Program-made: the position numbers and the translations under genes
Origin: Komagataeibacter intermedius TF2
GTDB lineage: Bacteria; Pseudomonadota; Alphaproteobacteria; Acetobacterales; Acetobacteraceae
Length of the DNA: 56,346 bases
Reading direction: 5' to 3'
Assembly: GCF_000964425.1 (NCBI RefSeq)
Contig: NZ_BANF01000021.1
Span: forward strand, 1 to 56,346
Part shown: piece by piece, positions 1-56,346 of the stretch
Layout: each line of letters begins with the position of its first letter
How positions within the stretch are numbered: the first letter of the stretch is position 1
The notes under the pieces: generated by a model
What the model was told of the DNA's origin: nothing
Databases searched by the model: none
The model's input: the letters and a program-made list of their open reading frames with translations, nothing else

Positions 1-204
1 ACCCGCCAGCGCGCCGATGGCGGCCCCGCGCCCGCCACCGGCCAGGCCACCGATCAGCGCGCCACCGCCTGCGCCCAGCAGGCCGCCGCCAATGGCGCGC
101 TGGCCGGGGTCACGGGTGTCCTCGCACGCGCCAAGACCAAGGCACAGCCCCGCGGCAAGGAGCGCCGTCGGGCGGATGGTCATGCGGGGAAATGTAATTT
201 TCAT
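1..204 (-). CDS. Glycine-zipper lipoprotein, C-terminus outside window
   Basis: Reading the minus strand from an ATG at 204 gives an open frame that runs off the left edge after 68 codons. Residues about 10-27 form a lipoprotein signal peptide ending in a lipobox (LGLGAC, Cys27 as the lipidated residue). What follows is a glycine/alanine repeat of glycine-zipper type (GGGLLGAGGGALIGGLAGGG). Such zippers are common in small outer-membrane lipoproteins of the 17 kDa antigen/SlyB type. A GGAAAG ribosome binding site lies just upstream of the ATG. The gene is divergent from mreB. The function is not known, and the C-terminus cannot be seen. Confidence 0.75.
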   Translation of the reverse strand, partial: MKITFPRMTIRPTALLAAGLCLGLGACEDTRDPGQRAIGGGLLGAGGGALIGGLAGGGRGAAIGALAG

Positions 205-1554
<1,350 letters not shown>

Positions 1555-1698
1555 CGAACGGGACAGGTGCGCTGCCTGCTGCGGATGGAGGGCAGCGTGC
1601 TGATGGGGGAGACGCAGGACGATGCAGGTCCGGCGATCAGGCAGTAGTGGACGACCCGGCAGGCGTGACGTAACCGTTGCGCGTGGAAGGGTGGGCTG

Positions 1699-2613
1699 AT
1701 GCCTGTTTCCATCCAGTTCCGTCAGGCGCTTGGCAAGCTGGTGCTGCCTGCGCTGATCCTTGTGGCCTGCGGGGTGATCCTGCTGGGCAAGGCGGATCGA
1801 CCGCTTATTGAAAAACTGCGGATGCAGACGGCGGACCTGCTGGCTCCGGCCTATGGGCTGGTGGCGTGGCCGCAGGCGAAGCTGCGCTGGCTGTCGGGTA
1901 ACCTGCAGGACATCCGCAACCTTGAAGCCGAGAATATCCGCCTGCGCGCCGAAAACGTGTCGCTGCGCCACTGGTATGACGTGGCGGCGGCGCTGGCGGA
2001 TGAAAATGCCGCGCTGAAATCAAACCTGCACTGGATTCCCGATAACGCGCCTGCCTTTGTCACCGGGCGCGTGGTGCGTGATACCAGCGGGCTGTACGCG
2101 CGCGCCGTGCTGCTGGCGATCAATCCCGATACCGCGGTTCGCAAGGGCGGGATTGCACTGGACGGATCGGGGCTGGTGGGCCGGGTCACCGAAGTGGGCA
2201 AGCGGTCGGTGCGGGTGCTGCTGATTACCGATTCGTCCAGCCGCCTGCCGGTCACGCTGGAATCCAGCCACGCGGCGGCGATCATGGCGGGCGACAATAC
2301 CGCCCTGCCGCGCATCATCTTCTATCCGCAGGACAATGCCCCGATCGAGGGCGAGCGTGTCGTGACCAACGGGGAAATCGAAAGCCTGCCCGCCGGCCTG
2401 CCGGTGGGGCACGTGCATTACCTGCGTCCGGGACAGCCGGTTGTGGTGCCGGCCGCCGCGCTGGACCATGTCGATATCCTGCGGATATTCGATTATGAGG
2501 ACAGCGTATCCCCGCCAGATGCGCCGGGGCGCGTGCCGCTGCCGTCCGTGGGGCGCACGCTGTCCCTGCCGTCACAGTTCCAGTCTCACCCTGATCAGGG
2601 ACTGCATGGATGA
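1699..2613 (+). CDS. mreC: Rod shape-determining protein MreC
   Basis: MreC is a periplasmic, bitopic scaffold that links MreB/MreD to PBP2. Residues about 12-30 form one membrane anchor. Residues about 60-105 form a coiled coil (LEAENIRLRAENVSLR and following), and the rest is the two-barrel periplasmic domain. At 304 residues the length is typical. A GGAAGG site at 1685-1690 supports the start. The stop codon overlaps the mreD start in an ATGA arrangement, so the two genes are translationally coupled. About 140 bases separate it from mreB. The Pro-rich tail after residue 270 is probably disordered. Confidence 0.95.
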   Translation: MPVSIQFRQALGKLVLPALILVACGVILLGKADRPLIEKLRMQTADLLAPAYGLVAWPQAKLRWLSGNLQDIRNLEAENIRLRAENVSLRHWYDVAAALADENAALKSNLHWIPDNAPAFVTGRVVRDTSGLYARAVLLAINPDTAVRKGGIALDGSGLVGRVTEVGKRSVRVLLITDSSSRLPVTLESSHAAAIMAGDNTALPRIIFYPQDNAPIEGERVVTNGEIESLPAGLPVGHVHYLRPGQPVVVPAAALDHVDILRIFDYEDSVSPPDAPGRVPLPSVGRTLSLPSQFQSHPDQGLHG

Positions 2614-3176
2614 AAAACTTCACGCCGCCCCCCATCCGGCCTGGCATCCACCCGCGTTCGGGGCTGGGTTACCTGATCGACAACGGCGTGCGCAGCAGCA
2701 TACCGTGCCTGTTCGTGTTTTTCGTGACGCTGGTGCTGTCGGCCCCGCTGAACCTGCCGGGGCAGGTGGAACTGATGCCGGCCATCATCATGGCCACCAT
2801 TTTCCTGTGGTCGGTCTTTGTTCCCGCCTTCATGCCGTCGCTTGCGGTGTTCGTGCTGGGAATATGGGCGGATATCCTCAGCTTCGGGCCTGCCGGGGTC
2901 ATGCTGCTGATGATGCTGATCGTGCACGGGGTTGCGCTGTCGGGACGCTATACGCTGGCACGGGTCAATTTTTTTGTACTTTGGTTTGTGTTTGGCGTGG
3001 TGATGGTGGGCGTTACGGCGCTACAATGGGTGCTGTGTTCCGCACTGGCATTGCATATTGTGGAGTTTCTGCCCTTTGTTTTCGAGACAGTCCTGGCCAT
3101 CGGCAGTTTTCCTGTCCTGTATACAGGGTTTGTCTGGACCTACCGTTTTGTCGTCAATAACGCGGACCCTTCCTGA
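2610..3176 (+). CDS. mreD: Rod shape-determining membrane protein MreD
   Basis: MreD is a small integral membrane protein of the elongasome. The 188-residue sequence is mostly hydrophobic, with about five predicted membrane segments (around residues 30-50, 55-85, 90-115, 120-150 and 155-180). Sequence identity across the family is low, so the call rests on size, topology and position between mreC and mrdA. Its ATG overlaps the mreC stop by four bases (ATGA). A gap of 36 bases leads to mrdA. Confidence 0.9.
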   Translation: MKNFTPPPIRPGIHPRSGLGYLIDNGVRSSIPCLFVFFVTLVLSAPLNLPGQVELMPAIIMATIFLWSVFVPAFMPSLAVFVLGIWADILSFGPAGVMLLMMLIVHGVALSGRYTLARVNFFVLWFVFGVVMVGVTALQWVLCSALALHIVEFLPFVFETVLAIGSFPVLYTGFVWTYRFVVNNADPS

Positions 3177-3212
3177 AGCGGATGCGATAGTGCGCCCGCG
3201 CCGGATAAATGA

Positions 3213-5132
3213 ATGAAGTTTCGTAAGAAGAAATCCGGCAACCGGCTCATGTCCCGTCCCGAGGAAGGCAAGAATCCTTCCCGTGGCGTATTCACCCGCC
3301 GTGCCCTTCTGCTTATGGCAGCGCAGGGCGCGGTGCTGGGTGCATTGGGGGAACGTCTGTACGGGCTTCAGGTTCTCAATGGCAGTCATTATGCGAAGCT
3401 TGCGGAAAACAACCGCCTGAGCAAACGCTTCTTCGCGCCGCCGCGCGGGCGGATTACGGACCGGTTCGGCATTGCGGTCGCGTCCAACCGCATCAACTGG
3501 CGCGCGCTGCTGCTGGCGGAAGAAACCACCGATATTCCCGGCACGCTGGAACGCTTCGCCCAGCTTGTGCCGCTGGAGCCGCGTGACCTGACGCGTATCG
3601 AACACGAATTGCGCCACAAGCGGCGGTTCATCCCGATCATGCTGCGTGACTTCCTGTCATGGGATGACATGGCGCGGCTGGAACTGAACATGCCCTCGCT
3701 GCCCGGCGTGCTGATCGACGTGGGCACCACGCGCGTCTATCCTTTTGGCCCGCTGCTGGCGCATGTGGTGGGATATGTCGCCCCGCCCGCCGAAAAGGAC
3801 GTCGTGCATAATGCCGAGCTTGCGCTGCCGGGCATGCGTGTCGGCCGTTCAGGGATCGAGCAGACGCAGGACAGCAGCCTGCGCGGTCAGGTTGGCTCCG
3901 TCGAGATGGAGGTCAACGCCGTTGGCCGCGTCATGGCCGAACTCGACCGTGATGAAGGGCTGGCGGGTGACGAGATCGCGCTGACGATCGACAGCGGCCT
4001 GCAGCAGCAGGTGCTGGGCCGCATTGCCGACCAGTCGGCCAGCGCCGTGGTGATGGACTGCCGGAATGGCGAGGTGCTGGCCATGGTCAGCAACCCGTCC
4101 TTTGATCCCTCCCTGTTTGACAGTGGCGTAAGCCAGGCCCAGTGGATCGAATGGACCAACAACAGCCAGACCCCGCTGATCAACAAGGCGGTGTCGGGGC
4201 TGTATCCCCCCGGTTCCACCTTCAAGCCCGCCGTGGCCATGGCGGCGCTGCGCGCGGGCACGCTGTCACCGTCCGACCGGATCAGCTGCCCCGGTTACAT
4301 TGACGTGGGCGGCACGCGGTTCCACTGCTGGTCGCGCTATGGGCACGGGTCGATCAACCTGCGCCAGGGGCTCAAGTATTCCTGCGACGTCTTCTTTTAC
4401 GAAGTCGCCCGCCGGACGGGAATGGATGCGATCGCGGCCACGTCCGAACTGTTCGGGCTGGGTGCGAAACTGCCGGACATCGAACTGCCCCATGTGCGTC
4501 AGGGCCTGATCCCCACGCCGACATGGCGGCGCAAGCATGGACACCACTGGAATGGTGGCGATACCATTGTCAGTGGCATCGGGCAGGGATTCGTGCAGGT
4601 CACGCCGTTGCAGCTTGCGACCTATGCCTCGCGCATTGCAACGGGGCGGGACGTGCAGCCGCACCTGATCCGGTCCATTGCGGGACGCACGGCGGCGCTG
4701 GCCGATCTTGGCCATGCATCGGGCATGGATATGCCGGACCATTTCTTTCAGGACATCCGCGCGGGCATGTACGCGGTGGTGAACGAGGAAGGGGGCACGG
4801 CGCCCAAGGCCCGGCTGGATATTCCGGGCGTGCAGATGGCGGGCAAGACCGGGTCGGCACAGGTGCGCCGTGTTTCGCGCGCAATGCGTGAAAGCGGCCA
4901 CTTCAATTCCGCCAACCTGCCATGGGAGTACCGCCCCCATGCGCTGTTCATCTGCTATGCCCCGTATGACGCGCCGCGTTACGCCACGGCGGTGGTGATC
5001 GAGCATGGCAATGCGGGCGCTGATGTCGCTGCCCCCCTTGCGCGTGATATCATGACCGATACCCTGCGCCGCGATCCGGTCAACCACCGTGAACCACCGG
5101 GACAGGAAGTGGCACAGGCCGAGGTGGACTGA
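3213..5132 (+). CDS. mrdA: Penicillin-binding protein 2 (elongasome transpeptidase)
   Basis: A class B penicillin-binding protein that cross-links peptidoglycan during side-wall growth, paired with RodA. After a short basic tail, residues about 30-50 form the single membrane anchor. A PBP-dimer (pedestal) domain follows, then the transpeptidase domain. The catalytic motifs are intact: STFK with nucleophile Ser335, S-C-D at 390-392 (the SxD form usual for PBP2), and KTG at 545-547. At 639 residues the length is typical. The start lies 36 bases after mreD. The Asp/Glu/Pro-rich C-terminal tail after the domain is probably unstructured. Confidence 0.96.
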   Translation: MKFRKKKSGNRLMSRPEEGKNPSRGVFTRRALLLMAAQGAVLGALGERLYGLQVLNGSHYAKLAENNRLSKRFFAPPRGRITDRFGIAVASNRINWRALLLAEETTDIPGTLERFAQLVPLEPRDLTRIEHELRHKRRFIPIMLRDFLSWDDMARLELNMPSLPGVLIDVGTTRVYPFGPLLAHVVGYVAPPAEKDVVHNAELALPGMRVGRSGIEQTQDSSLRGQVGSVEMEVNAVGRVMAELDRDEGLAGDEIALTIDSGLQQQVLGRIADQSASAVVMDCRNGEVLAMVSNPSFDPSLFDSGVSQAQWIEWTNNSQTPLINKAVSGLYPPGSTFKPAVAMAALRAGTLSPSDRISCPGYIDVGGTRFHCWSRYGHGSINLRQGLKYSCDVFFYEVARRTGMDAIAATSELFGLGAKLPDIELPHVRQGLIPTPTWRRKHGHHWNGGDTIVSGIGQGFVQVTPLQLATYASRIATGRDVQPHLIRSIAGRTAALADLGHASGMDMPDHFFQDIRAGMYAVVNEEGGTAPKARLDIPGVQMAGKTGSAQVRRVSRAMRESGHFNSANLPWEYRPHALFICYAPYDAPRYATAVVIEHGNAGADVAAPLARDIMTDTLRRDPVNHREPPGQEVAQAEVD

Positions 5133-5195
5133 CCCCGCCCACGGGCACCCTTTGGGGTCAGCCATGCCATTGCCGTGCCAGATGTGGAGAATGGA

Positions 5196-6350
5196 ATGAA
5201 ATTCCAGAAGCGCCTTCTGCGTGCCGAACCCAATTTCCAGATCCTGACCAAGCTGTGGCAGGTCAACTGGCTGTATGTGCTGTTGATCTGTGCGCTGGCG
5301 GTCGTGGGATATGGGGCGCTTTATTCCGCGGGTGGCGGCACGTCGCGGCCGTTCGCGGGGCCACAGTCCATCCGCTTCTGTTTTGGCGTGGTCATGATGC
5401 TGGGCATTTCATTGATGAGTCCGGCCATTCTGGTACGCATGGCGTGGCCGCTTTACATATTTTCCCTCATCCTGCTTGTGGCCGTGCTGCGCATGGGGCA
5501 CGTGGGCAAGGGGGCGGAGCGATGGCTCATGCTGGGTGGCCTGCAGGTACAGCCATCGGAACTGGCGAAGATTGCCCTCGTCTTGATGCTGGCGGCGTGG
5601 TTTCACAAGATCAGTTACCGCCGCATGGGCAATCCGCTGCTGCTGGTGCCACCCGCCCTTATGGTGCTTGTGCCGGTTGCCCTTGTGCTCAAGGAACCCA
5701 ACCTTGGCACCGCCGTCATTATCGGCACGGTGGGGGCCAGCATGTTCTTCGCCGCCGGCATGCGGCTGTGGCAGATCGCGCTGCTGATCCTGCCCATGCC
5801 GTTTCTGGCCAAAATTGCCTATGGCCACCTGCATGATTACCAGAAGGCGCGGGTCACGACCTTCCTGCACCCTGAAAGCGATCCGCTGGGGGCGGGCTAC
5901 AATATCATCCAGTCCAAGATTGCGCTGGGGTCGGGGGGCATGTGGGGGCAGGGGTACCTGCATGGCACGCAGGGGCAGCTGAACTTCCTGCCTGAAAAGC
6001 AGACCGACTTCATCTTCACCATGATTGCCGAGGAATGGGGCTATGTCGGCGGCGTTACCGTTATCGGCATGCTGCTGCTGCTGGTCTTTGGCGGCATGCT
6101 GATTTCCATGCGCAGCCGCAACCAGTTCGGGCGGCTGCTGGGGCTGGGCATTTCGGTCAATTTCTTTCTCTACTGCGCAGTCAACCTGTCCATGGTGATG
6201 GGGGCGATCCCGGTGGGTGGCGTGCCGCTGCCGCTGATCTCTTATGGCGGGTCGGCCATGCTCATGGTCATGTTCGGTTTCGGGCTGCTCATGTCCGCCT
6301 GGGTGCACCGGAACGACACCTTTGGCGAAACGGCGGACAAGAAGGACTGA
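5196..6350 (+). CDS. rodA: SEDS peptidoglycan glycosyltransferase RodA
   Basis: RodA polymerises lipid II into glycan strands together with PBP2. The protein is a ten-segment membrane protein of 384 residues with SEDS signatures: the long extracellular loop with YQKARVTTFLHPESDPLGAG and the conserved PEKQTDFIF, whose Asp271 is the residue required for glycosyltransfer in the family. The last loop (VGGVPLPLISYGGSA) is also characteristic. The ATG at 5196 follows GGAG at 5186-5189. A GTG at 5175 would add seven residues and lacks a good site. The TGA stop shares a base with the ATG of the next gene. Confidence 0.96.
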   Translation: MKFQKRLLRAEPNFQILTKLWQVNWLYVLLICALAVVGYGALYSAGGGTSRPFAGPQSIRFCFGVVMMLGISLMSPAILVRMAWPLYIFSLILLVAVLRMGHVGKGAERWLMLGGLQVQPSELAKIALVLMLAAWFHKISYRRMGNPLLLVPPALMVLVPVALVLKEPNLGTAVIIGTVGASMFFAAGMRLWQIALLILPMPFLAKIAYGHLHDYQKARVTTFLHPESDPLGAGYNIIQSKIALGSGGMWGQGYLHGTQGQLNFLPEKQTDFIFTMIAEEWGYVGGVTVIGMLLLLVFGGMLISMRSRNQFGRLLGLGISVNFFLYCAVNLSMVMGAIPVGGVPLPLISYGGSAMLMVMFGFGLLMSAWVHRNDTFGETADKKD

Positions 6351-6742
6351 TGGCAGGCATCCTTCCCCCGACAGCCGCCGTGCACCGTGCCTATCGGCTG
6401 AGTACCTACCACGTGTCCGGCCTGCCGGTCGTTCGCATTGGGCACAGGCCGCGCTGGTGCGGTCAGGCGCCAAAAGAGGATATCGTGCTGCTGAGCGCAT
6501 GCAACCCCGGTGGCAGGCTGTATGCGGATGGCTGGAACCGACGGATGATGCATGCGCTGGCGCAGTACCTGCGCGATGTGCCCCACGCATTGGGGGAAGG
6601 GCGGCTGGGCCGGTGGTCCGAACCATTATATGCGGTGCAGGTGCCGCTGGCGCGCGGGTTGCGTCTTGCACGGCTGTTCCGGCAGAACGCGGTGGTCGTG
6701 CTGCATGGTGCGCGGCCTGCGCGGCTGGTGTATCTGGCCTGA
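6350..6742 (+). CDS. DUF3293 family protein
   Basis: A 130-residue soluble protein matching the DUF3293 family, recognised by the core LLSACNPGG near residues 46-54 followed by a helix and then G-x-W-x-E-P (RWSEPLYAV). No enzymatic residues are known for this family. Its ATG overlaps the rodA stop (TGATG), so its translation is probably coupled to the rod-shape operon. A role in cell envelope growth can only be guessed from this position. It ends ahead of repeat copy A, which separates it from the convergent glyS. Confidence 0.8.
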   Translation: MAGILPPTAAVHRAYRLSTYHVSGLPVVRIGHRPRWCGQAPKEDIVLLSACNPGGRLYADGWNRRMMHALAQYLRDVPHALGEGRLGRWSEPLYAVQVPLARGLRLARLFRQNAVVVLHGARPARLVYLA

Positions 6743-6770
6743 GACCTACGGACAGGACCGGGATATTTCA

Positions 6771-6852
6771 GAAGTTTTTTGGTGAAGCTTTTTTCAAAAA
6801 GCTGCAAAAGAATGCCGCCTTTTTGAAAAAAGGCGGCACCCAAAAACTTTTA
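6771..6852. repeat. Double-hairpin intergenic repeat, copy A
   Basis: About 82 bases between the convergent DUF3293 and glyS genes. The ends are complementary (AAGTTTTTTGG near 6772 against CCCAAAAACTT near 6839). Inside are two hairpins: GAAGCTTTTTTCAAAAAGCTGC and GCCGCCTTTTTGAAAAAAGGCGGC, the latter with T-rich flanks. Copies B and C elsewhere in the window have the same architecture. The GCCGCC hairpin could act as a two-way terminator. Confidence 0.85.
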
Positions 6853-6864
6853 TCAGCAGTCTGT

Positions 6865-8925
6865 TCAGCCTTCGATCTGGCTGAAATCGGCGATCAGCAC
6901 CGTCATGCGGCGCAGTTCCGACAGAAGCCGCAGGCGGTTGGCGCGCACGGCGGGATCGGTATCGTTCACCGTGACCTTGTCAAAGAACTGGTCAAGGGCG
7001 GGACGCAGGGCGGCCACGTCACGCATTGCGTCTTCGTAGCGTTCCTGTGTGATGGCCTGCCCGACGACAGGAATGGTGTTGTGAAGCTGGTCGGCCAGCG
7101 CCTTTTCTTCGGGCTGGGTATACAGCGCGGGGTTGGGCGTGCCTTCATGCGGGCCGTCCTTGCGGTCCTCGATACGCAGGATGTTGGCCGCGCGCTTGGT
7201 CGCCGCCAGCATGTTGCGCCCGTCCTCGGTCTCCAGCATGTCGGCAATGGCCTTCGCACGCGCCAGCAGGCGCACGATGTCCGTATCCGTATTGCCAACC
7301 GATACGGCGGCCAGAATGTCATGCCGCGCGCCTTCGCCACGCAACTGTACGCGCAGGCGGTCGGCCACGAATTCCGGCAGCACGTCCAGGTCGGGGGCAA
7401 GACGCAGGGCTTCGGGCAGGCCCTGTGCCGCTTCCCAGAACACCCTGGCCAGATCCAGCCGCAGCCCGTTTTCGCGGATGATGCGGATAACCCCAAGGGC
7501 TGCGCGACGCAGGGCGTACGGATCGCCTGACCCCCCCGGCTTTTCACCCACGGCGAAGAAGGCGACCAGCATGTCGATCTTGTCCGCCAGCGCCACCGTG
7601 ACCGAAACCGGGGCATGGGGTACGTCATCATGCGGGCCACGGGGCATGTAATGCGCGCCAATGGCGTTGGCCACCGCATCCGGCTCGCCATCATGTCGGG
7701 CGTAATAGGCCCCCATGATGCCCTGAAGTTCAGGGAATTCGCCCACCATGCCGGTGGTCAGGTCCGCCTTGCACAGCAGGGCCGCGCGTTCGGCCTGTGC
7801 CTTATCCGCACCCGTCAGCGGGGCCAGCAGGCCGGCAAGGCGGACAATGCGCTGCACGCGCACGCTCTGGCTGCCAAGTGATGCATGGAACACGATCCTG
7901 TCCAGCGCGGGCACGCGGCTTTCCAGCGTGCGGGCACGGTCAAGGTCCCAGAAATGGCGGGCATCGGCAAAGCGGGCGCGCAGCACGCGTTCATTGCCCG
8001 CAATGGTCAGCGCACCGCCGTCACGGGGCAGCAGGTTGGCGACAAAGGCAAAGCGGGGCGCGGCCGAGCCATCGGCATTGCGCAGCGCGAAATACCGCTG
8101 GTTCACGCGCATGGACACCTGCATCACTTCGGGCGGCAGGGTCATGAATTCGTCGTCGATCTGGCCAAGGAACGGCACCGGCCATTCGGTCAGTCCCGCC
8201 ACTTCGTCAATCAGGCCGGGATCGGCCACGACGCTCAGCCCTTCCTCGGCCGCAAGGCTGGCCACCCCCTCGGCAATGGTGGTGCGGCGTGTGGCAGCGT
8301 CGGGTTCGACCTGGTGGGCGCGCAGGCCATCCAGCCATTCCTTCGTGCTGGCGACCGTAAACGCGCCGGGGGCGGTGAAGCGGTGGCCTTCGGTCAGGTT
8401 GCCAGCCTTCAGGCCGTGGCCGTTATCCTCGCCTTCCGCCAGCGTGAAGTCCACGACCGCGCCATCAAGGATGCATACGATCCGGCGCAGCGGACGCACC
8501 CATGTAAAGGCGCTGCCAACACCCCAGCGCATGGATTTGGGCCACGGAAAGCGGCGCAGCAGGCCGGGCAGGACAGCGGCGATCTGCTGTGCTGCGGGAA
8601 TGGCGGGAATATCGCGGTGCAGCACCCAGAAGCCGTTTTCGGCCACCAGCGCGTCACGTTCCACCCCATGCTTGCGCATGAAGCCGGCCAGTGCCTTTTC
8701 CGGGGCACTTTCACGCGGGCCGCGTTCATTCACCGTGCCGCCGGGCACCGTGGCATCCACCGTCAGCGACAGCGCGATGCGGCGCGGGCCTGCAAATGCC
8801 GTGGCGTCGCGCGGGTTCAGCGGGGCAAGTGCCTCGCATACCAGGCGTTCAAGGTCCTGCGCCCCGCGCGCCTGCATGCGGGCGGGGATTTCCTCGGAAA
8901 AGAGTTCGATAAGAAGTTCGGGCAT
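6865..8925 (-). CDS. glyS: Glycyl-tRNA synthetase beta subunit
   Basis: The beta subunit of the heterotetrameric bacterial GlyRS binds tRNA-Gly and is needed by the alpha subunit for charging. The N-terminus MPELLIELFSEEIPARMQ is diagnostic, and the C-terminal part holds the helical anticodon-binding region. At 686 residues it is the usual length. It starts six bases after the glyQ stop, with its ribosome binding site (GAGGAA) inside the end of glyQ, so the pair is one operon. Transcription probably ends in repeat copy A. Confidence 0.97.
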   Translation of the reverse strand: MPELLIELFSEEIPARMQARGAQDLERLVCEALAPLNPRDATAFAGPRRIALSLTVDATVPGGTVNERGPRESAPEKALAGFMRKHGVERDALVAENGFWVLHRDIPAIPAAQQIAAVLPGLLRRFPWPKSMRWGVGSAFTWVRPLRRIVCILDGAVVDFTLAEGEDNGHGLKAGNLTEGHRFTAPGAFTVASTKEWLDGLRAHQVEPDAATRRTTIAEGVASLAAEEGLSVVADPGLIDEVAGLTEWPVPFLGQIDDEFMTLPPEVMQVSMRVNQRYFALRNADGSAAPRFAFVANLLPRDGGALTIAGNERVLRARFADARHFWDLDRARTLESRVPALDRIVFHASLGSQSVRVQRIVRLAGLLAPLTGADKAQAERAALLCKADLTTGMVGEFPELQGIMGAYYARHDGEPDAVANAIGAHYMPRGPHDDVPHAPVSVTVALADKIDMLVAFFAVGEKPGGSGDPYALRRAALGVIRIIRENGLRLDLARVFWEAAQGLPEALRLAPDLDVLPEFVADRLRVQLRGEGARHDILAAVSVGNTDTDIVRLLARAKAIADMLETEDGRNMLAATKRAANILRIEDRKDGPHEGTPNPALYTQPEEKALADQLHNTIPVVGQAITQERYEDAMRDVAALRPALDQFFDKVTVNDTDPAVRANRLRLLSELRRMTVLIADFSQIEG

Positions 8926-8931
8926 GTTCTT

Positions 8932-9822
8932 TTATTCCTCGCCCGCCAGCCACGCTTCGCAGCAGCGTTTGGCCAGCGTGCGTACGCGGCCGATATAGGA
9001 TGCGCGCTCGCTGACGCTGATCACGCCGCGTGCGTCGAGCAGGTTGAACAGGTGGCTGGCCTTCAGGCACTGGTCATAGGCGGGCTGGGCCAGGCCGGCT
9101 TCGGCAAGGGCGGTGGATTCGCGCTCGGCATCAATGAAGTGGCGGTGCAGCATCTCCACATCCGCCACCTCGAAGTTGTGGCGGGAATAGTCCTGTTCCG
9201 CGCGCAGGAACACGTCGCCATATTTCAGGCCCTGACCGTTGAAATCGAGGTCATAGACATTCTCGATTCCCTGCACGTACATCGCCAGGCGTTCCAGCCC
9301 GTAGGTCAGTTCGGTCGAGGGCATGACGGTGGGAATGCCGCCCACCTGCTGGAAATAGGTGAACTGCGTCACCTCCATCCCGTCGCACCAGACTTCCCAC
9401 CCAAGGCCCCATGCGCCGATGGTGGGGTTTTCCCAGTCATCTTCGACAAAGCGGATGTCGTGTTCCAGCGGGTCGATGCCGATGGCGCGGTAGCTGTCCA
9501 GCAACAGCTTCTGGCTGTCTTCCGGCGTGGGCTTGAGCAGTACCTGATACTGGTAATAGTGCTGCAGCCGATTCGGGTTTTCGCCATAGCGGCCATCGGA
9601 CGGGCGGCGGCAGGGCTGGACATAGGCCGCTTTCCACGGCTTCGATCCCAGCGCGCGCAGCGTGGTGTGCGGCGACAGCGTGCCCGCGCCCACTTCCGTG
9701 TCATAGGGCTGGAGGATGGCGCAGCCCTGATCGGACCAGAACTGGTGCAGTTTCAGGATCAGCCCCTGAAACGACAGCGGGCGGGAGGATGTGGGTGATC
9801 GGGGCACGGGGGCCGGGTCCAT
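8932..9822 (-). CDS. glyQ: Glycyl-tRNA synthetase alpha subunit
   Basis: The catalytic alpha subunit, a class II synthetase that forms glycyl-adenylate. Family signatures include [21 protein letters not shown] near the start and [17 protein letters not shown]. The protein is 296 residues from the ATG at 9822. A TTG at 9840 would add six residues, but the ATG is preferred because GGAG lies about ten bases upstream. It is the first gene of glyQ-glyS. The 210-base gap to the divergent DUF2076 gene must hold both promoters; I see no T-box or other leader structure there. Confidence 0.97.
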
Positions 9823-10032
9823 GAACAAGATGCTCCGCAAAACGGGGACAGGTATGCACCATCTGGCGCAAAATCGCCGGACAGCATACCGTTATGCGGC
9901 CCCGACCGGAAGGTAGGGCGTGCCCTGGGGCCGGATCGGCCATGCATGGCCCGATCCGCCCTTGCTTATTGCGCCCGGACAAACCACATCGGCAGGGAAA
10001 CGCTATCCCCAGCCCAAGGCAGGACAGACAGG

Positions 10033-10794
10033 ATGAATGACCAGGAACGTCAACTGATCACACAGTTTTTTGCCCGTGTCGGGGGCAATGCCCCCGGCAG
10101 CGTGCCGCAGACGGCCAATGCCCTTCCGCCAATCGACCCGCAGGCCGACCAGTATATCGGGGAGATGTTCCAGAAATATCCTGAAGCCCGCTACCGCATC
10201 ACCCAGACCGCCGTGGTGCAGGAAGCGGCCCTGGCGGAAGCGCAGAACCAGATTCGCCAGCTTCAGTGGCAGGTGCAGCAGGCGCAGCAGCAGATCCAGC
10301 AGCTTCAGCAGCAGCAGTCCCGTCCGGCAGCGTCGGGTGGCGGGTTCCTCAGCGGCATGTTCGGTGGTGGTCAGCAGCGCGCGCAGGCCGCGCCCCCGCC
10401 GGGCTGGGGTGGGGCCGCACCGTCCGCTCCGCCGCCGCAGCCGGTCTATCCGCCGGGCATGCAGCCGGGCATGTTCCCCGCGCGCGGTTCGGGGTTCCTT
10501 GGCTCGGCCCTGACCACGGCGGCGGGTGTCGCTGGTGGCATGATGATGGGCAACGCGCTGACGGGCCTGTTCAGCGGGCATCATGACGCGGGTGGATTCG
10601 CCAGTGGCATGCCGCAGCCGGGAAGCGAGACGATCAACAACTACTACGGTGACAGCGCAGCACCCGCCGCTGGCGCCGATCCATTCGCCGGTGGTGGCGC
10701 CAGCGCCGATTCCGGCTTTGACGCCGGTGGTGGTGACGATGGCGGTGGCTTCGACGGCGGCGGTTTCGACGCGGGCGACGATAACAGCTTCTGA
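10033..10794 (+). CDS. DUF2076 family protein
   Basis: A 253-residue protein with the DUF2076 layout. An N-terminal region begins MNDQERQLITQFFARV and continues into a long Gln-rich helix (residues about 75-105, with repeats of QQ and LQ). A Pro/Gly linker and a short Gly/Ala hydrophobic stretch (about 157-180) follow. The tail is acidic and made of Gly-Asp-Phe repeats. There is no signal peptide. The function of this family is not established; the composition suggests a self-associating protein. The ATG at 10033 follows AGGA. A terminator hairpin follows directly. Confidence 0.85.
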   Translation: MNDQERQLITQFFARVGGNAPGSVPQTANALPPIDPQADQYIGEMFQKYPEARYRITQTAVVQEAALAEAQNQIRQLQWQVQQAQQQIQQLQQQQSRPAASGGGFLSGMFGGGQQRAQAAPPPGWGGAAPSAPPPQPVYPPGMQPGMFPARGSGFLGSALTTAAGVAGGMMMGNALTGLFSGHHDAGGFASGMPQPGSETINNYYGDSAAPAAGADPFAGGGASADSGFDAGGGDDGGGFDGGGFDAGDDNSF

Positions 10795-10819
10795 TCGGTC
10801 CCGTGGCCTGTCAGGGAAA

Positions 10820-10847
10820 GGGGCGCCCGTCATGGGTGCCCCTTTTT
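10820..10847 (+). terminator. Rho-independent terminator after the DUF2076 gene
   Basis: GGGGCGCCC, loop GTCAT, GGGTGCCCC, then TTTTT. The stem has nine pairs including one G-T pair. It lies between the DUF2076 gene and the alkB-like gene, so the latter probably needs its own promoter or read-through. Confidence 0.8.
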
Positions 10848-10870
10848 CATTTGGGGGAAGGGATGGCGCC

Positions 10871-11524
10871 ATGACGCAGCACGAATTCATGCTCGACCCG
10901 CCTGCACGCGCGCAGTTGCCGGACGTGCTGGATACGGGGGCGTATATACTGCGTGGCCATGCCGTGGGCCACGCGGCCGACATGATCGCCGGGATCAGGG
11001 CCATTGCGCGGGCCATGCCATTCCGCCGCATGGCGACACCCGGCGGGGGACGGATGTCGGTGGCCATGACTGCATGCGGGGCAGGCGGGTGGTGGAGTGA
11101 CGCGCGCGGCTATCGTTATGTCGCCCGGGATCCGGAAACCGGCAGGCCATGGCCCGCCATGCCGGAGGCCTGGCGGGATTTCGCCACCGAAGCGGCGCGA
11201 CAGGCGGGGTATGAAGGATTCGTGCCCGATGTCTGTCTGATCAACGGCTACCGTCCTGGTGCCCGCATGGGGCTGCATCAGGACCGGGACGAGCGGCTGG
11301 ACGCGCCGGTGGTGTCGGTTTCCTTTGGCCTGCCTGCAATATTCCAGTGGGGTGGGCAGCGACGGTCGGACCCGCTGCGTCGTGTGCCGCTACGGCATGG
11401 GGATGTGGTGGTGTGGGGCGGGCCGTCGCGGCTTGTCTTCCACGGTGTGGCCATCCTGCGGGCTGGCGATCATGCCGTGACGGGACCGTGCCGGTACAAC
11501 CTGACATTCCGGCGGGTAGGGTAA
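10871..11524 (+). CDS. alkB: AlkB-like 2-oxoglutarate/Fe(II) dioxygenase
   Basis: A 217-residue member of the AlkB family, which removes alkyl groups from DNA or RNA bases by oxidation using Fe(II) and 2-oxoglutarate. The iron ligands H136-x-D138 (GLHQDRDE) and H191 (VFHGVA) are present, and RYNLTFR at 208-214 supplies the two arginines that bind 2-oxoglutarate. NGYRPGARMGLHQD is characteristic of the E. coli AlkB subgroup. The ATG at 10871 follows GGAAGG. No adaptive-response regulator lies next to it. It is convergent with eda across repeat copy B. Confidence 0.9.
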   Translation: MTQHEFMLDPPARAQLPDVLDTGAYILRGHAVGHAADMIAGIRAIARAMPFRRMATPGGGRMSVAMTACGAGGWWSDARGYRYVARDPETGRPWPAMPEAWRDFATEAARQAGYEGFVPDVCLINGYRPGARMGLHQDRDERLDAPVVSVSFGLPAIFQWGGQRRSDPLRRVPLRHGDVVVWGGPSRLVFHGVAILRAGDHAVTGPCRYNLTFRRVG

Positions 11525-11556
11525 CCGGCAATCCAGTGTTGAATATTGAGCGGGCA

Positions 11557-11641
11557 TGAAAGTCTTTGGGTGCCGCCTCTGTTTCACAAAGGCGGCATTC
11601 TTTTGAAGCTTCCTGCAAAAAGCTTCACCAAAAACTTTCAT
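11557..11641. repeat. Double-hairpin intergenic repeat, copy B
   Basis: Same element as copy A but in the opposite orientation, between the convergent alkB and eda genes. Ends GAAAGTCTTTGG and CCAAAAACTTTC pair. The inner hairpins are GCCGCCTctgtttcacaAAGGCGGC and GAAGCTTcctgcaaAAAGCTTC. The loops differ from copy A while the stems are kept, which supports conservation of the folded form. Confidence 0.85.
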
Positions 11642-11690
11642 CATCTGCCTGCAGTCCCGGCGAGGCTGGCCCACCGGGTATATGGGGGCG

Positions 11691-12305
11691 TCAGGCCCTG
11701 AGGGATGCAGCCTGCTTCGCGCGGGCCGTAATGGCCGCGACATCCGGCGTGCCTGCGGGCACCAGCCATGACCCGCCCACGCACAGGACGGACGGCAGGC
11801 CCAGCCAGTCTGCCGCCGTATCGGCCTTGATGCCGCCGGTGGGGCAGAAACGTGCCTGACCGAACGGGGCGGACAGGGCCTTCAGCGCCGGAATGCCGCC
11901 CGCGGCGGTGGCCGGGAAGAACTTGAAATGCGTCAGACCGAGATCCAGCCCGCGCATGATGTCACTGGCATTGGCCGTGCCGGGCAGCAGCGGCACCTCG
12001 CACGCATTCGCGGCATGGGCCACATTGGCGGTCAGGCCGGGGCTGACGATAAAGCGCGCGCCCGCGTCAACCGAACTTTTCAGGTCATCGCCGTTCAGCA
12101 CGGTGCCAGCGCCGACCACGGCGCCTTCCACTTTGGACATTTCGGCAATGACCTCCAGCGCGCATTCGGTGCGCAGGGTGACTTCCAGCGCGCGCAGGCC
12201 ACCGGCCACAAGGGCTTCGGCTACCGGGCGGGCATGGGCGGGATCGTGAATGACCAGCACCGGGATAACCGGAGCAAGGGTCATGATGTCTTCAATGCGG
12301 GCCAT
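11691..12305 (-). CDS. eda: KDPG/KHG aldolase
   Basis: Cleaves 2-keto-3-deoxy-6-phosphogluconate to pyruvate and glyceraldehyde 3-phosphate, the last step of the Entner-Doudoroff pathway. The 204-residue TIM barrel has the Schiff-base lysine in HFKFFPA (Lys128), the general base Glu41 in EVTLR, and the phosphate-binding PTGGI near residue 155. It lies 45 bases downstream of edd on the same strand, so the two steps are co-expressed. The product feeds directly into Gap and Pgk, encoded further along this window. Confidence 0.96.
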   Translation of the reverse strand: MARIEDIMTLAPVIPVLVIHDPAHARPVAEALVAGGLRALEVTLRTECALEVIAEMSKVEGAVVGAGTVLNGDDLKSSVDAGARFIVSPGLTANVAHAANACEVPLLPGTANASDIMRGLDLGLTHFKFFPATAAGGIPALKALSAPFGQARFCPTGGIKADTAADWLGLPSVLCVGGSWLVPAGTPDVAAITARAKQAASLRA

Positions 12306-12350
12306 GTCAGCCTTCCTTTTTTACAACGGTTCGTGGCGCATGCGCCGGGG

Positions 12351-14189
<1,839 letters not shown>

Positions 14190-14659
14190 GGACTCTCACA
14201 GACATTGGTAAGCCTGCCCATACATGCGGGGCGGGCGCGTTCGCCATCCATTGCACCGGCAACGATAGCGGGTTTAAAAGCGGCCGGAATGTGCGAATAT
14301 CCTGTAACCGCATGGCAAAGGGTCATTTATTTGAAAAAATAGACCTAGTGCAAGACATAAAATTATAAAATTAATCACAAATAGATAACTTAATTATTAA
14401 ATCGAACATTCATAAACCTGCTGCATGGATTGCAGGTTCCCGTTATCCCTTATGGCAGGCTGGATTCAGGCTGCGGTTTCCCCATGGCATCCATCACACA
14501 GGCGGGGCACAAACTATTTTATTTCAATAAGTTGGAATGGGGATGCCCCCGGTTCGCACACCCGCGCGCGAACGCACCCGTCCCGGCACCCGACGCCCGG
14601 ACAGAAGGCATGACCCCACAGGGGGAATGGCAGCATTGTATGAAAAAAGGGGCAGGGAA
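14190..14659. promoter_or_regulatory. 470-base region upstream of edd, A/T-rich core
   Basis: No credible gene: the short frames here lack ribosome binding sites and family resemblance. Positions about 14320-14415 are strikingly A/T-rich (for example AAAATTATAAAATTAATC) in an otherwise GC-rich chromosome. This is a likely promoter or operator zone for the minus-strand edd-eda operon. CCTGC and GCAGG near 14417-14437 form a small inverted repeat. Confidence 0.45.
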
Positions 14660-14735
14660 TGGTGAGCCGGGTGGGGTTCGAACCCACGACCATTCGATTA
14701 AAAGTCGAATGCTCTACCGACTGAGCTACCGGCTC
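14660..14735 (-). tRNA. tRNA-Lys (anticodon UUU)
   Basis: Read on the minus strand, the 76 bases fold as a normal cloverleaf. The acceptor GAGCCGG pairs with CCGGCTC, with A as discriminator and an encoded CCA end. The D arm is GCTC...GAGC. The anticodon stem TTCGA/TCGAA carries the loop CTTTTAA, giving anticodon TTT (Lys). The T arm contains GGTTCGAACC. It stands alone between edd and the cyclophilin gene. Confidence 0.97.
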
Positions 14736-14872
14736 ACATCACCTGTATGAAGGGGTCAGCAACAGGGAAAAACCCGTGATGTGACGCCTTGGGCAGGTCT
14801 CTAAACATCCCCGGCGGGGGTGTCAACCTGTGCATGGCCCGATCAGGCCAGCAAAACACGCCGTCGTGCCGA

Positions 14873-14898
14873 CTGCCTGCCTTTGTAAAGGCAGGCAG
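14873..14898. repeat. Perfect 12-bp inverted repeat
   Basis: CTGCCTGCCTTT, two bases, AAAGGCAGGCAG: an uninterrupted palindrome between the cyclophilin stop and the tRNA-Lys gene. Neither side has a T run, so it is not a canonical terminator. It may still end or stabilise the gyrA-coaD-cyclophilin transcript as a 3' hairpin. Confidence 0.6.
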
Positions 14899-14965
14899 CC
14901 GGTTGCAGGCCGTTGATTGACCGGGCAGGCCGCCGAAGGGGCGTCTGTCCGGTCATGAGGGCCGA

Positions 14966-15457
14966 TCAGGCTTCGGCGTCGGCCGGGCGCATCTTGATGA
15001 TGCGGTCGGGTTCCTGAACCATGCCGCTCTGGCCCGCGCCGCGCTTGATCTGGTCGATGTGGTCCATGCCTTCGATCACCTGGCCCACGATGGTGTACTG
15101 GCCATCAAGGTGCGGGGAAGGTTCGAACATGATGAAGAACTGGCTGTTCGCGCTGTCGGGGTTCATGGTGCGCGCCATGCCGACCGTGCCGCGTTCGAAC
15201 TTGGCCTTGTTGGTGAATTCGGCCTTCAGGTCCGGCAGCTTGCTGCCCGACGTGCCGGTGCCCGTCGGATCACCGCCCTGCGCCATGAAGCCGTGGATCA
15301 CGCGGTGGAAGGGGGTATTGTCGTAAAACCCTTCCGCCGCCAGCGTGCGGATACGCTCGGCCGCGAGCGGGGCAATATCGGGACGCAGGCGGATCACCAC
15401 CCGTCCTGTCTTGAGATCCATGTTGATCAGGTCGGACTTGTTTTCGGTAGCAGACAT
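14966..15457 (-). CDS. Cyclophilin-type peptidyl-prolyl isomerase
   Basis: Catalyses cis-trans isomerisation of peptidyl-proline bonds. The 163-residue protein is a single cyclophilin domain without a signal peptide, so it is probably cytoplasmic (PpiB-like). Active-site elements include FHRVIHGFMAQGGDPTGTG (the catalytic Arg in FHRV), NSQFFIM and the HLDGQYTIVGQV strand, where a His replaces the Trp found in human cyclophilin A, as is common in bacteria. It is last in the gyrA-coaD-cyclophilin run, 63 bases after coaD. Confidence 0.93.
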   Translation of the reverse strand: MSATENKSDLINMDLKTGRVVIRLRPDIAPLAAERIRTLAAEGFYDNTPFHRVIHGFMAQGGDPTGTGTSGSKLPDLKAEFTNKAKFERGTVGMARTMNPDSANSQFFIMFEPSPHLDGQYTIVGQVIEGMDHIDQIKRGAGQSGMVQEPDRIIKMRPADAEA

Positions 15458-15520
15458 TGTGATCCGTTTCGTAAAGTAAAGGGTGGGAAGAACGGGACCG
15501 ATCCATGCGGCCCCGGTCCA

Positions 15521-16025
15521 TCAGCCACGCAGGCGGCTCAGGATGTGCCTGCGGGTAAAGGGGGGGACAAAACCGGAAATGTCCCCATCCAGCCGGGCGA
15601 TTTCCTTGACCAGCCGGGAGGAGATGTACTGGTGCCCCTCCCGCGCCATCAGGAACAGCGCATCAATGTCCGGTGCCATATGCTGGTTCATACCAAACAT
15701 CTGGTTCTCGTATTCAAAATCTGCAACCGCCCGCAGCCCGCGAATGATTGCATGCGCCCCATGCGTACGGGCCGCATGTACCACCAGCCCGGTAAAGCCG
15801 ACCACGGTAATGGGAATGGCGCGCCCGGCATTCAGCGGTTCAATATCGGTGCGCAGACATACAAGCCGTTCTTCCAGCGGGAGGAGAGGGTGCTTGTCGC
15901 GGTTCTCCGCAACCCCGATCACCAGCCGGTCCACCAGCCCCGCCGCACGTTCGATAATATCCATGTGGCCACTGGTCACGGGATCGAACGTGCCGGGGTA
16001 GAACCCCGTGCGCAGGGTTGTGGCC

Positions 16026-16033
<8 letters not shown>
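15521..16033 (-). CDS. coaD: Phosphopantetheine adenylyltransferase
   Basis: Transfers AMP from ATP to 4'-phosphopantetheine, the penultimate step of coenzyme A synthesis. The 170-residue nucleotidyltransferase has [18 protein letters not shown] (the T/HxGH-type motif), the [15 protein letters not shown] substrate loop and the C-terminal [11 protein letters not shown] longer frame to 16132 would only add sequence overlapping gyrA, so the ATG at 16033 (or the adjacent one at 16036) is preferred. Either start lies inside the end of gyrA, whose TGA is at 16026-16028, so translation is likely coupled. Confidence 0.94.
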
Positions 16034-18824
<2,791 letters not shown>

Positions 18825-18985
18825 GGCAGTTCCGTCATGTCAGGGTTATCCACCCCCGTGGCCGTGCAGGCACGCGGGTGGAACGGAAGGCAGGCATGGC
18901 GCAGGTCGCGGCCATCATGTCCCTGCGTGATATATAGCATGGACCATCCCCCGCAGCGAAGCGCCACGCGGGGGACGGGACAGCG

Positions 18986-19519
18986 CTAGAACGGGATTTC
19001 GTCATCCAGGTCGCTGCCGCCGGCGGGCGCATCCCAGCCGCCGCCGCTGCCACCGCCGCCCGTGGCGGGGCGTTCGGTGCGCTGGGGCTGCTGGCGCGCG
19101 GGCGCGCTGTAGCCGCCACCGCCATAACCACCGCCCATGTCGTCGCCACCACCGGCGTCACCGCCACGGTTGCTGTCCAGCAGCACGAGGTCGCCACGGA
19201 AGCGGTCCACCACCACTTCGGTCGTGTACCGGTCCTGGCCGCTCTGGTCCGTCCATTTGCGGGTCTGCAGCGAACCTTCCAGATAGACCTTGCGGCCCTT
19301 GCGCAGGAAACGTTCGGCCACGTCGCCAATGCGTTCGTTGAAGATGACGACACGGTGCCATTCCGTGCGTTCGCGCCGTTCGCCCGACGCGCGGTCATTC
19401 CATGTATCGCTTGTGGCCAATGTCAGCGAGACGATCTTCGCCCCGCTCTGGCTGGTGCGGACTTCGGGGTCCTTGCCCAGATTGCCCACCAGAATGACCT
19501 TGTTGACGCTGCCCGCCAT
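18986..19519 (-). CDS. ssb: Single-stranded DNA-binding protein
   Basis: Coats single-stranded DNA in replication, repair and recombination. Residues 1-110 form the OB fold ([21 protein letters not shown] at the start and [22 protein letters not shown] within). A Gly/Gln-rich linker and the conserved acidic tip DDEIPF, which recruits partner proteins, follow. The ATG at 19519 is chosen because it gives the standard N-terminus and follows AGGA; a longer frame to 19645 has no family support. It is divergent from uvrA. Confidence 0.96.
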
Positions 19520-19835
19520 ATGCTGTCCTGCTGCAGTTCGAGTATGGGACCGGCAGAGGCTGAACCGCCACCGGCTGCGGCCACACATCGCCGTAAGGCG
19601 ACAGTGGCGCAATAGATGCGGCGATCTTACCGGATGGCCGCGCAAAATGCGAGTGTGCGCACGATGTCGCCATCAACTCCGGGGCAGGTCGCCAGATGGG
19701 GCGGATGCGCGCCGCGTTGTCCGGGTCGCCATGGTGTGGCCCTTGTCGGAATGGACCGTCAGGACCAGATATGGTGTGGCCCGAAATGGCGGCCGGTATC
19801 CGCTTTCCCGCACGGGAACGGAACAGGGAGAGTTC
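19520..19835. promoter_or_regulatory. Divergent ssb-uvrA intergenic region
   Basis: About 316 bases with no credible gene. It must contain promoters for both DNA-repair genes. I looked for the alphaproteobacterial LexA motif (GTTC-N7-GTTC or its complement) and found no clean copy. A direct repeat of TATGGTGTGGCCC-like sequence occurs near 19732 and 19770. The uvrA ribosome binding site (GGGAGA) lies just before 19836. Confidence 0.4.
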
Positions 19836-22800
19836 ATGAGCGTTTCTTCGCGTCCGGAACAGGTTCCGGCGGCACAGCATGTCAGCCCGCAATCCATCCG
19901 TGTGCGCGGGGCACGGGCACATAACCTGAAAAATGTCGATATCGACATACCGCGCGACGCGCTGACGGTCATGACCGGCCTGTCGGGGTCGGGCAAGTCG
20001 TCGCTGGCGTTTGACACCATCTATGCCGAAGGGCAGCGGCGGTATGTGGAAAGCCTGTCGGCCTATGCGCGGCAGTTCCTGGAACTGATGGGAAAGCCCG
20101 ACGTCGATTCGATCGAGGGGCTGTCGCCTGCGATTTCCATCGAACAGAAGACGACATCGAAGAATCCCCGCTCCACCGTCGGCACCGTGACCGAGGTGCA
20201 TGATTACATGCGCCTGCTGTGGGCGCGCGCGGGCGTGCCGTATTCCCCCGCCACCGGCCTGCCGATCGAGGCGCAGACGATCAGCCAGATGGTCGATCGC
20301 GTCATGGCCATGCCCGAGGGCACGCGCCTCATGCTGCTTGCCCCGGTGCTGCGCGACCGCAAGGGGGAATGCAAAAAGGAGCTGGCCGAACTGCAGCGCA
20401 AGGGCTTCACCCGCGTGAAGGTGGACGGCACGCTGTATACTATTGACGAGGTGCCCGAACTCAACCGCCGCCTGCGCCATACGGTCGAGGCGGTGGTGGA
20501 CCGCATCGTGGTCAAGGAAGGCATCGAAAGCCGCCTTGCAGACAGTTTCGAGACAGCGCTCGGCCTGTCCGACGGGCTGGTCTATGCGGAAGAGGTGGTG
20601 AAGAACGCCCCGGAAGGCGAGGACGCCCCGCGCACGGTCTTTTCCTCGCGCTTCGCCTGTCCGGTCAGCGGCTTTACGCTGGAAGAGGTGGAACCCCGCC
20701 TGTTTTCCTTCAACGCGCCGCAGGGCGCGTGCCCGGCGTGCGATGGCATCGGGCAGGAAACATTTTTCGATCCCCGCCTGATCGTGCCGGACGAATCGCT
20801 CTCGCTGGCGGATGGGGCCATCGCCCCGTGGCGCAACAGCCAGAGCCCGTATTACACCCAGACGCTGGCCGCCATCGCGAAGCATTACGGTGTGTCGATG
20901 GACACGCCGTGGGAAGACCTGCCCGAAGGCGTGCGCGACGTGATCCTGGAAGGGGGAAAGGACCCGATCGAGTTCACCTACCGCGATGACCGCCGCGCCT
21001 ACAGCCTGACCAAGCCGTTCGAGGGCGTGGTCAGGAACCTGCGCCGCCGCATGGCGGAAACCGACAGCGTGTGGGTGCGCGAGGAACTGTCGCGCTACCA
21101 GTCCGAAAAGCCGTGCCATGTGTGCGATGGCGCGCGCCTGCGGCCTGAAGCGCTGTCGGTGAAGGTGGCGGGGCTGAACATTGCGCAGGCATCCGACATG
21201 CCCATCCGCAGGGCGCTGGACTGGTTCGGCACGGTGGAGGCGACGCTTACGCCGCAGCGTGCCGAAATCGCCCATCGCATCCTGCGTGAAATCCTCGACC
21301 GCCTGCGTTTCCTTGATGATGTGGGGCTGGATTACCTGACGCTTTCACGTGGGTCGGCCACGCTGTCGGGTGGCGAAAGCCAGCGCATCCGGCTGGCCAG
21401 CCAGATCGGGTCGGGGCTGACGGGCGTGCTGTACGTGCTTGACGAACCCTCCATCGGGCTGCACCAGCGCGACAATGAACGCCTGCTGGGCACGCTGGAC
21501 CGGCTGAAGAAGCTGGGCAACACCCTGATCGTGGTCGAGCATGACGAGGATGCGATCCGCGCGGCCGACTGGCTGATCGACATGGGGCCGGGCGCGGGCG
21601 TGAATGGCGGCACGGTCGTGGCCGCGGGCACGCCGCAGGAAGTGGCCGAAAATCCCGACAGCCTGACGGGCGCCTACCTGTCGGGACGTAAATGCATTCC
21701 CGTGCCGCAAAAACGCCGGAAGATCGACCCGAAGCGCGAACTGGTGCTGCGTGGGGCGACGGGCAACAACCTGAAGGATGTGACGGCCCGATTCCCGCTG
21801 GGCACGTTCACCTGTGTGACCGGGGTATCGGGCGGCGGCAAGTCCACGCTGGTGATCGACACGCTGTACAGGGCCCTGTCACGCAGGCTTATGGGATCGG
21901 GCCAGAACCCGGCCCCCTATGCGGCGATTGACGGGCTGGACCAGCTTGACAAGATCATCGACATTGACCAGTCGCCCATCGGTCGCACGCCGCGTTCCAA
22001 CCCGGCGACCTATACCGACCTGTTCGGCCCCATCCGCGACTGGTTTGCCGAACTGCCTGAAAGCAAGGCGCGGGGGTACAAGCCCGGACGCTTTTCCTTC
22101 AACGTCAAGGGCGGCCGGTGCGAGGCGTGTCAGGGCGACGGTGTGCTGAAGATCGAGATGCACTTCCTGCCTGACGTGTTCGTGACCTGCGACACCTGCA
22201 AGGGGGCCCGCTACAACCGCGAAACGCTGGACGTGAAGTTCCGGGGCAAGTCGATTGCCGACGTGCTGGCCATGTCGGTGGATGAGGCGCTGCCCTATTT
22301 TTCCGCCGTGCCGCGCATCCGCGACCGGCTGGCCATATTGCAGAAGGTGGGGCTGGGCTATGTCGCCCTGGGCCAGCAGGCCACCACCCTGTCGGGGGGC
22401 GAGGCGCAGCGCGTGAAGCTGTCCAAGGAACTGGCGCGCCGGGCTACGGGCCGCACGCTTTACATCCTTGATGAGCCCACTACCGGGCTGCACACCGAAG
22501 ACGTGCGCAAGCTGCTGGAGGTGCTGCACGCGCTGGTGGACCAGGGCAACACCGTCGTGGTGATCGAGCACAACCTGGAGGTCATCAAGACCGCCGACTG
22601 GGTGATCGACATGGGGCCGGAAGGCGGTGACGGTGGTGGCCGGATCGTGGCCTGTGGCACGCCTGAACAGGTGGCCGCCAGCCCCGACAGCCATACGGGC
22701 CGATTCCTGCGTCCGCTGCTGGAACACAGGCCGCTGGTGCCGGTTCCCGAACCGGCGGAAAAGCCTGCGGGCAAGGGCAGGGCACGCGGCAAAAAAGCCA

Positions 22801-22874
22801 CAGTGGCCAAAGGGCCGGACAGTTCCAAAAACAGTAGGAAACCGGCGAAAGCGAAGCGGAAAGCGGCAAAATAG
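19836..22874 (+). CDS. uvrA: Excinuclease ABC subunit A
   Basis: The damage-sensing ATPase of nucleotide excision repair. It has two ABC modules: Walker A motifs GLSGSGKSS near residue 50 and GVSGGGKST near 665, and signature motifs LSGGESQR and LSGGEAQR. Zinc-finger cysteine pairs appear as [25 protein letters not shown] and CDTCKGARY. The length is 1012 residues from the ATG at 19836, which follows GGGAGA; the frame's extension upstream overlaps ssb and is not real. The last about 50 residues are a Lys/Ala-rich tail. It is divergent from ssb. Confidence 0.97.
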
Positions 22875-22917
22875 ACGCGACTTTGCGCGGATGGGGCCGA
22901 AGGGCATGCAAAAAACT

Positions 22918-22936
22918 TTTCGCAGGCTGCGAAAAA
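22918..22936. repeat. Small hairpin after uvrA
   Basis: TTTTCGCAG, one base, CTGCGAAAA: a nine-pair stem, flanked by AAAAAAC on the left. The CTGCGAAAAG stretch also occurs in repeat copy C, so this may be a worn remnant of the same family. It may help end uvrA transcription. Confidence 0.45.
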
Positions 22937-23033
22937 CACTTGCAACACAAGGCCCGCAGGCCCTATCAGCGCCTCTCTTGGCCCAAGGGGGCAATCTTGC
23001 CCAACAGGCTGTCTACTGGTTTGGGGGTACGTG

Positions 23034-23498
23034 ATGAACGCACTTGCTCAACTGGGGATGGTCTCGGAACACCCGAGCGATAACCAGATCTCTTCAGCGC
23101 CGTTTTCGTCCGAGGACGACCGGAAAGATTACTTCGTCGAAAAAGACGGGATGAAGTTTGCGGGAACGCATCTTCTTGTCGATCTTTGGGACGCCCGGAA
23201 TCTTGATGATCCCGAGCAGATCGACCGTACCCTGTGCGAAGCCGCAGTAACGGCCGGGGCGACGATCCTGCACAGTCACTTCCACCACTTCACGCCCAAT
23301 GGCGGCGTGTCGGGTGTGGTCGTGCTGGCGGAAAGCCATATCTCGATCCATACATGGCCCGAGCGGAACTTTGCCGCCGTGGATATTTTCATGTGTGGGG
23401 CGTGTGATCCGCATCTTGCGATCCCCGTCATGCAGCGTCTGTTCCAGGCCGGTCGTATCGAGGTGGATGAACAGCGTCGCGGGCGCGTGCAGCTTTAA
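23034..23498 (+). CDS. speD: S-adenosylmethionine decarboxylase proenzyme
   Basis: Makes decarboxylated AdoMet, the aminopropyl donor for spermidine. The proenzyme cleaves itself between Glu100 and Ser101 in VVLAESHISIHTWPE, turning Ser101 into the pyruvoyl group. HSHFHHFTPNGGVSG and FMCGACDP are further family motifs. The prokaryotic class 1B form is normally about 120-135 residues; this one (154) has about 25 extra N-terminal residues. GTG (23031) and ATG (23034) are adjacent possible starts after GGGGG. It is followed by a terminator and then speE. Confidence 0.94.
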   Translation: MNALAQLGMVSEHPSDNQISSAPFSSEDDRKDYFVEKDGMKFAGTHLLVDLWDARNLDDPEQIDRTLCEAAVTAGATILHSHFHHFTPNGGVSGVVVLAESHISIHTWPERNFAAVDIFMCGACDPHLAIPVMQRLFQAGRIEVDEQRRGRVQL

Positions 23499-23560
23499 CC
23501 GGCTGTGGCCGGGGCGTGCGGGTTCATGCCCCGGGGCATCTTTCACGAAAAAAAACAGAA

Positions 23561-23596
23561 GTGCCGGGCCGGATTGATTTCCGGCCCGCGCTTTTT
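23561..23596 (+). terminator. Rho-independent terminator between speD and speE
   Basis: Stem CGGGCCGGA / TCCGGCCCG with loop TTGATT, then CGCTTTTT. A run of A residues precedes it. The ribosome binding site of speE follows within about 35 bases, so it may attenuate rather than fully stop speE transcription. Confidence 0.8.
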
Positions 23597-23632
23597 CATG
23601 TGCATTGATTAGGACGGAAAAGGGGGATCGCA

Positions 23633-24493
23633 ATGTCCCGTGAGTGGATCAGCGAAGGTCTGTACGAAGGCTGGCGGCAGGAACTGCGTGTGGACCGGAT
23701 GCTGGCGCGCAAGAAAAGCGCGTTTCAGGATATCGCCGTGTTCGAGAACGTCGATCTCGGTCGCGTGCTGATGCTTGATGGCGTGGTCCAGATCACGGAA
23801 CGCGATGAATTCGTCTATCAGGAAATGCTGACCCATGTGCCCCTGCTGGAGCATGGCGATGCGAAGCGCGTGCTGATCATTGGCGCGGGCGATGGCGGCG
23901 TGCTGCGGCGCGTGCTGGAACATGGCACCGTGGAAAAGGCCGTGATGGTCGAAATCGACGGGGATGTGATCGCGCTGTCGAAGGAATTCCTGCCCTCCAT
24001 CGCGGGGAATGCCTGGAACGACCCGCGTGCCGACGTGATCGTGGGCGACGGGATCGAATACGTGACCAACGCGGCGGATGGGTCGTTCGATGTCATCATC
24101 GTGGACAGCACCGACCCGATTGGCGTGGGCGAAGTGCTGTTTACCGATTCGTTCTACAAACACTGCGCGCGCATCCTGACGGCGAACGGCATTATCGTGA
24201 ACCAGTGCGGCGTGCCGTTCATGCAGGCGGATGAACTGCGTGACACCAGCGCACGGCGTGCGCAGTTCTTTGACCATGTTTCGGCCTATGTCGCCGCCGT
24301 TCCGACCTATGTCGGCGGGTTCATGACGCTGGGTGTCGCCGCCAAGGGCCGCGTGCCGGGCCAGCAGCCGGTCGATGTGATCCGCGCGCGCGCGCAGAAG
24401 GCGGGTATTGCGGGCACGCGGTACTGGACGCCGGAAATGCACGTCGCGTCCTTTACCCTGCCGCCCTATATCGCGCAGAACCTGCCGCGCTGA
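23633..24493 (+). CDS. speE: Spermidine synthase
   Basis: Transfers an aminopropyl group from decarboxylated AdoMet to putrescine. The 286-residue protein has the methyltransferase-like fold with LIIGAGDGGVLRRVLEH (cofactor loop), the gatekeeping VDSTDPIG segment (catalytic Asp), and the N-terminal strand domain including QITERDEFVYQEML. The ATG at 23633 follows a purine-rich AGGGGGA. With speD just upstream it completes the two-step spermidine branch. It is convergent with the ABM-domain gene, separated by a long two-way terminator. Confidence 0.96.
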   Translation: MSREWISEGLYEGWRQELRVDRMLARKKSAFQDIAVFENVDLGRVLMLDGVVQITERDEFVYQEMLTHVPLLEHGDAKRVLIIGAGDGGVLRRVLEHGTVEKAVMVEIDGDVIALSKEFLPSIAGNAWNDPRADVIVGDGIEYVTNAADGSFDVIIVDSTDPIGVGEVLFTDSFYKHCARILTANGIIVNQCGVPFMQADELRDTSARRAQFFDHVSAYVAAVPTYVGGFMTLGVAAKGRVPGQQPVDVIRARAQKAGIAGTRYWTPEMHVASFTLPPYIAQNLPR

Positions 24494-24586
24494 CCCCGCG
24501 ACGGGCGGGCCGGAACATAAAGCCCTTTCTGGCACATCCCTGACATGTGCGGGGTGTGCCGGGGCAGGCTTCCGATGTCGTATAAA

Positions 24587-24620
24587 AAAGGCCGGGGAAC
24601 ATCATGTTCCCCGGCCTTTC
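24587..24620. terminator. Bidirectional terminator between speE and the ABM-domain gene
   Basis: A perfect 16-pair stem, AAAGGCCGGGGAACAT, one base, then its complement. A and T runs flank the GC core so that each strand reads a hairpin followed by T residues. It fits both converging genes. Confidence 0.88.
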
Positions 24621-24635
24621 TGCTGTCTGCCGTCA

Positions 24636-24947
24636 TCAGGCCGCGGGGGCCACGCGCACGGTCTTGCGCAGGCTGATCAACTGGGCGCCCAGTTCCTTTA
24701 CCCCTGCATCGAACACCTTGAAGTGAGGCGTGGTGAGGTGGGTCTCGAACGCGGCCTCGTTATCGTACACTTCAACCAGGATGATCGTCTGGGCGTCGTC
24801 CAGCGGACTGACGGCCTCGAAGCGCTGGCAGCCGTCTTCATCGGCCACCGAACGTTCGCTGTCATAGGCGCACAATTCCAGAAAACGCGCGCGGTTTTCA
24901 GCAGGAATGCGGAATTCGGCCACGATGGTAAGGGGGCGTGAGGGCAT
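24636..24947 (-). CDS. Antibiotic biosynthesis monooxygenase (ABM) domain protein
   Basis: A 103-residue single-domain ferredoxin-like alpha/beta protein of the ABM family (YgiN/LsrG-like). Recognised elements are the N-terminal strand TIVAEFRIPAENRARFLEL, the middle EDGCQRFEAVSP and the strand-helix VEVYDNEAAFETHLTTPHFKVF. Members are cofactor-free monooxygenases or isomerases acting on quinols and other small molecules; the substrate here cannot be told. The ATG at 24947 is chosen for domain fit; a longer frame to 25037 adds an unlikely basic extension. It is divergent from the glycine-cleavage operon. Confidence 0.82.
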   Translation of the reverse strand: MPSRPLTIVAEFRIPAENRARFLELCAYDSERSVADEDGCQRFEAVSPLDDAQTIILVEVYDNEAAFETHLTTPHFKVFDAGVKELGAQLISLRKTVRVAPAA

Positions 24948-25040
24948 GGGAATCAATCCTTGTCTAAGCTGCCGTTCCACAACGGAATGGGTGCCGGACG
25001 TGCTTCCGGGCATCCGGTAAGCCAGCATGGTTTTCATGGA

Positions 25041-25071
25041 TTGACTTGGCGCATCCGGTCATGTCAAGTCA
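25041..25071 (+). promoter_or_regulatory. Candidate promoter/operator of the gcv operon
   Basis: TTGACT at 25041-25046 resembles a sigma-70 -35 box just ahead of the riboswitch. It overlaps an inverted repeat, TGACTTG at 25042-25048 and CAAGTCA at 25065-25071. The -10 position is poor, so this is a weak candidate. Confidence 0.35.
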
Positions 25072-25075
25072 GCTT

Positions 25076-25236
25076 GTCGACACGGGAGAGACTGGCTGCA
25101 CGCCAGCGCCGAAGGAGCAACCGCCCCGGAAACTCTCAGGCCAAAGGACCGGTCGGCCAAGACTTCTGGAAAGAGGTATCCGCAACCCGGATGCCCGCCG
25201 ACGGGATAGCGATCTCAGGCACATGCGACAGAAGGG
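25076..25236 (+). promoter_or_regulatory. Tandem glycine riboswitch
   Basis: Aptamer 1 (about 25076-25155) has the conserved GGGAGAGAC, CGCCGAAGGAGCAA and AACTCTCAGGCCAAAGGAC blocks. Its P1 can pair CGACaCGG (25078-25085) with CCGGTCG (25149-25155). Aptamer 2 (about 25163-25234) has GGAAAGAGG, CGCCGACGGGATAGC and GATCTCAGGCACATGCGACAGA, with P1 formed by CTTCTG and CAGAAG. Glycine riboswitches switch on glycine-cleavage genes when glycine is abundant. The expression platform between 25236 and gcvT is not obvious; no terminator with a T run is visible, so control may be at translation. Confidence 0.95.
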
Positions 25237-25273
25237 GCACTTGGAATCCAACAGGATTCGACAGGAGTCCCGC

Positions 25274-25414
25274 ATGTCCACGCTGTCCGTTGCCTTTTTG
25301 CCCCCGTTTCCCATTCCCCGTTCCGCTGGCGCGTATCGTGCCCTGTCGCCCGCATGCCATGCATGTGGGGCTGCGTGCGTGCATGCGGACCTGAACAAGG
25401 CCCAGCCCGCATGA
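25274..25414 (+). CDS. Upstream ORF (46 aa) between riboswitch and gcvT
   Basis: An ATG at 25274 sits six bases after AGGAG (25263-25267), the best ribosome binding site in this leader. It opens a 46-codon frame rich in Ala, Pro, His and Cys, beginning MSTLSVAFLPPFPIPRSAG. Its TGA (25412-25414) overlaps the gcvT ATG (25411) in ATGA form. I recognise no family. It could be a leader peptide that couples translation to gcvT, or chance coding in a leader. The strong start and exact overlap favour real translation. Confidence 0.45.
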   Translation: MSTLSVAFLPPFPIPRSAGAYRALSPACHACGAACVHADLNKAQPA

Positions 25415-26544
25415 CCCCGCCCCTGCTGCGCACGCCGCTTTACAACCTTCATCTTGAACTTGGCGCCCGGATGGTGCCGTTCGCAGGCTATGATATGCCG
25501 GTGCAGTATCCCGCCGGGGTCATGGCAGAACATCTGCATACCCGCGCGAAGGCGGGACTGTTCGATGTTTCGCACATGGGGCAGGTGCGTCTGCGTGCCA
25601 GATCCGGCCAGCCTGCGGACGCCGCCCATGCGCTGGAGGCGCTGGTGCCCGCCGATATTGCCAGCCTGAAACCCGGACGGCAGCGTTATGCCCTGTTCAC
25701 CACGGCGGATGGCGGCATAAGCGATGACCTGATGGTCGCCAATATGGGCGACTGGCTGCTGCTGGTGGTCAATGCGGCGTGTAAGGATGCCGATTTCGCG
25801 CATGTGCGCGATGCGCTGGCTGCGACCTGTGACGTGGACATGCTGTCCGATCGCGCCCTGATCGCGGTGCAGGGGCCTGCGGCGGAGGCTGCCCTCGCGG
25901 CCCTGAACCCCCGGGCCGCCGGCATGCGCTTCATGGATGTGGCGGAACTGGATCTGGCGGGGGTGGCCTGCATCGTCTCACGGTCCGGCTATACCGGTGA
26001 GGACGGATTTGAGATCGGCATGGCGGCCAGTGGCGCCGTTACCGTGGCCCGCGCCCTGCTGGCCCACCCCGATGTCGCGCCCGCAGGGCTTGGCGCGCGC
26101 GACAGTCTGCGGCTGGAAGCCGGATTATGCCTGTATGGGTCCGATATCGACCTGACCACCACCCCGGTCGAGGCAGCGCTTGAATGGTCCATCCAGAAAA
26201 GCCGCAGGCCCGGCGGCGCGCGTGCGGGCGGCTATCCCGGGGCTGCGATCGTGGCGGATCAGCTGGCCAGTGGCGCCACGCGCCGTCGCGTGGGCCTGCG
26301 CGCGCATGGCCGCGCGCCGGTGCGTGGCGGGGCCGAACTGTTTGCGGATGAAGCGGGCACGCAACCGGCAGGCCGCGTCACGTCGGGCGCGTTTGGCCCC
26401 AGCGTGGGTGGTCCCGTCGCCATGGGGTACGTGGCGGCAGATCATGCAGCGACCGGCACGCCCCTGTTCGCCAGCGTGCGTGGCCGGCTGCTGCCGGTCA
26501 CGGTAACGGCGATGCCCTTCGTGGCGCCGACCTTCAGACGCTAG
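25411..26544 (+). CDS. gcvT: Glycine cleavage system T protein (aminomethyltransferase)
   Basis: Moves the aminomethyl carbon from lipoyl-H protein to tetrahydrofolate, releasing ammonia. The 377-residue protein has the N-terminal LYNLHLELGARMVPFAGYDMPVQY, FDVSHMGQ, the SRSGYTGEDGFEI substrate loop and LGARDSLRLEAGLCLYG, all typical of GcvT. The ATG at 25411 is preferred to one at 25354 because it matches the family start. Its own ribosome binding site is weak (AAGG ten bases upstream), so it may depend on the overlapping upstream ORF. It is first in gcvT-gcvH-gcvP under the glycine riboswitch. Confidence 0.95.
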   Translation: MTPPLLRTPLYNLHLELGARMVPFAGYDMPVQYPAGVMAEHLHTRAKAGLFDVSHMGQVRLRARSGQPADAAHALEALVPADIASLKPGRQRYALFTTADGGISDDLMVANMGDWLLLVVNAACKDADFAHVRDALAATCDVDMLSDRALIAVQGPAAEAALAALNPRAAGMRFMDVAELDLAGVACIVSRSGYTGEDGFEIGMAASGAVTVARALLAHPDVAPAGLGARDSLRLEAGLCLYGSDIDLTTTPVEAALEWSIQKSRRPGGARAGGYPGAAIVADQLASGATRRRVGLRAHGRAPVRGGAELFADEAGTQPAGRVTSGAFGPSVGGPVAMGYVAADHAATGTPLFASVRGRLLPVTVTAMPFVAPTFRR

Positions 26545-26591
26545 GATTTTCCCCGTTTTTCAAACGTATTTCAAAATGATGGAGCACGGAT

Positions 26592-26957
26592 ATGACCGTT
26601 TATTACACCAAGGAACATGAATGGCTGCGTGTCGAGGGCAATGTCGCGGTTGTCGGCATTACGGCCCATGCGGCGAACGAACTGGGCGAACTGGTCTTTG
26701 CCGAAGCCCGCGACCCCGGCACCACGGTGGAGCAGGGTGACAGTGTGGCCGTGGTGGAATCGGTCAAGGCGGCGTCCGACATCTATGCGCCGGTAACGGG
26801 GGATGTGCTGGCGTTCAACGACGCGCTGACGGATGACGCCGCCCTGGTCAACCGCGACCCCGAAGGCGAAGGCTGGATCGTGCGCATGACCATTGCGGAT
26901 GCCTCCCAGCTTGAGGGCCTGATGGACAGGGCCACCTATACCGCGCTGGTTGGCTGA
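26592..26957 (+). CDS. gcvH: Glycine cleavage system H protein
   Basis: The lipoyl carrier that shuttles the aminomethyl group between P, T and L proteins. The 121-residue protein has the lipoylation lysine Lys59 in VESVKAASDIYAPV, and the usual N-terminus YYTKEHEWLRVEG. A GGAG lies about ten bases before the ATG. It is placed between gcvT and gcvP, 30 bases before the latter. The L protein (dihydrolipoyl dehydrogenase) is not in this window. Confidence 0.97.
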   Translation: MTVYYTKEHEWLRVEGNVAVVGITAHAANELGELVFAEARDPGTTVEQGDSVAVVESVKAASDIYAPVTGDVLAFNDALTDDAALVNRDPEGEGWIVRMTIADASQLEGLMDRATYTALVG

Positions 26958-26987
26958 TTTTCCTGACCGTCCCTTTCTTTTCGGAGT

Positions 26988-29882
<2,895 letters not shown>

Positions 29883-29956
29883 AAATTTTTAAAAACAGCC
29901 AGTTGGCAAGAAGCTGTCTGAAAAGTCAGCTCGTGATGGCGCTTTAAAATTAAAGA

Positions 29957-29991
29957 CAGTTTTTGGTAAAGCTTTTTGCAGGACGCTTCTT
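29957..29991. repeat. Half copy (D) of the double-hairpin repeat
   Basis: AGTTTTTGGTAAAGCTTTTTGCAGG and the following ACGCTTC match the left half of copy A and the complement of copy B, but the GCCGCC hairpin is missing. It lies between gcvP and the ABC importer, which point the same way, unlike the full copies. Confidence 0.6.
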
Positions 29992-30061
29992 TCATTTTCC
30001 GGGCATGTCCGGGGGCAGGGTGGCGGTCCCGGTCCCTTTTGGGCTGATGATGTCCCGGTGG

Positions 30062-30090
30062 TTCGTGTATATATCTGTTTCGATATAATA
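30062..30090 (+). promoter_or_regulatory. Candidate promoter and operator of the ABC importer operon
   Basis: A perfect TATAAT (30084-30089) lies about 30 bases before the first importer gene. It overlaps an inverted repeat TATATC (30070-30075), six bases, GATATA (30082-30087), in a locally A/T-rich patch. A repressor bound here would block the -10 box. The -35 region is weak, as expected for a regulated promoter. It does not match a classical Fur box closely. Confidence 0.45.
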
Positions 30091-30118
30091 CATTGGGCCA
30101 TCAGGAGGGGACAGCACG

Positions 30119-31174
30119 GTGAAATGGGGCAGACGCAGGCTGAACATCGGGACACTGGCGGGCATGGTTGCGGCGGGTGCGTCCGTCCTGTCGCCCGCCA
30201 TGGCGCGGGACGTGACGGACATGGCCGGCGTGACCCAGTCCGTGCCCGATCACCCGGCGCGGATTGCCGACCTGTGGTTCGCCCATAATGAACTAGTGCT
30301 GATGCTGGGCGGTGCAAGGCAGATCGTCATGACCGTGGATCGCCCGCAGGCGCGGCCATGGATGTATAAAGTCTTTCCTTCCCTGTATCAGGCCCGCGCG
30401 GTCAACGGCCCGCAGGTCAATGCCGAAACCCTGCTGCAGGACCACGTTGACCTTGTCTTCGTGCCTGATGCCACGGCCGCCATTGCGTCATTCCGGGGGG
30501 TAGGGGTGCCAACCCTTGTCGCCTCTTTCCGTGATGTGGATGGCCTGCTGCGGGTGGTGGACATGACAGCAGCCGCCCTGGGTACGGAACAGGCCCATGC
30601 AACCGCCACCCATTACCGCACCATGATGCGGCAGACCGTCAATGACGTGCGCGACCGGCTGTCCGGCATAACGGATGCGCAGCGCCCGCGCGTGCTGCAT
30701 ATCCAGTCGCTGCATCCGCTGAAGGTGGATGGGACGGACAGCATCGTTGATGAATGGATCACCCTTGCCGGTGGCCGCAACGCGGCACAGGGCGTAAGCG
30801 GGAACATGAAGCCGGTTTCGGTTGAGCAGGTGGCGGCGTGGGACCCGGATGTCATCATCCTCGGCCCGGATTGCGGCACGCTGGACCCGGCGGCCAATGG
30901 CGGGATATGGCAGCGCCTGCGCGCGGTGCGCGCGGGTAGGGTGCATAACAATCCGTCGGGTGTTTTCACATGGGACCGCTACGGCAGCGAACTGCCGCTG
31001 CAGATCAGCTGGGCTGCGAAAACCCTGCATCCCGACCGGTTTGGCAATGTGGACCTGCCGACCCTGACACGCGAATTCTACCGCACCTATTTTCACTATG
31101 ACCTGAGTGCGGATGACGCCGGACGTATCCTTGCGGCCCAGCCACCACAGCCGGTAGCGGACAGGGCGCAGTGA
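30119..31174 (+). CDS. ABC transporter substrate-binding protein (metal chelate type)
   Basis: A 351-residue exported protein of the BtuF/FepB (class III) binding-protein family. Residues 1-29 form a signal peptide ending near SPAMA-RDV. The family elements RIADLWFAHNELVLMLG, PQVNAETLLQDHVDLVFVP and a C-terminal lobe with VAAWDPDVIILG follow. Class III proteins bind siderophores, haem, cobalamin or other metal complexes; the ligand here cannot be named. It starts with GTG at 30119 after AGGAGG, and its stop overlaps the permease start (GTGA). Confidence 0.88.
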   Translation: MKWGRRRLNIGTLAGMVAAGASVLSPAMARDVTDMAGVTQSVPDHPARIADLWFAHNELVLMLGGARQIVMTVDRPQARPWMYKVFPSLYQARAVNGPQVNAETLLQDHVDLVFVPDATAAIASFRGVGVPTLVASFRDVDGLLRVVDMTAAALGTEQAHATATHYRTMMRQTVNDVRDRLSGITDAQRPRVLHIQSLHPLKVDGTDSIVDEWITLAGGRNAAQGVSGNMKPVSVEQVAAWDPDVIILGPDCGTLDPAANGGIWQRLRAVRAGRVHNNPSGVFTWDRYGSELPLQISWAAKTLHPDRFGNVDLPTLTREFYRTYFHYDLSADDAGRILAAQPPQPVADRAQ

Positions 31175-32178
31175 CCCTGCGCGGTAGCGTGGCCGGATGC
31201 CTGTGTGCTGCCGGTCTGGTGGTGCTGTCGGTGCTGTCGGCCTGTTTCGGGCGGTTTGCGCTGCAGCCGGGGCAGGTGCTGCATGCCCTGCTGACGGTGG
31301 GGCGCACCGCGCCAGATGGCGACATGGTGCATACCGTCCTGTTCGGTGCGCGCCTGCCCCGGATCGGGGGAGCGATCTGCGTGGGGGCGGCGCTGTCGGT
31401 GGCAGGGGCAGCGTATCAGGCGGTGTTCCGTAACCCGCTGGTGTCGCCCGGCCTGCTGGGCGTGCTGGCGGGCGCGGGTACGGGTGCCGCGCTGGGTATT
31501 GTATGGGGCATGGGACATGCGGGCGTGGCGGCCCTGTCCTTTCTGGGGGGGCTGGCGGCGGTGGCGTTCGGTGTGGGCGTGGCGCAGATGTTCGATGCCG
31601 CATCCATGCTGATGCTGATATTTGGCGGGCTGATCAGTTCGGCACTGTTTACGGCGCTCCTGTCATTGCTGAAATACGTGGCGGACCCGCAGAACCAGTT
31701 GCCCGATATCGTATTCTGGCTGCTGGGCAGCCTGACACAGGTGACGCCGCAGGCGCTGGGCGTGCTGGTGGGGCCGGTTGTGGTGGGGATCGTGCTGCTG
31801 TCGGCCTGCGGGCGGATGCTCGATGGCCTTGCCATGGGGGATGAGGAGGCACGTACGCTGGGCATTCCGGTCATGGCGCTGCGATACGGGGTGATTGGCG
31901 GGGCCACGGTGCTGGCGGCCATGACGGTCGCGGTGGCGGGCATGATCGGCTGGATCGGGCTGGTGGTCCCCCATGTCGCGCGCCTGCTGGTCGGGCCATG
32001 CAACATGCGGGTGCTGCCGGTCAGCGCGTGCGTGGGGGGGATGTTCCTGCTGGCATGTGATGACCTGGCGCGCACCCTGTCGGCGGAGGAAATTCCCGTG
32101 GGCCTGATTGCCGACCTGCTGGGGGTGCTGGTGTTTGTCGCGGTGCTGCCGCTGCTGCGGCGCGGATGGCGGGCATGA
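31171..32178 (+). CDS. FecCD-family ABC transporter permease
   Basis: A 335-residue membrane protein with about ten membrane segments of the FecCD/BtuC family. Family motifs include the LPRIGGAICVGAALSVAGAA segment, QAVFRNPLVSPGLLGV, the ATPase-coupling MGDEEARTLGIPV and the GLVVPHVARLLVG loop. Only one permease gene is present, so the transporter is probably a homodimer in the membrane. It begins at a GTG overlapping the upstream stop and overlaps the ATPase gene, so the three genes form a tightly coupled operon. Confidence 0.94.
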   Translation: MTLRGSVAGCLCAAGLVVLSVLSACFGRFALQPGQVLHALLTVGRTAPDGDMVHTVLFGARLPRIGGAICVGAALSVAGAAYQAVFRNPLVSPGLLGVLAGAGTGAALGIVWGMGHAGVAALSFLGGLAAVAFGVGVAQMFDAASMLMLIFGGLISSALFTALLSLLKYVADPQNQLPDIVFWLLGSLTQVTPQALGVLVGPVVVGIVLLSACGRMLDGLAMGDEEARTLGIPVMALRYGVIGGATVLAAMTVAVAGMIGWIGLVVPHVARLLVGPCNMRVLPVSACVGGMFLLACDDLARTLSAEEIPVGLIADLLGVLVFVAVLPLLRRGWRA

Positions 32179-32918
32179 GCGCGGGACAGCCGGTCCTGCG
32201 GCTGGAACATGCGGGTTTTCACCGTGGTCAGCGTGCGGTGCTGCATGATGTTTCGCTGGGTATCCGCACGGGCGAGATGACGGCCCTTCTGGGCCCCAAT
32301 GGTGCGGGCAAGACCACGTTGCTGCGCCTGCTGCTGGGGCTTGCGCGCCCGGATTCAGGGCAGGTCTGGCTGGATGGACAGCCCATGGCGCACTGGTCCC
32401 GGCGTGAGGTCGCCCGCCGCATTGCCTACGTGCCGCAGGGCCACATGCCGCTGTTTCCCTATAGCGTGCGCGATATCGTGGGCATGGGGCGACTGGCGGA
32501 GGCACCGTTCGCCCCCCGCCTGCGCGAAAGGGACCGCGATGCGGTGGCGCATGCGCTGGCGGAACTGTCCATTACACATCTGGCCTCACGCCCCTATACC
32601 GAACTGTCGGGTGGGGAACGCCAGGCCGTGCTGCTGGCGCGCGCGCTGGCGCAGGGCGGGCATATCCTGATCCTGGACGAGCCGGAAACAGGGCTGGATT
32701 ACGGACAGAAACAGCGGTTGTACGCCCTGTTGCGCCGACTGGCGGAACGGGGGCGCGCCGTTGTCGCCACCACCCACGACCCGGTTCAGGCTGCCCGGAT
32801 ATTCGATCGGGCCATCCTGCTGCGCCATGGACGCGTCATGGAGGACGGTCCCGCAGCCGCCCTGCTGGTCCCGGTCATGCTGGATCGGCTGTATGCCCCA
32901 CAGGGGCCGTCCGAATAG
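32175..32918 (+). CDS. ABC transporter ATP-binding protein (FecE/BtuD type)
   Basis: Energises the FecCD-type permease. Motifs in order: Walker [10 protein letters not shown] near residue 40, Q-loop VPQGHMPLF, signature [16 protein letters not shown], Walker [14 protein letters not shown], and the switch His in ATTHDP. The protein is about 247 residues from the ATG at 32175, which overlaps the permease stop (ATGA); an ATG at 32166 would add three residues. It is the last gene of the importer operon and is convergent with a small exported-protein gene. Confidence 0.94.
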
Positions 32919-32925
32919 GGCAGGT

Positions 32926-33297
32926 CTAGCGGTTGTAGGGGTTCGTATCGACGCGCACGGCCTTGCCGGTGCGGTCATAATACAGGATGGCGTTGCCGCG
33001 TTTTTCGGCATAGCCATCGGGTTCCCCCGTGGGTGTCCAGAACAGCAGCCGGTTTACGTCCGGCTGTTCCTTTACCTTATCGCCCGGCGGAATGAAGCGG
33101 TACTGGCTGTAATCCATATGCAACCGGGGCAGGGGCGGGCGCTTGGACAGCTGGTGCATGGAAAAATGGCGCTGCGATGCCTCCCCGGGGTCTTCGTTGC
33201 CCGCACCGGCATGACCACCGTCAGCCATCGCCACACCCGGCACGACAGGGGCGCATAATACGCCCAGCAGAACTACGTGCCGTAACCTGATTGACAT
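32926..33297 (-). CDS. Small exported protein of unknown function
   Basis: A 123-residue protein with a signal peptide (MSIRLRHVVLLGVLCAPVVPGVAMA, cleavage before DGGHAG). The mature part is polar and His/Pro/Tyr-containing (HFSMHQLSKRPPLPRLHMDYSQYRF), followed by WTPTGEPDGYAEKRGNAILYYDRTGKAVRVDTNPYN. I recognise no family. It lies 87 bases downstream of the porin gene on the same strand and may be co-transcribed with it, opposite the importer operon. The ATG at 33297 is chosen for the signal peptide fit. Confidence 0.7.
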   Translation of the reverse strand: MSIRLRHVVLLGVLCAPVVPGVAMADGGHAGAGNEDPGEASQRHFSMHQLSKRPPLPRLHMDYSQYRFIPPGDKVKEQPDVNRLLFWTPTGEPDGYAEKRGNAILYYDRTGKAVRVDTNPYNR

Positions 33298-33384
33298 AAG
33301 CGCTGGCCTTTCCCTGATCCCCAATCCCGGCCACCATCCTCCTTTTCCATGCCGGACGCAATATCCGCCACCGGAGGGGCGGGA

Positions 33385-35244
33385 TTACTGGAATGGCAGG
33401 TAGCGGAAATCGAAGAAGATTTCGCTCAGGCTGGTCGTGGGCGCGCCACCCATGCCGCCCCATGTATGCACGCGCGAATAGGCCAGCTGCGTACCCGCCT
33501 GCACCGTGCCGTACTGGCCGTGGATGAAGCGGTACCATGCGCCGATGGTGAATTCCTCCACCGAACGGATGTTGGCGATGCAGTCGGTGGAACCTTCGGT
33601 CTCACACCCGGTATTGTTGGCATTGGGATTGCCATAGCCATAGGCCGTGCCATCCGAATCAAAATAGCTGCGGCCCGAACGCTGCATGCCGAAATAGCCA
33701 TAGACATCCAGCACCTTGTTCGGGTGTGCGATCACGCCTGCGGTTGTCTGCGCGCTGGACAGCAGGGCGGGCGCGCCATTGGCCCGCAGCGTGGCGTCAG
33801 GCAGCAGGACCGAGCCGTAGCGGCCAATGCCCCGGCCCGCCAGTCCCGCCAGCCGTACTTCCAGCTTGTGCGGAATGACCGGCAGGATCATTGACCCGCC
33901 AGCACCCCATGCGATGGCGGTATGGTTTTCGCCTACGCCGTTGATGACGGAACGGTCATGCGGGAAGTGCAGCAGTCCTTCGATTTCGTAATGGCCCCAT
34001 GTCGGGTCCCACGCCACCTTGCCGATGACGTCAGGGGCGATTTCGTTGGAATAATTGGTGGTGGAGCTGGTCAGTCCTACACCGTTCGAACCGACCTTGG
34101 CATAGTTGCCGCTGCCGGGCAGGCCGTATTCCCCGTTATCTCCCGAAGTGGGGAAATTGGTCGTATCATAGATGGTAGCCGGGTTTTCAATCGAGAAACC
34201 TGTCCAGACACGGTGGTGCATGAAATCCTTGACCACGCGCAGCTGCCACTGTCGCGACCATGTCTGGCCCGCGAGGATGGAGGATTCGATCGTTTCCGGC
34301 AGGCTTTCCTGTCGTGGCACGATACCCACGCGGTCAGGCGTCAGCATGGTCCAGGCCTGACCGATCAGGAAATGCATGTTGGCGCGCGAATCATCCAGCG
34401 TCAGGTACGCCTGCCGCAGCCGGGGCACGTAGGAATTGCTTTCATACGGGTTGGTGGTTTCTGCGCTGGCGCCAAAATCCGTTTCCACGAACCCCGCCAC
34501 CGTCAGGTGCGGGTTCAGCTGCCCCCGCGCCATGAGCGAGAAGCGCGAATACCGCGCGTCGCCATTGAAGTTGGTGGTGTGGAAATTCGAACTGTTGCGG
34601 AAGGGAATGGCGTTCCAGTAATTGAAGATGCCCGATGCAACCTGCCGGTTTTCCACCAGCGCCGCCGCATCAAAGAAACCGCCAAGGATGATGGAGACGG
34701 GACCAAGGTGGAACACCTTGCTGCCCAGCGCGCCCGCGGACTGCGCACCTACCGTTTCGCGGTTGTGCGGGCCGACATTGTTGTTGGCCATGTGGGAAAT
34801 CAGGTCTTCCTCACGGTGCGCCACCACGGATTCATAGGTCGGCTGGTCGCCCAGTTCGGAAACCGGGTCGGAATGGCCGCCGATGCGCGGGTGCGCCATG
34901 GGTTCGATCCCCGCCGTCTGGGATGAGGTGGTGCCATGTCCTTCCACCGGGGTCCAGCCGCCGCGTACATGCCCGCCCGACCCCGTAACCGTCAGCGGGT
35001 GGCCGCCATGGGCGGCGGTGCCGCCCATCTGGGCGCGATGCTGGACGATCTGCTGGCGCATGGCCTGCAGGCTTTTCTGCAGCGCCATCTGCTGCTGCTG
35101 CAGCTGCTCCATCTGGCGCTCCATGATATCCAGCGATTCCGGATCTTCATCCGCCCATGCGGGAAGAGGGGCCAGAACGGAACATACCATCAGCGCCCGC
35201 GCAAAACGCGCTGGCCGGGTTATGGAAAAGGACGGAATCCGCAT
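33385..35244 (-). CDS. Porin-like outer membrane protein with N-terminal coiled coil
   Basis: A 619-residue exported protein: a signal peptide to about residue 31 (LPAWA-DED), a Gln-rich coiled coil at about 40-75, and a His/Gly-rich linker to about 170. A beta-barrel rich in alternating aromatic residues ends in Phe (YLPFQ has Phe next to last). The barrel (FDAAALVENRQVASG, LRQAYLTLDD, FLIGQAWTML) resembles DcaP-like trimeric porins, whose coiled coil lies in the periplasm. Substrate unknown. Its neighbourhood with a metal-chelate importer suggests, but does not show, a shared uptake role. Confidence 0.8.
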   Translation of the reverse strand: MRIPSFSITRPARFARALMVCSVLAPLPAWADEDPESLDIMERQMEQLQQQQMALQKSLQAMRQQIVQHRAQMGGTAAHGGHPLTVTGSGGHVRGGWTPVEGHGTTSSQTAGIEPMAHPRIGGHSDPVSELGDQPTYESVVAHREEDLISHMANNNVGPHNRETVGAQSAGALGSKVFHLGPVSIILGGFFDAAALVENRQVASGIFNYWNAIPFRNSSNFHTTNFNGDARYSRFSLMARGQLNPHLTVAGFVETDFGASAETTNPYESNSYVPRLRQAYLTLDDSRANMHFLIGQAWTMLTPDRVGIVPRQESLPETIESSILAGQTWSRQWQLRVVKDFMHHRVWTGFSIENPATIYDTTNFPTSGDNGEYGLPGSGNYAKVGSNGVGLTSSTTNYSNEIAPDVIGKVAWDPTWGHYEIEGLLHFPHDRSVINGVGENHTAIAWGAGGSMILPVIPHKLEVRLAGLAGRGIGRYGSVLLPDATLRANGAPALLSSAQTTAGVIAHPNKVLDVYGYFGMQRSGRSYFDSDGTAYGYGNPNANNTGCETEGSTDCIANIRSVEEFTIGAWYRFIHGQYGTVQAGTQLAYSRVHTWGGMGGAPTTSLSEIFFDFRYLPFQ

Positions 35245-35408
35245 GTATTGTCAGGAGGCCCCAAACTAGCTTTTGAATAATATATGTCAAAACATGTCTA
35301 AAAGAAGGGGTAAATGATAATTTCTTTTAATATGTGACAGCGCAGCGGCCCGCGCCGTGCATCCCACCATAATACGCCTGAAGCGGGCGGTGTATTATTT
35401 GCCCAATG
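35245..35408. promoter_or_regulatory. A/T-rich region upstream of the porin gene
   Basis: 164 bases without a gene. Positions about 35268-35335 are A/T-rich (AATAATATATGTCAAAACATG, AATTTCTTTTAATATG) and should hold the porin promoter on the minus strand. TGTCAAAACATG contains a short inverted repeat (ATG...CAT). The right part carries no feature I can name. Confidence 0.35.
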
Positions 35409-36056
35409 TTACAAAATGTCAGGACGGCGCGCCGTCATGGCATGCACGGCGTCATGCCAGAACAGGTCTTCAGGCGCCGGGGTGACATTACCGTTGTCCG
35501 CCGGGCCGAAACCGGCACGCTGCAGCAGCACCGACAGCATGCGGCGGCGGTCCCCTTCATCATCCAGCGCCTGCCACAGCGCCGTGGCTTTCTGGGGAAT
35601 GAAGCGGTCCCCGAATGTGATGATGAGCAGGCCGCCGGGCTGCAGCACCCGGGCAATTTCACGAAAGATGGCGACGGGCTGGCGCAGGTAGGGCACCACG
35701 TCGCACAGCAGGGCGGCGTCCATGCTTTCATCGGCCAGCGGCAGGTCGGGGGTTTCGTTCATGTCCTTCACCACGCGGTCGGTCAGCCGCGGGTTGCTGT
35801 CCAGCGCCTGCGCATTGACCCCGATGCCGATCACGCTGTCGAATTCCATGTCGGGTGGCAGGTGGCTGTCGGGTCCGGCCATGACATCAAGGATATTGCC
35901 ATCTTCGGGCAGCAGCGTACGGTACAGTGCGGTAATGGCCGTAAGCGCGCCCTGGTCCAGCATGGGCCCTGCAGGCCTGCGGGAATAGAAGAGCGTATCG
36001 GACTCAGCCGAGGCCGCCGTGAAGGAATGCGGGTGAAACCCGTGCAGGTCGTTCAT
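35409..36056 (-). CDS. Class I SAM-dependent methyltransferase
   Basis: A 215-residue soluble protein with a degenerate methyltransferase fold. Motif I is ILDVMAGPDSHLP (the usual Gly-rich loop is weakened). An acidic strand end is DSVIGIGVN, motif IV-like AALLCDVVPYLRQP follows, and then EIARVLQPGGLLIITFGDRFIPQKATALW. The post-I and ARVLQPGG motifs support the family; the substrate is unknown. The ATG at 36056 (MNDLHGFHPHSF) is chosen, as the longer frame to 36203 overlaps the divergent glyoxalase gene. Confidence 0.8.
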   Translation of the reverse strand: MNDLHGFHPHSFTAASAESDTLFYSRRPAGPMLDQGALTAITALYRTLLPEDGNILDVMAGPDSHLPPDMEFDSVIGIGVNAQALDSNPRLTDRVVKDMNETPDLPLADESMDAALLCDVVPYLRQPVAIFREIARVLQPGGLLIITFGDRFIPQKATALWQALDDEGDRRRMLSVLLQRAGFGPADNGNVTPAPEDLFWHDAVHAMTARRPDIL

Positions 36057-36145
36057 GAATGTGCCAGACAGTACGGAAGTAACAACGCCATATGCGGTGG
36101 GCGTATTATCATGCGCGCCCCCGTGGGGAACAGGAGAAAAGCAGA

Positions 36146-36547
36146 ATGGCCCGTATGATCCATTCGATGATCCGCGTGCGTGATGAAGCCGCAAGCCTTG
36201 CATTCTATGACACGGCCTTTGGCCTGCAAGTGGCCGACCGGCTTGTTTTTGACACCTTCACCCTTATCTACCTGTCCAATGACGAACAGACATTCGAACT
36301 GGAACTGACCATCAACCATGACCGTACCACCCCCTATGACCTGGGGGACGGGTATGGCCACCTGGCGGTATCGGTTGCGGATGTGGATGCGGAACATGCC
36401 CGGCTGACGGCCGCGGGCCTGTCGCCGCTGGCGATAAGGGACATGTCGTGCGGGGAGCGGTTCGTGGGCCGGTTTTTCTTCATGACCGACCCCGATGGCT
36501 ACAGGATCGAGGTGCTGCAGCGCGGCAGGCCGGGGCGTTTTCTCTGA
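36146..36547 (+). CDS. VOC-fold glyoxalase I-like protein
   Basis: A 133-residue protein of the vicinal oxygen chelate family, close in length and pattern to lactoylglutathione lyase (GloA), which detoxifies methylglyoxal as its glutathione hemithioacetal. The four metal ligands of GloA have counterparts: His6 (MIHSMIRV), Glu53 (ELELTIN), His72 (GYGHLAVSV) and Glu122 (DGYRIEVL). GloA is likely but substrate specificity cannot be proven by eye. The ATG at 36146 follows AGGAG. It is divergent from the methyltransferase gene and upstream of dapF. Confidence 0.82.
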   Translation: MARMIHSMIRVRDEAASLAFYDTAFGLQVADRLVFDTFTLIYLSNDEQTFELELTINHDRTTPYDLGDGYGHLAVSVADVDAEHARLTAAGLSPLAIRDMSCGERFVGRFFFMTDPDGYRIEVLQRGRPGRFL

Positions 36548-36623
36548 TCAGGCTTGCAAGGCCGCGCGTGGGGTGCCATCCCGCTCCTTCATATGGGCGG
36601 GTTCCCTCTATACAGGACGGATG

Positions 36624-37445
36624 ATGACCGGTTTTCTCAAGATGCACGGGTTGGGCAATGACTTTGTGGTGGTGGATGAACGCGTCCACCGCCATGACCT
36701 GACACCTGCCCGGATCGCTGCATTATGTGACCGGCATACCGGCATTGGCTGCGACCAGTTCGTGACCCTGCGCCCTGCCTGCGCGGAGGGGGCGGACGTG
36801 TTCGTACGGTTCTTCAACGCCGATGGCACGGAATCGGGTGCATGCGGCAATGCGTCGCGCTGTGTCGCCGACCTGCTGGCGCGGGAGACGGGGCGGGCCA
36901 ATATCGGCCTGCAGACCCGTGCGGGCGTGCTGCGCGCCAGCGTGGTCAGCCCCGGCATGGTGACGGTGGACATGGGCTGTCCCGCGCAGGGCTGGGCCGA
37001 TGTGCCGCTGGCGGAAGCAACGGATACGCTGCACCTGCCCATTGCGGGGGATCCGGCGGCGGTATCCATGGGCAACCCGCATGCGACCTTTTTCCTGTCC
37101 ACGCCAGATGCCATGGACCCATGCGTGGCGGGACCGGATCTGGAACATCATCCGCTGTTTCCCCAGCGCGCCAATATCGGTTTTGCCCATGTCACGGCGC
37201 CCGATGCCATGCGCCTGCGCGTGTGGGAACGTGGCAGCGGCCTGACACGCGCCTGCGGGTCGGGGGCGTGCGCCGCCGTGGTCAACGCCGTGCGGCGTGG
37301 GCTGGTGGAACGCACCTGCACGGTGGAAATGGATGGTGGCGAACTGACCATTACATGGCGTGAAAGCGACGGCCATGTCCTTATGACCGGCCCTGCGACA
37401 ACCAGTTTCAGGGGCACATTCAACCCGGAAGACTACCCCCGATGA
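36624..37445 (+). CDS. dapF: Diaminopimelate epimerase
   Basis: Interconverts LL- and meso-diaminopimelate for lysine and peptidoglycan. The 273-residue two-lobed protein has the catalytic cysteine pair Cys74 (SGACGNASRC) and Cys211 (TRACGSGACA), plus the N-terminal KMHGLGNDFVVVDE. ATGs at 36621 and 36624 are adjacent; the second has better spacing from AGGA. Its stop overlaps the mtaB start (ATGA), forming a dapF-mtaB-ftsY run. Confidence 0.96.
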   Translation: MTGFLKMHGLGNDFVVVDERVHRHDLTPARIAALCDRHTGIGCDQFVTLRPACAEGADVFVRFFNADGTESGACGNASRCVADLLARETGRANIGLQTRAGVLRASVVSPGMVTVDMGCPAQGWADVPLAEATDTLHLPIAGDPAAVSMGNPHATFFLSTPDAMDPCVAGPDLEHHPLFPQRANIGFAHVTAPDAMRLRVWERGSGLTRACGSGACAAVVNAVRRGLVERTCTVEMDGGELTITWRESDGHVLMTGPATTSFRGTFNPEDYPR

Positions 37446-38689
37446 AGAAGCCGGAAATCCTGACCTTCGGCTGTCGCCTCAATACGTATGAAAGCGAGGT
37501 GATGCGCAATCACGCAGCCGGACTGGACAATGTGGTGATCGTGAACACCTGCGCGGTGACGGGCGAGGCCGAACGGCAGGCGCGGCAGGCGGTGCGACGT
37601 GCCCACCGCGAACGGCCCGACGCCCGGATCGTGGTCACCGGCTGCGCTGCCCAGATCGACCCCGACCGCTGGGCGGCGCTGCCCGGCGTGACCCGCGTGC
37701 TGGGCAACCGTGAAAAGCTGGATGCCGCAAGCTGGAGCGAGATGGCCATGGGGCAGGGCAATGCCGTGTCCGACATCATGGCCGCGCGCGAGACGGCGCC
37801 GCATCTGGTCACTGAATTCGCAGGCCGCACCCGCGCGTTCGTGGAGGTGCAGCAGGGCTGTGACCATCGCTGCACCTTCTGCATCATTCCCTTCGGGCGG
37901 GGGCCGTCGCGCTCGGTGCCCGTAGGCGCCGTGGTGGAACAGGTGCGCGCGCTTGTGCAGTCAGGGTATCGCGAAGTGGTGCTGACGGGTGTGGACATTA
38001 CCTCATGGGGGGATGACCTGCCGGGCAGGCCGGCGCTGGGGCAGCTATGCCGCAGGCTGCTGGCCCTTGTGCCCGGGCTGGAGCGGCTGCGGCTGTCCTC
38101 GGTCGATCCGGTGGAGATTGATGAGGACATATGGAAGCTGCTGGAACACGAACCGCGCTTCATGCCCTACCTGCACCTGTCGCTGCAGGCGGGGAGTGAC
38201 ATCATCCTCAAGCGCATGAAGCGCCGGCACCTGACGGCGGATGCGGCCGCGGTGGTGGCGCGGGCGCGGGCGCTGCGGCCCGATATCGGCATCGGGGCGG
38301 ACATCATCGCCGGTTTCCCGACCGAGGATGAGGACCTGTTTGAACAGACGCTCGATTTCGTGCGCATGCACGCCCTGCCTTACCTGCATGTGTTTCCCTA
38401 TAGTGAGCGCCCGGGCACGCCTGCGGCCCGCATGCCCGCCATTGCCGTGCCCGGGCGGAAAGAACGCGCGGCCCGGCTGCGGGCGGCAGGCGCGCAGGCG
38501 GCGCGTGATTTCCACGAACGGCTTATGGGCCGCACGCTACGGGTGCTGATGGAAACGGACACCTCGGGACATAGCGAGGAATTTGCCCCGGTAAGGCTGG
38601 TGGATGGCGGGATGTCCGTGGCCGGGCGCATCGAAACGGTGCGGCCGGTGGCGGTTGACGATAACGGACTGGTTGCGGAAATTCTCTGA
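37442..38689 (+). CDS. mtaB: tRNA (t6A37) methylthiotransferase MtaB
   Basis: A radical-SAM enzyme that adds a methylthio group to t6A at position 37 of tRNAs reading ANN codons. The 415-residue protein has the N-terminal UPF0004 domain with three cluster cysteines (FGCRLN, VNTCAVTG, VTGCAAQ). The radical-SAM motif CDHRCTFC lies near residue 140, and a C-terminal TRAM-like region follows. FGCRLNTYES marks MtaB rather than MiaB. Translation is probably coupled to dapF (ATGA overlap), and ftsY begins one base after its stop. Confidence 0.93.
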   Translation: MKKPEILTFGCRLNTYESEVMRNHAAGLDNVVIVNTCAVTGEAERQARQAVRRAHRERPDARIVVTGCAAQIDPDRWAALPGVTRVLGNREKLDAASWSEMAMGQGNAVSDIMAARETAPHLVTEFAGRTRAFVEVQQGCDHRCTFCIIPFGRGPSRSVPVGAVVEQVRALVQSGYREVVLTGVDITSWGDDLPGRPALGQLCRRLLALVPGLERLRLSSVDPVEIDEDIWKLLEHEPRFMPYLHLSLQAGSDIILKRMKRRHLTADAAAVVARARALRPDIGIGADIIAGFPTEDEDLFEQTLDFVRMHALPYLHVFPYSERPGTPAARMPAIAVPGRKERAARLRAAGAQAARDFHERLMGRTLRVLMETDTSGHSEEFAPVRLVDGGMSVAGRIETVRPVAVDDNGLVAEIL

Positions 38690-38690
38690 T

Positions 38691-39707
38691 ATGGCACTTG
38701 GTTTCTTCTCACGTCTCAAGGCGGGGCTGTCGCGCTCCACACAGAAGCTCAGCGGCGGGCTGAGCGCCGTCTTCACCCGGCGCAAGCTGGATGATCAGGC
38801 GCTGGAGGATCTGGAAGACCTGCTGATCTCCGCCGATCTTGGCCCGAGTGTGGCGGAAAAGGTGATCGAGTCCTTCCGCCGGTCCAAATTCGGCAAGGAA
38901 GTGACGGATGAGGAGGTGCGTCAGGCGCTGGCGGAAGAAATCGCCACCATCCTCCAGCCGGTCGCCATTCCGTTTGAACCCGACCCGAAGCACAGACCGC
39001 ACGTGGTGCTGGTCGTTGGCGTCAACGGCACCGGCAAGACCACCACCATTGGCAAGATGGCCCGGTTTTATGGCGAGCAGGGCAAGAAGGTGATGATGGT
39101 GGCGGGCGATACCTTTCGCGCCGCTGCCGTCGAACAGTTGCAGGTATGGGGCGAACGCGTGGGCGCGCCCGTCATTTCTGGCAAGCCCAATGCCGATGCG
39201 GCGGGTCTGGCGTTCGAAGCGCTCAAGCGCGCTACGGCGGAACAGGCCGACCTGCTGCTGGTCGATACTGCGGGCCGCCTGCATAACAAGAGCGCGCTGA
39301 TGGAGGAACTGGCCAAGATTATCCGCGTCATGCGCAAGTTTGACGAAACCGCGCCCCATTCCGTGCTGCTGGTGCTGGACGCCACCACCGGTCAGAACGC
39401 GGTGGAGCAGGTGCGCGTGTTCAAGGAACTGGTCAACGTGACCGGTCTGGTCGTGACCAAGCTGGATGGGTCGGCGCGCGGCGGGATCGTGGTGGCGCTG
39501 GCTGATGCCTTCGGCCTGCCGGTGCATCTGGTGGGCGTGGGGGAACAGGCCGATGACCTGCGTCCCTTCTCCGCCGAGGCATTTGCCAAAGGGCTGGTCG
39601 GGGACTCGATCAAGGTCATTGAACGTGACGATGCGCCCGCCGAAGGGCAGGCGGAAGATGCCGAAGCGCCCCCGCCCGAAGCGGAACACCCGCACCAGCA
39701 GGGCTGA
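38691..39707 (+). CDS. ftsY: Signal recognition particle receptor FtsY
   Basis: Membrane-associated GTPase that docks SRP-ribosome complexes at the Sec translocon. The 338-residue protein has a short basic N-terminus (FFSRLKAGLSRSTQKL), the helical N domain, and the G domain with VGVNGTGKTTTIGK, DTFRAAAVEQL, DTAGRLHNK, TKLDGSARGG and GVGEQADDLRPF. It lacks the long acidic A domain of E. coli FtsY, as usual in alphaproteobacteria; instead the C-terminus carries an acidic/Pro tail. The ATG at 38691 is almost touching the mtaB stop. Confidence 0.95.
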   Translation: MALGFFSRLKAGLSRSTQKLSGGLSAVFTRRKLDDQALEDLEDLLISADLGPSVAEKVIESFRRSKFGKEVTDEEVRQALAEEIATILQPVAIPFEPDPKHRPHVVLVVGVNGTGKTTTIGKMARFYGEQGKKVMMVAGDTFRAAAVEQLQVWGERVGAPVISGKPNADAAGLAFEALKRATAEQADLLLVDTAGRLHNKSALMEELAKIIRVMRKFDETAPHSVLLVLDATTGQNAVEQVRVFKELVNVTGLVVTKLDGSARGGIVVALADAFGLPVHLVGVGEQADDLRPFSAEAFAKGLVGDSIKVIERDDAPAEGQAEDAEAPPPEAEHPHQQG

Positions 39708-39730
39708 TCCCGCACGACCGTTCAGGCATA

Positions 39731-39764
39731 AAAAAGGGGCCACCCTACGGACTGGCCCCTTTTT
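39731..39764. terminator. Bidirectional terminator between ftsY and pgk
   Basis: AAAAAGGGGCCA, ten bases, TGGCCCCTTTTT: a perfect 12-pair stem whose ends provide T runs in both directions, between two convergent genes. Confidence 0.88.
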
Positions 39765-39815
39765 CGTTTCAGTTCAGGACTGTCTGGAAAATCCAGAAAC
39801 TTTTATGACCTGCCC

Positions 39816-41039
39816 TCAGATCGGCATGGCACGTTCAAAGATGTTTTCCAGCGCCATGATGCCCGGCAGCGTCTTGCCTTCCATCCATTCAAGGAAAGCC
39901 CCGCCCGCGCTGGAAATATAGGAGATATGTTTCTCCACCCCCGCATGGCGCAGTGCCGAAACCGTGTCCCCACCGCCCGCGATGCTTTTCAGTGCGCCGG
40001 AATCGGTCAGGCGGGCGACATCGCGCGCCACGGCGTTGGTTGCCGCATCGAACGGCGTGATCTCGAACGCGCCCAGCGGGCCGTTCCAGACCAGCGTCTT
40101 CAACGTCGCGATCTTCTGCTCGATCAGCTTCACCGTTTCCGGTCCGACATCCAGCATCATGGCATCAGCAGGAATGGCGTTGACGGGCACGGTGCGGGTC
40201 GGGACATTGGCCTGGAAATCGGTGGCGGTCACGGCATCAACCGGCAGCACGATCTCGCAGCCCTTTTCCTTTGCTTTCGCAAGGATGTCGCGCGCGGTGT
40301 CGTGCATCTCCGCTTCCTGCAGCGACCGGCCCACGTTCACCCCCTGCGCCGCAAGGAACGTGTTGGCCATGGCGCCACCAATGATCAGCATGTCCACTTT
40401 TGCCAGCAGGTTGCCGATCAGGTCCAGCTTGGTGGAAATCTTGGCCCCGCCCACGATGGCCCCGACCGGGCGGGCAGGGTTTTCCAGCGCGATGTTCAGC
40501 GCGTTGAGTTCCGTTTCCATCAGCCGCCCGGCAAAGGACGGCAGCAGGCGGGCCACGCCTTCGGTCGAGGCATGGGCGCGGTGGGCCGCGGAAAACGCGT
40601 CATTGACGTAATAATCGGCCAGCGACGCGAACGCCTTCGCCAGCTCGGGGTCGTTCTGCTCCTCCCCGGGGTAGAAGCGGGTGTTTTCCAGTACCACGAC
40701 ATCGCCATCGTGCATGGCGTCCACCGCCTGCCGGGCCTTCGGGCCGATACAGTCATCGACAAAGGTCACCGGGCGGCCCAGCGCATCCCCCAGCGCATCG
40801 GCGATCGGGCCAAGCGACATTTCCGGCACGGGCCTGCCCCTGGGGCGGTCGAAGTGACTGACGACAATCACCTTCGCGCCCTTCTGGGCCAGTTCCTGAA
40901 TGGTGGGCAGCAGGCGCAGGATGCGCGTGGCGTCGGTGATCTGGGCGTTGCGGACCGGAACGTTCAGATCGGCGCGCAGGAGGACCTTCTTGCCAGTGGC
41001 GTCAAGGTCATCCAGCGTCTTGAAGGATGTGGCCCCCAT
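39816..41039 (-). CDS. pgk: Phosphoglycerate kinase
   Basis: Makes ATP and 3-phosphoglycerate from 1,3-bisphosphoglycerate. The 407-residue two-domain protein has [13 protein letters not shown], the basic [23 protein letters not shown]-type [23 protein letters not shown] and the C-terminal [12 protein letters not shown] nucleotide loop. The ATG at 41039 shares its first base with the gap stop (TAATG), so the two are tightly coupled; a longer frame to 41093 is inside gap and is rejected. Confidence 0.97.
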
Positions 41040-42061
41040 TACAGTGCCCCGAATACGGCCGCCGTGTCGGCCATGCGGTTGGAGAAGCCCCATTCATTGT
41101 CATACCAGCTGCAGATGCGCACCAGCCTGCCACCGTCGATCACGGCGGTCTGGGTCGCATCAAACGTGGATGACGCGGGGGAGTGATTGAAATCCGTGCT
41201 GACCAGCGGCGCGGTGCTGTAGGCGAGGATGCCCTTCAGCGGGCCGGATTCCGATGCCTTGCGCAGTGCTTCGTTCACCTCATCGACCGAGGCCGGGGCC
41301 TTCTTCGGCACGAAGTCGAGCGAGACGAGCGAGACATTGGGCGTGGGCACGCGAATCGCCGTGCCGTCCAGACGGCCCTTGAGGTGCGGCAGCACCAGCC
41401 CCACGGCGCGCGCGGCCCCGGTGGAGGTCGGGATCATGTTCAGCGCCGCCCCGCGTGCGCGGCGCAGGTCCTTGTGCAGGGTGTCCACCGTGCGCTGGTC
41501 GCCGGTGTAGGAATGGATGGTGACCATGTAGCCGCATTCGATGCCGAACGTGTCATCCAGCACCTTGGCCACCGGGGCCAGGCAGTTGGTGGTGCACGAC
41601 GCGTTGGAAATGACGGTCATGTCCGGCGTCAGCACATCCTGGTTCACGCCGAACACGATGGTGGCGTCCACGCCCGACGCGGGGGCGGACACGATCACCT
41701 TGCGCGCGCCCGCCTTGATCAGCTGGGCGGCCTTTTCCTTGTCGGTGAAGCGGCCGGTGCATTCCAGCGCCACATCCACGCCCTGGAACGGCACCTTCGT
41801 CGGGTCGGCCTCGGCCGAGACGGTGATGGGGTCGTAGGTGCGGCCATTGGCGGTAATGATGATCTGGTTGCCATCCACCTTCACATCGGCGGGGAAGCGG
41901 CCATGCACGCTGTCATAGGACAGAAGGTGTGCGTTGTCTGCCACGCTGCCGAGGTCATTGATGGCGACGGGTACGACATCGGTACGCCCGCTTTCGATAA
42001 TGCCACGCAGCACAAGGCGACCAATGCGACCGAAACCGTTTATTGCGACTTTAACAGCCAT
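41039..42061 (-). CDS. gap: Glyceraldehyde-3-phosphate dehydrogenase
   Basis: Oxidises glyceraldehyde 3-phosphate to 1,3-bisphosphoglycerate. The 340-residue protein has the Rossmann GFGRIGR, catalytic Cys156 ([12 protein letters not shown]) with His183 (TIHSYTGDQ), and NEWGFSNRM near the end. N-D at 35-36 after the second strand suggests NAD rather than NADP preference. It lies 30 bases after the transketolase-like gene, with GGAGAAAA before its ATG, so one transcript probably carries the transketolase-like gene, gap and pgk. Confidence 0.97.
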
Positions 42062-42091
42062 TTTCTTATTTTCTCCGTAAGGTCAGACATT

Positions 42092-44023
42092 TCACACACT
42101 GACATCGACCGATGTCATCCCGGGCGGCGCGCCGTTTCCGCCCGCCGGTTCAGGCAGGGTATCGGACAGGGGACGGACCAGGCGCAGCGCGTCGCGGCAG
42201 ATCCGTTCCGGCGTGATGTCAGTCGTGCTGTCCGGCTGGTCCGGGGTGGCGACCGTCCCGAACCCGTCAATGCCAACAAACAGCCCGTCTGTTCCAAGCC
42301 AGCGTTCCCATCCAAACCCTGACGCGGCTTCGATGCCGATCCGGGGTGCCGTTCCCAGCACGGCGGCACGATACGTCATTTTTTGCGCGGCGAACAGTTC
42401 CCAGCATGGAAGGGATACGACAGCCGCCGCAACCCCTGCGTCCTTCAACAGTTTGCGTGCCGCCAGCGCCAGTATCGCCTCGTGCCCCGTGGCGACCAGC
42501 GTGACCTGCCGCGCCCCTTCGGCTTCCGCCAGGACGTAGCCGCCACGCGCGCACAGGTTGGTCAGCCCGTGCTGTTCGCGTTCCGGGGCGCCCGCCGCCG
42601 CCAGCGCGGGGGCGGATTCCAGTGTCAGCAGGCTTGGTCCGCTGGTCCGCCGCAGCGCCAGTTCCATGCATTCCATCGTCTCGCGGTGGTCCGCGGGGCG
42701 GAAAACCGCCACGTTGGGCATGGCGCGCAGGCTGGCCAGCTGTTCCACCGGCTGGTCGCCTGCCGCGCCGTCGCCGCTCAGCAGGTCGTCATCGGTCAGC
42801 AGGTAGATCACCTGCAGGTCCGTCATGGCGGCATAGCGCAGGGCGGGACGCATGCGGTCCACCGCGATGATGGTCGATGTGCCCGCCGCCAGCAGCCCGT
42901 CATGCATGGCGATGCCATTGAGCAGGGCCGCCATGCCATGCACCTGCGTCCCGCATGACAGGTCCGTCTCGCCACCGTTGCGGCGGTTCGTGGGCAGGTC
43001 GGCCAGCATGCCCCGGCGTGAGCGCAGGCAGGTCAGTTCCGGCAGGAGTTCATGTAGCGTTTCGAGTCCCCGCCGGGCTGCGAACGTGGGTGCGACACGG
43101 GCGATGGCGCTGCCGTGTTCGCGCCATGACCGTTGCCAGTCGGGCTGCCAGAAGGCGGGACGCTGGTTGTGGGCCATGCGTTCGAATTCGGCCTTCTGCC
43201 GGTCCTTGAGCAGCCGGCGCAGCCAGGAGCGGCGCGCGCTGGCCCCGCGCCGGGCGGCCCCCGCCCACAGGCCCGGATCATCGACAAAGGGGGGCGGCGG
43301 GTCAATTTCCGGCGAGGCGATGCATGCGATCAGACAGGGCTTGTGCGTGCGCTGTGACGACGTGATGGCGGCCGCGATCTGTTCGGGACTGTCGGCGTCC
43401 ACCTTCCGCACTGACCAGCCCGATGCGCTGTAGCGCGGCAGGATGGCGTCCACGGCTTCGCGCTCGCTTGTCCACAGGCCGACGACCAGCGTAACCCGGT
43501 CCAGTCCCATCTGGCCCGCGAGCGCCGCGCTTTCCAGCGCGACGCCGGTGGACAGTTCGGTCCAGCAGCCCAGCCCCCATATCCGGTGGTTGACCAGCGA
43601 TCGCCCAAACCGTGCCGCCAGCGTCTGTTCCGCCAGCGCCATGCCGATCGCGGCCCCCAGCCCCTGCCCGCTGGGGCCGCAGGCCTGACGGTCATGCGGC
43701 GGGGCGGGGTGGTCGCCCACGCGCGGTGGCAGCGGCGCCTGCCCCGACAGTTCGGCCATGATGCGCGGCAGCACACGGTAGCGGGGGGAGGACACCACGA
43801 AGCGGTCCCGGTCCGGCCATTCCGGGCTGGCGGGATCGAAGCGCAGGAAACGACTCCACAACACCGCGCAGAAACACGACATGACCCGGGCGTGGGGGGC
43901 ATACCGGCGGTTGGGTTCATGGGTGCCGATGGCATGGTGGATGGCCGTCGTCAGCCGCTGTGGCATGCTGGGGGCCACGGCTGGCGTGGCGGGCGGGGTC
44001 ATGCTGGCCTGGTCTGTTGGCAT
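42092..44023 (-). CDS. Transketolase-like protein lacking the catalytic residues
   Basis: The 643 residues align along their length with transketolase: VLWSRFLRFDPASPEWPDRDRFVVS, GPSGQGLGAAIGMALAEQTLAA, and MRPALRYAAM...QPVEQLASLRAMPNVAVFRPAD. But the metal/cofactor GDG is GLG (150-152), the DDN region is VGL (181-183), NGHG is SPRY (79-82), the catalytic Glu of REFGM is Val361, and THQPVEQ has Asp423. The frame is intact and heads gap-pgk, where other alphaproteobacteria carry tkt. It is probably a non-enzymatic or repurposed paralogue. The ATG at 44023 follows AGGA; the frame extends far upstream without family support. Confidence 0.85.
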   Translation of the reverse strand: MPTDQASMTPPATPAVAPSMPQRLTTAIHHAIGTHEPNRRYAPHARVMSCFCAVLWSRFLRFDPASPEWPDRDRFVVSSPRYRVLPRIMAELSGQAPLPPRVGDHPAPPHDRQACGPSGQGLGAAIGMALAEQTLAARFGRSLVNHRIWGLGCWTELSTGVALESAALAGQMGLDRVTLVVGLWTSEREAVDAILPRYSASGWSVRKVDADSPEQIAAAITSSQRTHKPCLIACIASPEIDPPPPFVDDPGLWAGAARRGASARRSWLRRLLKDRQKAEFERMAHNQRPAFWQPDWQRSWREHGSAIARVAPTFAARRGLETLHELLPELTCLRSRRGMLADLPTNRRNGGETDLSCGTQVHGMAALLNGIAMHDGLLAAGTSTIIAVDRMRPALRYAAMTDLQVIYLLTDDDLLSGDGAAGDQPVEQLASLRAMPNVAVFRPADHRETMECMELALRRTSGPSLLTLESAPALAAAGAPEREQHGLTNLCARGGYVLAEAEGARQVTLVATGHEAILALAARKLLKDAGVAAAVVSLPCWELFAAQKMTYRAAVLGTAPRIGIEAASGFGWERWLGTDGLFVGIDGFGTVATPDQPDSTTDITPERICRDALRLVRPLSDTLPEPAGGNGAPPGMTSVDVSV

Positions 44024-44168
44024 CGGCATCGTCCTGGGGTCGGGGAATGATCGGTCGGAGCCGTCCCGCATGACTACTGCGCTGCGCGGGCGGCGGCAAT
44101 ATTGCGCGCGATATTGCGCTATTGTCCCACTATGCCACGCGGGGGGGATACTGTATCGGTATGGGGCC

Positions 44169-44633
44169 ATGTTCCGTCCGCTCCCGTGCCCCGTCCGCCG
44201 TGTCGTCCTTGCCGCCGCAGCCTGCCTGCCGGTGCTGGGCGGGTGCACGCTGGTCAGCCAGAAAACATTCAACCGCCACGCGGGCGACCCGCCACGGCTG
44301 CCGCAGCGCCCGCCGCCGCCGGTGCCCGGCATGGACCGTCCCGCGCTGGTCACGATCGTGGCCGGGACGCCGGAAGCGCAGTGGAAACCCGCCGTCCGCG
44401 CCGCCGTGGCCGATGCCCTGTCGCGCAAGCCCAACGCGCTGTTCACCATTGTGGTCAGCGTGCCCGAGCGCGCCGATGGCAGCCTGCCGGACATGCCGAA
44501 GGTGGTGGATGCGGATGGCCAGCCTGTCCTGCAGGCGGTGATGGATGCAGGCGCGGGCGGGGGACAGACGGAAATGGACGCCCGCAGCGTGCCCGCGAAC
44601 AGCGCAACGCAGGTCTGCATTTACGCGGAGTAG
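44169..44633 (+). CDS. Predicted lipoprotein of unknown function
   Basis: A 154-residue protein with a lipoprotein signal (VVLAAAACLPVLGGC-TL, Cys near residue 25). The mature part has a Pro-rich spacer (PPRLPQRPPPPVPG), then RPALVTIVAGTPEAQWKPAVRAAVADALSRKPNALFTIVVSV, and PANSATQVCIYAE at the end. I recognise no named family. The ATG at 44169 is chosen for the signal peptide; the frame continues upstream into the divergent transketolase-like gene and is not real there. It is divergent from that gene, with 145 bases between. Confidence 0.72.
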   Translation: MFRPLPCPVRRVVLAAAACLPVLGGCTLVSQKTFNRHAGDPPRLPQRPPPPVPGMDRPALVTIVAGTPEAQWKPAVRAAVADALSRKPNALFTIVVSVPERADGSLPDMPKVVDADGQPVLQAVMDAGAGGGQTEMDARSVPANSATQVCIYAE

Positions 44634-44817
44634 TTCAATGCGCTTTTGCAATCTCCGCCTCCATCATGCCATAAAGGGTGGTCCGCTGGCGGTTAACCCC
44701 CGGCGGTAGCGCCGCGTGAGGGGAACATCATCCCCCCGGCACGGGTCATCCGCGATGGTGACCGTAATGAATGAAGGCCCCGTGAACAGACCGGGGCGTG
44801 CATGGAGAAAAGCAGCA

Positions 44818-46098
44818 GTGTCCAGTAATCAAGTGGATGGGCATCCGTTCTTCCGGTTCTGCCGGACGGCGCTGGAGAATATACGCGCGCAGGGTCGCTA
44901 CCGGCAGTTCACCCCACTGGCACGCCAGGCCGAGCGTTATCCCCTGTATGACCAGCCGGAAACACAGGCCACTCCGTCAACCCCCGCCTGCCCGCAGGAC
45001 CGGGAGGTGGTTGTCTGGTCCTCCAATGACTATCTGGGCATGGGTGTCGATCCCGCGGTGGTCGAGGCCGCCATCCAGGCGATCCATGAACATGGCGCCG
45101 GCGCCGGCGGCACGCGCAACATCGCGGGCACCAGCCCGGTCCATACCGCGCTTGAAGCCGAAATGGCCGACCTGCACGGCAAGGAGGCGGGGCTGCTGTT
45201 CGTCTCCGGCTATGTTTCCAACCAGGCAACCCTGCAGACGATCCTGAGCAGCATGCCCGGCTGGATCTGCTTTTCCGACCGGCTGAACCATGCTTCCATG
45301 ATCGCGGGCATCAAGGGCGCGCGCGGATCCAGCACCGTCATTTACGAACACAACGACCTTGCGGACCTGGAAGCCAAGCTGGCTGCCGCCCCCAGGGATG
45401 CGCCCAAGCTGATCGCGTTTGAAAGCGTGTATTCCATGGACGGCGACATATCCGACATCGCCGGGACATGCGCACTGGCGCGTAAGTATGGCGCCATGAC
45501 CTATCTGGATGAAGTGCATGCCGTGGGCCTGTATGGCGACCAGGGCGGTGGCGTGTCCGAACGTGATGGCGTGGCGGATCAGGTGGACATTATCGAAGGC
45601 ACGCTGGCCAAGGGGTTTGGCGTGCATGGCGGCTATATCACCGCACGCAGCGATATTGTCGAATACCTGCGCCTTGCGGCGTCGGGCTTCATCTTCACCA
45701 CGGCGCTGCCGCCTGCGGTGGTGGCGGCGGCGCTGGCCAGCGTGCGGCTGGTGCGCAGGGATGGCTGGCGGCGTGAACGCATGTTCGAACGCGTCAATAC
45801 CTTCCGCGACAAGCTGCGCAAGGCGGGCATTCCCTTCACCATGACGCCCAGCCACATTGTCCCGATCCCGGTGGGTGACGCCCAGCGTTGCCGGGAACTG
45901 AGCGACCGGCTGCTCAATGATTACGGGATTTACGCCACCCCCATCAACTATCCCACCGTGCCGCGCGGCACCGAACGCCTGCGCCTGACGCCGGGGCCGT
46001 TCCATACGGACGAGATGATGGACGACATGGTGACGGCCCTGTCCCGCCTGCTGCGCATCAACGATCTTGCAGCACAGCCTGTCGCCGCCATGGCCTGA
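44818..46098 (+). CDS. hemA: 5-aminolevulinate synthase
   Basis: Condenses glycine and succinyl-CoA to 5-aminolevulinate, the alphaproteobacterial (Shemin) entry to haem. The PLP lysine is Lys265 ([15 protein letters not shown]), with Asp231 in [33 protein letters not shown] and [16 protein letters not shown] separate ALAS from the related KBL and BioF enzymes. The length is 426 residues from a GTG at 44818 that follows GGAG; in-frame ATGs at 44755 and 44767 would add an unlikely N-terminus. It is convergent with the DsbA-like gene. Confidence 0.93.
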
Positions 46099-46157
46099 GC
46101 CACCGCCCGCGCCCGGCATGGTCGGACGCGGGCTGGCCCGGCTGGCGGCGCGTGGGG

Positions 46158-46952
46158 TCAGCGGCTCTGCGCGATGGCCTTTTTCAGGTCATCATAGCTG
46201 ACGGCGCCCGGAATGATCTGGCGGGCGTTGAAGACAAAGGTGGGCGTGCCATCCAGCCCGATGGCGCGGGCAAGTTCCATGTTTGCCTGCAGGATGGACG
46301 TGACCCTGGCGCTGTTCATGTCACTGGCCAGCATGCCGGCATTCAGTCCGGACTGGGTGGCCAGCGTGCGCATCCGGTCGGCGGTGGGGGTGACGGAATC
46401 ATTCATGATGGCCGTCTGCATGCGGAAATACGCTGCCTGCCCCCCCTGCACGAATGCCGCCACCAGCGCCTGCGATGCGATCAGGCTGCTCTGTCCCAGA
46501 ACGGGAATGACCTTTTCAACAATCCGCAGATCCCCGTCTTCCTTTACCAGGCGGTCAAGGTCAGGCAGCACCTTGCGGCAGTAGGGGCAGCGCGGGTCAT
46601 AGAATTCCACCACCGTGGTATGGCCTGTGGCATTGCCCAGTATCGCGTCGGTTGCCGCCGGGGTCAGCAGGTCGGCACGGTGGGAATCCAGCGCATTGCG
46701 GGCCGCGTTCTGCTGCGCCGCGTTGGCGCTGTTGCGCAGGGCCGCGATGGCATCGGACAGGATGGTCGGATCGGTTTTCAGCGCATTGCGCATGATATCG
46801 ACGATTTCCTGTCGCTGCGCGGGGGTGAAACTGCTGTTGGTGGCGGCGTGGCCCGCGCCGGGCATGGCGGCTGTCGCGGTCATCATTGCCCCCGCGGCCA
46901 GCAGGGCATTCAGCAGGCGCGGACGGTGCCGGCGGGGGGAAATGAATGTCAC
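46158..46952 (-). CDS. DsbA/Com1-like periplasmic thiol oxidoreductase
   Basis: A 264-residue exported protein of the DsbA family (Com1/DsbG-like group). A signal peptide covers residues 1-37 (GAGHA-ATN). A helical N-terminal extension of about 75 residues precedes the thioredoxin-like domain. The active site is C122-P-Y-C125 in FYDPRCPYCRKVLPDL, and the cis-proline loop is DGTPTFVFN. It probably forms or isomerises disulfides in exported proteins. The start is GTG at 46952 with GGAG seven bases upstream. It is divergent from the GGT-like gene. Confidence 0.92.
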   Translation of the reverse strand: MTFISPRRHRPRLLNALLAAGAMMTATAAMPGAGHAATNSSFTPAQRQEIVDIMRNALKTDPTILSDAIAALRNSANAAQQNAARNALDSHRADLLTPAATDAILGNATGHTTVVEFYDPRCPYCRKVLPDLDRLVKEDGDLRIVEKVIPVLGQSSLIASQALVAAFVQGGQAAYFRMQTAIMNDSVTPTADRMRTLATQSGLNAGMLASDMNSARVTSILQANMELARAIGLDGTPTFVFNARQIIPGAVSYDDLKKAIAQSR

Positions 46953-47159
46953 GGGTTTGCTCCGTTATCATGTCAGGATAATGTGTCTGTAAATGATCGG
47001 GCACGGGAAAGGAATGGGCCATTGGCGGTGGACAGGGCGGCCTGACCTGTTGCCGACGGCCCGTAAGGCCGTTAAGTCGTGATGGGTCTGCCATGATCGC
47101 GCGGTCGTGCGGAATCCGTTGAGTTTATCAAAGCCGACTGCCCATTGGAGAAGCGTTGC

Positions 47160-48620
47160 GTGCCTGAGCCTTCGATCACCCCTGTTGCCCGTCGGTACAT
47201 GCGTACGGCGCTTTCGGCCGTTCTGGCCATTTCGGTTGCTGGGTGCGCCGGTCATCGTTATTCGCCCATGCGGCTTGTCTCGCACATGTTCGGTCCGTCG
47301 CCCGGACCGCTGATCGGCACGGTTTCGTCGGACGAACCGCAGGCGACGCTGGTGGGGCGTGATATCCTGCAACGCGGCGGCAACGCGGCGGATGCGGCTA
47401 CGGCCATGGGGCTGGCGCTGTCGGTCACGCTGCCGTCGCGCGCATCGCTGGGGGCGGGCGGGGCGTGCCTTGCCTATCGTCCGGGTGACCAGAATGGCGG
47501 ACGTGCCTTCATGTTCCTGCCCGCCGCGGGCACGGTGGCAGCCCCCGACATGCCGCATGCCGACCGTCCGGCCGCGGTCCCGATGCTGGCGCGGGGGCTG
47601 TACCTCATGCACCTGCAGTACGGGTCGGCTGCGTTTTCGGAACTGGTGCCTGATGCGATCGCGCTGGCGGCCAACGGCATCAATGTCAGCCGGCAGCTGG
47701 CCAGCGACCTTGCCGCCGTTCAGGTGCCGCTGCTGGCTGATGCGGGCGTCCGCGCGGTTTTCAGCCGCTCGGACGGCAAGGCGCTGGCGGAAGGCGATGC
47801 ACTGGTCCAGACCCATCTGTCCGGTGCGCTGGACCAGATCCGCAGCATGGGCGTGGGCGACCTGTATAATGGCGCGCTGGGTCAGTCCTTTGTCGCAGGC
47901 AGCCAGGCCGCTGGTGGCGGGTTGCAGATGACGGACATGCGTCGCGCCATTCCGTCCGAACGCCTGCCCATCAGCCTGACCAGCGGAGAAACGCAGATCG
48001 CCTTCCTGCCGCCGCCGGCCGATGGTGGCCTGGGCAGCGCCGTTGCGTTCCGTGCCGGGTCATCGTCCGACGCGGCGACGCGCGCGCAGTCCAGCATCGC
48101 GGCATGGCGGGCGCAGAATGGCAGCCACGCTTCGGGTACGGGTGACGACCTGACGGCGCGCGCGCAGGCATTCGTCAACAGTGGCGGGGGAAGCGGCGGC
48201 GGGCTGCCTTCGCTTCCGGCGTCCACCTCGTTCACCGTGGTTGATCATTCGGGCATGGCCGTGGCGTGCAGCCTGAGTATGGACAACCTGTTTGGCACCG
48301 GACGCATGGCGGGCAATACCGGCATCGTGCTGGGGGCGTCGCCCGCGCGCCTGCCGCTGCCGCTGTTTACGGCTGCCATCGCCAGCCAGGGTCGCGCCTT
48401 CCGTGCCGCTGTTGCCGGTTCGGGACAGAATGACGCCGCCGCCGCCGTGGGCATTGCCATGCACCAGATCATGGCGGGACAGACACCCGACGCCCATCCG
48501 GTCACGGCCCAGGGCCGGGTCAATGCCGTGTCCTGCCCGCATGGCCTGCCGGGTGACGCCAGCACCTGCACCGCCGCGACCGATCCGCGTGGCGCGGGAC
48601 TGGCCATGGGGCCGCGTTAG
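47160..48620 (+). CDS. Gamma-glutamyltransferase-like lipoprotein, altered active site
   Basis: A 486-residue protein with a lipoprotein signal (VLAISVAGC, Cys29) and the gamma-glutamyltranspeptidase fold: RDILQRGGNAADAATAMGLAL, then ASLGAGGACLAYRPG, and STSFTVVDHSGMAVACSLS at the small-subunit start. The nucleophile Thr of the family aligns with Ser355. The Arg that binds the gamma-glutamyl carboxylate (LDGRE-type) is absent (FLPAAGTVAAPD), and GSPGGS is replaced by GSGQND. Enzyme activity is therefore doubtful. The GTG start at 47160 follows GGAG by nine bases. It lies upstream of recA. Confidence 0.82.
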   Translation: MPEPSITPVARRYMRTALSAVLAISVAGCAGHRYSPMRLVSHMFGPSPGPLIGTVSSDEPQATLVGRDILQRGGNAADAATAMGLALSVTLPSRASLGAGGACLAYRPGDQNGGRAFMFLPAAGTVAAPDMPHADRPAAVPMLARGLYLMHLQYGSAAFSELVPDAIALAANGINVSRQLASDLAAVQVPLLADAGVRAVFSRSDGKALAEGDALVQTHLSGALDQIRSMGVGDLYNGALGQSFVAGSQAAGGGLQMTDMRRAIPSERLPISLTSGETQIAFLPPPADGGLGSAVAFRAGSSSDAATRAQSSIAAWRAQNGSHASGTGDDLTARAQAFVNSGGGSGGGLPSLPASTSFTVVDHSGMAVACSLSMDNLFGTGRMAGNTGIVLGASPARLPLPLFTAAIASQGRAFRAAVAGSGQNDAAAAVGIAMHQIMAGQTPDAHPVTAQGRVNAVSCPHGLPGDASTCTAATDPRGAGLAMGPR

Positions 48621-48684
48621 GCCACGGGTCCGGGCCTGCCGGGCGGTATTATTCCGGGCGGGCGGGCATGGGGCCATTGTAAAT

Positions 48685-48699
48685 GGTCCTGTTTTGTTC
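48685..48699 (+). promoter_or_regulatory. Candidate LexA box upstream of recA
   Basis: GGTC-CTGTTTT-GTTC matches the alphaproteobacterial LexA consensus GTTC-N7-GTTC with one mismatch, about 100 bases before the recA start. The position fits SOS control of recA. A promoter cannot be assigned with certainty nearby. Confidence 0.5.
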
Positions 48700-48797
48700 C
48701 ATATTGCACTGCATGACCTGCCACCTGTTGCGGCAGGGGGCGCAGGGCAGGGTGCCCGGTCTTGGTTTTTTCTTCTCAAACGTCAGGGTAGGCAGCA

Positions 48798-49844
<1,047 letters not shown>

Positions 49845-49949
49845 TCCCCTTGGCCTGTCCCGTTATGGCAGGCTATCGTTTTCCACCCGTGCGTTATCGT
49901 ATCGGCGCATGGCGTGGAAACTGAAAAACGGGGGATGAGGGCAGCCGGC

Positions 49950-50339
49950 ATGAAACCGCGTCTTGCAATGATCGGATTGCTGGCGTGCCTTGCGGCCTGT
50001 AGCGCGGGGCACGACGACAATAATGATCCAGCCGATGTGGATGAATCCCCGCCCCCCCTGGGTTCCCATGGGGGCGCGCGCAACAGTGCCGCCCATGCCC
50101 GTGATGTCCTGCGTCCGCTGGCGCGGCACCTGCCCAGACCACCAGATCCCACCGATGAAACCGGCACCGAAGCCTATCACACCCCGCCTGATGCAGCGGC
50201 GATGCAGATGATCTCGTCAGGCTATGACCCCAATCAGGCAGGCGATGATGACAGCGGGTCCGACAGTGATGACGGCAAGCACTTTGTCGTGCCCGATACG
50301 CAGGTCAGCTACGGCAAGCAGGGGCAGGGCAGCCATTGA
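49950..50339 (+). CDS. Small acidic lipoprotein of unknown function
   Basis: A 129-residue protein with a lipoprotein signal (MIGLLACLAAC, Cys17). The mature part is acidic, Pro/His/Ser-rich and low in complexity (HDDNNDPADVDESPPP, DDDSGSDSDDG), probably disordered. No family recognised. The ATG at 49950 is chosen because it gives a compact signal peptide; ATGs at 49914 and 49935 would add residues before it. It lies 105 bases after recA on the same strand and ends at repeat copy C. Confidence 0.65.
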   Translation: MKPRLAMIGLLACLAACSAGHDDNNDPADVDESPPPLGSHGGARNSAAHARDVLRPLARHLPRPPDPTDETGTEAYHTPPDAAAMQMISSGYDPNQAGDDDSGSDSDDGKHFVVPDTQVSYGKQGQGSH

Positions 50340-50359
50340 AACGCATATGGAAACCAGCG

Positions 50360-50443
50360 GAAGTTTTTGGGTGCCGCCTTTTTTCAAAAGGCGGTGTCCT
50401 TTGAAGTTTTCTGCGAAAAGCGTCATCAGGAACGCTTTCAGGG
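50360..50443. repeat. Double-hairpin intergenic repeat, copy C
   Basis: Same orientation as copy B, between the convergent acidic-lipoprotein and glycerate kinase genes. It keeps GAAGTTTTTGGGT and the GCCGCCTTTTTTCAAAAGGCGG hairpin. The second hairpin and the right end have drifted (TTGAAGTTTTCTGCGAAAAGCG and TGAAAGC on the complement). It is the most diverged full copy. Confidence 0.75.
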
Positions 50444-50456
50444 TTTTGAAATCCCT

Positions 50457-51782
50457 TTAAACGACCAGCACCGCCCGGATGTCGTTCACGTTGGTCAGGG
50501 TCGGCCCGGTCATGATCAGGTCCCCCGTCTGCTGGAACAGGGTGTAGCTGTCATGGGCGCGCAGGTACGCACGTGGGTCACAGCCCAGTGCGCGGGCACG
50601 GGACAGGGTGGTGGGGGTAATGATCGCGCCTGCCGCGTCCTCGGTCCCGTCAATGCCGTCGCTATCTGCAGCAATGGCCCATATCCCCTCGCGCCCCTGC
50701 AGGGCGTTGGCCATGGACAGCAGGAATTCCGTGTTGCGGCCGCCATGTCCCGGCGTGGGCTGGTCGGGGCGGATGGTCACCGTCGTCTCGCCGCCTGACA
50801 GCAGCACGGCGGGCCCTGCCACCGGCATGCCGTGCTGGCGGGCGGACAGGGCGATGCCCGCCATCAACGTGCCCGCATCCCGGCTTTCCCCTTCCAGCGC
50901 ATCGCCCAGCACCAGGGGCGTCAGCCCGTATTCGCGCGCGACGCTGGCGGCGGCCTGCAACGCCATGAATGGCGTGGAAACAAGGGTGTAGCGATTGCGT
51001 GGCGACAGGGTGCCATTGACCGGCGGCTGCATGAGCACGCGCCGCACCGCGTCAGGCACGGTAATGCCGTAATGCGCGATGATGGACCGGGCATCGGCAG
51101 CGGTGGTGGGATCGGCCACGGTCGGGCCACTGGCAATGGTCAGCGGGTCATCGCCTGGTACGTCGCTTATGGCCAGCGTGACCACGCGTGCGGGGCTGGC
51201 TGCCGCCGCAAGGCCACCGCCCTTGATGGCCGACAGGTGGCGACGCACGACATTCATGTCGCGTATGCTGGCCCCCGAATGCAGCAGGGCGCGGTTGACC
51301 ACACGGATGTCATCCAGCGTCAGGCCATCCTTGGGCAGTTCCAGCAGTGCCGATCCCCCGCCGGAAATCAGGGCGATGACAAGGTCATCCGGGCCCAGTC
51401 CCGCGACTTCGGACATCATGGCGCGGGCGGCGGCCTCGCTGCGGCTGTCGGGGACAGGGTGGGCGGCTTCCAGCACGCGGATGCGGCGCGTGGGGGCCAT
51501 ATGCCCGTCGCGCGTGACCACGCACCCGGTCAGGTCCACATCCGGCCATGCCTGTTCCAGTGCCGCGGCCATGGCCGCCGCCGCCTTTCCCGCGCCCACC
51601 ACCACGCATTTTCCCTTTGGCCGGGGTGGCAGGTAGCGCGCCAGAACCACATCGGGCATGGCGCTGCGGATGGCGGCGTCCAGTATGCCCCGCAGGGTCG
51701 TGCGCGCGCGGCCGTCCGTCCAGTCCGTGGCCATGGTGGTACGGGCTGTAGCGGAAAATGGATGGATGGTGGTGTCGTTCAT
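50457..51782 (-). CDS. Glycerate 2-kinase (GckA/TtuD, MOFRL family)
   Basis: A 441-residue protein of the bacterial class II glycerate kinase family, which phosphorylates D-glycerate to 2-phosphoglycerate; older annotations call it hydroxypyruvate reductase (TtuD). The N-terminal domain has VVVGAGKAAAAMAAALE and ALISGGGSALLELP. The C-terminal MOFRL domain has LLSGGETTVTI and GGRNTEFLLSMANAL, followed by AADSDGIDGTEDAAGA. The ATG at 51782 follows GGAT; the frame to 51896 is unlikely. It would feed glycerate into lower glycolysis. It is divergent from coaA. Confidence 0.9.
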   Translation of the reverse strand: MNDTTIHPFSATARTTMATDWTDGRARTTLRGILDAAIRSAMPDVVLARYLPPRPKGKCVVVGAGKAAAAMAAALEQAWPDVDLTGCVVTRDGHMAPTRRIRVLEAAHPVPDSRSEAAARAMMSEVAGLGPDDLVIALISGGGSALLELPKDGLTLDDIRVVNRALLHSGASIRDMNVVRRHLSAIKGGGLAAAASPARVVTLAISDVPGDDPLTIASGPTVADPTTAADARSIIAHYGITVPDAVRRVLMQPPVNGTLSPRNRYTLVSTPFMALQAAASVAREYGLTPLVLGDALEGESRDAGTLMAGIALSARQHGMPVAGPAVLLSGGETTVTIRPDQPTPGHGGRNTEFLLSMANALQGREGIWAIAADSDGIDGTEDAAGAIITPTTLSRARALGCDPRAYLRAHDSYTLFQQTGDLIMTGPTLTNVNDIRAVLVV

Positions 51783-52076
51783 TACAGTATCCATATCCTT
51801 CGGGCATGCGTCGGCACACGGGCCGGGTTCATATCGTAACGCATGGCGCGCGGACGGGATGCACGTCGGTCCCTGCGCCCTGTCCATATCATCCATGCGG
51901 TGGCGGACAGTGTGTCACAATTATCACGTCTCTATCAGGATGGGGGGAAAGTCCCGGTCCGTGGGCGTTGCACACGCTAATTTGGGGGACGGGTGTATGG
52001 ATTGGTATGGGTGATGGTGATACGCGGCAGATGGCCTGCACCAGTGGGCAGGCGCCACAGCAGAAAGGACAAGGGC

Positions 52077-53054
52077 ATGGAGAACTGTGTGCTGGACGCG
52101 CGTCCCGTTCCCGCCATGCAGCCACCCCATGGCGTGGTGCAGCCTTATCTGATCTTTCCCCGACCGGAATGGGCGGCGTTGCGTGCGAATGTGCCCCAGT
52201 CGCTGGGGGAGGCGGACATCGCGTCGCTGCGCGGGCATAACGAGCCGGTTTCGCTGGAAGACATTACCGAGATCTACCTGCCGCTGTCGCGCCTGCTCAA
52301 CCTGCATGTCATGGCGACGCGCAGCATGAACAACATGGTCAAGAGCGCCTTTATCGGCGCCCCGGCCGTGACCACGCCATTCGTGATCGGCATTGCGGGC
52401 AGCGTGGGGGTGGGGAAAAGCACGTTTGCGCGCCTGCTGCAGGCCGTTCTGGCGCGCTGGCCGGACCATCCGAACGTGGCGCTGGTCACCACGGATGGTT
52501 TCCTGCATTCCACGCGGGAACTGGAACGGCGCAAACTCATGCACCGCAAGGGCTTTCCCGAAAGTTACGACCTGCGGCACATGATTGCGTTCCTTGCCGC
52601 GCTGAAGGCGGGCGAGCGCAACCTGAAAGTGCCGGTCTATTCCCACGAAGCCTATGACATCGTGCCGGACCGCTATCAGGTCATTGACCAGCCCGACATC
52701 CTGATCTTCGAAGGGCTGAACGTGTTGCAGACCGTATCCGAACAGCCGTTCATGGCGTCGGACTTCTTTGATTTTTCCATCTATCTCGATGCGGATACGC
52801 AGGTGATCGAGGACTGGTACGTCAAACGCTTCCTGTCGCTGCAGCAGACGGCGTTCCGCAAGCCCACCTCCTACTTCCATCACTGCGCCGACCTGACCCG
52901 GGATGAGGCGGAACGCATGGCGCGTGACATCTGGCGGCGCATCAACCTGCCCAACCTGCGGCAGAACATCCTGCCCACGCGCGAACGTGCCCGCGTGGTC
53001 ATGCACAAAAGCCCGAGCCACGCGGTCGATACGGTGTGGATGCGCCAGATCTGA
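52077..53054 (+). CDS. coaA: Pantothenate kinase, type I
   Basis: Phosphorylates pantothenate, the first committed step of coenzyme A synthesis, and is inhibited by CoA in the E. coli enzyme. The 325-residue protein has Walker A GSVGVGKS (108-115), TTDGFLH, RKGFPESYD, PVYSHEAYDIVP, and DFSIYLDAD further on, all typical of CoaA. The ATG at 52077 follows AAAGGA by seven bases; the longer frame from 51993 lacks support. coaD, a later step of the same pathway, lies elsewhere in the window. Confidence 0.95.
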   Translation: MENCVLDARPVPAMQPPHGVVQPYLIFPRPEWAALRANVPQSLGEADIASLRGHNEPVSLEDITEIYLPLSRLLNLHVMATRSMNNMVKSAFIGAPAVTTPFVIGIAGSVGVGKSTFARLLQAVLARWPDHPNVALVTTDGFLHSTRELERRKLMHRKGFPESYDLRHMIAFLAALKAGERNLKVPVYSHEAYDIVPDRYQVIDQPDILIFEGLNVLQTVSEQPFMASDFFDFSIYLDADTQVIEDWYVKRFLSLQQTAFRKPTSYFHHCADLTRDEAERMARDIWRRINLPNLRQNILPTRERARVVMHKSPSHAVDTVWMRQI

Positions 53055-53171
53055 CCAGGCTGGATTCCTGCTGGCATGCGTATCGGTGCGCAGTGGCCTG
53101 ACGTCGGCAAAAGAGAACGGTTTCCAGGTGCCGTCACAGGCCGGTTCGTCCGGTCATCCTGAACAGGGGAT

Positions 53172-53206
53172 AAAAAAAAGGCGGCCCGACATGATGTCGG
53201 GCCGCC
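53172..53206 (-). terminator. Rho-independent terminator of the aldehyde dehydrogenase gene
   Basis: On the minus strand GGCGGCCCGACAT, one base, then its exact 13-base complement, followed directly by a run of eight T residues. It sits 20 bases past the aldehyde dehydrogenase stop. The plus strand lacks a T run. Confidence 0.92.
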
Positions 53207-53226
53207 CTGTCGTCAGAAGCCGGTCT

Positions 53227-54675
53227 TTATGCGTTCAGGTAAACGGTCTTGGTATCGACATAGGCTTCGAGGCCGTACTGGCCGTCTTCCCCGCCAATGC
53301 CGCTATCGCCATAGCCATGGTGGAAGCCCTGTGCTGCCTCGCCACCTTCACGATTGACGTAGATCTCACCGAAGTTGAGTTCATTGGTCATGCGCATGAT
53401 GTTCTTCAGGTTCTGCGTGAACATGTAGGCCGACAGGCCGTAGCGCGAGTTGTTGGCCTGCGTAATGGCGTCGTCAAAGTCCTTTACGCGGATCAGTGAC
53501 AGCACGGGGCCGAACACTTCGTTCTGCACGATGTCCATGTCGCCCTTCACGTTGGTCAGCAGCGTGGGGGCATAGAAATTGCCCCTGTCATACGCCCCGC
53601 CTGTCAGGCGCCTGCCACCCAGTTCGACCTTCGCCCCCTGTTCCACGGCCTTGCGGACCATGGCGTCGACCTTTTCGAGTTCCTGCGCGCTGATCTTCGG
53701 TCCCATATCGGTGTCTTCATCCAGCGGGTTGCCGGTTTTCAGGGCTTCGACCTTCGTGCGCAGGCGCTTGAGGAATTCGTCATAGACCGCCGTGTGGACA
53801 TAGGTGCGTTCATTGGCGGTGCAGACCTGGCCACAGTTCATGAAGCGCGCGGCAACAGCAGCATTGACGGCGGCATCGATATCCGCGTCCTCCATGACAA
53901 TGAACGGAGCCTTGCCCCCCAGTTCCAGCCGGACTTCCTTCAGCCCTTCGGATGCGGCAGCCATGATCTTGCGCCCTGCGGGCGTGCTGCCCGTCATGGT
54001 GATCAGCCTGGTGATCGGGTTGGTCACCAGCGCATTGCCCACGGTCACCCCGCCGCCGGTGACGACATTGAAGACGCCCTTCGGGAAACCGGCCTCAACC
54101 GACAGTTCCGCCAGCGCAAGGGTTGAAAGCGGGGTCAGTTCATGCGGCTTGATGACAAAGGTATTGCCCGCAGCCAGCGCCGGACCCAGCTTGCGCGCCG
54201 TCAGGGCAAGCGGGAAGTTCCATGCCGAAATTCCGGCCACGACGCCGTGGGGGATCTTTTCGATCAGGATCTTCTCGCCCGGGCGGCTGCCGGGAATGAT
54301 GTTGCCTTCCAGCCGTCGGACGTTTTCAGCGGCGAAGCGGATCAGCTGGATGGCGAAATTGACCTCGATCCGGGCTTCCTTCAGCGGTTTGCCGTTTTCG
54401 GAGGTGATGATGCGGGCCAGCTTTTCCGTATCGCGCTGGATCAGTTCAATCAGTCGGTACAGGTAATCCGCCCGGTCGGTCGCAATCAGGCCGCGCCATG
54501 CAGGAAAGGCGTCCTGTGCGGTCTGCAGGGCACGCTTTACATCGCTTTCACCCGCGACGGCCACATGGGCCAGCACGTCCCCCGTTGCGGGATTGCGGAT
54601 GGTGTCGCGTTCGGTGTTATCAGCCTTGGACCATTCGCCACCAATGAACAGGTCATGGGTTGTCGGCTTGGTCAT
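53227..54675 (-). CDS. aldA: AldA-like aldehyde dehydrogenase (lactaldehyde/glycolaldehyde type)
   Basis: NAD(P)-dependent aldehyde dehydrogenase. The 482-residue protein resembles E. coli AldA throughout, including the end segment QGFHHGYGDSGIGGEDGQYGLEAYVDTKTVYL. Catalytic residues: Asn153 (AWNFPLAL), Glu251 (LELGGKAP) and Cys285 (NCGQVCTANER). AldA oxidises L-lactaldehyde and glycolaldehyde; the substrate here is inferred from likeness only. The ATG at 54675 gives the family start; the longer frame to 54744 is unlikely. It stands alone with a strong terminator. Confidence 0.9.
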   Translation of the reverse strand: MTKPTTHDLFIGGEWSKADNTERDTIRNPATGDVLAHVAVAGESDVKRALQTAQDAFPAWRGLIATDRADYLYRLIELIQRDTEKLARIITSENGKPLKEARIEVNFAIQLIRFAAENVRRLEGNIIPGSRPGEKILIEKIPHGVVAGISAWNFPLALTARKLGPALAAGNTFVIKPHELTPLSTLALAELSVEAGFPKGVFNVVTGGGVTVGNALVTNPITRLITMTGSTPAGRKIMAAASEGLKEVRLELGGKAPFIVMEDADIDAAVNAAVAARFMNCGQVCTANERTYVHTAVYDEFLKRLRTKVEALKTGNPLDEDTDMGPKISAQELEKVDAMVRKAVEQGAKVELGGRRLTGGAYDRGNFYAPTLLTNVKGDMDIVQNEVFGPVLSLIRVKDFDDAITQANNSRYGLSAYMFTQNLKNIMRMTNELNFGEIYVNREGGEAAQGFHHGYGDSGIGGEDGQYGLEAYVDTKTVYLNA

Positions 54676-54834
54676 GGGGTACTCTCCGTTTTCAGTCGGT
54701 TCTATGGATTGGCCGCCATATGGTAGGACGCCGCGCGCGGCCATGCCACCCGCCCCGGTCAGGTCCGGGGCAGGATGGGCATGCGCATGGGTCAGGCAGT
54801 GGCGGGCGAAGGGGAAAGGGGACGGCGAAAGCCG

Positions 54835-55401
54835 TCAGGATGCGAGGAAGGGCCGACCTTCGTGGGCGACCAGCAGGTCATGCATGTCGGTCGCGTGGTC
54901 TTCTTCTTCCGCAAGGATTTTTTCAAGCATGATCCGCGTTGTCGGGTCATGGTCGGCAAAATACCGGATCAGTTCGCGATAATGTTCAATGACCAGACGT
55001 TCGGCCACCAGGTTCTGGCGCACCATTTCCACCAGGTTGCCGCCATCGCCGTATTCGGTGGCGGAACGGGTGGCCAGCCCTTCGGGTGACAGGTTGGGCA
55101 CGCCGCCAAGCTGGTCGATGCGGTCGGCCGCCCACATCATGTGGGCGCGTTCTTCCTTGGCATGGGCCGCGAATTCGCTGGCCACACTTTCGCTGGTAAT
55201 GCCCGTTACGGAAATGGAGTGCATGGTATAGCGCAGTACACAGACCAGTTCGGTCGCCACCACGGTCTGCAGCAGGTCGATCGCGGTCTGGACATTGCCC
55301 TGGTACGCCGGGGTCACGGCGCCCTTTTCAATCGATTTCTTCGCGCGTTCCCGCAGGGTCTGGACATCGGTCAGGAACGTATTTTCGCCTGCATCGGCCA
55401 T
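54835..55401 (-). CDS. Bacterioferritin-like ferritin-family protein
   Basis: A 188-residue four-helix ferritin-like protein. The di-iron ligand pattern is present: Glu in VATELVCVLRY, E-x-x-H in KEERAHMMW, Glu in VAERLVIEHY, and E-x-x-H in AEEEDHATDM. About 45 N-terminal residues precede the bundle. No bacterioferritin-type haem methionine is certain. It may store or detoxify iron. The ATG at 55401 follows AAGGAGAG by five bases, one of the best sites in the window. It is divergent from the GntR-type regulator gene. Confidence 0.85.
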   Translation of the reverse strand: MADAGENTFLTDVQTLRERAKKSIEKGAVTPAYQGNVQTAIDLLQTVVATELVCVLRYTMHSISVTGITSESVASEFAAHAKEERAHMMWAADRIDQLGGVPNLSPEGLATRSATEYGDGGNLVEMVRQNLVAERLVIEHYRELIRYFADHDPTTRIMLEKILAEEEDHATDMHDLLVAHEGRPFLAS

Positions 55402-55592
55402 GATGCTCTCCTTGTCTGTGGCGGGCATGCGGTAGGCTGCATGTCCGTTACGGATCGTTGCTGGTGTAACGGGCCGACCGGAAAGGGGTTCCCAAAAACC
55501 CGTGGCAGGGTGCAGGAGAGTCTGAAAGCGGTCTAAATGCGGCAAAAACGGGTTTTTCGTTGCCTCAGACGTTGCCATTCACGTCCAGATGA

Positions 55593-55612
55593 TTATTGAT
55601 CACTATTAATAA
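55593..55612. promoter_or_regulatory. A/T-rich imperfect palindrome between ferritin-like and GntR genes
   Basis: TTATTGAT, four bases, ATTAATAA: seven of eight positions pair. It lies 33 bases before the GntR-family gene and within its likely promoter. Such a site could be an operator for self-control. Confidence 0.4.
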
Positions 55613-55644
55613 GACCTATTTGCATTAAGGATGAAGTAAACGGC

Positions 55645-56319
55645 ATGGTATCATTCAGCGCAGGCCAGTCTGACAAGCTTCCCCGCCGTGCGTTGAGCGA
55701 CGACGCCTATGAGCACGTGCGCCGTGGGCTGATCCGCAGCCGTTACCGCTCTGGCGAACGGCTGGTGCTGCGACCGCTGGCGGCGGAACTGGGCCTTAGC
55801 CCCACCCCCGTGCGTGAGGCGCTGCTGCGCCTTGTGTCCGAACATGCGCTGGAACTCAACGACCGCAATACCGCCGTCGTGCCCGCCATGACCCAGCGCA
55901 GCTTCGCCGAAATCCATGACCTGCGCGTTGACCTGGAAATGCGCCTTGCCGCCGCTGCCGCCCAGCGTGCGTCCGACCACGGGATCGAGGCGCTGGTCAT
56001 CCTGCAGCAGCAGTTCATGAATGCATCGCACGCGCAGGACGACGGGGGCATGGCCGCCTTCAACGCGGATTTCCACACCACGGTGGCGACATTGGCCGAA
56101 CTGCCGCTGACCGCCACGATCCTGCGGAACCTGTGGATGCGGATCGGGCCGATCTATGCCCTGTCACGCCCCATGATCCAGATGCAGCACGAAGGGCGCA
56201 CCCACCCGCATGACGACCTGATCACGGCATTGCGGCAGCGTGACGCGGTGGCCGCACAGGAGGCGGTCAAGCGTGATTTCGAACATGCGCGCCGCTGGAT
56301 CGAACCCCGCCTGTCCTGA
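55645..56319 (+). CDS. GntR-family (FCD/FadR-type) transcriptional regulator
   Basis: A 224-residue regulator: an N-terminal winged helix (residues about 18-80, with YEHVRRGLIRSRYRSGERL, then LAAELGLSPTPVREALLRL as the recognition helices) and an all-helical FCD ligand-binding domain. Of the usual FCD metal ligands, D-x-x-H appears as FNADFHTTV (Asp/His near 138-141); a second His cluster appears in HPHDDLITAL. FCD regulators commonly sense small carboxylic acids. It may control itself and the divergent ferritin-like gene; no other target is evident. The window ends 27 bases later. Confidence 0.92.
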   Translation: MVSFSAGQSDKLPRRALSDDAYEHVRRGLIRSRYRSGERLVLRPLAAELGLSPTPVREALLRLVSEHALELNDRNTAVVPAMTQRSFAEIHDLRVDLEMRLAAAAAQRASDHGIEALVILQQQFMNASHAQDDGGMAAFNADFHTTVATLAELPLTATILRNLWMRIGPIYALSRPMIQMQHEGRTHPHDDLITALRQRDAVAAQEAVKRDFEHARRWIEPRLS

Positions 56320-56346
56320 CGGGGGGGGGAGACCCGCAGCCGGGCC

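Follow-up and report, generated by a model that had tools for sequence, protein, structure and literature searches.

Pseudoenzymes are already known, and the human protein TKTL1 provides a transketolase example: passages in two reports (PMC6555833, PMC12525540) describe a transketolase relative in which thiamine diphosphate ligands are deleted and which exists beside an active transketolase. The other close system is the operon transketolase of the TktA family, encoded in the arrangement tkt-gap-pgk. Here we present a transketolase pseudoenzyme (P0001; 643 amino acids) encoded at the apparent head of such an operon. P0001 shares the gene position, three-domain architecture and third-domain pattern of the intact Acetobacteraceae operon copies but differs from them in having no cofactor ligands, catalytic Glu, active-site histidines or His261 loop. 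From TKTL1 it differs by another deletion, a deeper loss (0 of 16 active-site residues kept), a bacterial gap/pgk operon and a repeated origin. Among the matches listed for the open-licence literature, none reports a transketolase pseudoenzyme that is bacterial, lies in an operon and arose repeatedly, or a demonstrated non-catalytic function for a protein of the P0001 type. New relative to the preliminary description of this DNA are the occurrence of more than one loss, always with another transketolase gene present, and the identity of the best-kept part, the third domain.

The gene occupies positions 42092–44023 on the minus strand of the window (the whole stretch of 56,346 nucleotides analysed here), with its ATG at 44023 and its stop at 42092; the same frame on the plus strand contains stops. 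A frame spanning the full transketolase fold had been proposed at this place with no strand given; the frame and its three Pfam domains hold, and the strand is minus. Matches were obtained to Transketolase_N (1.4e-24), Transket_pyr (5.8e-16) and Transketolase_C_1 (9e-30), and PF00456, PF02779 and PF22613 occur in order and above cut-offs, which places P0001 in the transketolase superfamily at the level of fold. Its NCBIfam TIGR00232 score is below the curated one (275 bits versus a cut-off of 682). The frame stays open to 44620 in this genome; the start was set at 44023, which is likely because 12 of the 16 full-length Komagataeibacter rows carry a stop 17 codons ahead of the aligned ATG. The open stretch upstream of the start, up to 44620, contrasts with those 12 rows (window 43881–44633, plus strand). 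The orthologue in L004 is 98% identical, and the host is a Komagataeibacter close to K. oboediens.

The gap gene (glyceraldehyde-3-phosphate dehydrogenase; 41039–42061, minus strand) starts 31 nt downstream of the P0001 gene. It is followed by pgk (phosphoglycerate kinase; 39816–41039, minus strand, with the 407-amino-acid start used in relatives), the start codon of which overlaps the gap stop as TAATG, in keeping with the operon suggested earlier. The P0001 gene appears to head this operon because a presumed divergent small gene begins at 44169, and the 145 nt between the two (44024–44168) are, by position, the presumed operon promoter region. A promoter scan of 44024–44168 returned no consensus match; the single minus-strand consensus-like site lies inside the P0001 gene (43305–43277, 9/12). 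The presumed small gene itself looks lipoprotein-like from a motif seen by eye and has no Pfam match.

Active sites were scored against the E. coli TktA sequence, aligned to P0001 and its relatives; L003 (a duplicate), L015 and L042 (partial) and L020 (a near copy of L010) were left out of this alignment, and L011–L014 were scored in a later Komagataeibacter count. In TktA numbering, the 16 scored residues are His26, His66, His100, Asp155, Asn185, Ile187, His261, Arg358, Ser385, Glu411, Phe434, Phe437, His461, Asp469, His473 and Arg520. P0001 keeps none of them in the alignment. Most of the TktA segment 91–100 is absent from P0001, and so is the His261 loop, so that His261 has no counterpart, as had been noticed before. 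The Mg/thiamine diphosphate ligands Asp155, Asn185 and Ile187 are replaced by Trp, Trp and Ser, and none of the active-site histidines 26, 66, 100, 261 and 473 is kept. The PP (thiamine diphosphate pyrophosphate) domain match (43322–43876, minus strand) is accordingly degenerate, with Asp155, Asn185, His66, His100 and the His261 loop gone. So is the Pyr domain match (residues 362–468; 42620–42940, minus strand), in which Phe434 and Phe437 have become Thr and Ala and His473 has become Asp. The change of the catalytic Glu411 to Val sits at P0001 residue 361, directly ahead of the Pyr match; Val is likewise found in the other 16 Komagataeibacter rows and in six rows of g73 and g43. Of the substitutions listed in the preliminary description, Glu411 to Val and His473 to Asp are borne out, as are changes at His66 (to Arg) and Asn185 (to Trp). 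The pairing of the GDG motif with GLG was off by two residues: the alignment gives C-W-T there, with Asp155 as Trp. Passages in PMC3352088 assign cofactor roles, in another bacterial transketolase, to the presumed equivalents of His66, Asp155, Asn185, Ile187, His261 and Glu411. The verdict on P0001 therefore rests on Asp155, Asn185, Glu411, His66, His261, His461 and the phenylalanines, and not on Gly154, Tyr440 or His473. By the established mechanism, P0001 would be unable to work as a transketolase. An AlphaFold2 model built on 13 close sequences had a mean pLDDT of 40 and a pTM of 0.36 with a shallow alignment, and supports no fold or pocket claim.

The same state extends through Komagataeibacter, where 16 full-length rows (P0001 included) and one partial row keep 0–1 of the 16 residues, the one being an alignable His26. 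A sequencing error or a copy decaying in one strain alone is thereby ruled out; this was the case, with this strain mutated and its orthologues intact, that the preliminary description had named as counting against it. The arrangement tkt-gap-pgk is common in Acetobacteraceae, and a degenerate operon transketolase with an open frame was found in 33 sequence-checked genomes of 19 genera (0–11 of 16 residues kept). None of these has His at 261, and their His261 loop is short of 6–18 of the 32 columns of that alignment. Thirteen still have Glu411 and seven Asp155, but no genome combines Asp155, Asn185 and Glu411. In 32 of the 33, the degenerate gene has gap as its neighbour on its own strand, the exception being L038, with no gap in the fetched flank. 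A 50-row set, made without L060 and L062 (partial) and without 11 Komagataeibacter rows, contained 33 rows at 0–11, TktA, L001 and L002, and operon-type family copies at 16/16 (ten), 15/16 (two), 14/16 (one) and 12/16 (one, L050). Five further partial loci (L042, L109, L111, L113 and L117) look degenerate.

More distant orthologues in the same operon position are intact; for one intact copy, L049, gap was not seen within the fetched stretch. A class-wide profile search of 190 genomes gives matches unsorted as intact or degenerate, and the 11 loci fetched from outside Acetobacteraceae were all 16/16. In a set of 24 genomes chosen for their weak matches, gap was located in 22, of which 18 had no tkt-like frame ahead of it (656–1500 nt seen); the protein is therefore dispensable in part of the family. 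Loss is graded within a single genus, g92, the three genomes of which keep 12 (L050), 10 (L033) and 3 (L039) of the 16 residues. The mildest losses among the degenerate copies (11/16 in G078 and 10/16 in G092) may leave residual activity, though both are without His261 and Asn185. L050, from genome G151, reads as an early-stage operon transketolase with Arg in place of His261, Ala in place of Ser385, and Tyr in place of both Phe437 and His473; G151 holds two other transketolase matches above 430 bits, one of which (L068) was read as 16/16.

The expectation that an active transketolase should be encoded elsewhere in the genome was correct, and there are two. L001 and L002 (genome G000, C900 and C903) are intact at 16/16 each and 83% identical to each other. 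They share the organism with P0001 and are its likely source of transketolase activity but, unlike P0001, belong to another subfamily (about 28–32% identity to P0001) and lie away from the operon, with no gap or pgk in their 4-kb loci. Every one of the 33 degenerate genomes carries another transketolase gene (Transketolase_N above 300 bits), and in 22 of them, L001/L002 included, it was read at residue level and found to be 16/16 each time. The 29 strong-match loci extracted from the Transketolase_N search, 21 of them from the 33 genomes, were likewise all 16/16. These second transketolases are of three kinds: L001-like (65–95% identity), TktA-like (62–64% to the E. coli protein) and operon-like (56–65% to L046). 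Two loci, L089 and L096, are intact, have gap in their flanking DNA and come from genomes outside the 33. In 64 comparison genomes, which were hand-picked with no random draw and are not mutually independent, 51 had one full-length match and 13 had two or more; 63 had at least one TIGR00232 match of at least 600 bits, and G093 had one frame split in two. Five of the 51 single-copy genomes (G007, G026, G057, G074 and G093) show a further partial match, and the G074 fragment looks degenerate. Intact operon copies coexist with other transketolase genes, as in G099, and a second transketolase therefore permits, and does not force, the loss.

We estimated selection on the protein within Komagataeibacter. 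The median omega (NG86, 15 sequences) was 0.193 for the operon transketolase, 0.044 for gap and 0.085 for pgk (12 rows), and a GY codon model gave 0.119, 0.028 and 0.051, respectively. Variable sites fall at 169, 130 and 435 of 628 codons for the three codon positions. By comparison, a simulated frame kept open and otherwise free (30 runs) has an omega of 1.17 (s.d. 0.11, lowest 0.94). With about 0.2 observed against this null, neutral decay is excluded in Komagataeibacter, and with it a neutral frame kept for polarity only; selection on the protein, as the preliminary description had it, is upheld. The degenerate rows are free of inner stops, a TAG flagged in L034 being the gene's own stop (644 amino acids). 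P0001 is thus not the product of a pseudogene, with no inner stop and an omega of about 0.2, and it is a pseudoenzyme: a homologue of an active enzyme, with catalytic residues gone, under purifying selection. In four Komagataeibacter genomes the intact transketolase has an omega of 0.056–0.092 and the operon copy 0.18–0.22, which is 2–4 times the intact value in the same species. The corresponding values for intact and operon copies are 0.15–0.20 versus 0.15–0.30 in g43 and 0.05 versus 0.12 in g73, and six other degenerate genera range from 0.12 to 0.42. Four intact operon transketolases of other genera gave 0.225–0.273, no lower than many degenerate pairs, with odd values for their gap (0.14–0.56). 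Because such cross-genus values behave poorly as a yardstick, our comparisons of omega are restricted to species pairs and to the simulated null.

In the protein tree, the degenerate L037 groups with L057, an intact copy from its own genus (100/99), and L033 groups with L050 (100/97); L039 does not join L033 and L050, despite the shared genus g92. Parsimony requires three changes, or two with L050 scored as degenerate. A single ancient loss was tried by holding all 33 degenerate rows together, and was rejected (AU p = 0.0028; borderline without L037, p = 0.051). Active-site loss arose more than once, subject to this borderline AU test. Five degenerate operon copies (L035, L038, L043, L051 and L058) sit on very long branches (0.93–1.54), a hint that constraint is weaker there or that these copies are close to being lost.

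Constraint is unevenly spread along the protein. Within Komagataeibacter, the slowest stretches are residues 248–287 (pN/pS 0.05) and 534–595 (0.07–0.10), and the fastest are the two ends (0.48 and 0.62). The former, beginning RRGASARRSWLRRL (43163–43282, minus strand), is the linker stretch and the most constrained part in this genus; the latter falls largely in the third, C-terminal domain match (residues 494–594; 42242–42544, minus strand), the best-kept part of P0001. Across lineages, we compared domains in 19 hand-picked representatives of degenerate lineages with 12 intact operon-type copies, leaving L050 (12/16) and L052 (14/16) out of both groups. Mean pairwise identity among intact copies is 0.78 for PP, 0.66 for the linker, 0.78 for Pyr and 0.73 for the C domain, and among degenerate representatives it is 0.46, 0.46, 0.42 and 0.58, respectively, with 0.67 in the C core. 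Columns conserved in intact copies are retained in degenerate ones at 0.71 in the linker and 0.75 in the C domain, versus 0.48 in PP and 0.51 in Pyr. The relative divergence of the C domain to the catalytic domains is 0.64 of the intact value (0.54–0.78), with 0.66 in the acetic-acid clade and 0.65 in the other lineages; without active-site columns the shift is weaker (0.74; 0.62–0.90). Constraint has thus moved, with relaxed catalytic domains and a slow third domain in two separate sets of lineages. The linker constraint holds for Komagataeibacter; by pairwise identity across lineages, the C domain stands out instead. Transketolases are central enzymes. Their third domain is believed to be regulatory, and the E. 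coli enzyme is active without it, according to passages in PMC3352088.

The preliminary description had proposed selection for a non-enzymatic role, and omega together with the intact transketolases elsewhere lends support to this. We favour, with a probability of roughly 0.55, a pseudoenzyme of recurrent origin, retained for a non-catalytic function that resides mainly in the third domain, as a docking or regulatory subunit beside Gap and Pgk. By position, the P0001 gene is the orthologue of the usual transketolase gene of tkt-gap-pgk operons. Several lineages of Acetobacteraceae have a second, unlinked transketolase, which was presumably there first and would have taken over catalysis. The operon copy has lost the His261 loop together with the Mg, thiamine diphosphate and catalytic residues. 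Purifying selection keeps the copy, with constraint moved to the third domain across lineages and to the linker stretch as well in Komagataeibacter. The third domain would serve a non-catalytic binding role in a protein co-produced with Gap and Pgk from a shared transcript, and P0001 may be a subunit for docking or regulation at the glyceraldehyde-3-phosphate node. If intact operon transketolases already have this role, catalysis could be lost repeatedly without loss of the protein. It is the operon position that suggests a functional link to Gap and Pgk, and the exact role may be that of a scaffold, a regulator or a partner of the active transketolase. The graded loss and the residual Glu411 and Asp155 would also fit ongoing relaxation.

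The operon might instead retain the gene as a relic with no function of its own, if its translation is needed for gap and pgk and an abundant protein must fold without clumping. The adjacency of degenerate tkt and gap in 32 of 33 genomes, the graded loss across genomes, the missing tkt before gap in 18 of the 22 relatives examined and an omega above that of the intact transketolase in Komagataeibacter all suit such a relic. We nevertheless regard it as unlikely: a merely open frame simulates at 1.17 against the 0.2 seen, folding by itself gives no reason for the third domain in particular to be slow in two separate lineage sets, and relatives can evidently do without the gene, which therefore need not stay for polarity. 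Quite unlikely, by analogy with TKTL1, is a partner that would alter the output of an active transketolase through mixed dimers. Passages in PMC6555833 and PMC12525540 report for TKTL1 deleted cofactor ligands, virtual inactivity and stable mixed dimers that bias the reaction, and another transketolase is encoded in all 33 degenerate genomes. The would-be partners, however, are of three kinds by lineage and here about 28–32% identical to P0001; the main dimer contacts lie in domains I and II, with few in the best-kept third (passages in PMC3352088); and a mixed dimer would have a dead half in each of its two active sites.

A rebuilt pocket with a new ligand-binding or catalytic function has in its favour that, in the acetic-acid-bacteria clade, Tyr440 is Arg in 19 of 19 rows over deep divergence, and that about 0.76–0.81 of lineage-weighted clade rows carry Trp for His473, Arg for His66 and Asp for His461. 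As proof of a new pocket, the Tyr440 change is weakened by human transketolase, an active enzyme that has Arg at this site and Gln at the His473 site (passages in PMC3352088; the mapping to TktA numbers is ours). Position 473 moreover varies, being Asp in P0001 and its nearest relative, Gly or a gap in four others and Trp in 10 of the 16 full-length Komagataeibacter rows, and the other degenerate lineages (15 rows) mostly differ, with Arg440 in one and Trp473 in one. We consider a new pocket very unlikely.

Returning to the favoured docking or regulatory subunit, we tentatively suggest a wider proposition, although it is itself rather improbable: the third domain of operon-type transketolases might act at the glyceraldehyde-3-phosphate step in a non-catalytic capacity of its own (Gap/Pgk docking or regulation), and Acetobacteraceae might constitute a repeated natural experiment in which catalysis was removed and the second function left under selection. 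The job of the domain would here be accessible free of catalysis, with catalysis given up more than once, the third domain constrained and intermediates alive in one genus. The published genome of a cellulose-making relative names its four tkt genes as plain transketolases (PMC5908849). For modellers there is a warning in this, as annotation of a tkt gene as a plain transketolase may hide a pseudoenzyme. One of the four genes of that relative is, we assume, probably the P0001 orthologue.

Two further genes in the window are worth recording. A relative of gamma-glutamyltranspeptidase is encoded at 47145–48617 (plus strand); its best Pfam stretch covers profile positions 1–234 of 512, and its second half is unusual. 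A protein with DUF4147 and MOFRL domains, which we presume to be glycerate-kinase-like, is encoded at 50460–51896 (minus strand).
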